Source: a virus
IMG/VR virus record: IMGVR_UViG_3300027969_000055
Coordinates: 52,371 to 116,370 of that record
DNA length: 64,000 bases
Strand: one strand, 5' to 3'
Below are positions 1 through 64,000 of this stretch, piece after piece. The stretch's first letter is position 1, and each line of letters begins with the position of its first letter. A program made the position numbers and the translations under genes. The notes beneath the pieces are model-generated. The model was given only the letters and a program-made list of their open reading frames with translations. It made no database searches and was not told where the DNA came from.

Positions 1-29
1 CAATTGGCCATTAAACTTATTTTGGCTAA

Positions 30-39
30 TTAGTATTAG
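30..39 (+). promoter_or_regulatory. candidate promoter motif upstream of dnaJ
   Basis: TTAGTATTAG lies 24 bases before the start codon of the DnaJ gene. It resembles TTAGTATAAT-type motifs found before several minus-strand genes (near 10173, 19861, 27039 and 40379). The rest of bases 1-63 contains no gene that I can see. This is inference from a short recurring motif only. Confidence 0.25.
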
Positions 40-63
40 ATACTAAATTACAATTCACATTTT

Positions 64-972
64 TTGAAGAATCACTACGAGACCCTTGGAGTTTTAGAAA
101 CCTCGACTCATGACGATATACGAAAAGCATATCGAAAACTTGCAACCAAATATCATCCAGATAAGAATAGCGGAAGCTCTGAAGCAGAAGATAAATTCAA
201 AGAAATTGCGGAAGCTTATGAAACTATCGGTAATGAAGATAAGCGTAAGGCTTATGACAATTCCAGAAAGTTTAATGGTTCAGCTAATGCTGATTTTTTT
301 GGTAATTTTGGATCTTTTAGAGACTTTTCATTTGGCGGAAATAGACCTCATGATTTTAGGAATTTAACAATAACTGTTGATAAGTGGGCAACTATTAAGG
401 AATTAATGGACGGAGCCTCATTTGATATACAATATATTGTAAATAAAACTATTTCAGGCTCGGCAAAATCTGAAAATAAACAAGTTAGGGTTAAAATTGA
501 CTTGACTAATGAAAGTTATCCGATTACATTTGATAATGGAAGATATTTAATTACGTTAAAGGTTAGAGGAGGCGGGTCAAGTCAAGAAATTGAAGAATTT
601 GATTATTTTAGTAAAAAAAGAAATGCAGTAGTTACTGGTGATTTAATAGTTCGTATAAACATTGATATGTTAGGACTTACAATTGACCAAAGTGATATTA
701 TTCAGGACTTTGAGCTAAGTTTACACGATATATTATTCACGGAAGAAGTTATCCTGGAGAGCCCAATGGGCAAAAAGTATCGTATTAAATCATTTAATCG
801 GGATACCTTAAGTAATATAACAGTTAAAATACCGAGTCAGGGCTTACTCTCTGCATTTGGCCATAAAGGAAATTATGTGTTTAAGATCTTGGTTAAAAAG
901 CCAAATTTTTCAAACATAAGTGAAGAAAACTTACAAATTTTAAAAGACTTGCTGATTGACGTTAATAAATAA
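64..972 (+). CDS. dnaJ: DnaJ/CbpA-type Hsp40 co-chaperone
   Basis: An Hsp40 co-chaperone that would stimulate DnaK ATPase and deliver unfolded clients. The J domain fills residues 1-70, with the HPD tripeptide at about 31-33 (YHPDKN). A Gly/Phe-rich linker follows at about 75-100. Two C-terminal substrate-binding beta domains follow (GDLIVRI and [12 protein letters not shown] segments). There is no CxxCxGxG zinc finger, so it is type II, like CbpA, and its 302 residues fit that class. The start is TTG, because a stop lies in frame just upstream and no ATG is available. It precedes the head genes, and GroEL and GroES are also encoded in this window, so the phage brings several folding factors. 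The family call is firm; the role in capsid folding is inference. Confidence 0.9.
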
Positions 973-1011
973 TGTTAGTACGGCCTATCTAGAGTAATAA
1001 GAATGGGCGCG

Positions 1012-1019
1012 TATAAATA
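1012..1019 (+). promoter_or_regulatory. T4-type late promoter (TATAAATA)
   Basis: An exact match to the T4 late promoter -10 box TATAAATA, 20 bases ahead of the protease-scaffold start. A gp55-like late sigma factor is encoded at 41261-41680, which makes gp55-dependent late transcription of the head operon plausible. Confidence 0.7.
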
Positions 1020-1039
1020 ATCAAAAAAGTCTGACTAAG

Positions 1040-3028
1040 TTGACTACTACTAATATTAAAAGTTTAAACCAGCCTGCTGTCCCAGAAAATTCAGTGTTTA
1101 TCATTGAACATCTAAATGAAGCGGTTACGGTAACTAGAGAAAACAATGATGTTATTCTTGAAGGTACTGCGGCAGTTTTTGGAGTAATGAACGAAAACAA
1201 TCGTATTTACGAAAAACAGGAATACTTACCTCATTTAACTTACTTAAATGAGAAGATCAAACAGCGTAGACTATTTGGTGAACTTGATCATCCACAAAAA
1301 TTTGACGTTTCATTAGCTAATGTATCTCACGTAATTGAGGGACTTACTTATGATGAACCAACTAATAGTGTAAAAATTAGACTTCGTCTATTAGATACAC
1401 CATGCGGTAGAATTGCAAAAACCTTGGTTGAAGCAGGTTGTACTACTTCAATTTCTTCAAGAGCTGCAGGTAATGTTGCTGAGAATGGAAAGGTTAAATT
1501 AGCAAAAATATTCACATACGATTTGGTTGCAGAACCAGGTTTTGCACAAGCAGCGCTTGGCCAAGTATCTGAAAGTTTGCAAAATAATTATTCAGCAATC
1601 TTTGAATCACTAGATTCATTAAGAACTACGGCAATCACTACCAAGTTAACAGATATTTCTGAAAACTTTGGTTTCGAGGATTCTGTGAAGATTTACAGAA
1701 TAAATAATCAAGAAATACCAACTAAACAAAATAACACACAGCAAATGGCTAATGAGTTTGTAACAAAAGAAGAGATGAATCAGTATTCTGAACTGGTTAA
1801 AAAGAAATTTTCTTCACTACAAGAGAACATCTCTAAAAACAACAAAGGTCTTCAAAAGATCAGCGAAAACGCAACCGAAGGAGAATCTCCAGTTGTTGCT
1901 AAAATGGTAGAATACGTTAACTATTTAGCTGGTGAAATGGAGCAATTGGTTGAATATTCTAACTATCTTTCAACAATGTTGAATCAAGGTATTAATTACA
2001 CTGAGCATGTTGCAGAGAAAGTTAATACAGTAATCGACTATTCTGACTACTTAGCAGAAAAAGTAGAAAAGAATATTCAATACTCTGACTATCTAGGAGA
2101 GAAAGTTAATCAAAACATTAACTATTCTGAATATATTGCAGAAAACGTAGAAAAAACAGTTGAATACGCTAACTACATTGCAGAAAACGTAGATAAAGGA
2201 ATTCAATACACTGAATACGTTGCAGAAAGTGCAGAAAAAGGAATTAAGTATTCTAACTATTTAGCTGAAAACTTAGATGCAGCTATTAAATACTCAAACT
2301 ATCTTGGAGAAAATCTTCAACAAGGTATTAAATACTCAGAATACATTGCTGAGACTCTAAATGAGAAAATTACACCATCTGCTTTAACTAAAACTCGTTC
2401 TTTACTTGGAGAAGTTAAAAAATTAAACGAAGGTGTAGAATTTGAAGTTAATGAAACTTCTTCAGTTGACGATTTAGTTGGAGCAGTTGATGGAATCTTA
2501 ACTCACATTAAGTCAAATTCAGCTAAAGCTGTTTTGGAAAACAAATATCCATTCTTAAAATTGTTAAACGAAGGTCGTAAACAAGCATTCTATAATTTAG
2601 ATCAAACTACTAAATCGGCAATCGTTGAAACAATGCAAGGAGCGATCTACTTTAACGAAGGTGAAGTAGTTAATATTATGGAAGCTGTTCTTAACAAACA
2701 AGTTGAAAACACTCCTAACTATATTAAACTTATGCCAGCTGCATACAAGCAATTATTTGAAAGTATGACTGAAGGAGAAAGAAATTGGATGGCTTCTCAA
2801 GCTAACAACTTCACTCTAAATACTTCGTATCAAGTTAAGTCTTTCTGGGATTCTCGCGATTTCAGAGGAATTAATGAAAGAATTGCAACTGAGACAATTA
2901 TAAATAATAATTCTATTAACGAAAACCAAGGTAAAGAAGGTTACGTATCGTTAAACCAAATAAACGAAAGTCTACGTGGTTATTCTAATAACTACATGGA
3001 CGCTCTTAAAAGAAGAGCACAAAATTAA
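1040..3028 (+). CDS. prohead protease (gp21-like) fused to scaffold/core protein
   Basis: Residues 1-185 form a T4 gp21-like prohead protease: GELDHP supplies the catalytic His (H84), SISSRAAG the nucleophile Ser (about 137-140), and VAEPGF closes the domain. T4 gp21 is about 212 residues. Here the chain continues to 662 with a helical, acidic region resembling a gp22 scaffold. Residues 290-443 are eleven tandem 14-residue repeats (pattern I-x-Y-S-x-Y-L-A-E-x-V-x-x-x). Seven contain an (L/I)-x-E site, the known cleavage signature of T4 gp21. A TTG start is used; the nearest upstream in-frame stop leaves no ATG. An in-frame ATGGCT at 1745 could start a separate scaffold (residues 236-662). It lies 18 bases before the capsid gene. 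Protease call strong; scaffold role inferred from position and composition. Confidence 0.85.
   Translation: MTTTNIKSLNQPAVPENSVFIIEHLNEAVTVTRENNDVILEGTAAVFGVMNENNRIYEKQEYLPHLTYLNEKIKQRRLFGELDHPQKFDVSLANVSHVIEGLTYDEPTNSVKIRLRLLDTPCGRIAKTLVEAGCTTSISSRAAGNVAENGKVKLAKIFTYDLVAEPGFAQAALGQVSESLQNNYSAIFESLDSLRTTAITTKLTDISENFGFEDSVKIYRINNQEIPTKQNNTQQMANEFVTKEEMNQYSELVKKKFSSLQENISKNNKGLQKISENATEGESPVVAKMVEYVNYLAGEMEQLVEYSNYLSTMLNQGINYTEHVAEKVNTVIDYSDYLAEKVEKNIQYSDYLGEKVNQNINYSEYIAENVEKTVEYANYIAENVDKGIQYTEYVAESAEKGIKYSNYLAENLDAAIKYSNYLGENLQQGIKYSEYIAETLNEKITPSALTKTRSLLGEVKKLNEGVEFEVNETSSVDDLVGAVDGILTHIKSNSAKAVLENKYPFLKLLNEGRKQAFYNLDQTTKSAIVETMQGAIYFNEGEVVNIMEAVLNKQVENTPNYIKLMPAAYKQLFESMTEGERNWMASQANNFTLNTSYQVKSFWDSRDFRGINERIATETIINNNSINENQGKEGYVSLNQINESLRGYSNNYMDALKRRAQN
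1907..2368 (+). repeat. eleven in-frame 42-bp (14-residue) repeats in the scaffold domain
   Basis: Units start V/I-x-Y-x-x-Y/H and run for 14 residues with no spacer, for example IDYSDYLAEKVEKN and IKYSNYLAENLDAA. Fourteen residues equal two heptads, so the array can form one continuous amphipathic coiled coil. The DNA copies have diverged at third positions while the protein pattern is kept, so selection is on the protein. Units 4-7 and 9-11 contain L-A-E, L-G-E or I-A-E; units 3 and 8 have V-A-E. Confidence 0.9.
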
Positions 3029-3046
3029 AAAAACATTTTTTAAAAA

Positions 3047-4768
3047 ATGGCAACAAAAATTTTCAAAAAATTGAACGACGCTTCAATTAAGGAAACTTGG
3101 ACCCCAGTTTTAGAAGGTTATGGTGCAAACGTTACAGCTCGCCCTTGGTTAGTTGACTACGCTCACAATCATGCTATCTTCGATAACGCAGGTTCAATCA
3201 ATGAAGCAAACACTGGAGTAGCTCCAGGTTTATTCTTACAACAACCTGGTTCTATCAGTGCTATGGGTGCAATTAGTTCTCCAACGAGTTCTATGACTCC
3301 ATTCACAGGTGGTGCTAAAAACGGTTACGGTGCTTCTGTATCTGGTTCTGGTGATAAATTCCCAAGCCTTTTACCAGTTGCAATCCAAGTAGCTGCTAAA
3401 ACTATTGGTTTCGACCTAGTTGGTGTAGTTCCTATGGATTCTCCAGTAGGTTTCCTACCTTACTTGGATTATGTATACCAAGGTGGTAACATCGACAAAC
3501 AATATGAGCCTTATTTAATTAAGATCACTGGTTTGTTAGAAAATGCTGCAGGTTCTACAGTAAACGGTATTGCAAATGGTGATAAATTCCCAGTATCTAA
3601 ATTGCCTTTTACTGAAGGTCTTAACTACGGTATTAACGAAAGTAATACTGACTTAGTTTTACAATTCGTTGGTAAATCACGTGTTGATGGTTCTCCAATC
3701 TTCAAAGTTATCCTATCTCATGATGGTGGTACTCTTGCTGATTACTTTGCAGCTGACGTTGATATTCAACCAGCAAATGCAACTGACGTTTCAGGTACTG
3801 CGGTAGTAACTTTCCGTACAGCTGATAACAAAGTTGAATTAGTTTCTGCTTTAGAAAACCATATTTCTGGTTTTACTTCAGTATCTGACGCTGATTACGC
3901 TACATCTGATTTCAACGGTCCTTATATGGGATCTACTGGAACTCAAATGGAAGGTATGGCTCGTCAAACTGCTGAAACTTCTAAATTCCGTCAAATGGGT
4001 CTTCGTATGTTCACTAAGTTCATCGAAGCAAAAGGAGATCAAGTTTCTATTTCAGCAACTGTTGAACAAATCCAAGATCTTAACCGAGTTTGGAACTTTG
4101 ACGTAATCTCTATGTTAGAGAATGTAGCAGTTAACGAATTAGCTCAATCAATCAACAAAAAGTTAGTTGACCGTGTTCTTAATTTAGGATCAGTTCACGC
4201 TACTGCTGTTGAAGGTGTTGAAGGTGCAGGTATCACTACTTTGGACCTAACTGTTGGAACAACTGGATTTGAGAATATCTCAACTCTACAACGTCGTGTT
4301 GTAACTAAAATTCTTGAAATGGCTAACTTGATTTATCATAGAGGTCGTTTCGGTGCAGGTACATACATCGTTACTAACGGTCGTGTTGCTTCTGCTTTAG
4401 CAGATGTAGCTGGTTACTCTTTCGCTCCATTCAATAATGATCTTCCATCTACTGCTGGTCAATTGTATCCTGCAGGTAAAGTACATGGTTTAACCATCTA
4501 CGTTGATCCTAACTTGAAATTCAGCGATAACCGTATCCATATCGGTCGTAAAGGTGCTGATGAAGAGCCAGGTGTTAAATTCCTTCCATATATCATGGCA
4601 GAGAGTCTTCAAACAATTGCAGAGGGAACTTTCTCTCCGAAAATTGGTATGAAATCTCGTTATGCTATTACCGAAGCTGGATGGCACCCAGAAACTCAAT
4701 ACATTACGTTGGCTGTAACAGGTCTAGGAGTATTGACTGGTTCAACTCGCCCTGCTTCTTCTTACTAA
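3047..4768 (+). CDS. major capsid protein (gp23-like)
   Basis: The T4 gp23 homologue forming the capsid hexamers. The N-terminus resembles gp23 (WTPVLEGYG against WKPLLEGEG in T4). The segment IGFDLVGVVPMDSPVG matches the gp23 region with VQPMNSPTG. The length of 573 is close to the 521 of T4. A likely maturation site is GSINE at residues 49-53, followed by Ala. It sits where T4 gp23 is cleaved (FLTE-Ala) and fits the (L/I)-x-E rule of the protease encoded just upstream. The ATG is preceded by A-rich sequence without a Shine-Dalgarno. G- and T-rich codons such as GGT and GTT are frequent, as expected for a highly expressed gene. A strong terminator follows. The call is secure. Confidence 0.95.
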   Translation: MATKIFKKLNDASIKETWTPVLEGYGANVTARPWLVDYAHNHAIFDNAGSINEANTGVAPGLFLQQPGSISAMGAISSPTSSMTPFTGGAKNGYGASVSGSGDKFPSLLPVAIQVAAKTIGFDLVGVVPMDSPVGFLPYLDYVYQGGNIDKQYEPYLIKITGLLENAAGSTVNGIANGDKFPVSKLPFTEGLNYGINESNTDLVLQFVGKSRVDGSPIFKVILSHDGGTLADYFAADVDIQPANATDVSGTAVVTFRTADNKVELVSALENHISGFTSVSDADYATSDFNGPYMGSTGTQMEGMARQTAETSKFRQMGLRMFTKFIEAKGDQVSISATVEQIQDLNRVWNFDVISMLENVAVNELAQSINKKLVDRVLNLGSVHATAVEGVEGAGITTLDLTVGTTGFENISTLQRRVVTKILEMANLIYHRGRFGAGTYIVTNGRVASALADVAGYSFAPFNNDLPSTAGQLYPAGKVHGLTIYVDPNLKFSDNRIHIGRKGADEEPGVKFLPYIMAESLQTIAEGTFSPKIGMKSRYAITEAGWHPETQYITLAVTGLGVLTGSTRPASSY

Positions 4769-4795
4769 TCATAAGAATTAATAAGCTTAATACGG

Positions 4796-4830
4796 AAAAG
4801 GCTCCTCACAAGGGAGCCTTTTTCTTTTTT
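4796..4830 (+). terminator. rho-independent terminator after the major capsid gene
   Basis: AAAAGGCTCC (4796-4805) pairs perfectly with GGAGCCTTTT (4813-4822) around a 7-base loop, followed by a T-rich run TTTTTCTTTTTT. It lies 28 bases past the capsid stop and before the next late-promoter-like motif. Confidence 0.9.
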
Positions 4831-4844
4831 AAGGACGGGTCGCT

Positions 4845-4852
4845 AATAAATA
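4845..4852 (+). promoter_or_regulatory. candidate late promoter (AATAAATA)
   Basis: CTAATAAATAAC lies just after the capsid terminator and 34 bases before the gene at 4887. It fits the NATAAATA form of T4-group late promoters. The position between a terminator and a new gene supports it; the A-first variant is common by chance in AT-rich DNA. Confidence 0.5.
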
Positions 4853-4886
4853 ACATTCTAAAGTACTTAAAAAATAATACAAACAA

Positions 4887-5252
4887 ATGAGCAATTCTGT
4901 TTTAAACTACTCACAATTTCTTTTAGAAAAGAAAGCAATCAACCAAGAAATGGCTGAATTACCTAAAGGTAAAGGTTCAAAATCTAACACTACTGTAAAA
5001 CCAGCAATGTCTGAACTTCCTAAAGGAAAAGGAAAGGGTATTAGCAAATCAGTAAAACCTGAAATGGCTACTCTTCCTAAAGGAAAAGGTAAAATGATTG
5101 GCAAATCAGTAGATACAAAAGTTTCTAAATTACCTACAACTAAAGGTTCTTCACCTAAAAAATCAGTAGACTCTAAAATGTCTAAATTGGTAATTAAAGG
5201 TAAAGCTATTAGTAAGAAAGTTGAGCCTAACATGGCTAAAATGCCTAAGTAA
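4887..5252 (+). CDS. Lys-rich repeat internal protein with capsid-targeting-like N-terminus
   Basis: A 121-residue, strongly basic protein of no family known to me. Residues 7-14 (NYSQFLLE) match the T4 internal-protein targeting signal MKTYQEFIAE and give an L-L-E cleavage site after E14. From residue 21 the chain is five 19-residue units plus a partial one, pattern E-M-A-x-L-P-K-G-K-G followed by a K/S-rich stretch and S-V-K-P. Very few aromatic residues occur after the signal, so it is probably disordered and able to bind DNA. It directly follows the capsid gene. I infer a packaged, DNA-condensing internal protein analogous in role to T4 IPs. Gene reality is well supported by ATG, repeats, position and operon; the function is inference. 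Confidence 0.75.
   Translation: MSNSVLNYSQFLLEKKAINQEMAELPKGKGSKSNTTVKPAMSELPKGKGKGISKSVKPEMATLPKGKGKMIGKSVDTKVSKLPTTKGSSPKKSVDSKMSKLVIKGKAISKKVEPNMAKMPK
4947..5249 (+). repeat. 19-residue (57-bp) tandem repeats, about 5.4 copies
   Basis: Units begin at EMAELPKGKG, AMSELPKGKG, EMATLPKGKG, KVSKLPTTKG and KMSKLVIKGK (the last 18 residues), then a partial NMAKMPK. The first three keep LPKGKG exactly and later ones decay. The DNA repeat is coding and in frame. Confidence 0.85.
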
Positions 5253-5271
5253 TTAAAAAACCCATTCTGAA

Positions 5272-5577
5272 ATGTCAGATCAAAACAAACATAAGGTCAC
5301 GTCCTTTCAGTCGTTCGTTGTTCAAGAAAATTCAATAAAGGATTTAGTTGGAAAAACTGATGATGAGCAATTGGACTTAGATGATGCTCGTAGTATCGGA
5401 AAGAAGATTTCAAAAATGAAAGGTGAAGATCGTAAGAAATACGTTGGAATCGTTAATTTTATGGGAGCATCTTGTAGAATTTACAATGAGATTTGGGCTA
5501 ACTATAAACCAGTTGATCCATCAACTAAAAAATCAAACCGTGGAAAAGAATTCCAAGGTGAAAAAGAAGTAGGTTAA
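5272..5577 (+). CDS. small protein with capsid-targeting-like N-terminus, unknown function
   Basis: I do not recognise this 101-residue protein. Residues 11-19 (SFQSFVVQE) resemble the capsid-targeting motif F-x-Q-F-(I/L/V)-x-E seen in several genes of this window, with S replacing Q and an extra residue before E. The rest is soluble, mixed charge, with a possible helical hairpin (about 34-75) and a Lys-rich tail. It lies 19 bases after the Lys-rich internal protein gene and 3 bases before the next, in the same late operon. Packaging into the head is an inference from the motif and position. Confidence 0.65.
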   Translation: MSDQNKHKVTSFQSFVVQENSIKDLVGKTDDEQLDLDDARSIGKKISKMKGEDRKKYVGIVNFMGASCRIYNEIWANYKPVDPSTKKSNRGKEFQGEKEVG

Positions 5578-5580
5578 TAA

Positions 5581-6720
5581 TTGAGCGCACAAGGAGTAAT
5601 AGCTGAATCAACCGTAAGTTTTAAAATAACTTGGGATAATCCAGGCAATGGTCAACAGCCAAAGTGGGATCAAAATAAACAGTCAATTGAGTTACATCAA
5701 ACTGATGTTTATCCTGATCTGGAATATGTATCAGCATTTGCAGCTCCAATCTATACTAAGTATACGTCTGGATCACTTCTAAATGACTTAATAGTTGAGA
5801 TCAATAAAGTTATTGACTCTAAATTAGCAAGTAAGTCTGACAAAAAGAAAAAGGTTGATGAATTGTATCTTAATTCTGGACCTTCTGCTCCTAAACAATT
5901 AGGGGCTGGCCAAGAAGAAGATGCTGAAGAAGATGATGAATTGTATCTTAAGGCTGGACCTTCTGCTCCTAAACAATTAGGGGCTGGCCAAGAAGAAGAT
6001 GCTGAAGAAGATGATAAATTATATCTTAAGGCTGGACCTTCTGCTCCTAAACAATTAGGTGCTGGCCAAGAAGAAGAGACCCAGATTAAAGCAGATGATG
6101 AGAAGCCCGCTGAGATTATTGATACTAATAAAGAAGTAGATGATGAACCTAATGTGAAGACTGATGATCAGGAGTTAGTTACTGCAACTACCACCATTGC
6201 ACCAGAAAAAAGAGCGTCATCTGCGTACACAGTTACAGTATACGGAGATAAACTAAGATTTTTAGAGGGTCAAGAAGGAAGAGGAGCTTATTCTGCTGGA
6301 ATTAAGTTTCTATATAAAGTTTCAAATAACCTGACCAAACAAGTAGCTGGAGATAAAATTGATAACCGGGAAAAGATTTGGGCAGAAGTTTCTGGATCTG
6401 GTCTATTATCAAATGTAATACGATTTGAATTTGCCGAGTTTGATGAAATTGAATTTAAGTTTGGAGGAAATTTACTAGCTCAGGTATTTCCATCAATTGA
6501 ATTAAGTTTTACGCCTGATCCAAATTCAGTGTACTCAAAAGAAAAGCCTGAACTTGATATTGCAGATGTTATTAAGGCAACTAATATTACGTTAGGCACC
6601 AAAACAACCTCTGAGATTAAGTCTCTACAGAAACAAATACAAAAAGAAATTGAATCGCGTGAACCTGTTGAAAAACAAAAGCAACCTGGTAAACAAAGCG
6701 CTTCGATTGATAATAAATAA
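5581..6720 (+). CDS. probable virion protein with acidic tandem repeats
   Basis: A 379-residue protein with no family I recognise. The N-terminal (1-85) and C-terminal (about 215-340) parts look beta-rich. They flank a low-complexity linker holding 2.8 copies of a 26-residue unit (D-E-L-Y-L-x-x-G-P-S-A-P-K-Q-L-G-A-G-Q-E) that ends in a run of acidic residues. A helical, charged tail closes the protein. The start is TTG, three bases after the previous stop. Position between internal proteins and the tail tube suggests a head or neck structural role, which is inference. Confidence 0.7.
   Translation: MSAQGVIAESTVSFKITWDNPGNGQQPKWDQNKQSIELHQTDVYPDLEYVSAFAAPIYTKYTSGSLLNDLIVEINKVIDSKLASKSDKKKKVDELYLNSGPSAPKQLGAGQEEDAEEDDELYLKAGPSAPKQLGAGQEEDAEEDDKLYLKAGPSAPKQLGAGQEEETQIKADDEKPAEIIDTNKEVDDEPNVKTDDQELVTATTTIAPEKRASSAYTVTVYGDKLRFLEGQEGRGAYSAGIKFLYKVSNNLTKQVAGDKIDNREKIWAEVSGSGLLSNVIRFEFAEFDEIEFKFGGNLLAQVFPSIELSFTPDPNSVYSKEKPELDIADVIKATNITLGTKTTSEIKSLQKQIQKEIESREPVEKQKQPGKQSASIDNK
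5857..6075 (+). repeat. 78-bp tandem repeat, 2.8 copies, in frame
   Basis: Units start at 5857, 5935 and 6013. The copies are almost identical at nucleotide level, unlike the diverged 42-bp array at 1907, which points to recent duplication or ongoing slippage. Each adds 26 residues including a Pro/Ala hinge and an acidic block. Confidence 0.95.
6712..6719 (+). promoter_or_regulatory. weak candidate late promoter (AATAAATA) before the tail tube gene
   Basis: AATAAATAAC overlaps the stop codon of the preceding gene, 20 bases before the tube ATG. The spacing fits other late promoters here, but the sequence also encodes N-K-stop, so chance is possible. Confidence 0.3.
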
Positions 6721-6739
6721 CTAAAAAATACGAGATAAA

Positions 6740-7327
6740 ATGGCAGGTCTACCACATTTTAAAAATTCAACAGCAGGTCCAGCTAAGTATGAACCCTTGT
6801 ACCTTAATCAATTTGAGGTGATTATTACTCCGCCGCCTTTGGTTGCAGGTAAAATCGGCTTTGGTAATAATTTAATGCTTGAACATGTACTTAAGGTAAC
6901 AAGTTTGCCAGAATATGCAGGTTCAGGTTCAGCAGTAGTTACCCAAAACTATAAATTCTCTCAAAGAACTTTTGCTCCAGCTAAACCGGCTCAAACATAT
7001 CATCAATTTACAATTGATTTTGAGGTTAACTTAAATAACAATAATGATATGTATATCTACAATGCTTTAAGAGCATGGGCAGATTTAATATACGATCCAT
7101 TGACTGGTCGTCAAGGCCTAAAGACTGATTACGCCGATGCAAGCATTCAAGTAACTCAGTTTAATAGAGCTGGTGTAATTTATAGAGATTTTACATTTGG
7201 TCCAGTATTTATTGGTCCAAACAAAATGACTGAAACTGTTCTTGACTATACAGCGGATAATTCAATTTATAAGTTAACTGCACAGTTCACAGCAGATGCT
7301 TACAAAGAATCAAGAATTGGTCAATAA
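6740..7327 (+). CDS. tail tube protein (gp19-like)
   Basis: A 195-residue protein resembling the T4 gp19/phage tail tube family, which stacks as hexameric rings inside the sheath and conducts DNA. T4 gp19 is 163 residues. Supporting features are an N-terminal LNQFEVIIT strand, a VTSLPEYAG turn typical of tube proteins, a central segment YNALRAWADLIYDP before an exposed loop, and a C-terminal YRDFTFGPVFIGP beta section ending in a strand-rich tail. The start is ATGGC preceded by A-rich DNA. Its sheath partner is encoded separately at 20515, unlike the adjacent 18-19 order in T4. Confidence is moderate to high from pattern, size and context. Confidence 0.75.
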   Translation: MAGLPHFKNSTAGPAKYEPLYLNQFEVIITPPPLVAGKIGFGNNLMLEHVLKVTSLPEYAGSGSAVVTQNYKFSQRTFAPAKPAQTYHQFTIDFEVNLNNNNDMYIYNALRAWADLIYDPLTGRQGLKTDYADASIQVTQFNRAGVIYRDFTFGPVFIGPNKMTETVLDYTADNSIYKLTAQFTADAYKESRIGQ

Positions 7328-7345
7328 AATAACAGGTATTATCAC

Positions 7346-8002
7346 ATGGACATTTTTAATGTAAAACGCAGAGACAATCCTTCAATGGATAGTTATATGG
7401 ACCTAAAGAAACCTGGTTTTGGCGGTCCAAATTCAAAGGAAGACTTTGATAAATCAAAAAGAAAATCACTTGAAGGATACCAACGAGTAGTTGACAGAAA
7501 TGCCGATTTCGAAGGTGGAAATTTCAATCATAATTATGATCCAACGTGGAAAGCAGTAACCCGTGATTTAATTTCAAGAACTGCAAAGAAAAAACCATTT
7601 AATCCAATGTACGCAAAACAAACAATTGCAACAGTTAATGCTGTTGAAGAAGGTACTATCAAACGCTTTGAACAATTCGTTAATGAAAACGAAGGTTTTA
7701 ATATGTTCGCTGAAGCCGAAGAAGAAACTCCAGAAATGGAAGAAACTCCAGAAATGGAAGAAGAATCAGAAGTAGATCAAGAACAAGTAGAAATGCTAAT
7801 GGCAGATTTCGGAGACGATCTTGAAGAAATGATTGATGAAATCGCTGAAAAAATGGAACTTGAAAAAGAAGAAGTTTGTGATATTTTATGTGCAGCTATT
7901 AAAAAGATGTGCGCTCCTGCTGAAGAAGAGGAAGAAGAAAATCAAGAAGGTGAAGAAGAATCTACTGAAGACGAAGAAGAAGAAGAAGAAACCGAAGCAT
8001 AA
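7346..8002 (+). CDS. acidic prohead-core-like protein with internal targeting-type motif
   Basis: A 218-residue protein. The first 95 residues are basic to mixed. Residues 105-114 (IKRFEQFVNE) match the capsid-targeting motif, though it is internal rather than N-terminal. From residue 121 the chain is extremely acidic, with a helical segment (about 143-190) holding three Cys, and it ends in a Glu/Asp tail. T4 prohead core protein gp67 also has a short helical part and a long acidic tail, so a prohead core role is reasonable. Cleavage after E114 would separate the acidic half. The family link to gp67 is not proven: only composition and position support it. Confidence 0.65.
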   Translation: MDIFNVKRRDNPSMDSYMDLKKPGFGGPNSKEDFDKSKRKSLEGYQRVVDRNADFEGGNFNHNYDPTWKAVTRDLISRTAKKKPFNPMYAKQTIATVNAVEEGTIKRFEQFVNENEGFNMFAEAEEETPEMEETPEMEEESEVDQEQVEMLMADFGDDLEEMIDEIAEKMELEKEEVCDILCAAIKKMCAPAEEEEEENQEGEEESTEDEEEEEETEA

Positions 8003-8005
8003 TTA

Positions 8006-8359
8006 ATGAAGCTGATTAAATTATTTGAACAATGGGTTTCTGAAGAAGAAAAGGCCGTAGATTCTCCTAAAGCTGAGGATACTACAAAACCATCTAATTC
8101 ATATAATCTTAAAGTATCAACTAATCAAGTTGGTAACTTTGAAGTTGTCGGAACATCTGAGTCAGAATTAACAACTGACTCGACTAAGTCATTTAACGTA
8201 ATTAGCTCTACTAATGCAAGTATTAAGAACGGCGCAACTATTATGGTTTCTCCAAAAGCTGATACTGATGGAGAATTTGATATTGTTATTGTAAATGACA
8301 AAAGTAAACCGGAAGAATCATTAATTTATTCAGGCACAGTAGAAACTACTAAATCGTAA
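8006..8359 (+). CDS. small protein with capsid-targeting-like N-terminus, unknown function
   Basis: A 117-residue protein I do not recognise. Residues 6-13 (LFEQWVSE) fit the F-x-Q-F-(I/L/V)-x-E signal, with W for the second F and a plausible V-S-E cleavage site. The remainder, from about residue 33, is a Ser/Thr-rich, beta-type domain (YNLKVSTNQVGNFEVVGTS and VISSTNASIKNGATIMVS) with no Cys. It starts three bases after the acidic core gene and is followed by a terminator, so it ends the head operon. It is probably a virion internal protein (inference). Confidence 0.65.
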   Translation: MKLIKLFEQWVSEEEKAVDSPKAEDTTKPSNSYNLKVSTNQVGNFEVVGTSESELTTDSTKSFNVISSTNASIKNGATIMVSPKADTDGEFDIVIVNDKSKPEESLIYSGTVETTKS

Positions 8360-8384
8360 ATTCTAAGTATACAAAATTAAATTA

Positions 8385-8407
8385 GGGGCTTTACTGCCCC
8401 TTTTTTA
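8385..8407. terminator. terminator between convergent genes
   Basis: GGGGC (8385-8389) pairs with GCCCC (8396-8400) around a 6-base loop, followed by TTTTTT. It ends the plus-strand head operon and overlaps the last codons of the minus-strand gene that stops at 8391. Confidence 0.75.
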
Positions 8408-8792
8408 TTGTATATACTCCAGCTAATTCACCTATTTCCAATTCAGAATCAATTAGATGTGGAACAAAGGTTATTGTTGAATAGGCTGTATTCAAGAACT
8501 TAACCGTATTATTAATATTACTTGTGCTAAGCCCTGCGTTAACGTAAATTATTCGATTATACTTTCGATTTCTAACATTAACCGCTTTGTCTATGAGTTT
8601 CTTAATCTCATAGTTAATTAAGAATGACTGTATTCTATTTGGGACTAGAATGTCCTGATCAAATTTTTCCTTAATGATTTTATTTACGTTTAGTAAATAG
8701 TCACATTTTTGTTTTTTAGTAAAAATTTGAATGAATTGTTTTTGATCCTTTACGAAAATTATTTCGAGAGTACGATCTATTGAATCTATCAT
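8391..8792 (-). CDS. hypothetical protein
   Basis: A 133-residue protein of no family I can name. It is Ile/Lys/Asn-rich, with an apparent alpha/beta pattern: LEIIFVKD, a helical Lys-rich middle, then YNRIIYVNAGLS and TITFVPHLID strands. Its ATG overlaps the stop of the dCMP deaminase gene (ATGA, 4 bases), so the two are translationally coupled and it is the last gene of the nucleotide-metabolism operon. A link to nucleotide metabolism is suggested only by this coupling. Confidence 0.6.
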   Translation of the reverse strand: MIDSIDRTLEIIFVKDQKQFIQIFTKKQKCDYLLNVNKIIKEKFDQDILVPNRIQSFLINYEIKKLIDKAVNVRNRKYNRIIYVNAGLSTSNINNTVKFLNTAYSTITFVPHLIDSELEIGELAGVYTIKKGQ

Positions 8793-9250
8793 ATCGAATC
8801 ATGGTCGATTTTTTTAACCTCAATTCCAGCACGGCGTAAAAAATCTAAGCCGTGTATATCTCTATATTCTTCAAGATACACAACTCTTTTAATACCTGAT
8901 TGTAGAATTAATTTGCTACAGTCGGTACATGGAGAATATGTGATGTATAAGGTTGCGCCATCGCTACTTTGAGTAGACTTAGCGACTTTTGCTAGTGCAT
9001 TGGATTCGGCATGTAAAACATACCATTTGGTTTTATATTCTTTAAACGAACCGTCTTCATTATTAATAGCCTCTTCGCATTCATTTTCAAAACCAGACGG
9101 GGTTCCATTGAATCCATCTGATATAATAGTGTTGTTCTTTACGATTAAAGCGCCAACTTTTTTTCTAGTTGCATGAGATAGCTCTGCCCAAACTTGGGCC
9201 ATTTTAATGTATGCTATATCTATTTTATGTTGCTTTTGAGACATTATCAT
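8789..9250 (-). CDS. cd: deoxycytidylate (dCMP) deaminase
   Basis: Converts dCMP to dUMP, feeding dTMP synthesis. The zinc-binding cytidine deaminase motifs are present: H80-A-E82 (HAES) and P-C108-T-D-C111. An N-terminal VGALIVKNN strand and NGTPSG loop are typical of dCMP deaminases. The 153 residues are shorter than T4 Cd (193). The start overlaps the stop of the upstream gene (ATGA); M3 is an alternative start. In T4 the same enzyme belongs to the dNTP-synthesising complex with gp42, gp56 and NrdAB, all of which have counterparts in this window. Confidence 0.9.
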   Translation of the reverse strand: MIMSQKQHKIDIAYIKMAQVWAELSHATRKKVGALIVKNNTIISDGFNGTPSGFENECEEAINNEDGSFKEYKTKWYVLHAESNALAKVAKSTQSSDGATLYITYSPCTDCSKLILQSGIKRVVYLEEYRDIHGLDFLRRAGIEVKKIDHDSI

Positions 9251-10131
9251 TTAGATTTAAAGGTTTTATCATATATCCATTTAAAAATATCTTCTCCATC
9301 TTGGAATAAGATAATATCATTGGAACCTGATATAATAGAATTAAAAAGTGTTTTAAAGTCAGAAGTTTGACTGCCGTCTATTTCAATTAAATCTGATATT
9401 ATTGGAGGTAGTGTTATTGAGGTGAATGGTTCAGCTATCATTCTTGAAGCAATATCATAATGCCTATCGTAGACATGATATGAGTTTGCAACATGAGTAT
9501 AGGTTCCTAATTCAAGATCTGGATAAAAGCGCTTTAGATGAGATAGTATTTGCATTTGTAATGAACAGAAAAATGCAACATCAGTTGCTGTACCCCATAT
9601 TGCATCATTACTTCTCATGAATACGCTCATGTACAACTTATTTTGTCTAATATGTAAATTTGCATACATTGTACAAACAAAATCTTTATTTGAAGAATAT
9701 TGGTGTTTAGGTTTATTAAAATGTAATACGGCTTGCCTGGTGTTTTGATCAGTTGCTAAGCTTTGAATTGCCCATTGATACTGGTTTATTTCATGCTCAT
9801 TCTTTTCGGTAAAGATTAGATTACCATACGCTGAATTAACCGTTCCATCAATGTTTTGAATTTCTTCCCAGAACTTTGCCCATTTTGAAATAAAAGCTGC
9901 ATCATTACGACCTGAATAATACCATAAGAACTCGGCAGCAATGTACTTCTGCTGAGAACTTCTAACTGAATTTTCATAAAGGCACTGGGTTGGATCTTCA
10001 ATAACTAACGCAACATCTAATAATTCTTTACTAGTGGTACCTCGTGCATTATTAATCAGCCCATCAGTTAATAAAAACTTAATAGAGTCACGATATGCAT
10101 CAGCAAATGTTAAACCTTTAAATACTATCAT
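9247..10131 (-). CDS. thymidylate synthase-fold dCMP hydroxymethylase (gp42-like)
   Basis: A thymidylate-synthase-fold enzyme of 294 residues. E67 (EFLWYYSG), NSAYG at 99-103, R132, the nucleophile C153 (DFVCTM), the RSND phosphate/sugar site at 173-176 and the HVYDRH motif at 219 are all in place. At the residue that sets base specificity (N177 in E. coli ThyA, D179 in T4 gp42) this protein has D184 (WGTATD). The context DFVCT...MRSND also matches T4 gp42 (DFMCT...MRSND) rather than the PCH motif of ThyA. I therefore predict dCMP to 5-hydroxymethyl-dCMP, or possibly 5-methyl-dCMP. Thymidylate synthase is the main alternative. It is coupled to dCMP deaminase. Confidence 0.75.
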   Translation of the reverse strand: MIVFKGLTFADAYRDSIKFLLTDGLINNARGTTSKELLDVALVIEDPTQCLYENSVRSSQQKYIAAEFLWYYSGRNDAAFISKWAKFWEEIQNIDGTVNSAYGNLIFTEKNEHEINQYQWAIQSLATDQNTRQAVLHFNKPKHQYSSNKDFVCTMYANLHIRQNKLYMSVFMRSNDAIWGTATDVAFFCSLQMQILSHLKRFYPDLELGTYTHVANSYHVYDRHYDIASRMIAEPFTSITLPPIISDLIEIDGSQTSDFKTLFNSIISGSNDIILFQDGEDIFKWIYDKTFKSK

Positions 10132-10172
10132 ATTTTTTGTTAATTTTAATCAAACTTACAGTTAGATCTTAT

Positions 10173-10184
10173 CTAATATACTAA
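10173..10184 (-). promoter_or_regulatory. candidate promoter motif (TTAGTATATTAG on minus strand)
   Basis: It lies in the 68-base gap between the gp46-like gene and the gp42-like gene, about 42 bases before the latter's ATG. It resembles TTAGTATAAT elements near 19861, 27039 and 40379. Function is unproven. Confidence 0.3.
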
Positions 10185-10199
10185 GAAAATAGAAAAGGG

Positions 10200-11861
10200 T
10201 TAAACTATTGTTAGGTCTGAGAAGTGATCGGTATTTTCAACTTGGATTTTTGTATCAAAATATTCTTCCGGAAGTGGGTCATGTGAAATTACAAAGACTG
10301 TCATGTTATATTTCTTTGAAAATGTTTTAAGTAAATCAACTACTCTAAATATTGAATCAACGTCTAACGACGAAAATACTTCATCTAAGAAAAGAAGATT
10401 TACTTTATTGTGCTTTAGTTTAATTAGTTCAAGAATACATAAAAGTACGATTAAATTCATTTTCTTTTGTTCTCCAGAAGACAATGAGTCTGGTGAAACT
10501 TGCATTCCTAAATGAGTAATGATTGGATTAAATTCCAAATCAAACTCAAATGCAAATTTGAATTCAAGAACCTTGGCAGTCTTTAAGATCTTCTTGTTCA
10601 ATAATGGAATAATTTGACTCATTAACATCCGCTTCATACCATTATCGGATAGAATCATTTCCATTTCTTGAGAAACTTTTAATTTTTCGGCTTGGCTGGC
10701 TAAACTAGTACCAGCGGTTCTTATTTCAGTTTCGATATTTTTTATTACTTCAACTAGGTGTTTATCGGACGTTTGTTTACCTTGCTGAGATAACTGTTGG
10801 ATTTCTCTCTTTGCTGCGGACAACTGTGCATCAATTTTATAAAATTTATCCTTTGCTTGACTTTGATTATTATCAATAGTAGATAAGGTAGATTCAAAAC
10901 CTTTAATTTTTTCAGAAATATCTGGGATTGAAGTTTCCTGAGTCTCCTTTAATTTTAACAATTTATCTTTGATTTGACTGTGAATTTCATCAGTTAAGTC
11001 GGAAAGGCAGTGAGGACACTTATTTTTATTGTAAAGATCAAGTTTCTTTTGTATTTCTGAAATATTTGCTCTAACTGTAGTTAATTCATCACGAGATGTT
11101 CTAACCATTGTTTGTATTTCTGAAAGCTTTGTTGTAAAACTACCTGCTTCAACCCGAGCTGTCTCTTTTAACTCAACCAATTTAGCAAGTTCGGCAGTTA
11201 GTTCTTCAATTCTAGCTGTGTTAGTTGCCTGGATTTCGTTTTTTAAATTTTCAAGTTGGTTAACTGATGATTCTAATAATCTTTGGTTACTTGCAATTGA
11301 AGACTCAAGAGGAGTAATTTCTCCCTTAACTCTTTTAGTATCTTCTTTTGCAATTTTAGACATATCATTAACAATATCTAATCCAAAAATTTTATCAATG
11401 ATTTGGCGCTTATCTGCTGGGCTCAACTTAACAAAACTTTTAAAGTCGTTTACTGATAAGCTAATAGTATTTGAAAATACGTTAAACGGTAACTTAGTTA
11501 GTTCCTCTTCAATGAAGTCATCAACTCTTCTTTTATCTGGTAAATTATATTCAGCTCCGTCAATTGATAATTTTGAAAAATTTGGCTCAAGTCCACGTTC
11601 TATATCAATAAGCCTACCATTACCAGTTGTAAATTTAATTTGAGTATAGGCATTTTTATTAATACGATTTGGAATTTCTTTGGTTTTACGAATTGCCGAC
11701 TTTCCATAAATTGCAACAGTTAATGCATCGGAGATTGACGATTTACCGCTACCGTTTTTACCCTGAACTAAAATTAGTCTAGGGTCATCAGTAAATTTGA
11801 AAGTCTGTAATTTATTGCCGTATGAGCAAATATTTCTAAAGGAAAATTCGTGTATCTTCAT
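10200..11861 (-). CDS. 46: recombination nuclease ATPase subunit (gp46/SbcC/Rad50-like)
   Basis: The ATPase subunit of the gp46-gp47 end-resection complex. The Walker A is GKNGSGKS at residues 34-41. Two long coiled-coil arms (about 165-275 and 290-400) flank a C-x-x-C zinc hook (C282-P-H-C285). Next come the ABC signature SLSSGEQKK and Walker B LLFLDEVFSSLD near residue 500, then a D-loop/H-switch VISHD. The 553 residues equal T4 gp46 (560). It overlaps the stop/start of the SET-like gene upstream by one base. It acts with the gp47 homologue (12348-13460) in recombination-dependent replication. Confidence 0.95.
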   Translation of the reverse strand: MKIHEFSFRNICSYGNKLQTFKFTDDPRLILVQGKNGSGKSSISDALTVAIYGKSAIRKTKEIPNRINKNAYTQIKFTTGNGRLIDIERGLEPNFSKLSIDGAEYNLPDKRRVDDFIEEELTKLPFNVFSNTISLSVNDFKSFVKLSPADKRQIIDKIFGLDIVNDMSKIAKEDTKRVKGEITPLESSIASNQRLLESSVNQLENLKNEIQATNTARIEELTAELAKLVELKETARVEAGSFTTKLSEIQTMVRTSRDELTTVRANISEIQKKLDLYNKNKCPHCLSDLTDEIHSQIKDKLLKLKETQETSIPDISEKIKGFESTLSTIDNNQSQAKDKFYKIDAQLSAAKREIQQLSQQGKQTSDKHLVEVIKNIETEIRTAGTSLASQAEKLKVSQEMEMILSDNGMKRMLMSQIIPLLNKKILKTAKVLEFKFAFEFDLEFNPIITHLGMQVSPDSLSSGEQKKMNLIVLLCILELIKLKHNKVNLLFLDEVFSSLDVDSIFRVVDLLKTFSKKYNMTVFVISHDPLPEEYFDTKIQVENTDHFSDLTIV

Positions 11862-12355
11862 TAATTTAAAAAATAGGTAAGTTCTTGATCTGGGTCGATG
11901 TCTTGTACTGTATAGAATTTATATAGTTTTTTATTAGAGTCATAATCCCAATTAATATTAGGTGAAGCTGATCTTCTATAAATTGAACCAAACCCTAACA
12001 GGATTGCATGTGAATCAATATGAAGCATTTTATTTGGATTAATTACATCATATACAATTGCTTTAAATTGGTCAGTTGAAATAAGGCCGCGATCCAGTCT
12101 CTCTTGTAAATTAAGTTCTGCTAATTTTTCTCCAATCTCACGTTCCTTATTCATACCGTCAGGATTAACAAATAACCGATTATCTAATATCGGATCATTG
12201 TTTTTAAGTAGAATTTGAGTTTTTTGGCTAATTGGAATCCATGCACAAAATTCAATTGTGGAATTTCTATAAATTTGAGCATTACTGAATACTCCAAACT
12301 CTTTAGCATTTATAGGTTTTACGTATAAACTTGATAATATACTTGGGTTACTCAT
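11861..12355 (-). CDS. SET-domain-like protein
   Basis: A 164-residue protein with the layout of a small SET-domain lysine methyltransferase. It has an N-terminal GVFSNAQIYRNSTIE strand pair, a helical insert (about 68-105), then ILLGFGSIYRRSASPN, followed by KLYKFYTVQDIDPDQELTYF. This matches the SET core G-x-G-S...N-H-S-x-x-P-N...A-x-x-D-I-x-x-G-E-E-L-x-x-x-Y. The N-H of the NHS motif is replaced by R-R, and GEEL by DQEL, so catalytic activity is uncertain. It is nested between gp47-like (8-base overlap) and gp46-like (1-base overlap) genes, so it is co-translated with the recombination nuclease. The fold call is moderate; the target is unknown. Confidence 0.6.
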   Translation of the reverse strand: MSNPSILSSLYVKPINAKEFGVFSNAQIYRNSTIEFCAWIPISQKTQILLKNNDPILDNRLFVNPDGMNKEREIGEKLAELNLQERLDRGLISTDQFKAIVYDVINPNKMLHIDSHAILLGFGSIYRRSASPNINWDYDSNKKLYKFYTVQDIDPDQELTYFLN

Positions 12356-13460
12356 CGGATGTTTGTTGTTTTACTAAGTTATGAATTTCGATAAATTTTT
12401 GAGCTAATTCAGTTTTAAAAGTCTGTGAGTAGTCTTTTGTTTTTAGGTAGCTTTTAAATATATCAATAACATTAAACTGGTCTTCTGGATTAAAATCAAC
12501 GGTAGTAGATTCGTCAGAGGTTTGATCGACATATGTAAAAAATTCAACCTTTCGATGAGTTGATTTTGAAATAAGTTCTAAAAATCTAGTTACTGAGAAT
12601 TTATTAACGAAATTTACGCTAATCATAATATCAACAAATGAATTATTTAATTTTTCAATTACTTCATTTGCTGGCATTTCTAATAATTCAAATATATCAA
12701 ATTTCTTATAGACTGGAGAGTTAGTGTTTTCGATAAATTTCTCAGTTAACGTCTGGGAAGATACGTCAAGTTGATAAAAACCTTTAGTATTGCCACGGTC
12801 TCCTCTATCCATTTGATATGGAGTTCCAGTATAAAGAACATTTTTAAATTCTTGACGATGGTGTATATGGCCAGCATAAACACGTTTATATGAGGATAAC
12901 ATGTCAACTTCAATTCCATGTTCAACCTTCGTCCATTTATTAAATCGTAAACCTTTAATATCTGCATGGCAGACAATATACTCGCATAACTCTTTATGAT
13001 CCGTTATTATTTGATTTAAACGATTTGTATCTTCAACCCAAGGTAACATTAAAAAGTTATGCGATCCATTAATTGTAATAATTTCTGGATTTTCAAATAC
13101 GTGAATGTTGTCAGCAATATGAGAGATTGCTTTTAACGAGTGAACCACGTTTCTATCTTTATAATAAACGTCATGGTTTCCTATAATAATATAGATGCCT
13201 CTTTTAAATTTCTCAGAAAGCTTTTTAAAAATAGTTAAGGCTTCATCATGTACTCTAACATTAATTGATTCACGTGAATGAAATACGTCGCCTTCTAAAA
13301 ATAACACATCGCGGTCTTCATCAAAATCTTCATCTACTTTATTAATTAAAAAGTCCAATAGAAAATCCTTTTGTATTTGAATCCATTCTATTGAATTATT
13401 TTTTATTCCTAAGTGTAAATCACCAACTAGTGTTATTTTTCGAATATTTGTAAGCTTCAT
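12348..13460 (-). CDS. 47: recombination nuclease subunit (gp47/SbcD/Mre11-like)
   Basis: The metallophosphoesterase nuclease of the gp46-gp47 complex. All five phosphoesterase motifs are present: GDLHLG (13-18), EGDVFH (56-61), GNHD (94-97), VCHAD (about 165) and AGHIHHR (about 198). The 370 residues are similar to T4 gp47 (339). The C-terminal part is the capping region that contacts the ATPase. In T4 the 47 and 46 genes are neighbours; here a SET-like gene is inserted between them. The call is secure. Confidence 0.95.
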   Translation of the reverse strand: MKLTNIRKITLVGDLHLGIKNNSIEWIQIQKDFLLDFLINKVDEDFDEDRDVLFLEGDVFHSRESINVRVHDEALTIFKKLSEKFKRGIYIIIGNHDVYYKDRNVVHSLKAISHIADNIHVFENPEIITINGSHNFLMLPWVEDTNRLNQIITDHKELCEYIVCHADIKGLRFNKWTKVEHGIEVDMLSSYKRVYAGHIHHRQEFKNVLYTGTPYQMDRGDRGNTKGFYQLDVSSQTLTEKFIENTNSPVYKKFDIFELLEMPANEVIEKLNNSFVDIMISVNFVNKFSVTRFLELISKSTHRKVEFFTYVDQTSDESTTVDFNPEDQFNVIDIFKSYLKTKDYSQTFKTELAQKFIEIHNLVKQQTSDE

Positions 13461-13461
13461 G

Positions 13462-14133
13462 TTAAAATATTTTATAGTTCTTGCCCATGCTATCTAAAAA
13501 TCCGTATTTACTATTTAACTCAACTAATAAAAGTTCTTTATTTTCATAAGTTAACATATCAAATATTTTTTTATATTCCATGTTAAGAGTTGAAGAAATT
13601 GATTCAAGTACTTGGATTGGGCTAATGAATACTGTTGTCATTGTTCCAGCACTCAACCCGTTTAAAATTATACTAAATATTTGGTTAATTTGTACTTTTG
13701 TAAATTTCTGCTTTTCAGGCTCATCACCTAGGATCTCCTGTAGTTCAGAGCAACCTTTGATAAAGTTATATATGTCTCTTTGTACAATAGTATAGTCTAC
13801 ATGATCAGAATATCTGTCTGGATCGGACATTGAATGCGCAGCTGAACCACTTTCTAATTTAATAGCTGAACTTGACGTTGGCGAATTATTATCGTCTTCG
13901 TCATTATGTTCATATCCTAAATTATAAGTATTTCCAAAAATCTTATCATTTCTTTTTAGGTCAGAATAGGCAATCTTACGGCGTTCTAATTCGTCTTCAT
14001 CATAGTCTCCTTCAATTAATCCATCTTCTTCAATAATGATGTCTTCATCGTCGAATTCTAAGGTATCGTCTTGTTCAACGGTTAAATCATTATCTAGATC
14101 TGAAAAATCGTCAGGGTGTTTTCTTGGTGCCAT
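13462..14133 (-). CDS. acidic hypothetical protein in the replication operon
   Basis: A 223-residue protein not recognised. Residues 1-60 are very acidic, with runs of Asp/Glu. Residues 65-110 are polar and likely disordered. The C-terminal 115 residues look like a compact helical domain (IYNFIKGCSELQEIL, INQIFSIILNGLSAG, IQVLESISSTLNMEYKKIF). It lies between the DnaB-like helicase and gp47-like genes. An acidic arm plus helical domain could suit a replisome adaptor such as a helicase loader, but I see no sequence match to T4 gp59, so no function is assigned. Confidence 0.6.
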   Translation of the reverse strand: MAPRKHPDDFSDLDNDLTVEQDDTLEFDDEDIIIEEDGLIEGDYDEDELERRKIAYSDLKRNDKIFGNTYNLGYEHNDEDDNNSPTSSSAIKLESGSAAHSMSDPDRYSDHVDYTIVQRDIYNFIKGCSELQEILGDEPEKQKFTKVQINQIFSIILNGLSAGTMTTVFISPIQVLESISSTLNMEYKKIFDMLTYENKELLLVELNSKYGFLDSMGKNYKIF

Positions 14134-14149
14134 TTAGTTATGTGTATTT

Positions 14150-15685
14150 TTATATCGAATTTAACAGATCATCATAATCTGCAGAAGTTCGATGGGCTTG
14201 GACTGGTACTGGCATAGCTAGTGCAACATCCATAGGTATTAAATTTTGAGGTAACGTTGTCGTATTCGTATGAGCCGTTTGATATTGAGTTCTCATTTGA
14301 TTTTCAAGAGATTGAGTATCATCATCATCAGAATAAAATTCACTAGCTGGATCGTATTCTTCAGTTAGTTTAGCAAATTCATAACTCATTCTATACATTT
14401 TAAAACTTTCGGTATAGCCGCCATCCCTATTTGCAATTAACTTAATCTTCATACGCTTTTCCATAGGTCCACGGATTAATCCAAATAGCGAATCTACTGT
14501 ATGCACTAGACCAAATGATTCTGCAATATCGGACATGCTTAAATCTTGATCATCAACTGCATCTCGTTTAATTTGAGTAGCTGTAATGATACACCATTCG
14601 TTTCGAATTGCAACTGCTCTAAGTTCTTCAGAAATAACTTTTATCTTTTCATAAGTATTTCCTTGCTCACGAAGAGGTCTCATTAAGTTAATATAATCAA
14701 CTACAATTACGGTAAATTTAATTCCAGAGTTTTGCTGAACTTTTAAAAAGTAGTTTTCCACATCAATCGCCGAAGCAGTGCCAGTTGGAAATTCCTTTAC
14801 TATTAACTGGCCAAGCTGAGGCATGTCTGATTTAAGCTTCTGTATTTTACTAGTAACTTCAGACACTTGACTATTATCTAACATTGAATCATAATCCTTA
14901 AATGGAATACTTAATATGCTTGAACCGAGTCTTTTCATGTATTTACGGTCAGATAATTCAAGAGTTCCTATTCCTACATGACAACCTGCCATAAATGCTC
15001 TGGCTGCAATATTTGAAAGTACCATTGATTTACCAACCTTCGGTCGACCTTGGAAAACAACTAGAGTTTTTGGGTTCCAACCTCCACCTAATGTTTTATC
15101 AAAGAATGGAAAGCCTGTTGGATTTCCAATTTTTGAAAGTTGAACGTGATCTACTGAAGTAAAAAAATTTAGACCGGACTCAGCACTAGTGAATGAAACA
15201 TTTAATTTACTGTTGAACTTCTCCCTAACATCATTTGTAATTAATTCAACATTCTCTGGATTAATATCAGTTGTCTTTAAATACGATAATACATCAATTA
15301 CTGACGCATTTAGGTTTTTATAGAAAATGAATGCTTTTGTGTACTTAAATAAAAATTCATAATTATAACTAGATAAGTCTACTTCAAACAGTGCATTAAA
15401 TTTTTGCTCTGAAATATCTAGATTTGAAAGATTTGCAATTTGTCGCAATTCATTTCGGGTTGGGATTTTAGAATATTCAATAAACCATTTTTTAGCTTCA
15501 CGATATAACCTTTGTAGAGTATCATCGTTAAAGTAATGAGCTTTAATTAATGGAATAACTTCTCGCTTGTCCAATGAGTCAAAGTTTTTAGGCTTAATGA
15601 TTACATCATTATCATCTTCAGTTAGAACAAAGTTAAAAATTATTTTTTCGAGAAGCTCAATGTTCTCTTTGAAATCTATCATCAT
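14150..15685 (-). CDS. 41: replicative DNA helicase (gp41/DnaB-like)
   Basis: The hexameric 5'-3' fork helicase. An N-terminal helical domain (1-180) precedes a RecA-type core: a conserved entry TGFPFFDKTLGGGW, Walker A GRPKVGKS at 213-220, Walker B VIVVDYINLM near 325, a DnaB motif 3-type ITATQIKRDA and an arginine-finger-type segment KLIANRDGG. The 511 residues compare with 475 in T4 gp41. The C-terminal 80 residues are acidic and low-complexity (YSDDDD), a possible partner-binding tail. It follows UvsX and a small gene, as in the T4 uvsX-40-41 order. Confidence 0.93.
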   Translation of the reverse strand: MMIDFKENIELLEKIIFNFVLTEDDNDVIIKPKNFDSLDKREVIPLIKAHYFNDDTLQRLYREAKKWFIEYSKIPTRNELRQIANLSNLDISEQKFNALFEVDLSSYNYEFLFKYTKAFIFYKNLNASVIDVLSYLKTTDINPENVELITNDVREKFNSKLNVSFTSAESGLNFFTSVDHVQLSKIGNPTGFPFFDKTLGGGWNPKTLVVFQGRPKVGKSMVLSNIAARAFMAGCHVGIGTLELSDRKYMKRLGSSILSIPFKDYDSMLDNSQVSEVTSKIQKLKSDMPQLGQLIVKEFPTGTASAIDVENYFLKVQQNSGIKFTVIVVDYINLMRPLREQGNTYEKIKVISEELRAVAIRNEWCIITATQIKRDAVDDQDLSMSDIAESFGLVHTVDSLFGLIRGPMEKRMKIKLIANRDGGYTESFKMYRMSYEFAKLTEEYDPASEFYSDDDDTQSLENQMRTQYQTAHTNTTTLPQNLIPMDVALAMPVPVQAHRTSADYDDLLNSI

Positions 15686-15690
15686 ATTTT

Positions 15691-16029
15691 TTAGTTCGAA
15701 ATTATATAAAATTTTAAAAATTCAGATTGGCTAATTATTATAAATTCACCTTTCTTAATTAGAATATTATCTTCTATTAAGTCTTTCATTAATAGTTTTA
15801 ATTTTTCTAAAAAATCGCTGGTCAATTTATCACCAAACACATATTTTAAAGTCTTAGTTGAGAATTTAATATCATCTAGGTCAAATTCCTTAGATTTGAC
15901 TTGGGTAACTTTTACAATGTATGAAATAATATCGAATACAAAGTCTTGCCTAGTTGGGTAGCTAGGCAAGGCTGTATGCGAGTCCAGTAAGTATTTAAGC
16001 GGAATATTTGGCTGTAATTTAAAGGTCAT
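15691..16029 (-). CDS. small hypothetical protein, possible winged-helix fold
   Basis: A 112-residue protein not recognised. It is largely helical, with a C-terminal pattern typical of a winged helix: a helix (FLEKLKLLMKDLIEDN) then a beta hairpin (ILIKKGEFIIIS). It overlaps the end of uvsX by 11 bases and ends 5 bases before the helicase start, so it occupies the place of gene 40 in T4. A replication or recombination accessory role is inferred from position only. Confidence 0.6.
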   Translation of the reverse strand: MTFKLQPNIPLKYLLDSHTALPSYPTRQDFVFDIISYIVKVTQVKSKEFDLDDIKFSTKTLKYVFGDKLTSDFLEKLKLLMKDLIEDNILIKKGEFIIISQSEFLKFYIISN

Positions 16030-17209
16030 TATCTGAATCAGTTAAATCTTCTAATTCGTCTATTTCCATTTCATCTATTCCATCTTGTGTTTCAGGAAAT
16101 TTAAACGTAGGCTTAATTGTAGTTTCGTCTAATTGAGTTAATACTTCATGAGTAAATAACCTAGCTGAGAAAAATTCTTTAACTGGAACAGCATCACCAT
16201 TATGTTTAATGATATAAGTTTTTCCAAGTTTCTTTGGTAGAAAATAGAATGTTTCACCAGCTACTTCAAATTTTGAACATAAGTCAGATTCATCTGGCTT
16301 TAGTTTAGAGAATTCCTTTTCAGTTAACTTATTACCTCTACCAACTCCACATGATTCCCAATTAACATATTGCTCAAGGCCAACGAATTGATTCATACCT
16401 TTATGGAATGAAATATGGAATTCAATATCAATAGGCCTAGCTAAACGATTCTTTTTAGTTTTAGAACGAACAATAATTCCAGTAGTAGTTTTGGCCTCAT
16501 CGCGAAGAGTTCCTTTACTCAACATTAAAATAATTGATGCAGAGAATTCCGGACCTCCACCACCTGACATACCCTTTGGCGTATATTGATCCATTGAGGC
16601 ATATGTATGATTTGTAAAAATAAATGGAACTTTATAATTTGAAAGATCTAGAGTTAATGATTTGAATAGAGACCTCATTTCCTTTGCACGAAGTCCCATA
16701 TCTGCAGCATTCTTACCTGCATCCATATCGCGTTGACTTTTATCCGTATCCAGCATTCCTACTGAATCTACAAATAGTGCAATCTTAAGTCCTGGGTTCT
16801 CCTTAATTGTTTCAATTAAGTCATGGACATAAAATTTAACTTCGCTAATAAGACCCATACGTAAATATTTTAATTTACTTAAGTCCACTCCGAATTTAAC
16901 ATAGTCACTTGAATCAATTGCACCTTCAGTGTCAATGTAAATTACCATGTAATCCATTTTTTGTAATTCACGAACTGCATTTAAACATAGGAATGTTTTA
17001 CCTGCACCGGAGTCGCCAGCAATTCCAATACTACGAGTATTGGGATAGCCTCCAAATAAGGAACCTGACATTTGAGCGTTTAATAAGTAATTTCCAGTTG
17101 GAATGTACTCTTCAATATCAGAGAATCCTCTGATTTCGATTTTTGATTTGACTTTTTTCTCGAGCAAGTCGTTAAACTTGGCGAATGCGTCCATTGTTGA
17201 TTTTGCCAT
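16019..17209 (-). CDS. uvsX: RecA-like recombinase UvsX
   Basis: The strand-exchange ATPase of T4-type recombination-dependent replication. The Walker A is GDSGAGKT at 65-72. Walker B lies in LKIALFVDSVGML. An L2-type segment (YTPKGMSGGGGPEFSAS) follows a TNHTYASMD motif. The 396 residues match T4 UvsX (391). The C-terminus is acidic (DELEDLTDSDNDL), as expected for a tail that modulates DNA and gp32 interactions. It heads the uvsX-15691-gp41 group. The call is secure. Confidence 0.95.
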   Translation of the reverse strand: MAKSTMDAFAKFNDLLEKKVKSKIEIRGFSDIEEYIPTGNYLLNAQMSGSLFGGYPNTRSIGIAGDSGAGKTFLCLNAVRELQKMDYMVIYIDTEGAIDSSDYVKFGVDLSKLKYLRMGLISEVKFYVHDLIETIKENPGLKIALFVDSVGMLDTDKSQRDMDAGKNAADMGLRAKEMRSLFKSLTLDLSNYKVPFIFTNHTYASMDQYTPKGMSGGGGPEFSASIILMLSKGTLRDEAKTTTGIIVRSKTKKNRLARPIDIEFHISFHKGMNQFVGLEQYVNWESCGVGRGNKLTEKEFSKLKPDESDLCSKFEVAGETFYFLPKKLGKTYIIKHNGDAVPVKEFFSARLFTHEVLTQLDETTIKPTFKFPETQDGIDEMEIDELEDLTDSDNDL

Positions 17210-17259
17210 GTGTATAAAATTAATATTTAGTATCTTTTACAAAGGATACTGAAATGGGT

Positions 17260-17829
17260 TTAGTTAAAATATGAAGCAAGTAAAAAAGATCCTGATAGAA
17301 CCGTTGCATCTGGAAATTCGCCATTAACTACTTGGTGAAATCCTATATTGATGATTTTAGAATCATCCTTTGTAAAATTATCTTTTGACAGATTTCTAGT
17401 AAATTCAAAACCTTCTTTTGCTGGCTTGCCTAGATCAATTCCGTAACAGTGCATTGTTAGAGTTATTGGCGAATTCATTGCAATATCTCCCAAATAAAAT
17501 ATCTGATTTTCGGTTAAACCAAGCTGTTCAATATTTAATCCAGCTTCTTCGACTAGCGCTCTACATACTGAATCGTATGGGGTGCGATCTAGGTCTGAAT
17601 TAACTTCGTCTATAATTAGAGTATGTGCAGTTTGGCCGTTTGATTTATTTTGAAACTCAAGAGCATAAATAGACTTAATTTCATCTTCTGATGTTTTAGT
17701 AAAAGGTATCAAACAAATATATTCTGAATCAACTGATAAGTATTGAGCTGAGTGTTGATCGCGATTAACTGTTAATAAGTTAAATTTTCCTATTTTACTA
17801 GGAGTCTCATTAGATACTTGATTATGCAT
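17260..17829 (-). CDS. Nudix-like protein (degenerate motif)
   Basis: A 189-residue alpha/beta protein. The segment DSVCRALVEEAGL resembles the core of the Nudix box (R-E-U-x-E-E-x-G-U), keeping R and E-E but with Ala for the first Glu and no good Gly-x5-Glu before it. Flanking strands (AHTLIIDEVNSD and FYLGDIAMNSP) fit a Nudix fold with the box after a strand pair. T4 has a Nudix hydrolase NudE, but this is not a clear orthologue. Activity may be lost or altered. It overlaps the upstream gene by 8 bases and precedes nothing until the promoter gap of uvsX; the two are on the same strand. Confidence 0.45.
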   Translation of the reverse strand: MHNQVSNETPSKIGKFNLLTVNRDQHSAQYLSVDSEYICLIPFTKTSEDEIKSIYALEFQNKSNGQTAHTLIIDEVNSDLDRTPYDSVCRALVEEAGLNIEQLGLTENQIFYLGDIAMNSPITLTMHCYGIDLGKPAKEGFEFTRNLSKDNFTKDDSKIINIGFHQVVNGEFPDATVLSGSFLLASYFN

Positions 17830-18451
17830 TGGCTGTAGATTTTTTGGTAGGTGTTGTACTCAACATTTTCTTCATAGTCTTTTTAATTGAGTCAGCAGTT
17901 ACGTTATTATTTATATAGTCAGACAATTTTGTCAAAAACTCTTCTTTATTCTTAGAGTTTGAGTACATCATCTTTAATAAATTTTTACTAGGTAATTTAA
18001 TTTTAACGGAGAGCGCTAAATCTGTGTCTTCTAGTGAAAACATACCAAATAAGTCACCTGGATCAGTAGAAACTTTAAGTTGAGCTGGTTGAGCAGGCGG
18101 CGGAGCTATTGGTTTTGGTGCAATAACTTCAGCTCTAAATTCTTCTGGAATTTCTTCAGATACTTTAAAATCGTCAGTTAATGAAGGAATGTAATTGATT
18201 GACTGAATTTCAGCCATTGACATTGGCGGTTGATCTTCAGTGATCATCATTAAGTCAGAAGAAACTCTGTCAGTATCAAGTTGAGTACCGTCTGATAGTA
18301 CTGCCATGAATCTACCGTTTCTGGAAGGCAGAACATCTCTAACTTGAACTACTTTTCCTAGTTTAGTTTTATCATTGGTTTTTATCCATTGAAAGTCATT
18401 CGATTGGAAGCTGCTCTTTATTGCAACTAGGGTATCAATATCGTAATTCAT
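17822..18451 (-). CDS. hypothetical protein downstream of the split polymerase
   Basis: I chose the ATG giving MNYDIDTL (209 residues) rather than a GTG 36 bases upstream, which would overlap the polymerase gene. Residues 1-75 look like a small beta barrel of SH3/KOW type (GKVVQVRDVLPSRNGRFMAVL). A Pro/Ala-rich linker follows at about 112-130, then a helical C-terminal domain (about 150-209) with a Lys-rich end. It does not contain polymerase motifs B or C, so it is not the missing half of the polymerase. Function unknown. Confidence 0.6.
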   Translation of the reverse strand: MNYDIDTLVAIKSSFQSNDFQWIKTNDKTKLGKVVQVRDVLPSRNGRFMAVLSDGTQLDTDRVSSDLMMITEDQPPMSMAEIQSINYIPSLTDDFKVSEEIPEEFRAEVIAPKPIAPPPAQPAQLKVSTDPGDLFGMFSLEDTDLALSVKIKLPSKNLLKMMYSNSKNKEEFLTKLSDYINNNVTADSIKKTMKKMLSTTPTKKSTANA

Positions 18452-18470
18452 AATTATGTTTTTTATTTTT

Positions 18471-19853
18471 TTAAGCCACTTTTTCACTTGATAATTGCTC
18501 TTCTAATTTTTTCATTTGATTCTTTGTATCAACTCTACCGTTGTATAATCTAGTAAGAATTGTTCGAGCGGCTGAATCATTTTTATTTGTGAAGACCGTA
18601 TCGTTTTTTGTTAATATTTGGTCAGGTTGTATTTCAATACCAGGTTTGGTTTTTCCTAAATAAGAGTCTGGTGAAATATTAAATTGAATTTGAATGTTTG
18701 GATACATTGATGCAAAGTCAAAACATGAAACGTATTTGTAATATCCAGGTTCAGGCTTTGCAACATAGGCTCCATCGTATGTTGCATCTTCTTCCAATTC
18801 TCTTCGGTCGTTTGCCATATACCGGCCTCGGTCTAGAAACTCACGACACATTAATGATTCAGTAATGAATACTGCTGAGAATACTTTTGAAACATCGACC
18901 TTTGCAAATTTTGAAATTGCAAATGCAACATCAAGTAGTCCAAGTTTATCTTCAATCAACTTAATAAGAATTGTATCGATGATATTATACTTAATAAAGT
19001 TTTCAATATCTTGTTGAGCTTCCATCATGGTTGCATATTCACTATGGAGTTTGGTTGTTCCTAATACTAAATTCGCAATATAGTCTAACTTATAATTCTC
19101 AACTACTTTATAAGGTTTAGTATTCATAAATACTTCCATGTAATCTAAAAGACCTAAATGAACCGGCATTTTTGATTTACCAATTAATGTTTTAGAAGGC
19201 ATGGTTTTCATTGGATCAATATCTAATTTTTTACAACGGTTAATTAGATAAATCCAGTCAAATCCAATAACATTCCAACCAGTTAAGAATGGAATCTTTG
19301 GAAGAACTTTATGGAAGAAGGTTTTCATTAACTCTTCTTCAGTTTCAAAGAACAAATATTTAAGAGTAAAGGTTTGACCGTGAGCTTTGAAATATTCATT
19401 GACTTCATCTTGCATTTGTAAAATTGGAGACTCTTCTAATTTCTTCATGGTTGACATTACAAAACAAATATTATCTTCATTAACAAATGTAATCAAGTTA
19501 ACTGGCATTGCTGCTTTTGCTGGATCAGGAAACTCTTGCGAAGTTAACTGAATCTCAATATCTAAATAGTACTTCTTTGGGCTATCATCTGAATAAATTG
19601 AAGCAAGTTCGGTTTCGTCTAATCTGGTTTGAGTTAATTCCTCAAGTCTAAAACGACTTAACCATTTACCTTGAACCTTCTTTAGGAACTTTCCATCCCA
19701 ATTTCTGTGTTCAGTTGGAGTTGGAGTTAAGTTCCAATTATAGAGATCATGTGGAAGTATTGGCTTTTTCATAAAGCCAATGTTACCGTCTGGTTTATAA
19801 TAAGAAATAACAAGAGTCGAGTCTTCTGTATGAAATTCTGTGCTTACAATCAT
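18471..19853 (-). CDS. 43A: DNA polymerase family B, N-terminal half (gp43A-like): exonuclease plus motif A
   Basis: The N-terminal half of a T4 gp43-type replicative polymerase. Exo I is YLDIE (D98, E100), Exo II GWNVIGFDW (N194, D199), Exo III YNIIDT (Y289, D293), and the palm motif A is FDFASMYPNI (D379). The chain stops at residue 460, in what should be the first fingers helix. Motif B (K-x3-N-S-x-Y-G) and motif C (D-T-D) are absent, against 898 residues in T4. No other reading frame in the window carries the C-terminal half. The stop TAA is followed by a normal-looking gene, not polymerase remnants. I infer a two-subunit polymerase with the second part encoded elsewhere, as known for some Aeromonas T4-like phages. 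Confidence 0.9.
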   Translation of the reverse strand: MIVSTEFHTEDSTLVISYYKPDGNIGFMKKPILPHDLYNWNLTPTPTEHRNWDGKFLKKVQGKWLSRFRLEELTQTRLDETELASIYSDDSPKKYYLDIEIQLTSQEFPDPAKAAMPVNLITFVNEDNICFVMSTMKKLEESPILQMQDEVNEYFKAHGQTFTLKYLFFETEEELMKTFFHKVLPKIPFLTGWNVIGFDWIYLINRCKKLDIDPMKTMPSKTLIGKSKMPVHLGLLDYMEVFMNTKPYKVVENYKLDYIANLVLGTTKLHSEYATMMEAQQDIENFIKYNIIDTILIKLIEDKLGLLDVAFAISKFAKVDVSKVFSAVFITESLMCREFLDRGRYMANDRRELEEDATYDGAYVAKPEPGYYKYVSCFDFASMYPNIQIQFNISPDSYLGKTKPGIEIQPDQILTKNDTVFTNKNDSAARTILTRLYNGRVDTKNQMKKLEEQLSSEKVA

Positions 19854-19860
19854 ATTGTAT

Positions 19861-19870
19861 ATTATACTAA
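19861..19870 (-). promoter_or_regulatory. candidate promoter motif TTAGTATAAT before the polymerase gene
   Basis: On the minus strand TTTAGTATAATATACA lies in the 18-base gap between gp56-like and polymerase genes and contains TATAAT. If used as a -10 box, transcription would start at or near the ATG, giving an almost leaderless mRNA. The recurrence at 27039 and 40379 suggests a phage promoter class. Low confidence. Confidence 0.3.
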
Positions 19871-19871
19871 A

Positions 19872-20351
19872 TTAATAACCTCTTTGTTGGCGAGCTTTAT
19901 TCTCTTCGTTCTTAGACATGTACATATTGAACATTTCTTGAGAAGTCATTCCAACTGATATTGCATAGTTCATAAAGAAGTGAAGCATATCGACTATTTC
20001 AAATTTGCACTCAATCTGATCAGATTCTGATAAATCTGAGAACTTTTTATCTGAATATCCTTCATGTGCTGATTTCCAGCGCTTCCAAATTGCATTTCCT
20101 GAACCGTCATTGATTCCGCCAAGAGCATCGGTTGCTTCGTGGATTTCGTCAATCATTGCATGGTTATTCATATGCCAAAATGTCATAAGTTCTCTAAGAT
20201 TCATGTTTGCAAAGTCATACCCGTAAACATTCTTTTGAGTATCAGCCTGAATGTCCATGATTTGACCTAGGGTGTCTTTGTTTACTTCTGTTCGGTCTGA
20301 CCAGTGATCTTTAATTTCTAATTTTGCGCAAGAGTTATCTATATTTGCCAT
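19872..20351 (-). CDS. 56: dCTP/dUTP pyrophosphatase (gp56-like)
   Basis: Hydrolyses dCTP (and dUTP) to the monophosphate, giving dCMP for gp42 and keeping cytosine out of phage DNA in T4. The C-terminal half closely follows T4 gp56: WKRWKSAH, DLSESDQIECKFEIVDMLHFFMN, and the final KNEENKARQQRGY (KNKENFARQDRGY in T4). Metal-binding acidic pairs are E69/E72 and E118/D121 of the all-alpha NTP pyrophosphatase fold. The 159 residues compare with 171 in T4. It is the first gene of the minus-strand replication block. The call is strong. Confidence 0.9.
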   Translation of the reverse strand: MANIDNSCAKLEIKDHWSDRTEVNKDTLGQIMDIQADTQKNVYGYDFANMNLRELMTFWHMNNHAMIDEIHEATDALGGINDGSGNAIWKRWKSAHEGYSDKKFSDLSESDQIECKFEIVDMLHFFMNYAISVGMTSQEMFNMYMSKNEENKARQQRGY

Positions 20352-20419
20352 ATTTATGTAGTTTATATCATCTTTTACCCTAAAAGTGAAAAAGGTTTAA
20401 CTTTGGATACAATATTGCT

Positions 20420-20427
20420 GATAAATA
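20420..20427 (+). promoter_or_regulatory. late promoter candidate 1 for tail sheath (GATAAATA)
   Basis: GCTGATAAATAACT in the 163-base gap between divergent genes, 87 bases before the sheath ATG. It is identical in its core (GATAAATAA) to the element at 20479 and to 61160. The gap shows no other gene. Confidence 0.55.
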
Positions 20428-20478
20428 ACTTTATCAACTCGTAGACAGTCTTTAAATTTATGAATTTGGGGCGAATGC

Positions 20479-20486
20479 GATAAATA
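20479..20486 (+). promoter_or_regulatory. late promoter candidate 2 for tail sheath (GATAAATA)
   Basis: GCGATAAATAAATAAC, 28 bases before the sheath ATG, a spacing like that at 61160 and 41729. Tandem copies before one highly expressed gene strengthen the case. Confidence 0.6.
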
Positions 20487-20514
20487 AATAACTTCAAAAT
20501 AATACGCAAAAGCG

Positions 20515-23500
20515 ATGGCAGAAAAATTAAATCTGAACAGATACAAGTCAAGCGGTGTCTATACAGTAGAAATTGATGAGAGCACTAACCTTTCATTACC
20601 TCTTTCAACTGGAAGATTGGTAATTGGCTCGAGTAAAAAAGGACCTATCAATTCAGTAGTACTAGTTAATGACTTACGTACTCTATCGGCAGTCTATGGC
20701 GATGTTGACTCTAAATTAGAAAAAAACGGTAATTATTTTCATAGAACAATTCAAGTTGCACTAAGAAATGGACCGGTTTATGCTCTGAATTTATTGCCGA
20801 TTGCTGACTCAGATGTTGCATACTTTACAACATTTAATACAGAAGCAGCTTCAAATAATTCTACATGGTCTGCAAGTTCCTATAAAAGTAGCATAGCTGA
20901 TTTTTATAATACTCAGAAACTATGGTTTGCTGATGTTGATGCGGTTAACAAATATAAAAATTTAGCCCTAGGCGATTCATTCCCAGCGACTGGAACAGTA
21001 GATAAAGATGCAAACAAATTGCTAAGCTTAGTTAACTTGTCTAAGAAACCTGTTACCGCATGGGCTAGAATAGCAGATACCACTGGATATGATATTAAAG
21101 TTAAGGAATATTATAAATTGCTTGGAGATAAGGTTGAGGTTCCTGATTTCTTACATCCAGATGATTATGTTGCTGACTACTTTGTAGAATTAGCAGTGGT
21201 TGAAGGAGATTGGTCAGACTCTCTTAGATTATCTAAAGACCCAATTTATCAACAATATTTTAATGCAAGCGGTATTATTTTAGCAAAGTTAAATGATTTC
21301 TTATCATTAAAAGAAGTTACAGTAGTTAACCGTACAATTGGAGCAATTATCCCAGAATTTACAGACCTAGCTGGATCGCCAGCTTCACTAGACCATTTAT
21401 TTAATAATAAATTCTCTCAATCCGGAGTTTATTGTGCTCTTGACTACAAGAAAATTGATATGATTGATTTACTGAACAATCCGGTATTTGATAGTGGTAG
21501 TGCAACTGAATCAATTGAATCACAGCGTCTTGACCTAGTAGGTTACGGATTTGATGAAATTGATTCTCAAGTTTATTCAGTAGATACAGGTAATCCAGAT
21601 CTATCAATTGAGCCAGTTAAATTAATTGATGTATTGAGTTACAAAAAAACTGCTGGTTACAAATATTATTTCAATATTCCAACAACTTCACCTGATAATT
21701 ACGATATTTTACCAGGCGACCCTCTTTCTCTCGGTCAAATGTATACGGTTAATCCAACTGGTTCTGATAATAATTATATTATTGCAACAATCGGTAGTCC
21801 ACTGTATAATGCATGGGCAAATGGATTTATTAAAACTGGAGATACTCTACTTACGGGATCTACTAGATACTTATCAACGGATGGAGTAGTTAAAACAGTT
21901 ATGAATGGAATGGTTAAAGTTAGCTATATTGAATTTTATGCGTATAGCGATTTAACTTATACTAACCAAGTTGATGCAGCTGCAATAACTAGTGGATCTA
22001 ATAAGTATTTGCATATTGTGTCATCTACGCCTACTGAATTTAACATTGATTTTGACTTGACTGACACTGACATATTTATGCCAGGTTTTAATTATTTTGC
22101 GCCTAACCAATTAGTATTTACCTTAACTCCTACCCTTTATGGAAATCCAGCAAAAAAGGAAACTGCAAATACCAATGCACCCTATGATGCAGATTTAAGA
22201 GGTGATATTGAAAGTTTTATTAAAACAGGTCAATACGTTAAAGCTGGAGTACTTACTGACGTAAATGGTGATCCAGTTATTCGTGAACGCTTATTGAAAA
22301 TTAAGTCAGTTTACGCAAAGGCTGTAACTGTTACCTATTTAGGAGATCCTACTAAGACTCTACAGTATACAATTACAGTAGACTCTCCATTAGACTCAAA
22401 TGTAACAGGTATCGATCTTACTGGTTCAATACTAAAGGTATATAAAGGAATTAAAAATTACGTAACTAACCTTAGAGGTTTTTATGTACCAGCAATATCA
22501 ATTGATGAAGTTGGTTTATATCCTAATGGAACATCGGCTCGTCAAGATAAGATCCTTGATTATATGTTCAATGATACTAATATTGCAGCAACTATTGCAG
22601 ATAATGAGACCTTAAACTTCCGTTATATTATTGATTCGTTTGAAGGTCAAATTGCACCTGCTTCTAAACAGCAACTTGCACAACTTGCAGCAAATCACGG
22701 AAAAGCACTAGCTATCTGTAATGCTCCATCTTTTGCTCAATATGAAAAATCAATTGACCCTAGTTTTATCGATTTTAATACTAACTTAGTATCAACTGAA
22801 TATATTTCAACTGGTGGTAACCTATCTTCAAATCCTCAATTTGTATTTGGATTTGCAAGTGGAGATAAAAATGGTATTGCAATTTCTTCTTATGCTGCAT
22901 ACTTTATGCCTAACTTGGTAATATTTGATAACGGTAGAAGTAAATCAGTTCCGCCTGCTGCGTATATTGCAAATGCATATATGCGAAAATATTCAAGTGG
23001 AAATACTTTCTCAATCGTTGCAGGTAAACGAGGTATTATTACTGATGCCGAAGTAACTGGAGTAGAATATGATTTAACTAATGATGATAGAGATTATTTA
23101 GAGCCAGTAGGCTTTAATATGATCGTTAGACGTAGAGGTTTTGGAGTAATGATTTTCTCAAATAACACAGGTTATCAAAGAGTAAAATCTGCACTTAATA
23201 ACGTTCACGTTAGAGAAGCCCTAGTAACAATTGAAAGAGATATTGAGAGAATCTTATTGAATTACCTATTTGAATTCAATGATCCAACTACTAGACTAAG
23301 AGTTAAAACATTAGTTAAAAACTATTTAGAAGCAGTTCAAGATGCTAGAGGTATTTCAACGTTTGACGTAATATTTGATGATTCTAATAATGGATCTGAG
23401 GTTCTTGAAAATAACGCTGGTGTAATTGATATTATTGTTGATTTCCCAAGAGGTATTCAAAAGTTCATCAACCGTATCACAATCACAAGAGCTGGAGGCC

Positions 23501-23541
23501 AATTAGCTTCTGCGTCTACTGGATTTACGCCTTCATTCTAA
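20515..23541 (+). CDS. contractile tail sheath protein (gp18-like)
   Basis: The sheath protein that contracts to drive the tube through the envelope. The N-terminus (KSSGVYTVEIDES...GRLVIGSSKKGP) matches the conserved start of T4-type sheath proteins. The C-terminal domain (VNFRYIIDSFEG-like region, FDVIFDDSNN, then IDIIVDFPRGIQKFINRITITRAG) carries the strand-exchange arms. The 1008 residues exceed T4 gp18 (659); the extra length lies in the middle (about 120-660), where surface-exposed insertion domains occur. Two late-promoter motifs precede it and a perfect hairpin terminator follows, making a single-gene unit. The call is secure. Confidence 0.93.
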   Translation: MAEKLNLNRYKSSGVYTVEIDESTNLSLPLSTGRLVIGSSKKGPINSVVLVNDLRTLSAVYGDVDSKLEKNGNYFHRTIQVALRNGPVYALNLLPIADSDVAYFTTFNTEAASNNSTWSASSYKSSIADFYNTQKLWFADVDAVNKYKNLALGDSFPATGTVDKDANKLLSLVNLSKKPVTAWARIADTTGYDIKVKEYYKLLGDKVEVPDFLHPDDYVADYFVELAVVEGDWSDSLRLSKDPIYQQYFNASGIILAKLNDFLSLKEVTVVNRTIGAIIPEFTDLAGSPASLDHLFNNKFSQSGVYCALDYKKIDMIDLLNNPVFDSGSATESIESQRLDLVGYGFDEIDSQVYSVDTGNPDLSIEPVKLIDVLSYKKTAGYKYYFNIPTTSPDNYDILPGDPLSLGQMYTVNPTGSDNNYIIATIGSPLYNAWANGFIKTGDTLLTGSTRYLSTDGVVKTVMNGMVKVSYIEFYAYSDLTYTNQVDAAAITSGSNKYLHIVSSTPTEFNIDFDLTDTDIFMPGFNYFAPNQLVFTLTPTLYGNPAKKETANTNAPYDADLRGDIESFIKTGQYVKAGVLTDVNGDPVIRERLLKIKSVYAKAVTVTYLGDPTKTLQYTITVDSPLDSNVTGIDLTGSILKVYKGIKNYVTNLRGFYVPAISIDEVGLYPNGTSARQDKILDYMFNDTNIAATIADNETLNFRYIIDSFEGQIAPASKQQLAQLAANHGKALAICNAPSFAQYEKSIDPSFIDFNTNLVSTEYISTGGNLSSNPQFVFGFASGDKNGIAISSYAAYFMPNLVIFDNGRSKSVPPAAYIANAYMRKYSSGNTFSIVAGKRGIITDAEVTGVEYDLTNDDRDYLEPVGFNMIVRRRGFGVMIFSNNTGYQRVKSALNNVHVREALVTIERDIERILLNYLFEFNDPTTRLRVKTLVKNYLEAVQDARGISTFDVIFDDSNNGSEVLENNAGVIDIIVDFPRGIQKFINRITITRAGGQLASASTGFTPSF

Positions 23542-23565
23542 TTAATAAAAGCTTACTACAAATAA

Positions 23566-23593
23566 AAAGGACCTCAATTGAGGTCCTTTCTTG
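23566..23593 (+). terminator. rho-independent terminator after tail sheath
   Basis: AAAGGACCTCAA (23566-23577) and TTGAGGTCCTTT (23578-23589) form a perfect 24-base palindrome, giving a 10-bp stem with a 4-base loop, followed by C and TTG. It can work in both directions between the convergent sheath and HAD phosphatase genes. Confidence 0.85.
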
Positions 23594-23646
23594 TTTAGGG
23601 CCGACAGGATATGTCAGATTCCACCACTTGGTTTAAGTCCAAGAAC

Positions 23647-24234
23647 TTAGTCTTCAATTTCCATAATACCTTCCAGAACTCGAATAGAGTCAGTTGAGTC
23701 ATTATGCAAAATACCGGTTCCGCCAGCATCAGTCCATTTATTTAGTTTAGTATCAAAATCGTCAATTAAAATGTCAAATTCATTTCTGGCATATTTCCAT
23801 TTGTCTTGATCTAAAATAATTCTGGTTTTACTTGTAAAATCTTCAGGTTTAGTAACAGGTTCTTCGTCAATATGGAGGTGTAATTTAATCCATTTTGTTT
23901 TACCGGCTAAACATTCAGGACTTCTACTTGGAGCAGACAAGATAATTGGATCGTATTGTTTTAAATAGTCCCATAATTCTCTGCCGTCTTGCGTCCATGG
24001 TAAATCTGACCAAAAGTCTTCTCCCAGTTTATCTAGAATTGGCCAAATTGAATTTTTACCATGAAGTTTTTCGTATGCATGTGGAGAAAGTTTTTCAGGA
24101 TTTTCTGGGATTTCCATAAAGCCTCGATTAAAATCTACTAAGACTCCGTCTAGGTCGCAGAAAATTGTGTATTTTCCGCCTCTTTTTTCAAAGATAAATT
24201 GGTCAAATTTCTTAAGCATTTTCTTTAAGTTCAA
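23647..24234 (-). CDS. HAD-family phosphatase / 5'(3')-deoxyribonucleotidase-like, with capsid-targeting-like N-terminus
   Basis: Residues 10-16 (FDQFIFE) form an F-x-Q-F-I-x-E signal with an I-F-E cleavage site after E16. The HAD domain starts immediately after: motif I FCDLDGVLVDF (D27, D29), motif II S100 in IILSAPS, Lys near 113-117, and motif IV ILIDDF (D158/D159). This resembles 5'(3')-deoxyribonucleotidases, which dephosphorylate dNMPs. The 195 residues fit. It overlaps the GroES gene by 23 bases. The combination suggests a phosphatase carried in the head, but it could simply act in the cell with nucleotide metabolism. HAD call strong; packaging inferred. Confidence 0.8.
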   Translation of the reverse strand: MNLKKMLKKFDQFIFEKRGGKYTIFCDLDGVLVDFNRGFMEIPENPEKLSPHAYEKLHGKNSIWPILDKLGEDFWSDLPWTQDGRELWDYLKQYDPIILSAPSRSPECLAGKTKWIKLHLHIDEEPVTKPEDFTSKTRIILDQDKWKYARNEFDILIDDFDTKLNKWTDAGGTGILHNDSTDSIRVLEGIMEIED

Positions 24235-24544
24235 ATTGGGTATCTTGATCTTTGTTAATTATGGCCAAAAGATCGTTTGCCATTACTAGGTGATATCCGA
24301 TACCGTCCCAAGTTACGTCAAGGCCTGAATATCTTTGATATAGAACCTTATCACCAGCTTTAACTGGGCATTTTGAATTATCTGGAACTGAATGCCCTAC
24401 TGAGATTACTGTTCCAGTATTTGGTCTCTTACGTGCATCAACTGATAGAATAATTCCAGTTTCAGTTTTTTTCTCTACTGTATCTGGTAAAACCAGGATT
24501 CTCTCGAATAGCGGCATAAAGCCTTTTGTTATATCAACACTCAT
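24212..24544 (-). CDS. groES: GroES-like co-chaperonin
   Basis: The 110-residue Cpn10 lid protein. The conserved frame FMPLFERILVLPD, a mobile-loop region KKTETGIILSVDARKRPNTG, TVISVG, VKAGDKVLYQRYSG and the closing DLLAII match bacterial GroES. It is more GroES-like than T4 gp31, which has diverged. Its start overlaps the RNase H stop, and its 3' end overlaps the HAD gene. It presumably partners the GroEL encoded at 38011-39591 or the host GroEL for capsid protein folding. Confidence 0.9.
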   Translation of the reverse strand: MSVDITKGFMPLFERILVLPDTVEKKTETGIILSVDARKRPNTGTVISVGHSVPDNSKCPVKAGDKVLYQRYSGLDVTWDGIGYHLVMANDLLAIINKDQDTQFELKENA

Positions 24545-25656
24545 TAGTATTTATAATTTTTTTTGAATTTGTAATAATTAAATTTACGGCGAACGGTTAA
24601 ATCAACGCTTGCTTTTATTGCATCAAGTACGTCAGTTGGAAAAAGCTTTGTACTTAATCTTACTAGTGTCTTATTACGATGGATGTTATTCTCGATCGTC
24701 TGCCATTCACCTGGTTCCTTTATCTTTAGAGTATCACATGTTATTTCACGCATTACATCAAGGAACCCAGAATCACCCGAATCGATTAGTTCTTTAACAT
24801 CAGACCACTCATATGATTCTCTAACATGCTCTATTATTTTAGTTACTTTAGAAGCAGTCATTTTTGGATGAACTCTTGGAATATTATCAGAACTGTCTCC
24901 AGCTAAACACTTTGTTAAAATATCTAGGGTTGGATCAATTGTTAAGTGTTGATAGTCTTTTTGGGTTAAGTCATTTATTATATTGATAACTGCTGAATTA
25001 TCAATTGACTCAATATCAAAATCAAATAAATTAATTTCTGCGGGCTTTTCGTCTTTACCAAAATCTTCAGTTGTATAAATCTTTTTATACTTTGTCATTT
25101 GTTTTGGCATAATTAAAATAACCTTTCGCTTATTGCTTTCTAATAATTGAGTTAAGTCTTTATCCACTGACCAAATACAAATATCTTCATTTAGATTTTC
25201 GCAAATGTAGGCAATTAAATCATCGCCTTCTGCTCCAGGTACTCGATTGACGACTACCCCGTATTCATCTGAAATTATATTTAGTATTTCAGTTTGAAAG
25301 TATTCAAAGAACAGATAAATTTTGTCATCGTATTTTCTTTGACCTTTATAACTGAAGTCTCCTTCTCCGTGAGTTTCAAAATGTTCCTTAATATATTTTT
25401 TTCTCCAACTCTTAGAGTCAAATACAAAAAATACTGATTGGATATTTTCCTTAAACGGAGCAAGAATACTTCCAAAATAATTTGTTGAAAATGATTTAAA
25501 CGAATCTTTACTACCTTGTTTAAGAATAAATTTATCATCGTTTAATAAATCAGCAACGTAATACTTTTCGCCTATCCTCTTATCGTTTGCAAGAATGTTT
25601 TTAACAATACTTACTGCTACGTTTAAAAAAGCATTTCCGTCTATGATTAAATTCAT
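24544..25656 (-). CDS. rnh: RNase H / 5'-3' exonuclease (T4 Rnh, FEN-like)
   Basis: The flap-endonuclease-family nuclease that removes RNA primers. Acidic metal ligands are recognisable in NLIIDGNAF (D6), FFVFD, AEGDDLIAY, WSVDKDLTQLL and the helix-3-turn/H3TH region LAGDSSDNIPRV. The 370 residues are slightly longer than T4 Rnh (305). It overlaps GroES by one base and follows gp32-like and a small gene; in T4 rnh lies near 32, 59 and 33. The call is strong. Confidence 0.9.
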   Translation of the reverse strand: MNLIIDGNAFLNVAVSIVKNILANDKRIGEKYYVADLLNDDKFILKQGSKDSFKSFSTNYFGSILAPFKENIQSVFFVFDSKSWRKKYIKEHFETHGEGDFSYKGQRKYDDKIYLFFEYFQTEILNIISDEYGVVVNRVPGAEGDDLIAYICENLNEDICIWSVDKDLTQLLESNKRKVILIMPKQMTKYKKIYTTEDFGKDEKPAEINLFDFDIESIDNSAVINIINDLTQKDYQHLTIDPTLDILTKCLAGDSSDNIPRVHPKMTASKVTKIIEHVRESYEWSDVKELIDSGDSGFLDVMREITCDTLKIKEPGEWQTIENNIHRNKTLVRLSTKLFPTDVLDAIKASVDLTVRRKFNYYKFKKNYKY

Positions 25657-25657
25657 T

Positions 25658-25936
25658 TTAATTAGTTGGTTGTTTAGGAACTTGTAATTTCTTTATTGCT
25701 TTTACAATAAGTTCAGATTCTTCTAGTGTAAATATTCCTTTAGCTTGGCAGTGGTTAGCTGATGCTACTAAAATAAGAACTGCATGTTCTGGAGTTAAAT
25801 TTACCAAAAAGTTTTCATAATCTTCAAGATTAGTATAACTAATTGAAGAAAGTAGAGTAGCTATTGGAGCGGCCTCAGGTTGATTCGCGTCAACCTGAGG
25901 AGCTTCAACTACTGGTGGTGTTTTTGATTTTGCCAT
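25658..25936 (-). CDS. small hypothetical protein between gp32 and RNase H
   Basis: A 92-residue protein with a Pro/Ala/Glu-rich start (1-28) and a helical domain (about 38-86: LEDYENFLVNLTPEHAVLILVASANHCQAKGIFTLEE is one run of helices). It occupies the position held in T4 by genes 59, 33 and dsbA (between 32 and rnh). T4 gp33, the late-transcription co-activator, has a similar size, but I see no residue match and no C-terminal clamp-binding LDFLL. Function unassigned. Confidence 0.6.
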   Translation of the reverse strand: MAKSKTPPVVEAPQVDANQPEAAPIATLLSSISYTNLEDYENFLVNLTPEHAVLILVASANHCQAKGIFTLEESELIVKAIKKLQVPKQPTN

Positions 25937-25955
25937 TTTGTAGTTTAATTATTTT

Positions 25956-27008
25956 TTATAAAGATGCAAATAAATCGTCTAAGTCATCTGCTTTTGGGGC
26001 AGCTGCTTTAGCGGTAGGTTTAACTTCCGGCTCAGGTGAAGAGCTTCCAAAGTCATCATCTAAATCAATGAATGAGCTTACATTTTTTACTGCTGGAGCT
26101 GGAGTGAATTCAATATTTTCTCCAAGTGGTGCTTGCGTTCTAGCAACTGGTGCAGATAATTTAAAGTGCTTCTTCATTCTTTCATCTTTAGTGTTTGCAA
26201 CTAAATTGTCAATGATTTGTTTGTAAGGAACAATTGCTTTAATATAGTCTGCAACTTTTTCGTATTCAACATCAGTCCATTCCTTTAAGAAATATTGACT
26301 CATATCTGGTGAATTCTTTTTAAAGTATTCGCTTACAAATTGCATAACCTTAGGCTCAGTAGAAACTGGAATTTCTTTACCTTGAGTTGAGATAATTAAT
26401 GGGCTAACTTCATTCATGAATTTACTAGCACTAAAATCTCTCCATGCTTTAGTCTTACGCTTAATAACCAAAACAAAATCCTTACCGGTAGTAAGTGAGA
26501 ATGGATTGATTTTTTGAGTAGTAACTAATTCTTGTTCAGGATTAATTTCTTGTTGGATTAAGTTATCAATTGTATATCCATAAGAATATATTTTGATTTT
26601 ACCTTCCATTGTAGGAAATTGTGGATCCTTCTTGATATAAACACAAGAATAGTAATTGTAATAACGATTGAAATACTTTTGAATCTCTTCAACGATTGAA
26701 GGCTCTTCATTTTTTAATCGCTTTAATTCAAGATCAAGCGTCCAAAGAATTGATGATGCGCCGGTTGTTGATGGACAATCTACATACAACTTTTCATTGG
26801 TTAACGGGTTTATTAATTTAGCTGCATATTTTTTATAGCGGCTCTTAGTTGGATCGGTTACCCAAGGGATAAAACGAATAACTGATTTGTAAATACCGTT
26901 TTGACCTTGGTCTGGACCGGGATTGTACACGTTGTCGTCGACTTTGCGACCAGCGGATGATGATTTACCTGAGAAATCATCGAGATTAAGATTGAATAGA
27001 TCTTCCAT
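25956..27008 (-). CDS. 32: single-stranded DNA-binding protein (gp32-like)
   Basis: The T4-type SSB coordinating replication and recombination. The OB-fold core spans about residues 35-250 (YKSVIRFIPWVTDP, YYSCVYIKKDPQFP, KIKIYSYG, GKDFVLVIKRK). The C-terminus is a Ala/Pro/Lys linker ending in an acidic tip DDLDDLFASL, the usual partner-binding tail. The 350 residues compare with 301. The His/Cys zinc cluster of T4 gp32 (H-x12-C-x9-C-x2-C) is not visible: only two separated Cys are present in this region. An N-terminal basic cooperativity LAST motif (KRKS in T4) is not obvious either. Confidence 0.85.
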   Translation of the reverse strand: MEDLFNLNLDDFSGKSSSAGRKVDDNVYNPGPDQGQNGIYKSVIRFIPWVTDPTKSRYKKYAAKLINPLTNEKLYVDCPSTTGASSILWTLDLELKRLKNEEPSIVEEIQKYFNRYYNYYSCVYIKKDPQFPTMEGKIKIYSYGYTIDNLIQQEINPEQELVTTQKINPFSLTTGKDFVLVIKRKTKAWRDFSASKFMNEVSPLIISTQGKEIPVSTEPKVMQFVSEYFKKNSPDMSQYFLKEWTDVEYEKVADYIKAIVPYKQIIDNLVANTKDERMKKHFKLSAPVARTQAPLGENIEFTPAPAVKNVSSFIDLDDDFGSSSPEPEVKPTAKAAAPKADDLDDLFASL

Positions 27009-27038
27009 ATTGTTTATAATGTTTAATAATTTAATAGA

Positions 27039-27049
27039 ATTGTACTAAA
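27039..27049 (-). promoter_or_regulatory. candidate promoter motif (TTTAGTACAAT)
   Basis: On the minus strand, 31 bases before the gp32-like ATG and just downstream of the Hc1 terminator, so a new transcript should begin here. Similar to TTAGTATAAT near 19861 and 40379. Confidence 0.35.
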
Positions 27050-27065
27050 TAAGTGTGAAGAGTTT

Positions 27066-27100
27066 TCAAAAAAAAAGGACAAGTTTTAAAACCTGTCCTT
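27066..27100 (-). terminator. rho-independent terminator after the Hc1 gene
   Basis: Read on the minus strand: AAGGACA (27100-27094) pairs with TGTCCTT (27082-27076) across a TTTTAAAA-containing loop, followed by a run of about ten T. It separates the late cassette (28671 to 27125) from the gp32 operon. Confidence 0.9.
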
Positions 27101-27124
27101 AAATGTGAACTTTTAGTCTAAAAA

Positions 27125-27316
27125 TTAGGCTTTAGTATCAACTTTAGATTCTTGAACGTGAGTTCGGCCTTCTTGACAAAGTGCTTTAATGTCTTGAAGA
27201 ACTTTACGAGTTCTAGTTCCAGCTGATTTATTTCCTTTTTCGTAGAATTTTCCAGCTTCTGCTTCTAATTGAGAAACGTGTTCCTTTAGCGATGTTAACC
27301 ATGTAGGTGTTGTCAT
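27125..27316 (-). CDS. histone H1-like Hc1 family DNA-binding protein
   Basis: A 63-residue protein. The core FYEKGNKSAGTRTRKVLQDIKALCQE closely follows the short Hc1-type histone H1-like proteins common in Bacteroidota, which read FYEKGNKAAGTR and then a helical segment. An N-terminal helix (SLKEHVSQLEAEAG) precedes it. It should bind DNA as a nucleoid-like protein. It is the last gene of a cassette with a late promoter and two capsid-targeting-signal genes, and is followed by a strong terminator. It carries no targeting motif itself. It was probably acquired from a host. It may compact phage DNA in the cell or head (inference). Confidence 0.8.
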   Translation of the reverse strand: MTTPTWLTSLKEHVSQLEAEAGKFYEKGNKSAGTRTRKVLQDIKALCQEGRTHVQESKVDTKA

Positions 27317-27370
27317 AATTTCAAATATTTTTTGTATCTTATATTTGAGAAATCCACCCGGTTTTAAATA

Positions 27371-28096
27371 TTAGTGATATTTGTTTGAAAATTTAGCTGC
27401 TGGGTATACTTTTTTAGCAAAAGCTATCCAAGAAGCCATAACTTTTTCAAATTCAGATTGAGAAATTACACCAGTTTTAATAAATGGGTTTAGGTATTCC
27501 GAAAATTCCTGATCAATTGGGACTCTTTTCTTTTTAGCAGATGCATACATGCCGGCTACCATTGCTGGAATTTCATCAGCTAGTAAAAAATACTGATAAT
27601 TATTTTGAGCACGAGCCCTTACTGATTTTCGGGTATTGATAATATGCCCAGCCCTTTGGTTTATACCTTTTTGTAAAAGATGTTCAAGCTCGTGTCGGAT
27701 ATTATCAACAAGTTTATAATTTAGCGCTGGATAACATTGAGGTTCGGCTTCTGGACTAATGTAAATAACTACTTCAATTTCAGGTTCTTCTACTGAATTT
27801 GCATTTGGAATAAATGCATTTGCGTCTATTGCAAAACCTTTATTTTCAAAATTAATTATCTCTGAAGGAATACCGCTAAACTCCTTAGCGATAGAAGTAT
27901 CAAATTCCTCAACTCTAACCACTTTAATTGATAAAGTAAATTCAAGTGGATTAGTATATGTAAATTCTTTAAATATTTCTTTGCCTAGCTTAGACCCTGA
28001 GGTTTTCTTAATTACGCTAAATAAATCTTTAGCAAAAATTGAGGCAAGAGAATCGTACTTTGATTCAAATATGAATTGTGAAAATCGTTTTATCAT
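27371..28096 (-). CDS. putative zinc metallopeptidase with capsid-targeting-like N-terminus
   Basis: Residues 4-11 (RFSQFIFE) form a clear F-x-Q-F-I-x-E signal with an I-F-E cleavage site after E11. A HExxH zinc motif is at 135-139 (RHELEHLLQ) and a likely third ligand E175 in LLADEIPAMVAGMY, 36 residues on. This arrangement resembles small zincin metallopeptidases. The rest is a beta-rich domain (50-115) and C-terminal helices. It overlaps the upstream gene by 4 bases and is downstream of a TATAAATA late promoter. I infer an enzyme packaged in the head and delivered with the DNA. The substrate is unknown. Alternatively it acts in head maturation. Confidence 0.7.
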   Translation of the reverse strand: MIKRFSQFIFESKYDSLASIFAKDLFSVIKKTSGSKLGKEIFKEFTYTNPLEFTLSIKVVRVEEFDTSIAKEFSGIPSEIINFENKGFAIDANAFIPNANSVEEPEIEVVIYISPEAEPQCYPALNYKLVDNIRHELEHLLQKGINQRAGHIINTRKSVRARAQNNYQYFLLADEIPAMVAGMYASAKKKRVPIDQEFSEYLNPFIKTGVISQSEFEKVMASWIAFAKKVYPAAKFSNKYH

Positions 28097-28671
28097 TTTT
28101 TAGATTTGATAAAATTTACTTCTAATTTATTGGTTGACGTCGATAGTTTAGCATCAAAATCTATATCAATATCACCTTTGTCAATACCTAGTTTTTTACT
28201 AGACATTGCTGATTTTAGTTTATCATAAACTTCTTTATCTAGAAAACCTTCACCTCTAAGGGCATCAACTATGTCATTTTTCTTTGAATCTAATTGGTTA
28301 TCCGTGATCCATTTATCCAAATCGGCTTGATTAATTTGATATTCTTTAAATCGCTTAACTCCTCCGCCTCCAGTATATTTAGAATGCCATTTCTTATCAT
28401 CATCAATTAATACTACGTTAATATCGCCAGTTTGACCAGCGGTTGGAGCTGGCGCATTTGGGTCTGGTGGTAATTCAGCAGTTGCAAATGGATCAGTTGG
28501 AGCCGGAGCCGTTGCTGGCGCTGGTGAATTTTCGGAAGGTAATGGAGCAGGTTCAACCGCTGGAGCGGCGTCAGTCTCACTAGGAGATGGGGGTTCAACT
28601 GGTGGTGGAGTTGGAGCAGGTTCATCAGCTTCCAATAATAACTTAAATTGTCTAAAGTCTAGTATTTCCAT
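28093..28671 (-). CDS. Pro-rich protein with capsid-targeting-like N-terminus
   Basis: Residues 5-14 (DFRQFKLLLE) match the targeting motif with an L-L-E site before A15, exactly the T4 rule. Residues 17-85 are a Pro/Ala/Glu-rich, certainly disordered linker. Residues 88-192 are a compact domain (INVVLIDDDKKWHSKYTGGGG, helices to 165, then IDIDFDAKLSTSTNKLEVNFIKS strands). I do not recognise this domain. It is the first gene after the late promoter at 28693 and is coupled to the metallopeptidase gene, so the two probably function together. Confidence 0.7.
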   Translation of the reverse strand: MEILDFRQFKLLLEADEPAPTPPPVEPPSPSETDAAPAVEPAPLPSENSPAPATAPAPTDPFATAELPPDPNAPAPTAGQTGDINVVLIDDDKKWHSKYTGGGGVKRFKEYQINQADLDKWITDNQLDSKKNDIVDALRGEGFLDKEVYDKLKSAMSSKKLGIDKGDIDIDFDAKLSTSTNKLEVNFIKSKK

Positions 28672-28692
28672 AAATATCGTAATTGTTATGGT

Positions 28693-28700
28693 TATTTATA
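28693..28700 (-). promoter_or_regulatory. T4-type late promoter (TATAAATA) on the minus strand
   Basis: The minus strand reads TATAAATAACC 21 bases before the ATG of the Pro-rich targeting-signal gene. It is an exact T4 late consensus in a region otherwise made of replication and nucleotide genes, immediately after the NrdA terminator. Confidence 0.7.
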
Positions 28701-28702
28701 AA

Positions 28703-28727
28703 CAAAAATAGGAGCACAAGGCTCCTA
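28703..28727 (-). terminator. terminator after nrdA
   Basis: TAGGAGC (28727-28721 on the minus strand) pairs with GCTCCTA (28715-28709), 5-base loop, followed on the minus strand by TTTTTGTTT. It lies 22 bases past the nrdA stop. Confidence 0.85.
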
Positions 28728-28748
28728 TTCAGATTAGGTTAAGTTAGA

Positions 28749-31178
28749 TTATGATCCGCAGGCCTCACATGCTTCAGGATTATCAAGGGAGCATGAAATA
28801 TTTTCTAAATTATCAGTATCGTCTATTATAATTGGCACAAACGATTGAACTGGCTGAACTATTTTAGCTGCAGTATTTAAACCCAATCCAGCAATCGCTG
28901 AACTAGCGGCTTCCGTTCTAAGATAATACATGCCGGTTTTTAAACCTCTTTTCCATGAATGAAAATGGGCTGATGTTAATTTTGCAGTATTTACATCTCT
29001 AAAAAATAGATTTAGTGACTGTGATTGGCAAATAAATTTACCGCGATCGGCTGACATATCAATTATGGTCTTTTGAGAAATTTCCCAAACTGTTTTATAA
29101 ACTGATCTTAATTCTTCAGGAATTTCAGCAATATTTTGTACAGAGCCTTTTTCTAAAATAATACGGTTTCTCATATTATCTCCCCAAAGACCTAATTCAA
29201 CAAGATCCCTAACTAGGTGTTTATTAACAACTATAAATTCGCCAGCTAATGTTCTTCTAGTTCCAATATTTGAGGTAAACGCTTCAAACGCTTCGTTATT
29301 ACCCATAATTTGAGCAGTTGATGCAGTTGGCATAGGAGCAAGCAATAGAGAATTTCTTGCTCCATGTTTCATAAGTTTCTTACGAAGTGCTGCCCAATTC
29401 CAACGACCTGATAATTGATCTTCGTTAACGTCCCAAAGATTAAATTGAAATTGGCCAGTGCTTAATGGAGAACCTTCATATGATGCGTATGCCCCATCCT
29501 TCTTTGCAAGATCAATTGATGCTTCCATTGCGGCAAAGTAAATCGTTTCAAAGATCTCAGAGTTTAATTTCTTTGAGGCTTCTCCACCAAATTCAATTCC
29601 CATTATTGCAAAAGTATCAGCTAACCCCTGAATACCGATTCCGATTGGACGATGCATTAAGTTAGATGTTTTAGTTTCTACAGTAGGGTAGAAGTTTACG
29701 TCAATTACTTTATTTAGGTTTAAAGTTGTTTGGTATGCTACCTCATATAGAGCCTCATGGTCGTACTCGCAATGCGGTTTTTTTAATTTACCAGTACGTT
29801 TGCCTATCGTAATAAATTGATTTACTGGAATAGAGGCTAAGTTACAAACAGCCTGTTCTTCCTTTGATGTATATTCAATAATTTCAGTACATAAGTTTGA
29901 AGACTTAATTGTTCCTAAATTCTTTTGATTTGATTTACGGTTAGCTGAGTCTTTAAAAAGAATATATGGGGTTCCAGTTTCAACTTGAGATTCAAGAATT
30001 TTTTGCCATAGTGTTCTAGCTTTCATGGTAGAGCGGCCTTTGCCTTCAGCTTCAAGTCTTTCATAATTGGTTTCAAATTCTTCTCCGTACATTTCCCAAA
30101 GCTCGCAATCAATTTCAGCTGGACAGAATAGTGTCCAATCTCCATCTTCTTCCACGCGCTTCATAAAGAGATCAGGAGTCCACATAGCTAAGAAAAGATC
30201 CCTAGCCCTACGTTCTTCTTTACCGTGATTTTTTCTTAAATCTAAGAAGTCTTCAACATCTGCATGCCAAGGCTCTAAGTAAATAGCAAAAGAACCTTTT
30301 CTTTTTCCTCCGCCTTGATCAACATAACGAGCAGTCTCATTATAAACTTTTAACATTGGAATAATTCCGTTTGATGTACCGTTGGTTCCTTTAATATAGG
30401 CACCAGTTGCTCGGATGTTTGAAATTGATAAACCTATACCTCCAGCATTTTGAGAAATAGCAGCAACATCAGAGAGTGTTTTGTAGATACCTGCGATTGA
30501 ATCCTCTTGCATAGTTAATAAGAAACACGAAGATAATTGTGGACGCTTTGTTCCAGCATTAAATAGAGTAGGAGTTGCATGAGTCATTTTATGTGTTGAT
30601 AAAAGCTCATAGGTTTTTAATACATTCTGGATATCAGTACCCCAAATACCAACTGCGACTCTCATATATAAACTTTGAGGAGTTTCTGCTGGCTGGCCAT
30701 GGGTTTTTAATAAGTAACTTTTCTCAAGAGTTTTAAATCCAAAGTAGTCAAAGTTAAGATCGCGATCATGGATAATCGCTTCGTTTAAAGTTTCTCTGTT
30801 CTTCTGTACAGCAGCATAAGTTTCATCAGAAATTATACCAGCCACCTTTCCAGTCTTTGGATCTATGTAATTATATAGATGATCAATGGTATCACTGAAT
30901 GACTTGTGGGTCGTTTTGTGTAATCTTGTAATTGCAATTCTAGCTGCAAGGATTGAATAGTCTGGATGTATATGGGCTAATGCTGCAGCGGTTTCAGCTG
31001 CAAGTAGATCAAGTTGTTGAGTACTAATTCCATCGTATATTCCAGATACAACTTTGGTTGATACTTCAAGAGCATCAACGTATTCTGTGTCTAATCCATA
31101 AGTTTGTTTTTTAATTCGGTTTGTTATTTTATCTAGCTTTAGGGTTTCGCTATGCCCGTCTCTTTTTATTACCTTCAT
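28749..31178 (-). CDS. nrdA: ribonucleotide reductase class Ia, alpha subunit
   Basis: Reduces NDPs to dNDPs with NrdB. An N-terminal ATP-cone (about 1-90) is followed by the catalytic barrel. Active-site Cys are in QLSSCFLL, and NLCTE is the radical-relay finger loop. LAPMPTASTAQIMGNNEAFE and the Tyr pair near IVQPVQSF precede the C-terminal redox tail CEACGS (C-x-x-C). The 809 residues are near the usual 760-850. It ends in a terminator. The nrdB gene is 14 bases upstream on the same strand, so the two form an operon. T4 also encodes NrdAB as part of its dNTP synthetase complex. Confidence 0.96.
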   Translation of the reverse strand: MKVIKRDGHSETLKLDKITNRIKKQTYGLDTEYVDALEVSTKVVSGIYDGISTQQLDLLAAETAAALAHIHPDYSILAARIAITRLHKTTHKSFSDTIDHLYNYIDPKTGKVAGIISDETYAAVQKNRETLNEAIIHDRDLNFDYFGFKTLEKSYLLKTHGQPAETPQSLYMRVAVGIWGTDIQNVLKTYELLSTHKMTHATPTLFNAGTKRPQLSSCFLLTMQEDSIAGIYKTLSDVAAISQNAGGIGLSISNIRATGAYIKGTNGTSNGIIPMLKVYNETARYVDQGGGKRKGSFAIYLEPWHADVEDFLDLRKNHGKEERRARDLFLAMWTPDLFMKRVEEDGDWTLFCPAEIDCELWEMYGEEFETNYERLEAEGKGRSTMKARTLWQKILESQVETGTPYILFKDSANRKSNQKNLGTIKSSNLCTEIIEYTSKEEQAVCNLASIPVNQFITIGKRTGKLKKPHCEYDHEALYEVAYQTTLNLNKVIDVNFYPTVETKTSNLMHRPIGIGIQGLADTFAIMGIEFGGEASKKLNSEIFETIYFAAMEASIDLAKKDGAYASYEGSPLSTGQFQFNLWDVNEDQLSGRWNWAALRKKLMKHGARNSLLLAPMPTASTAQIMGNNEAFEAFTSNIGTRRTLAGEFIVVNKHLVRDLVELGLWGDNMRNRIILEKGSVQNIAEIPEELRSVYKTVWEISQKTIIDMSADRGKFICQSQSLNLFFRDVNTAKLTSAHFHSWKRGLKTGMYYLRTEAASSAIAGLGLNTAAKIVQPVQSFVPIIIDDTDNLENISCSLDNPEACEACGS

Positions 31179-31192
31179 CGTTTTTAATATTT

Positions 31193-32155
31193 TTAAAATT
31201 CTGCGTCTAATGAAAAACCTGTGTTATCTCCAGATTTTACCCCTGCTTTTTGATATTCACCTACTCTTTTTTCGAAAAAATTAGTTTTTCCATTGAGTGC
31301 AATATTTACCATAAAGTCAAAAGGATTTGTTGAATTAAATACTGGATTACAGCCTAACTCTGATAATAATCGATCGGTTACAAATTCTAAGTATTGAGCC
31401 ATTAAATCTGAATTCATGCCGATTAATTTAACAGGAAGAGCGTCTATAATAAACTCTTTCTCTATTTCTAAGGCCGATAATATAATTTCTTTGATTCTTT
31501 CTGGCGATACTTTATTTTCAATGTGATTATTATGTAAGTGTACTGCAAAATCAGTATGCGAGCCTTCATCCCTAGAAATAAGTTCATTAGAAAAACTTAG
31601 TCCAGGCATAAGTCCTCTTTTCTTAAGCCAAAAAATTGAACAAAATGAGCCTGAGAAGAATATTCCTTCAACTGCAGCAAATGCAATAAGTCTTTCCTGG
31701 AAAGTAGAGTTTTCAATCCATCTTAGTGCCCATTCAGCTTTTTTCTGAACGGCTGGGATTGTATCAATTGCTCTTAATAGATGCATTTTTTCTTCTTGAT
31801 CAGTAATATACGTATCAATTAGGAGAGAATAGGTTTCAGAGTGAATATTTTCCATCATGATTTGAAATCCGTAAAAGAATTTAGCTTCCGGGTATTGGAC
31901 TTCTTTTAAAAAGTTCTCAGCCAAGTTTTCATTAACGATTCCATCACTTGCGGCAAAGAATGCAAGTACATGTTTAATAAAATGACGTTCTCCATCATTA
32001 AGATTTTTTCTCCAGTCAACCAAATCAGCGGCTAAATCAATTTCTTCAGCTGTCCAGAATGAAGCTTCTGACTTTTTGTAAAATTCCCAGAGGTCGTGGT
32101 GCTGGATCGGGAAGACAACGAATCGGTTTGGATTCTCGGTTAAGATTTTTTCCAT
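31193..32155 (-). CDS. nrdB: ribonucleotide reductase class Ia, beta subunit
   Basis: The di-iron tyrosyl radical subunit. Iron ligands and the radical Tyr are recognisable: ASDGIV (Asp), [10 protein letters not shown] (Glu, His and Tyr spaced as E115-H118-Y122 in E. coli), AAVEGIFF (Glu) and RDEGSH (Glu, His). The 320 residues are within the family range. The C-terminal end [11 protein letters not shown] is the tail that docks to NrdA. It is first in the nrdB-nrdA operon and is preceded by a 155-base gap with strong inverted repeats. Confidence 0.96.
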
Positions 32156-32205
32156 TTCTATGATTTTTTTGGTTTAAAGGTATGTGTTGAATAGTTAAAA
32201 TAGTA

Positions 32206-32226
32206 TTAGCCAGGTCAACTGGCTAA
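32206..32226. repeat. inverted repeat (hairpin) in the nrdB leader
   Basis: TTAGCCAG (32206-32213) and CTGGCTAA (32219-32226) form an 8-bp stem with a 5-base loop, 51 bases before the nrdB start. No T-run follows on the minus strand, so it is more likely a leader structure or protein site than a terminator. Confidence 0.6.
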
Positions 32227-32235
32227 CAATAAAAT

Positions 32236-32299
32236 GCGTGGTATTTTTTGTTTCAAATAATAAGTTTTTATTATTTATACTGAAACTATAATACCACGC
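32236..32299. repeat. 64-bp nested palindrome between the S1-like gene and nrdB
   Basis: GCGTGGTATT (32236-32245) pairs with AATACCACGC (32290-32299). Inside it GTTTCA pairs with TGAAAC and AATAATAA with TTATTATT around a short loop. The result is one long, interrupted hairpin. It starts 12 bases past the S1-like stop. It could be a terminator, a processing site or a regulatory leader for nrdB. A TATAAATA sequence on the minus strand (32272-32279) lies inside it. Confidence 0.75.
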
Positions 32300-32310
32300 A
32301 AGTATTAAAA

Positions 32311-33495
32311 TTAGACGAAATCGTATCTTAATTGTTTACGAATTGCGTCAACTTTATGGACATGTAATTGGCCAGAGTCAGAAATTTTAGTTCGGCCCTT
32401 TAGATGGTTTACATCACTTTTAAAAGTACTTTCACCATCTGGCATATTTATTGTAATTGAGAAATCAGATTTATCTAATGAATAGTTTAAGGTTTGACCT
32501 TCAATTTTGTTTTTAAGATCTTGCCATTGAAGCTGCTCTTGACCTATTTTTGAATATGAATCGGTTAAGATGATACGAGGTTCACCTTTTTTAATTATAA
32601 CGTCCTTAACGTAAAATTCAATAGTATCACCAGACCGATATTGTTTACTAACTTCTTCATAATTTTCAAACTCCGTTTTATGAAGTAATCCAGTAAAGTA
32701 GTTTTGGAATTCAACAAACATTCCAAAGTCATATGGCTTATTTGTTAAAATACCTGTGTATTTTTCTCCAATATTAAGGTCGTGAACTTTTTGAGGCAGA
32801 GTTTGTTTAATATATTTCTTGTATGAAACAATGAATAGATCATTAGTTGCATCGTAATTCTCAATCATTACTGGAAGTTCCTTATTCAAATATTCATTAA
32901 AGTCTCTAATTACGTTAGCTGCAGCATGCGAACCTGGTAAAAAGCATTTAACAGTTCCTTTATAAAGTGCAAGGTATCCTCCTTTAACTAAGTTGGTAAC
33001 TTTAACATAGAACCATTTTTCAGTTTTTAAGTAGTCTTCTAAATCTTCACGATGAGATAAAGCAGCACAACGTTTTTCTGAACCTAAGAAGTCTCCATTA
33101 TCATTTTTGTAAATAATAACTTTAAAACTGTGGTTAACTTCATTGTGTACTAATAATGAAGGCTCAGAGCTAAATTCTCTAAATGGAACAAAGATAGTAG
33201 ACAAAGATGCATTATCTTGAACTTCAATCATTTTCTCATCAAAGTCAATTTTCTTAGCAGTAACTGTACACACTTTACCGAGTTCAAAATCTTTATTTGA
33301 TGGTACAAATGAGGTTTTTGAATTTGATGAAAAGTACATATCGTACAATTCTTGAGCATAGGGCTCTTTACAGAAAATTTTAAGACCAGAGCGTTGATCT
33401 TCTGGCGTTAATTTAATTGTTTGATTGATTTTAGAATTCCCTTGACTGAACAGTAGGTCGAAGTCAATTAATTCTTTGGTGTTGTCTTTTTGCAT
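32311..33495 (-). CDS. S1-domain RNA-binding protein (ribosomal protein S1-like)
   Basis: A 394-residue protein with one clear S1 (OB-fold) domain at about 239-312: IGEKYTGILTNKPYDFGMFVEF, TGLLHKTE, then the acidic hinge and VKDVIIKKGEPRIILT. Two earlier segments (72-108 and 160-228, the latter with FYVKVTNLVKGGYLALYKG...GFLPGS-like CFLPGSHA) look like diverged S1 repeats. The multi-S1 layout recalls ribosomal protein S1. No nuclease or helicase domain is attached. In a host that starts translation without Shine-Dalgarno pairing, an extra S1-like factor could favour phage mRNAs (inference). It has its own gap upstream and a large palindrome downstream. Confidence 0.75.
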   Translation of the reverse strand: MQKDNTKELIDFDLLFSQGNSKINQTIKLTPEDQRSGLKIFCKEPYAQELYDMYFSSNSKTSFVPSNKDFELGKVCTVTAKKIDFDEKMIEVQDNASLSTIFVPFREFSSEPSLLVHNEVNHSFKVIIYKNDNGDFLGSEKRCAALSHREDLEDYLKTEKWFYVKVTNLVKGGYLALYKGTVKCFLPGSHAAANVIRDFNEYLNKELPVMIENYDATNDLFIVSYKKYIKQTLPQKVHDLNIGEKYTGILTNKPYDFGMFVEFQNYFTGLLHKTEFENYEEVSKQYRSGDTIEFYVKDVIIKKGEPRIILTDSYSKIGQEQLQWQDLKNKIEGQTLNYSLDKSDFSITINMPDGESTFKSDVNHLKGRTKISDSGQLHVHKVDAIRKQLRYDFV

Positions 33496-33548
33496 ATGTT
33501 ATTGTTTAAACGTTGCTATTTAATTATACATAAAAAAAGTCAGTAGTT

Positions 33549-36500
33549 TTATGAAGTATGCATTCCTGGGTCAATAAAAATACTAGGTGACCATGCGGTT
33601 GGATAGAGTCCTGGCATTTTTGATTGGAACAACAGAGTACCAGTTGAAGTTATACTTCCTCTCCATGCAAGTTCATCTAAAAATATTGCAAATAATGGGT
33701 TTTTATGAGTTAATCTTTCCCATGGAGGAAGATCGTCCTGGTTAAAAAATGGGCTTGATGCAAGTCTGGCAACTTGAACTCCAGGTTTACTACCAAAGGC
33801 ACATGCTAGAATTGCAGCTAAATAGGCAATTTCTTTAACAACCGGTTCAGTTGCAGTAATTACTGGAATATACGCAGCTTTTAATAAATTAATTGCATCT
33901 AAATTTGCTAATTTAAGTTTAGATGAGTTTGGTATTTTTAATTGAATTGCCATTAATGCTAGTTTAAGTGGAAGAATATATGGATTAGCTGAATCAATTA
34001 TAGTAAAACTTAAGTCTTTTAAAGTTTTAGTTAGGGACAAAATCGGATCAATTATTGTTTTTAATGGTTGTAAAATTCCATCAATTGCTGCATTTAATAA
34101 ACCTTTAATTAATTCAACCAAATCAGTTGATGTAAGTAGAGCAAAATAGCTAACAATGTCAAGCGGTAACAATGGAATTTTTGGAAGTTTTATATTAAAC
34201 CCATTCGGTAATGTTACTGAAACGTATTTTGATGAGTTGTTGGTAGAAACTGTTGCAAATTCAGAATTTCCACATGGAATCTGTTTAAGAATATCTTGTA
34301 GAGAACTTGAGTTTGTTCCTTGGTTTGCAGTTAGCATATCGCCAGCATCAGATAACATTCTAAGTATTAATTCAAGTAAATACGCAATTGCTGCTTTAAG
34401 TAATGGTTTAATTACAATATCCAATGGTATTACTATTTGAAGTGGAAATGGTGCGCCTAGTGGATTTGGAGATTGTGGAATTGTTAGTGCAGTTAATATT
34501 GGTAATATTATTGCTTGTGAAATTGATATAATATCAGGTTTTTCAGGTAAAACAATCGGTGGAAGTAATCCAAGTAATGAATTAAATAGAGTGGTTATTG
34601 TAGATATTCCAATTTCTTCAAGTGAATCACCTAACAAACTTTTTAAAACATCAACTGTTAGCCCTGATAAAAATGCATCAAGTAGTGCATTAAAAATTCC
34701 AAGAGCTGCAAGAATTTGTGGTGAAACTATGTCTAATGGAGGAGGCGGAGCTGCACAGCACGGAGCAGCTGGGTCAAACAGTTTTAAATTAGGAGCAGCA
34801 ACTGATAGCGTAGTAAACGTTAAGGCTTTTTGAAGACGTTCTTTTCTTAATTTTGCGGCTTTTTTAATTTTACCTTTCTCAACATCACTTAAGTTTGGGT
34901 CAATATCTTCATCTGCTGGATTTGAATTTCCTTGTAAATAGTCTAATGCTTTATTTGAATATTCTTTAATTGCTTTTTTAAATTCTCTAACATCTTCTGC
35001 TTTATTTAAGTTAAATGTTTTCTTACTTTTTAACTTAGAGGTATCAACTTGAGCCGCCATTCTTTTTATTTTTGCAATAAGGTCAGTCGATTCAAGATCA
35101 AAACCTAATAGACCTTTTGCTGCTTTTTCAATAGTTGGTTGCAATCCACTAATTGCTGATGGCAGTTTTGGATTAAGTTTAGTTGGACTATCCGGAAAGG
35201 AAATTGTTCCTAATTTTATTTTATCAATATACTTATCAAAATCAGCCAATACTCCTGAGATTTTAGAAGATAGTTGGATTGGGTCCAATGATCGTGCGGC
35301 TTTTTTTGCTTCGCGTTTCTTTTTTAAGTCGGACTCATTCTCTGCGCCCATTACTTGGGATTGACGGTCCTTTCTGGTTTTATCCTTTAACTTAGTAACG
35401 GCAGTTATTTGCATTTCTCCCAATTTATCAAATTGGCGATTCAGACTTCTTTTAAAATCAGCAATTTGTTTATCAAAGTCTTTTGACAAATCTAAATCTA
35501 GAAAGTTCATCATTTTTTCTAAATCTGATGTGTATTTGGTTATATAGGTTAATGGATCGATTTCGCCAATTGGTGTTCCATCCCTTGTTGTAATTTTAGG
35601 TTTTTTACCAAGTGCTAAATCAGCAGTAAACGCTGCAAGCCTAACTGCTTTTGCTGCATTTCCTGAAACAGTTAAGGGTATACTTAAGGCACCTTTAACT
35701 AATTGTCCTTTAAATGGATTTGCTGGATCAAGACCTATTGGATTTTGAGATGCAGAGGTTTGGTCAATTTCAAATCCATATTTTATAGACATAGGGGTAG
35801 AATACAATAATGGAATATTTGGAGCAAGTAACATATACTTATTACCATCTGGCGCAAAATACAGTATATAAATGCTAGGTAATGGTATTCCAACTATTGC
35901 GATTGGCATAGTTATGAAAGTAACAAGTGTTCCAACTGGCGTGGATAAAGTAAATAGAGTTCTCCATTTTTGAGGTAATGTAATTAAGGCAATGCCAATT
36001 GGGGTTGGAATAATATTATTAATTGGATAATATCTAAATGGCGGAGCAGTTAGGTCTGGAATCGGTAAAAGGCTTACTTTATTTAATGATTTTGTAAATT
36101 CTTTCCAATAACAACTATTGGTCATATCTGGTAAACTTGCATCATTGCCGCCTAGTGTTCTAATGAATAGCGGATCTTGTCCAAGTTTTTTCTTTGTTTC
36201 AGCTTCGCAATCTTTAGTTGGAATAGAGGTTGCGGCCGGTCCTTTAAAGCAGGCAACATCAGAAATTCTTTTGGCTAGAACTTCTTGATCCATTGAATTT
36301 TCCTTTATTTTTGAGTCCAATAATTCAATTTCAGTATTACACTCTTTTATTTTTTCAAGTAATTCAGAATAACACTTAGTATAATAAGCTAATTTTTCAG
36401 GTAAAACTGAATCAAGCGGACTATACTTAAAGGTTCCATTTGAGTAAATACTTGAGGTGTTTGCTCTGTATGAAGTAGGTCTAGCTAATTTAAGTTGAGA

Positions 36501-37910
36501 ATCGGAGGTCCTTCTAAAAAAGTCGGCCACTTCCCTTTTTGCTAAAACCTTTAATTCATCAAGTGCTGGCCTTATTTGATTTGGAAAAACTGTCGTTAAT
36601 TCAGTCTTTCGTTTTACCTCAATCGTTGAATTTAAAGTCTCATAAAATTTTTCATAGGTCGCTTGACTTTGAATATAAAATCGAGTATCTCCATCTTTTA
36701 TTGAAACAGGTGCATTTTCAACTCCATTAAAAATAGGATCAATTTTATTTGGGTCAACTGATAATCCTCTCTCTTCTAGAGTATATAAATATTGGACTGG
36801 ATGTGAAAGCTTACGATATAATCCAGGATAACCGTCTGGCATTTGATTGTATAAAGCTCCTGGAATATTGCTATAGTTTGATATAGATTTATTTAAGCCA
36901 AAATCATATGGAATACTTGAACAAAATGATGCAATTGTATTATTAAATGGAGCAGTTGTTAAATAAGGATTGGTTCTAATTGCAATATCTTTATCTATTG
37001 ATTCAGAGGTTCCGTCCGCTTTTATTTGAGGTACGGTTATTCGAGTTATGTCCAAATCAATTAACCTAATTCCAAATGTTGCACTTCTTGCTGGAACCAC
37101 AATTCCTGAGAATACTGCTTCTGTTTCATTAAATTGAGGAATTAATTGTCCACTTATTTTTTCACAAGATGAGTTGAGAGTTTGAGAAACTATTGTTGCT
37201 TGATCAAGGGAAGGCAGTGATTCAAGTTTTTGGGATAGAGCATTGGTTGCTCCTTGTTTAGCAACAATTTGATTTTCTTCTGCAAAAATTCTATTTTTCC
37301 GAGCTTCATAATATAGTCGATATACTGAACCGCTTATTAGAACGTTATAGTAGCTATCTGGCATATATTTCTTTATTGCTTGGGAATCGTATTCTGTAAT
37401 TAATTTAAACTGATCGTCACCTATAGCATAAATTACTCTAAGCGCATAATAATAAGTCTCGTAAGTTTGATTGGTTGTAATATAATCATTCCAAATTTGA
37501 TTTTCAATAGCTAACGTTCGAGTATATTCATCGGTCCAATATAAGTATTGAGAAGTTAATGGCTCAACTATTGATATTGTAGAATTAAAAAAATCAAGTC
37601 GTTCTTTATAATAATTTGAAATAATATTGTAATGGTCAAGTGCTTCCTGTACTCTACCTTTAACTACTGAAATTTCAATAGCATTAGCCTGCTTTGCCAT
37701 TTGATCAACTAAAATTGCCTTTACGTCATTAACTCCTTGATTAATGCAGCTGCCCTCAACTGGCATTGGAATTTTAACGTCCTTTGCAACTGGGGCAACC
37801 GGTTCAGGTAAACACGCTTTTACATTAGCTAGGTCAGCCTCAGTAAAAACAGGCGATGCAAGTTTTCCGCACTTAATATCGTTAATTAGGCTTTTAAATG
37901 TGACGTTCAA
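33549..37910 (-). CDS. very large hydrophobic probable virion protein, unknown function
   Basis: A 1453-residue protein I cannot place. Residues 1-560 are mostly helical, with many Tyr/Asn. Residues 620-760 contain Pro/Ile-rich hydrophobic strands. Residues 790-1010 are Lys/Asp-rich coiled helices (cell of KRSLNRQFDKLGEM). After a CCAAPPPP break at about 1050, residues 1060-1400 are strongly hydrophobic amphipathic helices rich in Leu, Ile and Pro. The size suggests a tail or injected virion component. It is the only apparent structural gene on the minus strand besides the late cassette. The start is TTG (no in-frame ATG; stop TAA upstream). No late-promoter motif precedes it. Confidence 0.65.
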   Translation of the reverse strand: MNVTFKSLINDIKCGKLASPVFTEADLANVKACLPEPVAPVAKDVKIPMPVEGSCINQGVNDVKAILVDQMAKQANAIEISVVKGRVQEALDHYNIISNYYKERLDFFNSTISIVEPLTSQYLYWTDEYTRTLAIENQIWNDYITTNQTYETYYYALRVIYAIGDDQFKLITEYDSQAIKKYMPDSYYNVLISGSVYRLYYEARKNRIFAEENQIVAKQGATNALSQKLESLPSLDQATIVSQTLNSSCEKISGQLIPQFNETEAVFSGIVVPARSATFGIRLIDLDITRITVPQIKADGTSESIDKDIAIRTNPYLTTAPFNNTIASFCSSIPYDFGLNKSISNYSNIPGALYNQMPDGYPGLYRKLSHPVQYLYTLEERGLSVDPNKIDPIFNGVENAPVSIKDGDTRFYIQSQATYEKFYETLNSTIEVKRKTELTTVFPNQIRPALDELKVLAKREVADFFRRTSDSQLKLARPTSYRANTSSIYSNGTFKYSPLDSVLPEKLAYYTKCYSELLEKIKECNTEIELLDSKIKENSMDQEVLAKRISDVACFKGPAATSIPTKDCEAETKKKLGQDPLFIRTLGGNDASLPDMTNSCYWKEFTKSLNKVSLLPIPDLTAPPFRYYPINNIIPTPIGIALITLPQKWRTLFTLSTPVGTLVTFITMPIAIVGIPLPSIYILYFAPDGNKYMLLAPNIPLLYSTPMSIKYGFEIDQTSASQNPIGLDPANPFKGQLVKGALSIPLTVSGNAAKAVRLAAFTADLALGKKPKITTRDGTPIGEIDPLTYITKYTSDLEKMMNFLDLDLSKDFDKQIADFKRSLNRQFDKLGEMQITAVTKLKDKTRKDRQSQVMGAENESDLKKKREAKKAARSLDPIQLSSKISGVLADFDKYIDKIKLGTISFPDSPTKLNPKLPSAISGLQPTIEKAAKGLLGFDLESTDLIAKIKRMAAQVDTSKLKSKKTFNLNKAEDVREFKKAIKEYSNKALDYLQGNSNPADEDIDPNLSDVEKGKIKKAAKLRKERLQKALTFTTLSVAAPNLKLFDPAAPCCAAPPPPLDIVSPQILAALGIFNALLDAFLSGLTVDVLKSLLGDSLEEIGISTITTLFNSLLGLLPPIVLPEKPDIISISQAIILPILTALTIPQSPNPLGAPFPLQIVIPLDIVIKPLLKAAIAYLLELILRMLSDAGDMLTANQGTNSSSLQDILKQIPCGNSEFATVSTNNSSKYVSVTLPNGFNIKLPKIPLLPLDIVSYFALLTSTDLVELIKGLLNAAIDGILQPLKTIIDPILSLTKTLKDLSFTIIDSANPYILPLKLALMAIQLKIPNSSKLKLANLDAINLLKAAYIPVITATEPVVKEIAYLAAILACAFGSKPGVQVARLASSPFFNQDDLPPWERLTHKNPLFAIFLDELAWRGSITSTGTLLFQSKMPGLYPTAWSPSIFIDPGMHTS

Positions 37911-37952
37911 TGAATTAAGTTCTTTATTTTATCTATCATTCTCTCTAAATAG

Positions 37953-37988
37953 AACAGCGCTTGTGAGGTTTACTCAACAAGCGCTGTT
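37953..37988 (-). terminator. strong hairpin after groEL
   Basis: AACAGCGCTTGT (37953-37964) and ACAAGCGCTGTT (37977-37988) form a perfect 12-bp stem with a 12-base loop, 22 bases past the groEL stop. The T-run on the minus strand is weak (CTATTT), so it may only partly terminate. Confidence 0.65.
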
Positions 37989-38010
37989 TGGTAATGGTAA
38001 TTTAAAATTA

Positions 38011-39591
<1,581 letters not shown>

Positions 39592-39607
39592 TTATTATTT
39601 GGTTATT

Positions 39608-40351
39608 TTACTTTATTATTATATCCGATTTTTCAATTTGGTTTAGGTTAGAAAGTTTTAATGCCACTTGAATTAGCGTAATAACGTCTTTTTGGCAGTA
39701 TTCTTTAATTCCGTCAACATTTCCGGCCCAATAATTCTCATGCACTTGCTCGCCTTTCATTGCATCTTTTGGAGAGTCAATACCAAGAACCGTTGCTAAA
39801 AGATCAAGCGATGTGAATCCTTCTTGCCATGCGCCAAATGACCAAAGTTCAGAAGTATCAATTATTGAAGTTTCCCAAGGTTTTTTATCCCATACTTGAA
39901 GAGGGGTTGCTGGCTCAATATTTAGAATGAATGCTCGTTTACATAGGAACGGAACATCAAATCTTTTAACATTATGCCCAGCAATCTTTACGCCTGTTTT
40001 TGAAAGAGCTGACATTAGTTTAAAGGACTGACGTAGGATTTCAGCTTCATCATCTCCAGCATAGGAAACAATTTGAGCAGTAGGCACGCCATCTATAAAT
40101 TTCATTTTTCCAAAAGAAACACAGACGACTCTGCCAAATTCAGCGTGTAAAGCTGATTTCATTTGGAAAAGTTCTTCATCTGACTTGTCTTTATTATCTG
40201 GGTATTTAGCCCCTAACTGATTTTTAAGGATTTCTGCTTTAGCTGACCATAGTTCTTGCATTTTAGACGAAAGAGAATCAGCATGATTGACAGTACCGGC
40301 TGTTTCTATATCAAAAAACAGCATTTTTTCTAATTGGTGTGGATCGAACAT
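39608..40351 (-). CDS. 3'-5' exonuclease, PolB-like (DEDDy)
   Basis: A 247-residue stand-alone exonuclease of the DnaQ/PolB-like superfamily. Exo I is FFDIETAG (D14, E16), Exo [14 protein letters not shown] (N127, D132) and Exo [13 protein letters not shown] (Y218, D222), giving the DEDDy set. An extra helical insert lies between Exo I and the next strand (about 25-70). No polymerase part is present. It is 16 bases upstream of groEL on the minus strand. A second proofreading-type exonuclease beside the split polymerase could act in repair, recombination or host DNA turnover; the exact role is not shown by sequence. Confidence 0.85.
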
Positions 40352-40590
40352 GACTTTAGTGTTATAAGTTAGGGTAATTATACTAATAAAGATAAAAAGT
40401 AGCCTTTAATTAGGATCTAAGGGTTAAAGTTTACTTAATTCTTTATATTAATAAAATAAGTAGACTAAGTATCAGAGTATCTGTTGCTACACCCACCCAA
40501 CACCCTTATTCTACAGTACATTTTACAAAGGTTTTAAAGAAAACTAAAAAATATTTAGTAGTAGAATAGTTAAAATGATTAAAATGAACC
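40352..40590. promoter_or_regulatory. 239-base intergenic region between divergent genes
   Basis: No open frame of substance here. Toward the minus strand TTAGTATAAT is present (reverse complement of ATTATACTAA at about 40378-40387), about 27 bases before the exonuclease start. Toward the plus strand the last 60 bases are A-rich. It also holds a C-rich stretch (ACACCCACCCAACACCC, 40491-40507) that is unusual in this AT-rich DNA. A bidirectional promoter region is the simplest reading. Confidence 0.4.
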
Positions 40591-41256
40591 TTGGTAGTAA
40601 TTGGTATAGACTTTTCAATACAGTTTCCAGCTGTATGCATTTGCAAAGACTTTAAGAGTCTGCACTGGATAGCCTGTGTTAATACTAATACAACTAAAGC
40701 CTATCGAAAATTACTTGAAGATACTCAGCTTCAATTTCCTGGACTAGAATTCATATTTTTACCCCCCAAGAACTTTAAATACGATACTTACTCTGGTGTA
40801 GAACGCGCTAAGTTAGCAAACTATTCACTTCTAGTTGATACCTTAATAAATCGAGTAAAAGAAATAGTTAAACCAGAACCAGACCGAATCATTTCAATCG
40901 AAGGTATTGCATATGGAGCCCAAGGTAATGCTCTGTTAGATATAGCTCAGTCAACTGGTATGCTTAGAAAAAAGGTACTAGATGACTTATTAAATAACAA
41001 GCAAGAAAGCCTATTCATATTTTCACCAGGGGAACTTAAAAACGCAATTGGCGCAAAGGGTAATGCTGGTAAAATTGATGTTTACAAACAGTTTATGGAA
41101 ACTCCGCTTCTTGCAAAAGACAGCAGTTTACATAAAGTATTAATTCAATATAATGATCAAATTATTAAAAAAGACGTAGTAGGTTCGCCATTTATGGATA
41201 TGATTGATTCGTATTTAGCCGTCCTTAAAATCTACACATCACTAAAAGAATCCTAA
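40591..41256 (+). CDS. RuvC-like Holliday junction resolvase (RNase H fold)
   Basis: A 221-residue protein with the RuvC/RNase H fold pattern. D7 lies in the first strand (VVIGIDFSI), E104 in RIISIEGIAYGAQ, and a C-terminal D203-x-x-D206 in FMDMIDSYLA. This is the D-E-D-D set of RuvC-type nucleases. A PGELKNAIGAKGNAGK segment matches the conserved RuvC helix. T4 resolves junctions with gp49 (endonuclease VII), an unrelated fold; no gp49 is seen in this window. It is 4 bases upstream of the gp55-like sigma gene. TTG start: ATG codons just upstream are out of frame. Role in resolving branched DNA before packaging is inferred. Confidence 0.75.
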   Translation: MVVIGIDFSIQFPAVCICKDFKSLHWIACVNTNTTKAYRKLLEDTQLQFPGLEFIFLPPKNFKYDTYSGVERAKLANYSLLVDTLINRVKEIVKPEPDRIISIEGIAYGAQGNALLDIAQSTGMLRKKVLDDLLNNKQESLFIFSPGELKNAIGAKGNAGKIDVYKQFMETPLLAKDSSLHKVLIQYNDQIIKKDVVGSPFMDMIDSYLAVLKIYTSLKES

Positions 41257-41260
41257 TTAA

Positions 41261-41680
41261 ATGGCAAAGGCTAAAGAAAGTAAGTACTACATCAACAATC
41301 GAGATTTTACTAATGAAATTATTCGGTGTAAACATGGATTACTTAATGAAGTTACTGGTTACCAGCACACAGCTGGAGAATTATCCCCTATTGCAATTAA
41401 CTATTTTATAATTTTAGCAAATAGAGCAATTCTAAAACTTAGATTTAGTAATCCACTAGATAAGGAGGACTGTATTCAGTCAGCCCTATTGGATCTACTT
41501 AGATATTGGAGAAACTTCAATGAAGAAAAATCAAACAATGCATTTGCGTATTTTACGCAGATTGCAAAAAACGGATACGCAAAAGAATACAAAAAGATTT
41601 ACAAACACATAGGTAAAGGTGAAAAGGTTGAATTTGTATCATTAAGCCATTCCGGCGATAGCGAAATTTATACAATATAA
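41261..41680 (+). CDS. 55: late-transcription sigma factor (gp55-like)
   Basis: Directs host RNA polymerase to TATAAATA late promoters in T4. The protein follows gp55 along its core: YYINNRDFTNEII (YVNNKELLQAII in T4), ILANRAILKLRFSN, and DCIQSALLDLLRYWRNFNEE...NAFAYFTQIAKNGY (T4: [27 protein letters not shown]). The 139 residues are fewer than the 185 of T4: the C-terminal sliding-clamp-binding end (LDFL) is missing, and the chain stops after SEIYTI. It may rely on a gp33-like partner for the clamp link. The NATAAATA motifs in this window support the call. Confidence 0.85.
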   Translation: MAKAKESKYYINNRDFTNEIIRCKHGLLNEVTGYQHTAGELSPIAINYFIILANRAILKLRFSNPLDKEDCIQSALLDLLRYWRNFNEEKSNNAFAYFTQIAKNGYAKEYKKIYKHIGKGEKVEFVSLSHSGDSEIYTI

Positions 41681-41728
41681 ATCTGAATTTTACCAGCAGT
41701 TTATAAATCCACTAGTACTAACACCCTT

Positions 41729-41736
41729 AATAAATA
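41729..41736 (+). promoter_or_regulatory. candidate late promoter (AATAAATA) before the tail operon
   Basis: CTTAATAAATAAAGG, 24 bases before the ATG of the first gene of the 22-kb tail region. The 80-base gap also holds TTATAAATCC at 41701, a near match. Confidence 0.45.
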
Positions 41737-41760
41737 AAGGTAAAGAGCTGGCAATAACTC

Positions 41761-44700
41761 ATGAACATTAATAATCTAGTATTTTTTGATAAAAACGGTG
41801 AATCTTATAACTTTTCACAAAACGCTGAAACCGGTGCTTGGGAAGGTTCTGACTATTTTTTACCGATATCAACTGCACTATATGATGTTTCAAACTTGTT
41901 TATTCTTGAAAAGGTTGGATCCAACTATCGATTCCCAGTTTTAGAACCAGGCTCTAAATTAACTGTTACTTGGCAGACGGCTGAGTCTTCTGATAATTTT
42001 TTCTTATTTACAATAGCAAAAGAGGATCAACATACCGATTCAACTACCTACTTATCAAGACAATCTAGGCTTGATATAAATTACGAAGATCTTTCGCCAG
42101 GCGGATTTGTTAATCTGGATCTAGCCTATCCATTACAACTAAATGTAGGATTTTCTCCATCTGAAGAGGTTAGCTATAACCGAATCTTAAATATTCACTA
42201 TGAAACCGGTTCAAGTAAGACACTAATTGCCTCTATTTACTTTTATGGTGAAGGCGAGGATGAAGATGAACGTTTTAGAATTTGGTTAGCCAATTTTGGA
42301 ATCAAGTTTAATCGAGAAGACGCTCTTTTACTAAAAGACTATGATCTAAAAGAAGGTTTACCTGACTGGAAACAAATTAACCAAGCCAGAAAGCAACTAT
42401 TAGTAAACCGTGATCAAATTTATCCATATGTTGGTACCTATAAAGGACTTATTAATATTATTAATATTTTAGGTTATCGAGATGTACTTAGAGTAAAGGA
42501 ATATTGGCAAGATCAGGACTCAAAGTCTGGATACTATGGCAAATATGCAATGGTTGACGTTACTGATCTACTTACAACTGGTTCAATCGATGAATTGGAT
42601 TTAGTTGATCTAAATGGCCAACTTAAAAAAGGCGGAAAATTTAAAAAGACCGAATTTCTTGCACTTGTTTATGAATTTTCAGTTGCCAGCAATGTTTATG
42701 ACGATGATGGTGTCCCGGAAGTTGAATTTACCACCGATTTCACAGTAGACGAAATATTTTATAAATTAAATCGCCTTTCTACCAAATTAAAAACTGAAAT
42801 TTTACCAATAAACGTTGTAATTAAGGACGTTATTGGAGAATTCATATATTTTAGTAAATTTAATATTAGAAGTTGGTCAGATTCTGCAATAATTACTGAA
42901 TTACAGATAAATGATGACTATAATACTGTCATTAATCATCCATCTTCTAAATCTCAATTGCTATTAATTAGAGATATTAAACCTCTATACCCTAAGCTTA
43001 ATGGAACTTCAGAATTTCCTGAAATTACGTTTAACGAAACCACAATTTTTCCATATCAAAATGGCCAAAAGTATACAATATCAGAAATGCCAAGTTTTAT
43101 CACGGCTATTGCTGATTATTATACTGATATAAACCGATATGACTTTGAATTACATGGACAAACCAATCCAACCGTAACTGGAGATGATATTGACGGAAAG
43201 GTAGGTTGCCCAATTACGCTTGAAGCCTATATTCCAGATTTTATGTTAGCGGATTTAGATGGATCAAAATTTGGTGATTTTACGGGTAGCCATTTTACAA
43301 TAGGAAATATTCGATACCGTAACGGTTATGAAATTGAATGGAATATTACAGGACCTCAAGGTTATGTATTTAATTGGAGAAGCGCTCTTACTGACTTAGT
43401 TAAACTACCTCATATTTTACCTTATGTTGGAGACTATTCAATTAAATCAACTGTTTATGATTTACAAGGTGGTCAAAATGTTAGTTATTTACACACAACT
43501 GTCCTTAACGAAGAGCCAATAATTGAAGTATTTATGAAGGTCCAAGATAAACCCAAATACCAAATTAAGGACTTGCATAATATAATGATTAAGGATCTTG
43601 GAGATAGTTCACTATATTTACCATTTGCAAATGTTGTTCAAGGAAGTACTTTTAATTCAGGATTATCTCAACACTATTTAGACTGGAACACCTATTCAAA
43701 TAATTTTGGAGTAGGTAATCCACAAACTGAATCTGAAATATTTACAGAAGGTACTGGCTTTGAATTAATTAAAAATTCTATGAATTCTGCTAAATTACAA
43801 TATGGGACAGGTTCAAGTCAAGAAGGCCAACCTACTCTTGGAGATTATAGAAATGCAACACTTCAAGACCTAATTCTAAATAGACTATCTGATTTTTCAT
43901 ATACAGCTGACCGATTAAACGGATTTATAATTAAATTAAAAACTGAATATCCAAGCCATACGCTAACTCATATCAATTTCTATTCGGATAATACAGTAGG
44001 TGCATATGCACTGGGTTCATATATTGATGCTGAGGATTTAGCGGATCAGTTAAATCATGAAGCCGATGATCTAAATATTCAAGAATATCGATACGTTGCG
44101 GTAAACGAAAATATTCATGCTCACGCAAAGAGACAAGATAGAACTCTACACCGAGTTTTAGCCTTAACCTATCAAGGCTCTCCTAGGTTTACCGAACATG
44201 TATATACGTTTAGTTATCCTAGACTAGTATATTCACCGACCCTAGTTAGTACCTTAAATTCACAGCTTTCTCAAATTGCTAAAGAAATAGATGAGGACTT
44301 ATTATTTTTAAGTGTACCGTTTGATGACTGTTTAAGAAAAACTGGAGAAACCACGTATTCTCTCCAATCTGTTACCATTCCAAATTCTTTTCCAAGCTCT
44401 AAAACTTTTATCCTAACTCGTCCTCAGGAATTTATAGTAGGTAAAAAGATCAGGGTCTCTAGTATATCAAACCCATCTGATTGGGCTGAAGGTATAGTGA
44501 CTCAACCTTCTGGCATAGATAGAATCCTTATAACTTTCTCCGGTAGTTCATTAACTGGTAATACTCGTTCTGACTGGAAATTTGAATATGTTGAAAGTAT
44601 CGCTAATTTGACCCCAACCGAAGCAGTTGCTGGTACTCCGGATTATTGGATTAATAATCAATTTGGAAACTATATTGAATTTTCATCAATTACTGATCCA

Positions 44701-45099
44701 GCCGCAACGGTTACCGGATTCTTACCTTCTAACCTAGACCAAAATACATTTAGTCTTTCTAACCTAAAAACTGGGCCAGATGGACTTGTTATTCCATTAC
44801 ATCAACCAATATTTGCAGCAGTTGCAAATATCGAATCTAAAAAGGAATGTATTTGGACACTAACCTTATTTGGTAAACAGGTTGTACAAATTAAAAATAC
44901 TTCAACCTTTATTTGGAGATTTTCAGATCCTGGAGAATATTCATTAAACGTAAAAGTAACAGACATTAATAACAACGAGTATACACTGGTCACTAATTTT
45001 AATGCAATTCATGCAAATGGAATAAAGGACTATATCAAATACCTTGAAGGAACGCTTAATCGCCGCAATCTATTATACGGTTCACGTCGATTTGCTTAA
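41761..45099 (+). CDS. large baseplate/tail protein with PKD/Ig-like domains
   Basis: A 1112-residue protein. Around 170-260 a segment (FGIKFNREDALLLKDYDL...YVGTYKGLINIINILGYRDVLRVKEYW) recalls baseplate proteins where a GT-x-x-G helix precedes a conserved aromatic end (tail protein I type). Two Ig/PKD-like beta sandwiches are suggested at about 480-590 (EIEWNITGPQGY, PYVGDYSIKSTVYD) and 1020-1095 (CIWTLTLFGKQ, FSDPGEYSLNVKVTD). The size is near T4 gp7 (1032), a baseplate wedge subunit, but I cannot show homology. It heads the tail operon behind a late-promoter motif. Confidence 0.65.
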   Translation: MNINNLVFFDKNGESYNFSQNAETGAWEGSDYFLPISTALYDVSNLFILEKVGSNYRFPVLEPGSKLTVTWQTAESSDNFFLFTIAKEDQHTDSTTYLSRQSRLDINYEDLSPGGFVNLDLAYPLQLNVGFSPSEEVSYNRILNIHYETGSSKTLIASIYFYGEGEDEDERFRIWLANFGIKFNREDALLLKDYDLKEGLPDWKQINQARKQLLVNRDQIYPYVGTYKGLINIINILGYRDVLRVKEYWQDQDSKSGYYGKYAMVDVTDLLTTGSIDELDLVDLNGQLKKGGKFKKTEFLALVYEFSVASNVYDDDGVPEVEFTTDFTVDEIFYKLNRLSTKLKTEILPINVVIKDVIGEFIYFSKFNIRSWSDSAIITELQINDDYNTVINHPSSKSQLLLIRDIKPLYPKLNGTSEFPEITFNETTIFPYQNGQKYTISEMPSFITAIADYYTDINRYDFELHGQTNPTVTGDDIDGKVGCPITLEAYIPDFMLADLDGSKFGDFTGSHFTIGNIRYRNGYEIEWNITGPQGYVFNWRSALTDLVKLPHILPYVGDYSIKSTVYDLQGGQNVSYLHTTVLNEEPIIEVFMKVQDKPKYQIKDLHNIMIKDLGDSSLYLPFANVVQGSTFNSGLSQHYLDWNTYSNNFGVGNPQTESEIFTEGTGFELIKNSMNSAKLQYGTGSSQEGQPTLGDYRNATLQDLILNRLSDFSYTADRLNGFIIKLKTEYPSHTLTHINFYSDNTVGAYALGSYIDAEDLADQLNHEADDLNIQEYRYVAVNENIHAHAKRQDRTLHRVLALTYQGSPRFTEHVYTFSYPRLVYSPTLVSTLNSQLSQIAKEIDEDLLFLSVPFDDCLRKTGETTYSLQSVTIPNSFPSSKTFILTRPQEFIVGKKIRVSSISNPSDWAEGIVTQPSGIDRILITFSGSSLTGNTRSDWKFEYVESIANLTPTEAVAGTPDYWINNQFGNYIEFSSITDPAATVTGFLPSNLDQNTFSLSNLKTGPDGLVIPLHQPIFAAVANIESKKECIWTLTLFGKQVVQIKNTSTFIWRFSDPGEYSLNVKVTDINNNEYTLVTNFNAIHANGIKDYIKYLEGTLNRRNLLYGSRRFA

Positions 45100-45130
45100 T
45101 AAATAAAAAAGACAAAAAATTACTTAAAAA

Positions 45131-46192
45131 ATGGCATTTACTAACCTAAATTTAAACACAACACCTTTATTGGAAACAACCTTTATTTCTGATATGCGAC
45201 TAATTGTTAACGCTAACGTTGCTGTCGTTAAGGGTAAAGTTGAAGACTTAATCAATACTTTTGAATTTGACTTAACAAACAAATACATTGGCGTTGATAA
45301 TTACTTTAACCAAGTTAAAACAAATAACGTAATCCTAGGAAATAGTATCTCCTTTATGGATTCTACCAATGTAATTGGAAGTTTAACCAAATCTTCTGGA
45401 AAATCAATATTTTCAGTTGATAAACTTATTATTCAAGCTGGCGGATCAATTGATATGACTGGTACTGGCAATGCAATGGCAGTAAAGAAATTAGGGGTAG
45501 GTATGTCATTGGTTAATTTACAAAACGTTGCCCTATTCGCAGATGATGGATTCTATGTAGGTTCTCCAAGTACATCAACTCCTGCTAAAACTCAACTTTA
45601 TGGAGAAACCTTATTGTTAGGTCAAGCTGTTACTCAAAGTACTGATACTGAAGCAGTTCCTAATTTAATTACACTAAGTGCTGAATCAACATACTATCAT
45701 AAGACTCTAGTTTTAAGTAAGTCAAGTAATCAATTCATTTATCTTACCCTTCAAGCTGGAGATGCAAGTCCTAGTGGAAAACCAGTTTACTTATTCCTAA
45801 TGGAAGATGCAGCAAATCGCCCAAATCCAGGACAAAGTTTTACTGTTATAATTAAAGATTATAAAGACTCAGGCGGTGTAAGTTCAGTACCACTAGCAGA
45901 TTGGGGAGATATTCGTATTGCTCCAGGCTATATTGACGGAACAAATACCCAAGTTTTAATAAATGGTGGAACTCATTCAACTGCTGCTACTTCTGCCAAT
46001 GCGGTAACCTTTGCATTAGCTAATCAATATATTGAAATGTACAATACTTCAATCCAAGCAGATCTTGGTGGATTTTTAAAATTTGGAGCATCAGTTACGT
46101 TAACTAAATTCCAAAATTTACCAGCAATTGGAACAGTTACCGATGCTCGCTTTGTTATTACCGGATCACATAATATTACACTAGTAAACTAA
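45131..46192 (+). CDS. tail/baseplate-associated structural protein
   Basis: A 353-residue, beta-rich, Thr/Ser/Gly-rich protein I do not recognise. The N-terminal helical section (1-65) is followed by repetitive short strands (VKTNNVILGNSISFMD, LIIQAGGSIDMTGTGNAM) like a trimeric fibre shaft, then a globular C-terminal part (about 175-353). It starts with ATGGC in an A-rich context; an AATAAATA motif at 45098 overlaps the previous stop. A fibre or baseplate connector role is inferred from composition and operon. Confidence 0.6.
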   Translation: MAFTNLNLNTTPLLETTFISDMRLIVNANVAVVKGKVEDLINTFEFDLTNKYIGVDNYFNQVKTNNVILGNSISFMDSTNVIGSLTKSSGKSIFSVDKLIIQAGGSIDMTGTGNAMAVKKLGVGMSLVNLQNVALFADDGFYVGSPSTSTPAKTQLYGETLLLGQAVTQSTDTEAVPNLITLSAESTYYHKTLVLSKSSNQFIYLTLQAGDASPSGKPVYLFLMEDAANRPNPGQSFTVIIKDYKDSGGVSSVPLADWGDIRIAPGYIDGTNTQVLINGGTHSTAATSANAVTFALANQYIEMYNTSIQADLGGFLKFGASVTLTKFQNLPAIGTVTDARFVITGSHNITLVN

Positions 46193-46207
46193 TTTAACTA
46201 AATACCT

Positions 46208-48385
46208 ATGGCAGTTGCACCACTAATAAAACCAATACAGACTCAAAAAGGAATGTTTTATACATTCCAGAGCTCTATTGAAGATTTAAGTTTAACCTTT
46301 AATAATAATACAAATAAGTTTAAATTTTCTAAATTTGCCCTGTTGCGTATTCCAGAAATTGGAATCCCAACTACTATGACAACTGATAATAAAATGCAGT
46401 TTTTTGCACAAGGCGAAACTCCAGTACTTTCTAATTTATCAAATAACGAAAATTTAAACCTAGCAAATAGCTTTCAAAACTATGCGCTTAATCTTGAAAG
46501 TTTACTAATTTCTCAAACTTCGTATAAGAGAGAGAAAAAATTAAATGTATCTGAAAGAGTATTTTGGAAATGGTTAAAAGAGGCTGGTGCAATTCGTTGG
46601 AGAGATTCAAACACAACTGAAGTTATCCAAACTTTACCAGCTGGCCAAAGTCGATGGAGTGAAGATTGGTTTGATCCTACTTCTACAACGTATAACCGAG
46701 TAGTTAAATATATTGGGGAAATTGATGTTGTAAATTCAGTTCGTAGTAAAGATAATTCATATAGCGAATTGTATATACATGTACCAACAAATGTCGGTTC
46801 AACACCAACCGTTCTATTTGAATCAAAGCCTGATGAGAATTACGGACCAGACATGATCATCGTGAATACTCCAGGCGATCCATTAGATCTTGAATATCTT
46901 AATGGCCGACACTATAACGATACTCATCCATTTGCTGGAATGAGTTTACAAGCATTCTATGACCTAGATGCAAATATTGTTGATAATTATATTTCAGATA
47001 ATTTATCAGTACAGCCAACTTCTACTGGATTTTGGTGGGGATCTCATTCTGTTCAAAATGCATACTATACCGATAAAGCCGAATATTTTGGAACACCGTA
47101 TGGCGGAGTACTAAATTCTGCTCCTAAAAGCCAAAGAATTTTTAAAGACTACCCAGCGTCATCTAGATCAGTTGAATATATTAGATCTACCCATGACGGT
47201 ATGGCTATTGATTTTAATTTATCAAATTACTTATTAGCTCAACAAAACACCAATATTAAATCATTTGCTCAATTGAATGATAGTTATACAAATAGTGATT
47301 TTGAATTTAATGCAATTTTGGTTTATTATGATGTATATGATCCATCACCAAATGCAGTTGCTGGTACAGAACCAGTTACCGTAACCAATTTATACGGAGT
47401 TTATTTCTTAAATAAAGTAGTTCAAAGTGGTAGTGAATACATCATACCGATGATAACTAAGAATAAGCCAGATACAATTAATAAAACAAATGGAAACGCA
47501 TTTGCCTTTAAAGTAAATTTAAAATTTGATACTTCAATCGAGGACGTATCAGTTGAAAAATCGGTTAATGATTATAGCACAGTTGCATTAGAATTATTTT
47601 ATGATGTACTAACTCAAATGAGATCATTACAAACTAAATTTAATGATAAACTACTTGAACTTGAATCTTTAAAAACCGACGTTAATTTAGCAAAAGATGC
47701 TCTATTAAATACAACGTCTTTAACTAGTATTTCTAATAGACTTAGTAGTCTTGAAACAACCGTTGCTGCCTCAACTTCTGCCTTTGCTGAAGCTACTTCA
47801 ATAATGATGTTAATTGACAGTGTAAATAGTAGAATCGATGAACTATTAAGTGGAACCGTTTCATTACAGATAAAATATAACACCGATTCGTTTAAACCTG
47901 GATATGGCATGGTTCTAGATAAAACTATTCCAGGTCAAATTGTATTTGCATCAGGCGTTCAGAATTATTCAGTAATTAACGAAGTTGACTTTAGTGTTAA
48001 TGTCCAAGGAGAAAAATATGTAAAATTAGGAATTGGTGGAACCCAAATTCGCCATCTTAAATTAAATGGCTCAGGTAATCCAATACCATTTACTCTAACT
48101 AGAGATTTAACTCTCTATGTTGATGATTCAATCAATGCATGGAGTCTTGGCCAAACCCTAAGAATTGTTTGTGATTCCCAAATCATTCCAAGCTCTTACA
48201 CAATTACTCTAAAAACAGATTCACAAAATATAACAAATTCGCTTACGTCTTATAATACAATAATTGCACAATTAAATGCAGCAGATTTTCCTACAACGTA
48301 TGGAAGAACCGGTACAACCATTATTGATATTATATGTACAAATGCTAAAACTTTAACGTTCAGCGTTGATAAAATAATAAGATAA
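46208..48385 (+). CDS. large tail/baseplate structural protein
   Basis: A 725-residue protein not assigned to a T4 gene. An N-terminal domain (1-130) includes SERVFWKWLKEAGAIRW, an aromatic motif typical of conserved phage structural proteins. The middle (130-440) is globular, with many Tyr/Asp. A coiled coil is likely at about 455-540 (LEFFYDVLTQMRSLQTKF-like helices, LSSLETTVAASTS). The C-terminal 170 residues are beta-rich. It starts with ATGGC 15 bases after the preceding gene. Virion role inferred from the operon. Confidence 0.6.
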   Translation: MAVAPLIKPIQTQKGMFYTFQSSIEDLSLTFNNNTNKFKFSKFALLRIPEIGIPTTMTTDNKMQFFAQGETPVLSNLSNNENLNLANSFQNYALNLESLLISQTSYKREKKLNVSERVFWKWLKEAGAIRWRDSNTTEVIQTLPAGQSRWSEDWFDPTSTTYNRVVKYIGEIDVVNSVRSKDNSYSELYIHVPTNVGSTPTVLFESKPDENYGPDMIIVNTPGDPLDLEYLNGRHYNDTHPFAGMSLQAFYDLDANIVDNYISDNLSVQPTSTGFWWGSHSVQNAYYTDKAEYFGTPYGGVLNSAPKSQRIFKDYPASSRSVEYIRSTHDGMAIDFNLSNYLLAQQNTNIKSFAQLNDSYTNSDFEFNAILVYYDVYDPSPNAVAGTEPVTVTNLYGVYFLNKVVQSGSEYIIPMITKNKPDTINKTNGNAFAFKVNLKFDTSIEDVSVEKSVNDYSTVALELFYDVLTQMRSLQTKFNDKLLELESLKTDVNLAKDALLNTTSLTSISNRLSSLETTVAASTSAFAEATSIMMLIDSVNSRIDELLSGTVSLQIKYNTDSFKPGYGMVLDKTIPGQIVFASGVQNYSVINEVDFSVNVQGEKYVKLGIGGTQIRHLKLNGSGNPIPFTLTRDLTLYVDDSINAWSLGQTLRIVCDSQIIPSSYTITLKTDSQNITNSLTSYNTIIAQLNAADFPTTYGRTGTTIIDIICTNAKTLTFSVDKIIR

Positions 48386-48389
48386 CTAA

Positions 48390-51300
48390 ATGGCAGCAGA
48401 CAAATCATCATTAAGCGATTACTTAGCTGAGCTCGGCGTCGATATTAATAATCTTCAAGAATTTTTACTTAAACTTTCTTTAATATTATCAACGAAATCC
48501 GACTCGGTTACAATTAACCAAACTCTACAAGATGGAACACAAGCAAAATATCTAGTACCATCGTTTGGTTACTTAAGCGGCCGCGTTAATAGCATAGAGC
48601 AAAAATTTAATGATCTATTAAGCGGCAATGCTAACCAATTAGGCGTTAAAGATGCTAATGGTAATTTAAGGACCTTTGAATTAAAGGATTTATCCGCTGT
48701 TATTTCTGATTTAGAAAATGTTAGTAATTCTGGAGTTGCTTTACCTGCGAACTTTAATTATAAAACAAATTGGTTTTTTGAATCATTTTTAAATCCATTA
48801 CTCTATATTAATGTAGATACTTCTACAATTACAACTGACCCAGACATTAATAAATTTGAGGTTAAGCGCTTAATTATTACAAGTAAAACTCAAGCTAATT
48901 TAGACTATTTTGATGCAACATATAAAGGCAAAAATGATTTAGTATATACAGACGTAATTAAAGATCTAGGCACTCGAATAATTGAATATTTTGAAGATGA
49001 ATCTGAGATTGAATTACCTCCATCTAAAAATACAGTTAGAGGAACCTTTGATATATTAGAGATTTTAGAAGATTCGTCAACTGCCCTAGTTGGTGGTCAA
49101 ACTTTAACAAATGCAATTCGCAGATACAAATTGAATACCTTAAGATATTCAAATATTTCAGGGTCAACTACTGTAGATAAATCACTAGCGGAAGGAGATG
49201 TATTACTTTCAGCCGATAATTCAGAATTTAAAGTTGAAACAATTGATGCTAATTCAAAAACGGTAATTTTATCTTTAATTTTCGGAACGGCCGGCCTAGC
49301 AAGAGGATCTGTTCTAAGGATAAAACCTAAATTAACTACAGAATCAATTATTCAAGTAAATTTAGGTTATAATGAAAGAAACCTTATTTTCTTACGCCCA
49401 ATTAGTAATAGGCTGTCAGTAACCACTGACAAATATTCTAAAGGCTTTGGACTATTTACAAATGAATTAAAAATTACCATGAATAATGGTAATCAATTAT
49501 CATTAACCGATTTCTATACAACATATGTTTCAGATTTTGGAATGCTTTTCTTAAGTTATGCAAAGGAAAAGAAAATGCCATCTTCACTTGGAGAAACCCC
49601 AAATCGGGTAGCAATTTCAGCCGATAATTTTAGAGTTATTCAAATTGATCAGCATATTCAAGATGCTGATAATACTCTAGCAATCAAACAAAAGATTGCA
49701 GCAAAGGAACAAGCAGTTGCGCAAATTAGAGAAATAGATACTCAAATTTCAGCAGCTAGAGCTAACTTAAATACTAATGCGTCTTTAAATGAATCACAAA
49801 GGTTAAAATTACAAAAGGATCTATCAACTTTTTCTGATACTAGGTCAACGTTAACTAATACGCAACAAAGTTTAATTTCTGATATTACTTCATCAATTAA
49901 ATCAACTCCAAGTTTCATAACTAATCCAATTTATAGAGTTAGAGGTTTTTGGGCAATCCCAGCACCACTTACCAGTGCTTATGGAGTTCAACAGGTTGCT
50001 CAATTTAAAATAGCCTATCGTACCTTAAGTAAAACCGGTAGTTCAAAAACAGCCGATCAATTAGAATTTGTAGATGCAACCGGTAATAAAGTAACAGGTG
50101 CATTTTCTCCATGGACAGAATTTTTATCAAAGCCTAGAACCAAAAAATTAAATACCTTAACTGGATTTTACGAATGGTCTGACGAAAATATTTCTGATCC
50201 AAATGTAGTTAATTCAAACCAATTAGATATTCCAATTAAAAAAGGTGAAGTTATTGAAATCAGAATAAAGAGTTTATCTGAAGCTGGCTGGCCAGATTCA
50301 CCAGTTGAATCAGATTGGTCTGACACAATTCTAGTAGAATTTCCAGCAGGTATTGAAACAGCTGAGGACGCAACAATTGTCTCTCAGCAAGCATTTGCTG
50401 ACGAAACTCGAATAAATTTTCAGTCTGAATTAAATGCAAAGGGCTTAGATATTCACTTAAGTTCTTCATTTACTACTCGCGATAAATATTTTGCGCATAA
50501 ATCTGAAGATATTGCTAGTGGCTTTTTTTCTAGTGATGGAAGTGTAGTTGATCTTTATACAAAGGTTAAAAGTATTTCTGACTCAATTAGTGCAGTACAG
50601 ACTGCTTTATCTACTGGAGCTGGTGCCCTATCAGTAAGTATAGTAGACCAATCAGGAAATCAACAAACTATTACTAATGGTCAATCATTAGAATTATTTG
50701 CTGGATATTATAAAGATTTAATTAAAGACACTAGTGTTGTTCCAGTGTTATATAATCACGGTAGAGTACTAGCAACTCAATATTTAATTCAATTACAAAA
50801 TACCTCACAGACTCCACTGCAATTAATTTCTACCTTAAACGGTGGATTAGCTGAAATTGCACCAATTACAAATGCTTATATTAATCCAACTGTTAATTAT
50901 CATGCTAATTTAAGATACGATCGATCTCCATTAGTTATCAATAATGCAGTTAGTTCAAGTATTGGTGGATTTGTGCAAAAAGACGGTTATCAATCATCTC
51001 AAGTTAAAAGTCAGTATATTTACTCAAGATATAAGAGCGTAACTTTAGCTGATACGCTATATGCTGGAGATAATCAAAACGGCGATGGTGATTCTTCTGG
51101 TACTGTATATTCAGCATCAACTTCCAACTATACGTATGCTGGTATAACAATCAGTTCTACCAAAGTTCCATATTCATCTGGTCACTATTTACCATTTAAT
51201 CCAACTACTGCAACTCCATTATATGGGGCAGCGGCTGTTACAAATACAAATATTTGGAATGGAATAGTTACCTCAAACGTTCCACAAGGTGGAGGCCAAG

Positions 51301-51995
51301 TTAGCGAATTCTGTATTCATAAAAGCCACCCAAGTATTATTGCTGGAGGTTCAGCAAATATTACCTGGAATAACTCAACATATAATATATCCAGGCCAGC
51401 GTATTCAACTGGAGAAACAATTCAAAGATATTTACCATTTAGCCATGCAATTCATTTTGAAACAACTGAGGCTGAATCTCAAAATATATTTGGTGCTAAG
51501 TATTATCAACAAGCAATTTATGTAAAACCAGCTTCTGTAACTTTAGGTACAACTGCTGTTAATATGAGAGAAGATCAATATCCTATTAAAATGGGATTTG
51601 TAACTAACGATGAATTTTTAGTTGGAAAATACACATGTGGAGCATATTTATATATTGCACCGCAATCTCATACAACTATTTCAGTAGAGGGCCTTAGTCC
51701 AGCAGGTTCTCAAAAAATGTTGGAATTTGGCTCTGACTCAGCTATTAAAATTCCATTAATTTTTCAATTTAGAGCATCTGATAAATTAGGATACGTAGGA
51801 GGGTGGAGATCAGCTGTTCCAGCTGGATTGAAAAATGTAAGATATGCTAAAAAGATAGGTATTGATATTTACTCATTAAATTCAGTATTTTCATTTGATA
51901 TTTTAGTTAGAACTCAATACGAAAAAGAAACTGCAGTTGTTACACCAGTTAGTGCTCTAGCAGCTTCATCAATTGGTACTAGTGCTTCTGCTTAA
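48390..51995 (+). CDS. very large tail/fibre structural protein
   Basis: A 1201-residue protein with no recognised family. Residues 1-75 are helical (DYLAELGVDINNLQEFLLKLSL), possibly for oligomerisation. Residues 300-430 are mixed. Residues 425-510 form a predicted coiled coil (AIKQKIAAKEQAVAQIREID...). Residues 520-660 look like a fibronectin type III-type domain (FKIAYRTLSK...PWTEFLSK...IEIRIKSLSEAGWPDSPVESDWSD). The C-terminal 450 residues are Gly/Ser/Tyr-rich beta structure. Only 4 bases separate it from the gene upstream. Adhesion or baseplate role inferred. Confidence 0.6.
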   Translation: MAADKSSLSDYLAELGVDINNLQEFLLKLSLILSTKSDSVTINQTLQDGTQAKYLVPSFGYLSGRVNSIEQKFNDLLSGNANQLGVKDANGNLRTFELKDLSAVISDLENVSNSGVALPANFNYKTNWFFESFLNPLLYINVDTSTITTDPDINKFEVKRLIITSKTQANLDYFDATYKGKNDLVYTDVIKDLGTRIIEYFEDESEIELPPSKNTVRGTFDILEILEDSSTALVGGQTLTNAIRRYKLNTLRYSNISGSTTVDKSLAEGDVLLSADNSEFKVETIDANSKTVILSLIFGTAGLARGSVLRIKPKLTTESIIQVNLGYNERNLIFLRPISNRLSVTTDKYSKGFGLFTNELKITMNNGNQLSLTDFYTTYVSDFGMLFLSYAKEKKMPSSLGETPNRVAISADNFRVIQIDQHIQDADNTLAIKQKIAAKEQAVAQIREIDTQISAARANLNTNASLNESQRLKLQKDLSTFSDTRSTLTNTQQSLISDITSSIKSTPSFITNPIYRVRGFWAIPAPLTSAYGVQQVAQFKIAYRTLSKTGSSKTADQLEFVDATGNKVTGAFSPWTEFLSKPRTKKLNTLTGFYEWSDENISDPNVVNSNQLDIPIKKGEVIEIRIKSLSEAGWPDSPVESDWSDTILVEFPAGIETAEDATIVSQQAFADETRINFQSELNAKGLDIHLSSSFTTRDKYFAHKSEDIASGFFSSDGSVVDLYTKVKSISDSISAVQTALSTGAGALSVSIVDQSGNQQTITNGQSLELFAGYYKDLIKDTSVVPVLYNHGRVLATQYLIQLQNTSQTPLQLISTLNGGLAEIAPITNAYINPTVNYHANLRYDRSPLVINNAVSSSIGGFVQKDGYQSSQVKSQYIYSRYKSVTLADTLYAGDNQNGDGDSSGTVYSASTSNYTYAGITISSTKVPYSSGHYLPFNPTTATPLYGAAAVTNTNIWNGIVTSNVPQGGGQVSEFCIHKSHPSIIAGGSANITWNNSTYNISRPAYSTGETIQRYLPFSHAIHFETTEAESQNIFGAKYYQQAIYVKPASVTLGTTAVNMREDQYPIKMGFVTNDEFLVGKYTCGAYLYIAPQSHTTISVEGLSPAGSQKMLEFGSDSAIKIPLIFQFRASDKLGYVGGWRSAVPAGLKNVRYAKKIGIDIYSLNSVFSFDILVRTQYEKETAVVTPVSALAASSIGTSASA

Positions 51996-52010
51996 AATAA
52001 AAACTAAATA

Positions 52011-55000
52011 GTGATAAATCAAAATTTAACATATACTCGAATTGCTGAAAGAAATGTTAGTTTTCAATTACTTAGAACTAACCCAAAATTAACAACTAAT
52101 ATAAAATTAACAGTTGATTCAGGTGGTGATTTATGGCTTAATTCAATTAATGCAAATTCTCAATTATCTAGTCAAAAATATAAAAGATTTGCAATTTCTG
52201 AAAATTCTAACCATGAAGTTAATCTATATAGATTTTACGATAATGGTAGAACTCCAACCTCAATTTCATATCAATTAGGATCAACTATTGGATTAACCGC
52301 AGTTGCTAAAGACCTAAAAGATCAATATGATTTTGATCTATACACAAGTGGCGCTAAATACTTAATGGATAAACAATATTCTGAGAAGTTTACTTATTTT
52401 GCACCAGTTTATTTAGATAAAGTACTTCCTGAAAAATTTGTAATTTTTAAAATACCCGGAGCGTCTAATTACACAGCTGGCGTAGGTCGGGAATTGCAAA
52501 TAAATGAACAGCTAACAACTCAAAAATTTGCAACTGACCTATTTACAAATGCTGAAATTATAAAAGTATTTGATTTAAGTGAATCTTCTAAACTTGGAAA
52601 ATACATACATAATATTTCAAAAAATCCAATGTTTACGCAAAATCCGCTTTACGTTAATTATAAAGATGGAGGATATTCAATTTATAGAGGGGCTTCAATT
52701 TCGTCAGGTACCTATGTTGAACTACCTGAATTAATTAGTAGCGTATTAAGCAGATCATTACCTCTATTAAAAGTTGAACAATTTATAACCTTAGGCTTTG
52801 AACGAAATAATATTGTGCATCCAAAGATTTTAAATTTAGAATTTTTATTTGACGATGCTACTGCAAATCCATACGAATTTAATAGATACTTCGGAGTTTA
52901 CTGTAACGATATTGATCTTGAAACTTTTGAATTTGATTTATCAAAAATGTATGAATTAAGTCTATCTCAAAATACTGCAGATAACGATCAAACTTTTTCA
53001 ACTAATTTTATACAGTCAGACGATATTTCATTTACTTTAACTAATTCAACTGGTGTTAAGTTAAGAGGTCATGGACTATCACAAAATCTATCTGACCTTT
53101 ATTTTAATCGTACCAGCACTGATACTTTATTTTTTCCATATTTAAAAACTAAAAATAATCAAATTCATTTAATTAAACCTCTATCTTGGAATCAGTCAGA
53201 TACAATCGTTGATTTCCAATTAGACGATAATCAATTTGACTTAGGTTTAGCATTTGGTCCAACTAGCTTAATTACTCAAGAAATCTCTGACTTATCGAAA
53301 CTTGATACTAAGTCTACTGTTCTTATTCAAGTTTTTAATACTCCACAACACTTAGATAAATTACGAATATATCATCCAAGTGGATCAGCCTTTAGTATAA
53401 CTGATAACGGTGGAAAATATGATGAACTTGTTTTTGTCTCTGGTTATTTTATGGATAACGAAAGCTATTCACTATCGTATTTGTCAACTGGCGAATCTTT
53501 AATATATGTTAATGCAGATAAAGATTTAGACCAAATTACTCAAGCAATCACTGATATTGTAAGTGAACTTAAGGATTCTTCAATTATTGGAATACGCATG
53601 AATAACCATGCATTTATTCAAACTCAAAGTTATGGAAATACATTTGGCGTATTAAAAGTTAGATCGCTAGAAGCTGTGTCCGCTCTGCCTAAGTTCAAAA
53701 TAAATGACAAAATTACTAGTGATTTAGTTTTTGCAGATGGAGGATTCCTAAATAGACCTCACCCAATTATTGCATTGGGTAATGCTGCTAAGCTTGATGG
53801 ACAATTAGACAATATTGTGGTAAAGACAAATCAAAATTGGTCAAAAATTAGTAGAATCTGTAACTTAACTGATTCAATTAAGAGTGGCCTTTCATTAACC
53901 GACCAAGCAAAAGCAATCAGTGAGTTTAAAACAAAAGCATCAATTCAATTAGTTGATAATGAAACCGTGAGAGTTGATCATGGTAAAATTGAAATAAGAA
54001 AAAATTTCAAACCATCAGTTGGCGTACTGTCTATATTTGAAACAATGGATTTTAATTTTTCAACTTATTCTAGTGACTATTCTAGAAATTTATTATTAGA
54101 CCTTTATAAAGATTTCTATATTCCAGAAAATACTCTATTATTAGATTTTACTAAATATACCTATCAACTAATTGGAGATGGTACCGTTGAGATAAACGGA
54201 ATATATTATTCAGATCCATCTACTTTAATTTGGCAAAATACTTCAACTTTATCTAAATATAATGTTAAGTCAAATGGGCCTAGCGGAAAACCTATTTTGA
54301 TATATGGTTTAAAAATGCCAGGAACTACAGTTGATCCAAATAGTTCAATTTATAAAGACCGACTCGATATTCCATATTTTGATGAATCGCAAGATCCTTT
54401 AAACTTCATAGGTACCTTTTCAATAAAAGCTGATCACGTGCCAATTGAATCGAAGTCTCCAACTTACCAAGTTAGGGATAAATTTTTACAGGGCAATTTA
54501 TCTAGTGAATACCATGCGTATTTAGAAAATTATACAAAGGATTTTGCAATAGACGGCAGAGTAATTCCATATATTACCAAATGGGGAATTACTGACTCTA
54601 CTGACTCTAGAGATAACCCGTATCGATTAAATTCTGATATTGTTTTTGGAAAAGATAATTTCGGGCCGTCTCATAGAGAGACCTCAACCACTCCTGAAAA
54701 ATTAACACATGAGTGGTTTTATATTGAATCTAATTTTGGATATACCAAAGACGTTTCACTAGCTAGAAGTAATTTTTATTATTTTGATCAACCTATGCTA
54801 ATTGATCAATTAACAAGTTCCGCCAGCTATTTCGATGAATATTTTACCTATATTCCAACAGTAGATGGAGTTCAAGTAGGCAGACCTCAATACAGATATT
54901 CATTATTATCTAAAAATCAATTTACTAAGCAGTATGAAACTGTGTTTAAGGGCTCTCTATTTAGATTTTATGAATTAACTTCAAGCCAAACCACCGTTTC

Positions 55001-57845
55001 AAATTCAACTAGATTTGAAGATTATAAATTTACTGCACTATTAAAACCAATTAAAGAAGATCCAAATGAGGTTAAACAACCTGTTAAATATCGTGTAATT
55101 GAAAATACAAATTCAAAATCAATTACCCTATTAATTGAACTTGCCCTTGGGTATAAAGCTCAATTAAATGATTCAATTTTTTTAACTGACTGGAATACAA
55201 ATCTTTTTGAAATAGGATACGGTAGTGATTTAAGTGTAATTAGCCAAGCAAGTTTATTTAATGGAACTATTAAATCAGCACCAATTTCATATACTATTGA
55301 TTTATGTAGTGACGTTAATGGGTATTCAGCACCAACTTCATTAATTGATTATCAAAATCAAATCTCAGGCGTATCAATAATTCCAGGATTGGCATTAGGC
55401 CAAGTCGCTCATATTAAATACGGTATTCTATCTACCATTATTGCAACCCCTGGCTCAGATGTATATAATGCAATTCAACTAGATAAAATCGCAGCTGGCG
55501 ATAAATTAGGTAATAGAGTATACGCAAATGTTCAAAAGGGAACAACCATACTCTTATCATCCGGTGCATATCAAGCCGCAACAATTACTGCCTATTTTGA
55601 AGATGCTTGGCAAAATGGAGATCCTGATTTGGGTACAATAAACCCTGGCCAAATATATGAACAAACTAATTATGTGCCGGCAATTCCAGGCCCAGGACAA
55701 ATTGCTCAAATTGATCTAAATACGAAAAATATACTATTTCACAATACCTCATACTCAGATACAACCCATAAATATTTTAATGATAGTATAAGTATTGATC
55801 AGTCGCCTAAGCTTGATATTCTATTTAATACAGTAGGTCAAACGCCTAGATTTAGTCTATCTGCACTAGATGGTGTAAATTATACTGAAATTGTTTTTGA
55901 TAAAACGTCAACCAATAGTTATACCTCTGGCGTTTACGATATTCAAATAAATTATGTTTCTGGAGATTTAGGACCAGCGTATAATATTCCAAATTTTGAG
56001 CCGCTCCTATTTAAAACTCAATGGTTTATTCCAGAATATACTAATTCAAATACTCCAGCTCTGTATAGTTTTACAGTTGAGAATTCAACTGCATATTTTG
56101 ATTCAATGTTTGGAGATTATCGAATTGAATTTGATCAAAATGAAGTTTCAAACTTAACACATTCATTCCTATACTATGCAAAAAATAAAAAGTATAATAA
56201 TAAAAGGTCAGCATATTCTACAATTAAATTATCTAGGGGAATTGACTTATCTGCTAGTGGAATTCATTTAGCACCATCATTATTACCAGATTATGCACAG
56301 ACTGAAAAACTAACAGGTCTTGAAAGCTATGATGTATCCGCTGACTCTGAAATCAATCAAATTAGTACAAATTTTGCTCCACTGTATATTATTAAACCTG
56401 GAGAAAAAAGCATACTTGTTCAAAGATCGTTAGGGACTCCTCTAACCCTGTCCACCTTAATTGATCAAGCATTTACTAAAGATGGAGTAGATGGAGCATT
56501 TCAAAATATTATTAATTTTACCATAGGCACAAGTCCAGTAACTTTAATTAAACCAGTTCCAAATAGTTTAGGTGATACTTCTAATTTTTCATATACTGAG
56601 AATGGCCTACCTACTGGAGTTACTTTTAACTGGACAAATGATGCAAACCATTTTCAAATATTTGGAGGTGTTAACTATTTTCAAAAAGTATTTGAAAACT
56701 TATCATTTGCAAAGTTATTTCAGCTACTTGATAAAAATCAAAGTGTTATAAGTTGGGAATCATATACTAACGGTATTCTAAGTGGTTACAAAACACTATC
56801 TATTGAAATAGCTGACGCCGATACTGTAAATAAATCTACTATTATTAATATTACGCCAGACCAGGTAACTGAAGGTAAAATTAATATAATTGCAGGTTAT
56901 GAATTAACTGAGGTTCCATCCAAACCATATGAAATTAACCGGTATTCTGCTGAATATGAAATAATTACCAAACCTATTGCTGGTTTTAAATATAATTTTT
57001 CAATAAATTCAAATAGTTTACCTGGAGCAAATATTTGCCTTGATCCAGAGATTGATAATTTTTTTATTATTCCAGATTTTGAATATGTTAAGTATTCTAG
57101 GCAAAATATTTTAGCTCTTGAAAATAGTCGAAATTACTCAGCAGTCTATCCTTTAATTAATGAGACTCCAATTAGCCGTACTAATTTTAACAGTCTGTCA
57201 TCAAGCTGGGATTATAATTATCATTTTGAATCGCTAAATAAAAGTGAATCCATTGGAGTTGCCGGCAGTAAGCGAGTAGTTGAAGATTATTCATTTATTT
57301 CAAAGCTATTAAATCTTCCAAATGAATTTATAATTGAAGATTATACATCAATTGAACTTAGTCAAAATTTATTTAATACGTCGCAAGCAACTGAAGCTGA
57401 TATAGTATATGCAAATTATCCAGAGCAGGTTAAATTCAAAATTAATAAGTCAGCTTTAATTACAAAGCACCTATCAAACAATGGGCTTAGGGCAGAATTC
57501 CAAAAGTTTTTTAAATATGATGATGGTTCCCAAATTATATCAGACCCTGACTTTTTAGGAGAATTAACCTTTGAGGAATTTCTTTCTCAATATTGTCTAC
57601 TTAATTTAATTAAACTATATAGAATAGATTCATTTGAATTCTATGAATTAGATGACAGAACGATTCAGGGTAACCTAGTTGAATTTACACAAGTTGGTTA
57701 CAATTCGCTTAATAACTTAGGCTATGACCTAATCAAGAATATTAGAATAAATAATACCAAATCAAGCGTGGTAGAAGGTTCTATCCTATTAAAACCTAAT
57801 ACTGGAGTTAAATTGGTTCCAAAAATAAAAATTAAATTCATTTAA
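52011..57845 (+). CDS. giant structural protein of 1944 residues
   Basis: The largest gene in the window. The start is GTG, 15 bases after the previous stop. No family is recognised. The protein is Tyr/Asn/Ser-rich throughout, without long hydrophobic or coiled-coil stretches, and looks like a series of beta domains with repeated F-D and D-N-G-type turns. That suits an extended baseplate or long fibre component. It overlaps the collagen-like fibre gene by one base, so the two are probably made together. Role inferred from operon and size. Confidence 0.6.
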   Translation: MINQNLTYTRIAERNVSFQLLRTNPKLTTNIKLTVDSGGDLWLNSINANSQLSSQKYKRFAISENSNHEVNLYRFYDNGRTPTSISYQLGSTIGLTAVAKDLKDQYDFDLYTSGAKYLMDKQYSEKFTYFAPVYLDKVLPEKFVIFKIPGASNYTAGVGRELQINEQLTTQKFATDLFTNAEIIKVFDLSESSKLGKYIHNISKNPMFTQNPLYVNYKDGGYSIYRGASISSGTYVELPELISSVLSRSLPLLKVEQFITLGFERNNIVHPKILNLEFLFDDATANPYEFNRYFGVYCNDIDLETFEFDLSKMYELSLSQNTADNDQTFSTNFIQSDDISFTLTNSTGVKLRGHGLSQNLSDLYFNRTSTDTLFFPYLKTKNNQIHLIKPLSWNQSDTIVDFQLDDNQFDLGLAFGPTSLITQEISDLSKLDTKSTVLIQVFNTPQHLDKLRIYHPSGSAFSITDNGGKYDELVFVSGYFMDNESYSLSYLSTGESLIYVNADKDLDQITQAITDIVSELKDSSIIGIRMNNHAFIQTQSYGNTFGVLKVRSLEAVSALPKFKINDKITSDLVFADGGFLNRPHPIIALGNAAKLDGQLDNIVVKTNQNWSKISRICNLTDSIKSGLSLTDQAKAISEFKTKASIQLVDNETVRVDHGKIEIRKNFKPSVGVLSIFETMDFNFSTYSSDYSRNLLLDLYKDFYIPENTLLLDFTKYTYQLIGDGTVEINGIYYSDPSTLIWQNTSTLSKYNVKSNGPSGKPILIYGLKMPGTTVDPNSSIYKDRLDIPYFDESQDPLNFIGTFSIKADHVPIESKSPTYQVRDKFLQGNLSSEYHAYLENYTKDFAIDGRVIPYITKWGITDSTDSRDNPYRLNSDIVFGKDNFGPSHRETSTTPEKLTHEWFYIESNFGYTKDVSLARSNFYYFDQPMLIDQLTSSASYFDEYFTYIPTVDGVQVGRPQYRYSLLSKNQFTKQYETVFKGSLFRFYELTSSQTTVSNSTRFEDYKFTALLKPIKEDPNEVKQPVKYRVIENTNSKSITLLIELALGYKAQLNDSIFLTDWNTNLFEIGYGSDLSVISQASLFNGTIKSAPISYTIDLCSDVNGYSAPTSLIDYQNQISGVSIIPGLALGQVAHIKYGILSTIIATPGSDVYNAIQLDKIAAGDKLGNRVYANVQKGTTILLSSGAYQAATITAYFEDAWQNGDPDLGTINPGQIYEQTNYVPAIPGPGQIAQIDLNTKNILFHNTSYSDTTHKYFNDSISIDQSPKLDILFNTVGQTPRFSLSALDGVNYTEIVFDKTSTNSYTSGVYDIQINYVSGDLGPAYNIPNFEPLLFKTQWFIPEYTNSNTPALYSFTVENSTAYFDSMFGDYRIEFDQNEVSNLTHSFLYYAKNKKYNNKRSAYSTIKLSRGIDLSASGIHLAPSLLPDYAQTEKLTGLESYDVSADSEINQISTNFAPLYIIKPGEKSILVQRSLGTPLTLSTLIDQAFTKDGVDGAFQNIINFTIGTSPVTLIKPVPNSLGDTSNFSYTENGLPTGVTFNWTNDANHFQIFGGVNYFQKVFENLSFAKLFQLLDKNQSVISWESYTNGILSGYKTLSIEIADADTVNKSTIINITPDQVTEGKINIIAGYELTEVPSKPYEINRYSAEYEIITKPIAGFKYNFSINSNSLPGANICLDPEIDNFFIIPDFEYVKYSRQNILALENSRNYSAVYPLINETPISRTNFNSLSSSWDYNYHFESLNKSESIGVAGSKRVVEDYSFISKLLNLPNEFIIEDYTSIELSQNLFNTSQATEADIVYANYPEQVKFKINKSALITKHLSNNGLRAEFQKFFKYDDGSQIISDPDFLGELTFEEFLSQYCLLNLIKLYRIDSFEFYELDDRTIQGNLVEFTQVGYNSLNNLGYDLIKNIRINNTKSSVVEGSILLKPNTGVKLVPKIKIKFI

Positions 57846-60319
57846 TGTCAGTAGTCATAAACCTTAAGGAAATATTCTCAACAGATAGTCAAATTGACGT
57901 CTCTAGCAAAGTAAATTTTAACTTTAATCAACTAATTGCACTTGGTTTTGGACAAACTGGGCTAACTGGTGACCCTGGTATACAAGGTCCTCCGGGTCCA
58001 ATTGGGCCAGATGGACCTCAAGGCCCGATTGGTACGGTTATTTTTGGATTAACCCCAATTTCAACCACTGCTCCAACTAGTCCTCCAACTGGCATGGTTA
58101 CTGGCGATCTATTAATTACGGCTGACTCTATTATTCGAAAAATAGAGTCAGGTACTGGTTGGGAAAAGCTAACTGATTTTAATTCACTCGTATTAAGTGC
58201 ACTTGGGTCAAATGCTTCGCCATTTGTTAAACTAACTGGAACTTCTAGAATAATTAAACCTAGAATTACGTCAGGTTTGGATTTAACTAATGCAAGTAGT
58301 CCTGCTCCGAATTATCAAACTCCTGGATTAGGTACAAATAACCAAACGGTTCTCTATAATTTTAATGAGCTTAATACAAGTTCCGTAATTATAAATGGTT
58401 CAGGTAATATTGTAATTAGCTCAAATGGCTCAAGTACAGTTCCATTTGATTCAACTAGTGGAGGTGTTAATCTTACAACTAATGTAATTACAGCATTAAA
58501 CGTATCAGGCCATGGATTAGTTAATAAGCAATATGTAACTTATTCTGCTGGAACCGGCACCGTTATTGGAGGTTTATCTAATTACTCAGGCTACTATGTA
58601 TTATACATTGATGCATATACTTTTAAATTGTGCGATACTACGCTAGATGTAGATAATAATAATCCAAAGGACCTTACTAGTTATGGTACTGGAAATCAAA
58701 CTATTTTAACCTATCCTTCAACTGCTGAAAAAATATTTCCAGCAACTGCAAATTTATCATTATATTCAGTATTTGGAAGTGATGCAACTCAAGCAAAAGA
58801 ATTTGCAAGTACAAGTAAAGGATATCGACATCAACTTGAACTAGGATCAGTCGATGCATTGCCTACTGCATATAGCGGAATATCTGGTGTAACTTATGTA
58901 ATTAGTCCAAGTTTTGAAAATTTAAAAGTTAAGAAATATCGAGTAGGAAGTTATAGTGGAAATGAGGCTTATCCTGGCACCTATTACCTAAGAGCAGAAT
59001 ACGACCTTTCTTCAGCTGGCGGAACTACCGCTGAATCATTTTCTCCAAGAAGAAATAGTGAGCAAATTTGGAAAATCAATAAAATTGCAACCACTCAAGC
59101 CTCAGGCCAAACATTTGAACTTAAATTAACCAATTCAAATTTATTAGCAGTTAATGAAAGTAGTAGTGGAGTTAGTGTTGATGGTTTATTATTAAAACGT
59201 GGAGCGCTAGATGGAGGTGGAGGTTCTGGGTATATTGGATTTGGATTTGATCCTAGTGATGCAACTAAAGCTAAACTTGATGCATCTAGTGGAATTACAA
59301 AATTTTCATTTGATGGAATTAAGTTTGAATTAAAAAACGGAACAGATTTTGCAACTCTTGAAATAGATACAACTATTTTTTCCGGAGATCCATGTTTGTT
59401 AATTACCTCACCTTTTAATAAAGTTGAGTCAGTTAATGGAAATTCATACGAAACTATTAATTACAACAAGTACGAAACAATTACTGGTATTAAAACGGTA
59501 ACAATTAATGGAGCTGCAATAACTCTAGCTAAGTCAGGTAGCTCATTACTTGAAACTATCGCAAGCAGTTACAATTACGGACTCATTACCCAAAATGGAG
59601 ATATTCAAATAAGCTCACCAGGATCAGGTAAATTTATTGCACTAAACGATGCAATTAAAGTTAGTGGAGACAGGTTAGTGCATGGTATTCCTTTTCCAAC
59701 AACACAAGCTTCATCGGCTGATGTAAATACGCTTGATGATTATGAAGAGGGAACTTGGGGAGGAACTGGTAATTCTGATTTGTTGTATATCCGTAGAACT
59801 TGGTATGATAATTCTCAAAGTTATTTCGGTTGGCTTGACGTAGTAGGCGGATATATTTCAGGTACTCCAAATGCGCTAGGCTCTTATAACTATAATCGCT
59901 ATACTAAAGTTGGAAATCTGGTAACTTGTACAATCAACTATACTATAAATATGGATTTTATTTACTTAGCTGCAGGTGATCCTCCAGGCGGTGACCTTAT
60001 TGGCGGGCCTGGTACAACCTATGGTGAGGATCCATATTCAGGTTACTTAGGTATTAAATTGCCTTTTACCCCAAAAGCTGATTCCCCAATCAGTGCTAGA
60101 GGGATTGCACTAGGTTCTACTGCAGACATTACTAATATTGAAATTGCACAAATCGGAGACGCAAATACTCTATCGATTGCGTCATTATCGTATATTAACG
60201 GTAATGAGCTAAATCCGTATACTCCAGTAGTTTCTATTAATAATGCCCCAGGCGGATCACCCGGTTATGGAAATGAAATTGTAATCGCTTTTACCATTAG
60301 TTATTTTGCAGCAAATTAA
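57845..60319 (+). CDS. tail fibre protein with collagen-like segment
   Basis: An 824-residue fibre. After a short N-terminal attachment region (1-35) comes a collagen-like run of nine Gly-x-y triplets (36-63, including GPPGPIGPDGPQGPIG), which would trimerise the shaft. The middle is Ser/Gly/Thr-rich beta structure. The C-terminal part has LDDYEEGTWGGTGNSD at about 632 and YTKVGNLVTCTINY at about 695. That layout is familiar from tail fibres of marine and T4-like phages, where DYEEGTWTP precedes the receptor-binding tip. Fibre call is good; the receptor is unknown. The ATG overlaps the previous stop. Confidence 0.8.
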   Translation: MSVVINLKEIFSTDSQIDVSSKVNFNFNQLIALGFGQTGLTGDPGIQGPPGPIGPDGPQGPIGTVIFGLTPISTTAPTSPPTGMVTGDLLITADSIIRKIESGTGWEKLTDFNSLVLSALGSNASPFVKLTGTSRIIKPRITSGLDLTNASSPAPNYQTPGLGTNNQTVLYNFNELNTSSVIINGSGNIVISSNGSSTVPFDSTSGGVNLTTNVITALNVSGHGLVNKQYVTYSAGTGTVIGGLSNYSGYYVLYIDAYTFKLCDTTLDVDNNNPKDLTSYGTGNQTILTYPSTAEKIFPATANLSLYSVFGSDATQAKEFASTSKGYRHQLELGSVDALPTAYSGISGVTYVISPSFENLKVKKYRVGSYSGNEAYPGTYYLRAEYDLSSAGGTTAESFSPRRNSEQIWKINKIATTQASGQTFELKLTNSNLLAVNESSSGVSVDGLLLKRGALDGGGGSGYIGFGFDPSDATKAKLDASSGITKFSFDGIKFELKNGTDFATLEIDTTIFSGDPCLLITSPFNKVESVNGNSYETINYNKYETITGIKTVTINGAAITLAKSGSSLLETIASSYNYGLITQNGDIQISSPGSGKFIALNDAIKVSGDRLVHGIPFPTTQASSADVNTLDDYEEGTWGGTGNSDLLYIRRTWYDNSQSYFGWLDVVGGYISGTPNALGSYNYNRYTKVGNLVTCTINYTINMDFIYLAAGDPPGGDLIGGPGTTYGEDPYSGYLGIKLPFTPKADSPISARGIALGSTADITNIEIAQIGDANTLSIASLSYINGNELNPYTPVVSINNAPGGSPGYGNEIVIAFTISYFAAN

Positions 60320-61107
60320 ACTTTAAGCTTATATGGAATTGGCTTCTTTTTTTCAAGCAGCCGATTACAGTCTAGTAAGACATTTGCATCAAAGCCGTGG
60401 CTTGGATTCATTATTTTATTTAGTAGGATAATATCTTTAGTTAAGGATATTCCATCAGACAAAACAACATGATCTGTACCTGAAACTACAATAACATTTT
60501 TTTCAGGTTGAAAATCATTAAGACCAGGTTTTTCAGTAAGTAGTCGGTCCCTAAATTCGCTATTTTTAAGTCCAGGTAAAGTCAATACGGCCTTTCGGCT
60601 AATTGAATAACCTAAGCTGCGATTACTTTTTGTATTTAGGGTATAAATTTCATAACGATCTAATTTAGTAGACTTACAAACAATATAGATCTTTTCCTGT
60701 TTATGAATATTCGTATTATTAAAATGAAAGTGCAAATTTTCAAGAACTGGAATCTGTTTCTCTAAGTATTTTTGCATTACCTCAGATAGGATTTTAGATC
60801 CCATTTTCATGATTGCCTTACCATTAGAGTCATCCGATTGCGCAAGTTGAGTTACCACATTCGTTAAATTGGAGTGAGCTCTAACCGCATTCAAATGTGA
60901 ATCGTAGACCTTTTTATCTGCGATTATTGTATTAATATTTAGGTAATGGAAAACAATTTCGTAAAAGTTCAGAAAGTCATTCTGTAAATTAGTGAGATAC
61001 TTTTTCTGTGCGTCCAGTAAGACGTATGTATAGTATTCCAGATCAACAAAATTCGCTTGACATAGCCACATCGGGTCTAGTACAAGCTTGGGGTTTAGAG
61101 GTTTCAT
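60316..61107 (-). CDS. hypothetical protein, isolated minus-strand gene in the tail region
   Basis: A 263-residue protein of unknown function. Residues 15-120 are helical (LEYYTYVLLDAQKKYLTNLQNDFLNFYE). Residues 135-235 appear alpha/beta (KIYIVCKSTKLDRYEIYTL, KNVIVVSGTDHVVLSD). The 3' end overlaps the fibre gene by 4 bases. It is the only minus-strand gene in the 22-kb tail block and has its own AATAAATA on the minus strand 20 bases upstream, so it may be a late insertion ('moron') or a fibre-assembly chaperone. Neither is shown by sequence. Confidence 0.6.
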   Translation of the reverse strand: MKPLNPKLVLDPMWLCQANFVDLEYYTYVLLDAQKKYLTNLQNDFLNFYEIVFHYLNINTIIADKKVYDSHLNAVRAHSNLTNVVTQLAQSDDSNGKAIMKMGSKILSEVMQKYLEKQIPVLENLHFHFNNTNIHKQEKIYIVCKSTKLDRYEIYTLNTKSNRSLGYSISRKAVLTLPGLKNSEFRDRLLTEKPGLNDFQPEKNVIVVSGTDHVVLSDGISLTKDIILLNKIMNPSHGFDANVLLDCNRLLEKKKPIPYKLKV

Positions 61108-61127
61108 AGGTACCCCGGTTTTCTTAT

Positions 61128-61135
61128 TATTTATT
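61128..61135 (-). promoter_or_regulatory. candidate late promoter (AATAAATA, minus strand)
   Basis: The minus strand reads AATAAATAATAAG 20 bases before the start of the gene ending at 60316. It is back to back with the plus-strand element at 61160, so the 77-base gap looks like a bidirectional late promoter. Confidence 0.45.
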
Positions 61136-61159
61136 TTGGGTAAAGACGTAATACTCTGC

Positions 61160-61167
61160 GATAAATA
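61160..61167 (+). promoter_or_regulatory. late promoter candidate (GATAAATA)
   Basis: TGCGATAAATAACA, 17 bases before the ATG at 61185, shares GCGATAAATAA with the element before the tail sheath (20479). Confidence 0.6.
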
Positions 61168-61184
61168 ACAAAAAGACCAAATTA

Positions 61185-63248
61185 ATGCAAGTAGTATCCT
61201 ACAAGATCATTCCGGAGCCAGATAAGAACTCGGTCACCTACAGTAAGAATTATCGAATTTTTTCTGCAGCTGAACCTGTCCCTGGAGCTGTGAAAATTGT
61301 AGACTTTAGTGAATCTATTGATTTGGGAACAGCATTACCTCAAAATATAATTCGTAAGTTTAGATATTCCTTTGATATGGGAAATTGGTCATTATGGTAT
61401 GACCTTGATCCAACCGATTTAAGTAATATCGAAGACCTGTTATTTAATGAAGCTGACGTATTTTTTGAAGTCAAATACGAATATGATGATACTACCTACA
61501 ATCCATTAACTACCGAATTAAAGGTCAATTTTGTAAAATTTAATATTCAGAGCACCAAGATTTCTGAATCATTATATACGCCAACTGTCTATTGCTCATC
61601 TGAACGCTGCCCAGCCATTGTTGCTGAAAGGGAAGCCTCATTTAAACCATATGAAGTTGGAACCGCAATTGGAATTGCCAGAGAATTAAGTTATCAAACT
61701 ACCAAAATCTTTGGACATGAAGTTGTCTATTTTAAAACTGAACCTGATCGTACAGGCGGAGATTTTATATTTAAGGAATGGACTCTATTTGAAACAGTTG
61801 ATCGTAAATGCGTAAAGGTTGTTGTACCCAATAATACTTTTCCAGATAATAAGCCTCAATTTACTGAATTTGGAATTGATTTTGAAGTTCCATTTGAAAT
61901 TCATATTGATCATGTTTATTTTCAGTCAATATTTGGACCAGGTACTCAACCTCGAAAAAGAGATTACATGTACTTTCCATTAACTAATCGCATGTATGAA
62001 ATTCAAGGTTCTTATCTGTATCGTGGATTTATGATGGAGCCTTTGTATTGGAAAATACAGTTAACTAAATTTCATCCAAATATTGATATGGTAATGAAAG
62101 CAGTTGATCGCAAATTCCTAGACAATATTATTATTTCTAGTGATCAGCTTTTTGGTAAACAGGCAGAGGTTCAGAAAAAAGATGCTCTTGATAAACAACA
62201 ATATAAAACAATTTCCAATAGGTTTGATGAAACTCGTAGGTCATTGCATCCTGACCTAATTAACCGAATTTTAGATCATACTTTTAACTATGCTCCATTA
62301 ATTGAATACTACTATGATATGAGTGGTGTAAAACAAGTAATTGCAAATTATGTAATTGCCTCAAATGGAAATTCAGAGGATCAATACTTAACGCCAACCG
62401 CTCCATATTCAGTTTATGCATATGAAGGTAGTCCTATATTTAGTGCATGGCAACGTCGCCAACTAAATACTGGCGATACAAATATTGGAGCGTCAAGCCA
62501 AGCAACGATTAAAATGGATGGGCCTAAAGATTCGTACACTGCTCTTGGTAAATATGTGGTAGTTGAAGGTTATAAAAATTTAGCACTAAATCCAACCAAA
62601 CGCCAATCAATTACTGTTAACTCAAGCGGATCTCTTCAATTTAAACAGTCTGATCATGCAGTTGTATATAAAGCAGTTGCCTCAACTGGTAATACTCCAA
62701 ATATGACATTTAGTGCCTTAATTAAATTTAATAAGGGCACCCAGGATATCCGAATATTGGATGGATATGATAACTTATTAGGTATAGGATTGAGAGTAAC
62801 CTGTTCACTCGTAGATAATAGTGGAACACCATATTCAACCTTCTATGTACAAATTAATGGTACCTCATATCCTTTTGTAATTGGTGATTTGGAATATGAT
62901 AAATGGTATTCATTAATTGTGCCAGTATCATCTCAATATGGGCAATTACAACTTAACCTATATTCATTTGGTCAGGATCCAGCAAATATCAAGAATTTTA
63001 ACAGCCTAGTTAGCGTATACTCTGGGTCTGCTAATCCTGGAAACTTTACATTTGTGACTGACCAAAATTGGGCACTACCGTCTGCCAATTATTCAATTGC
63101 AAATATCCGATTGTTTAATACAATGGTTCAGCCAGAAGATCATGAATTTATAGTAAGTCAATTATTCATAAGAGATGAGTCTTTACTTGAACTAATTGAT
63201 AATGCCCGACCTAAATTAAATGTACCATTCATTGCAATAAATAGCTAA
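61185..63248 (+). CDS. tail/baseplate protein with C-terminal LamG-like domain
   Basis: A 687-residue protein. The N-terminal region (FRYSFDMGNWSLWYDLDPTDL) and a middle section (RDYMYFPLTNRMYEIQGSYLYRGFMMEPLYWKI) are rich in aromatic residues, as in conserved structural proteins of T4-like phages. The C-terminal 200 residues (about 475-665) look like a concanavalin/LamG jelly roll: MTFSALIKFNKG, FYVQINGTSYPF, DKWYSLIVPVS, and SIANIRLFNTMV. A carbohydrate-binding role is possible. It has its own late-promoter motif and is followed 7 bases later by the amidoligase-like gene. Confidence 0.65.
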   Translation: MQVVSYKIIPEPDKNSVTYSKNYRIFSAAEPVPGAVKIVDFSESIDLGTALPQNIIRKFRYSFDMGNWSLWYDLDPTDLSNIEDLLFNEADVFFEVKYEYDDTTYNPLTTELKVNFVKFNIQSTKISESLYTPTVYCSSERCPAIVAEREASFKPYEVGTAIGIARELSYQTTKIFGHEVVYFKTEPDRTGGDFIFKEWTLFETVDRKCVKVVVPNNTFPDNKPQFTEFGIDFEVPFEIHIDHVYFQSIFGPGTQPRKRDYMYFPLTNRMYEIQGSYLYRGFMMEPLYWKIQLTKFHPNIDMVMKAVDRKFLDNIIISSDQLFGKQAEVQKKDALDKQQYKTISNRFDETRRSLHPDLINRILDHTFNYAPLIEYYYDMSGVKQVIANYVIASNGNSEDQYLTPTAPYSVYAYEGSPIFSAWQRRQLNTGDTNIGASSQATIKMDGPKDSYTALGKYVVVEGYKNLALNPTKRQSITVNSSGSLQFKQSDHAVVYKAVASTGNTPNMTFSALIKFNKGTQDIRILDGYDNLLGIGLRVTCSLVDNSGTPYSTFYVQINGTSYPFVIGDLEYDKWYSLIVPVSSQYGQLQLNLYSFGQDPANIKNFNSLVSVYSGSANPGNFTFVTDQNWALPSANYSIANIRLFNTMVQPEDHEFIVSQLFIRDESLLELIDNARPKLNVPFIAINS

Positions 63249-63255
63249 CACATAT

Positions 63256-64000
63256 ATGTATAAAGATTTAACAAAAAGCTCACTATTTGATAACGTAAAA
63301 TTAGGATTTGAATTTGAATTCTTTTCTCCAATTTTGCGTGCTGATTTAGCTGAGAAATTAACAACCATTTTAGGTAAAAAAGTAATTAGTACTAATGAAT
63401 ATGGTTCAGATATTCCAGTAAGCTATGATACTTTTAAAATTGAACCTGATTTTTCAGGTGGATTTAAAATGAACGAGCTAATTACTGGCGTAATGCCATA
63501 TAATGAGGCAATCCATGTATTATATAAAGTCTTAAATTTCATTGATGAAAATGGATTTACCACTGAACGAACTGGGTTACACATAAACATGTCATTAAAC
63601 GAATTTGATCTTGGACTAAATGAACGTCTGCAAAATCTAAATGTATTTAAGTATATTCTAGGTCTTAATGAAGAGAAAATATTTGAATTATGGCCATCCG
63701 CTAAATCAAGAATTCAAAAAATTTACAAGAATTCAGTTAGCAATATTTACCCTAAAACTAAATTCCTAGCTGAGACCTCAATTGACTATGCCCGACCAAA
63801 CAGTCCACTTGATTTTTCATATCCTCAATCAAAGTATTTTGGTTTAAATTTTGAAAAGTTAAATAAAGGTTATTTAGAAATTAGATACGCCGGCGGAATT
63901 GACTATCAATTAAAAAGAGCAAGTGCAACTGAATTAATTAATTATATTGCTGAATCTCTATACAATACTCTTCAAGTAAATCACTCATATTCAATTGATG
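63256..64000 (+). CDS. putative amidoligase (COOH-NH2 ligase), partial
   Basis: An open frame from the ATG at 63256 to the window end, 248 codons without a stop, so the gene is cut at its 3' side. The start (KLGFEFEFFSP) matches the G-x-E-x-E-F opening of amidoligase-family proteins (glutamine synthetase-like fold). EPDFSGGFKMNELITGVMP, a T-G-L-H-I-N-M-S motif near residue 115 and YLEIRYAGGIDY near 210 match the family's metal and nucleotide sites. These enzymes form amide bonds between carboxylates and amines, in phages perhaps on proteins or peptidoglycan. Substrate unknown. It sits in the tail block, 7 bases after the LamG-type gene. Confidence 0.7.
   Translation, partial: MYKDLTKSSLFDNVKLGFEFEFFSPILRADLAEKLTTILGKKVISTNEYGSDIPVSYDTFKIEPDFSGGFKMNELITGVMPYNEAIHVLYKVLNFIDENGFTTERTGLHINMSLNEFDLGLNERLQNLNVFKYILGLNEEKIFELWPSAKSRIQKIYKNSVSNIYPKTKFLAETSIDYARPNSPLDFSYPQSKYFGLNFEKLNKGYLEIRYAGGIDYQLKRASATELINYIAESLYNTLQVNHSYSID

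What the first reader, a model, noticed from the sequence alone, without database searches (positions are those of the whole stretch)
18471..19853. Split family B DNA polymerase broken in the fingers
Exonuclease motifs I-III and motif A are intact, but the protein ends at residue 460, before motif B. No C-terminal half occurs in the window and the next gene downstream is unrelated. Split gp43 (A and B parts) is known in some Aeromonas T4-like phages, often with a homing endonuclease remnant at the break. Here the halves must be unlinked by at least the distance to the window edge, and no endonuclease is seen.
Basis: partly seen in the sequence, partly recalled or inferred. Interest (0 to 1): 0.75.

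Follow-up and report, generated by a model that had tools for sequence, protein, structure and literature searches.

The report
DNA polymerase encoded by distant genes
A large freshwater bacterial virus makes its DNA-copying enzyme from two separate genes about 38,000 letters apart, and relatives across a whole group of giant viruses, most likely of Bacteroidetes bacteria, share this old break in the gene.

Summary
Window 18471-19853 (-) encodes 460 aa of a T4-type family B polymerase that stops between motifs A and B. The missing half exists: a 540-aa ORF with motifs B and C at G000:31404-33026, same contig and strand, 38 kb away, outside the window. It is not an assembly error or decay: dozens of independently assembled relatives, including four 270-271-kb contigs with shifted ends, keep both halves in two fixed gene neighbourhoods 38-67 kb apart. 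Both halves are under strong purifying selection and diverge in step (dN r=0.99); no PolA or PolIII-alpha was found in three 253-270-kb relatives. The cut falls at the fingertip turn, so nothing essential is lost. No intein, intron or endonuclease lies at the break. Best reading: a two-subunit replicase assembled without a covalent bond, as shown experimentally for Aeromonas phage 25. The fission looks ancient: 78 of 79 loci from a distant-relative search, Lak megaphages, 630-735-kb phages, PAU, PTm1 and MA9V-2 share it; the Aeromonas split arose separately (AU p=7e-7). One relative (L193) appears to have re-fused the halves. Known kind (split gp43), new variant: unlinked, ancient, clade-wide.

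The parts
18471..19853 (-). PolN: N-terminal half of family B DNA polymerase, 460 aa (exo I-III, motif A, first fingers helix). Its partner PolC lies outside the window at G000:31404-33026 (-), 540 aa (L002:307-1929)
17822..18451 (-). downstream gene of unknown function, 209 aa from the ATG at 18451; conserved directly after PolN in the relatives; no trace of a polymerase C half, intein or endonuclease
   Evidence: no Pfam or PHROG match; synteny
17260..17829 (-). gene of unknown function, 189 aa, conserved in most relatives between PolN and uvsX
16019..17209 (-). UvsX/RecA-type recombinase
   Evidence: PF00154 E=2.1e-19
14150..15685 (-). gp41-type replicative helicase (DnaB_C)
   Evidence: PF03796 E=3.5e-23
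19872..20351 (-). MazG/dUTPase-like nucleotide pyrophosphohydrolase directly upstream of PolN, probably the same operon
   Evidence: phrog_173 E=4.4e-17; weak PF08761
20515..23541 (+). tail sheath protein, divergent neighbour conserved next to PolN, and one gene away from the intact polymerase of phage MaF61
   Evidence: PF17482 E=8.4e-7

Best explanation
This is the exonuclease-plus-palm half of a replicative T4-type (gp43-like) family B DNA polymerase made as two separately encoded chains. The N chain (window 18471-19853) carries the exonuclease, motif A and the outgoing fingers helix. The C chain (G000:31404-33026, 38 kb away) carries the returning fingers helix with motif B, motif C (YTDTDS), the KKKY palm motif and the thumb. 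The break is at the fingertip turn between the two fingers helices, so the chains can fold and pair without covalent joining into one active polymerase. Shown here: the anatomy, both halves in one genome, conservation, purifying selection, matched divergence, and no PolA or PolIII-alpha hit in three large relatives. Inferred: physical assembly and activity (by analogy with phage 25 43A/43B). Evolution, inferred: most simply one ancient fission in an ancestor of a clade of Bacteroidota-type jumbo/huge phages; PolN stayed at the ancestral 43-uvsX-41 locus, PolC moved (here next to the primase), and at least one lineage re-fused.
For: C half found on the same contig with motifs B and C. Two halves in every long record, 38-67 kb apart, including four 270-271-kb assemblies with shifted ends, and a 254-kb MAG contig. 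Same end point in all complete N halves. dN/dS about 0.03-0.1 in both halves and dN correlation 0.99. Catalytic residues conserved and break at the fingertip. Fixed neighbourhoods without endonucleases. No intron match. No PolA/PolIII-alpha in G007, G017, G018. Congruent N and C trees. Phage 25 43A and 43B co-purify and polymerise (PMC2988022).
Against: No direct evidence of assembly or activity in this clade. The record holding the window is a fragment, so a second polymerase elsewhere in that genome is not strictly excluded. AlphaFold models of single halves were low confidence. MaF61 is intact and its place at or inside the split clade is unresolved, so one fission is likely but not proven.
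Confidence: 0.9

Rival explanations
1. The truncation is an assembly error, a frameshift or decay; the real gene is intact or dead.
For: A single window could not exclude it.
Against: Independently assembled relatives at 65-98% identity end at the same place, both halves are under strong purifying selection, and the downstream gene is conserved.
Confidence: 0.01
2. The halves are joined after expression by a split intein or a trans-splicing intron.
For: Split inteins with endonucleases occur at a different site (motif C) in PTm1 and in the PolB of phage MIJ3 (PMC6892783).
Against: PolN ends 20-25 residues into the fingers helix and PolC starts directly with its own ATG and helix, leaving no room for intein parts. 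A conserved gene starts about 20 nt after the PolN stop, and Rfam finds no intron.
Confidence: 0.03
3. The halves act separately, for example PolN as a stand-alone exonuclease, while another polymerase replicates the genome.
For: PolN has a complete-looking exonuclease domain.
Against: Motif A (PolN) and motif C (PolC) supply parts of one active site and both are conserved; the two halves diverge in step; no PolA or PolIII-alpha in 253-270-kb relatives.
Confidence: 0.04
4. The fingers split arose many times within this clade and the intact L193 and MaF61 are relics (an alternative to one fission plus re-fusion; it does not affect the two-chain mechanism).
For: 44RR was split independently at the same place, so the site is fission-prone. 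Two intact members exist, and MaF61 is not clearly placed.
Against: 78 of 79 distant-search loci are split. L193 nests beside split L170 (97/97) in the N tree and with L170 and L160 (100/98) in the C tree, and its linker resembles a split C-half leader.
Confidence: 0.15

Closest known systems
Split gp43A/43B of Aeromonas T4-like phages 44RR and 25
   Same: T4-type PolB cut between motifs A and B in the fingers; for phage 25 the two chains co-purify and polymerise (PMC2988022)
   Different: Halves there are adjacent, with an intercistronic sequence (44RR) or a seg endonuclease (25); here they are 38 kb apart with no mobile element; separate origin (AU p=7e-7)
Two-gene PolB of PAU, Tenacibaculum PTm1/pT24 and Chryseobacterium MA9V phages; PHROGs 2062 and 1918
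   Same: Same fission point and same clade
   Different: Their halves are only a few kb apart; PTm1 has a third break with intein and VSR endonuclease at motif C; the two genes are annotated separately
Lak megaphages and the 460-735-kb phages LR756500-504 and LR745206
   Same: Same fission, halves unlinked
   Different: In most the halves are 100-280 kb apart on opposite strands; Lak-A2 and LR756500 have a further interruption near motif C
Split PolB with intein of Pseudomonas phage MIJ3
   Same: Family B polymerase in two ORFs of a jumbo phage
   Different: Split by an intein with an HNH endonuclease ORF between adjacent genes (PMC6892783)
Archaeal split PolB3 (Methanothermobacter, Nanoarchaeum)
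   Same: Family B polymerase in two genes, non-adjacent in Nanoarchaeum (PMC4104785)
   Different: Attributed to inteins; the Nanoarchaeum parts are trans-spliced; a cellular enzyme of another PolB group
Rhodothermus phage RM378 polymerase
   Same: Recalled (not tested) as having exonuclease and polymerase parts in separate genes
   Different: Its polymerase ORF spans profile 41-378 unbroken, so it is not split in the fingers

Membership tests
T4-type family B DNA polymerase (gp43) | DEDD exonuclease motifs I-III | tested here: met
   T4 D112, E114, D219, D324 conserved in PolN; PF03104
T4-type family B DNA polymerase (gp43) | Palm motifs A and C and fingers motif B | tested here: met
   Motif A in PolN; motifs B (KILINSFYG) and C (YTDTDS) in PolC
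T4-type family B DNA polymerase (gp43) | DNA polymerase and exonuclease activity | not testable with these tools
   no biochemistry available
Aeromonas-type split gp43A/43B | Break in the fingers between motifs A and B | tested here: met
   break at about T4 499/538; 44RR broken in the same stretch
Aeromonas-type split gp43A/43B | Adjacent genes with an intercistronic sequence or homing endonuclease at the break | tested here: not met
   38 kb apart, no endonuclease in the neighbourhoods
Aeromonas-type split gp43A/43B | Common descent of the split | tested here: not met
   44RR groups with T4 at 100/100; joining all split members rejected, p-AU 7e-7
Aeromonas-type split gp43A/43B | Chains co-purify and polymerise | not testable with these tools
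   shown for phage 25 only (PMC2988022)
Intein-split (trans-spliced) PolB | Intein N and C parts at the break | tested here: not met
   no extra residues at either end
PHROG 2062/1918 split polymerase of Bacteroidota-type jumbo phages | Both halves match the two families and group with these phages | tested here: met
   E=2e-72 and 3e-62; trees

The most novel reading that the evidence does not exclude
The fission is not merely tolerated but useful: separately controlled production of the exonuclease/helicase-side chain and the primase-side chain makes polymerase assembly a two-key switch for replication in a whole clade of huge phages, which would explain why it was kept so widely and so rarely re-fused.
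Probability: 0.15. Interest if true: 0.8.

Novelty: new variant of a known kind. Interest (0 to 1): 0.6.

Why it matters
A replicative polymerase in two unlinked pieces that has persisted across a clade with genomes up to 735 kb is a natural experiment on how essential enzymes become multi-subunit. It offers an evolutionary series: halves 2-20 kb apart, 38-67 kb apart, more than 100 kb apart on opposite strands, and re-fused. It also warns that scans and marker-gene trees that expect a full-length PolB can miss or misread these phages. I found no description of the clade-wide, unlinked split in the open papers searched.

Tried and rejected
AlphaFold models of each half from shallow alignments were low confidence, so no fold search was run. 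The GTG start of the downstream gene (apparent 17-bp overlap) was rejected in favour of the ATG at 18451. The Rfam scan for introns gave only one chance hit. The element upstream of PolC was not found upstream of PolN. The PF02916 clamp search rang nowhere, controls included, and is uninformative. A 248-aa gene between the linked halves in L191 and L188 looked clamp-like by eye but matched no PHROG. The C-half tail (residues 366-540) matched nothing known. Literature searches found the Aeromonas, MIJ3, archaeal and phiKZ-type splits but no account of this clade-wide split; subscription papers were not searchable.

Full report
Observation. The ORF at 18471-19853 (-) encodes 460 aa with exonuclease motifs I-III and motif A and ends before motif B. 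Pfam places it on DNA_pol_B_exo1 and on positions 16-144 of DNA_pol_B; T4/RB69 gp43 are the best solved relatives. T4 exonuclease residues D112, E114, D219, D324 and motif A D408 are conserved.

The missing half. The window is G000:52371-116370 of a 116,370-bp viral record. PF00136 has exactly two places in it: the window ORF and G000:32598-33047. The second lies in a 540-aa ORF at G000:31404-33026 (-) that begins MSKQLEQQIKSLDLKQNAIKILINSFYGAFGN and holds motif B, YTDTDS (motif C) and AKKKY. The gap between the genes is 37.8 kb, same strand. No PolA is detected in this record.

Not an artefact. The viral collection gave 46 N-half loci and 31 C-half loci. All N halves end at the same place. 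Records long enough to hold both contain exactly two PolB pieces: 38 kb apart in G001 and G002, about 44 kb in four 270-271-kb contigs with shifted ends (G007, G008, G009, G019), 45-49 kb in G010, G011, G013, G017, G018 and G021, and 67 kb in G024. A 254-kb contig of a MAG named as an uncultured Bacteroidetes bacterium carries both, 38 kb apart. Three 253-270-kb genomes of the clade have no PolA or PolIII-alpha by Pfam search.

Function is conserved. Nei-Gojobori estimates between members, where dS is not saturated, give dN/dS of about 0.03-0.1 in both halves (window vs G007: N 0.073/1.22, C 0.116/1.48), and pairwise dN of the two halves correlates at 0.99; the pairs are not independent, so this is descriptive. 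The break maps to about T4 residues 499 and 538. Intact cyanophage enzymes have only a short turn there (EETPT in Syn1), so the two chains together lack nothing. That turn joins the two fingers helices (established knowledge of RB69/T4 gp43), a place where a chain break should be tolerated.

Neighbourhoods. PolN lies in sheath - (MazG) - PolN - two genes - uvsX - one gene - gp41, and PolC in uvsW - ... - PolC - primase - gp4 - portal, in essentially every locus of the window's group whose flanks allow a view. The first is the cyanophage order 43-uvsX-41 with extra genes, so PolN appears to have stayed and PolC moved (inference). The unbroken relative MaF61 (994 aa) also has its polymerase one gene from a tail sheath gene. 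No endonuclease, intein or intron is seen at either break end. PolC has a conserved AT-rich upstream element of about 75 bp, suggesting its own promoter.

How old and how wide. Known huge phages share the break: Lak phages (Lak-A2 halves 222 kb apart on opposite strands), LR756504 (281 kb), LR745206 (102 kb), LR756502 (133 kb), LR756501, LR756500 (10 kb), PAU, PTm1, pT24 and MA9V-2 (a few kb). A distant search in viral contigs gave 79 new loci: 78 without a joined C half in the ORF, 1 fused (these overlap in part with the contigs). Linkage ranges from 2 kb (G040) through 5-19 kb (G039, G034, G032, G033, G036, G037, G042) to 38-67 kb in the window's own group. Trees of N, C and both agree on one clade with 100/99, 100/100 and 100/100 support that excludes T4, 44RR, cyano- and pelagiphages. 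Excluding 44RR, the split members as one clade (MaF61 outside) are not rejected (p-AU 0.27); with 44RR they are (p-AU 7e-7). So the fingers were split at least twice in T4-type phages.

Re-fusion. L193 has one 877-889-aa ORF with all motifs. It groups with split L170 in the N tree (97/97) and with L170 and L160 in the C tree (100/98). Placing it with the intact outgroup is rejected (p-AU 0.0005). Its linker contains a stretch resembling the leader of split C halves (SSMLKEEIERLE vs SSREEILKEIDRLE), a likely fusion scar. Repeated splitting is the alternative.

Mechanism. Most likely the chains assemble without covalent joining. In Aeromonas phage 25 the separately made 43A and 43B co-purify and have polymerase activity (PMC2988022). 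Assembly and activity for this phage are inferred, not shown.

Novelty. Split gp43 is known; PHROGs already holds the two halves as separate families, and annotators labelled pieces in PTm1, PAU and MA9V. I found no paper in the searchable library describing the clade-wide, unlinked fission or the re-fusion, so I rate it a new variant of a known kind.

Noticed in passing
L193:5001-7640 (IMGVR_UViG_3300000563_000024): Single ORF of 877-889 aa with both halves fused, nested inside the split clade: an apparent natural re-fusion.
   Followed up: yes
L116:9522-12328 (PTm1); L088 (Lak-A2); L099 (LR756500): C half further interrupted near motif C: annotated intein and VSR endonuclease in PTm1; intein-like ends seen in Lak-A2 and LR756500.
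   Followed up: partly
L002:307-832 (C-half residues 366-540): A conserved C-terminal extension of about 175 aa beyond the thumb in the window's group, without match in PHROGs or PDB sequences; shorter in several relatives.
   Followed up: partly
L002:1930-2000: Conserved AT-rich element with a TTTGGTT...AAACCAAA inverted repeat upstream of PolC; not found upstream of PolN.
   Followed up: partly
L027:6657-8717: uvsX appears as two separate matching stretches about 2 kb apart, suggesting an insertion (intron, intein or endonuclease) in uvsX.
   Followed up: no
L036, L037, L038: between about 900 and 4000: About 2-3 kb of extra DNA between the MazG gene and PolN compared with other relatives.
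   Followed up: no
L121 (CAIWBA010000291.1): A 254-kb contig with both halves was binned in a MAG named uncultured Bacteroidetes: a host hint, or a binning accident.
   Followed up: partly
L090:7660-8826 (MA9V-2): A TnpB-family RNA-guided endonuclease gene lies between the two polymerase halves, just before the C half.
   Followed up: no
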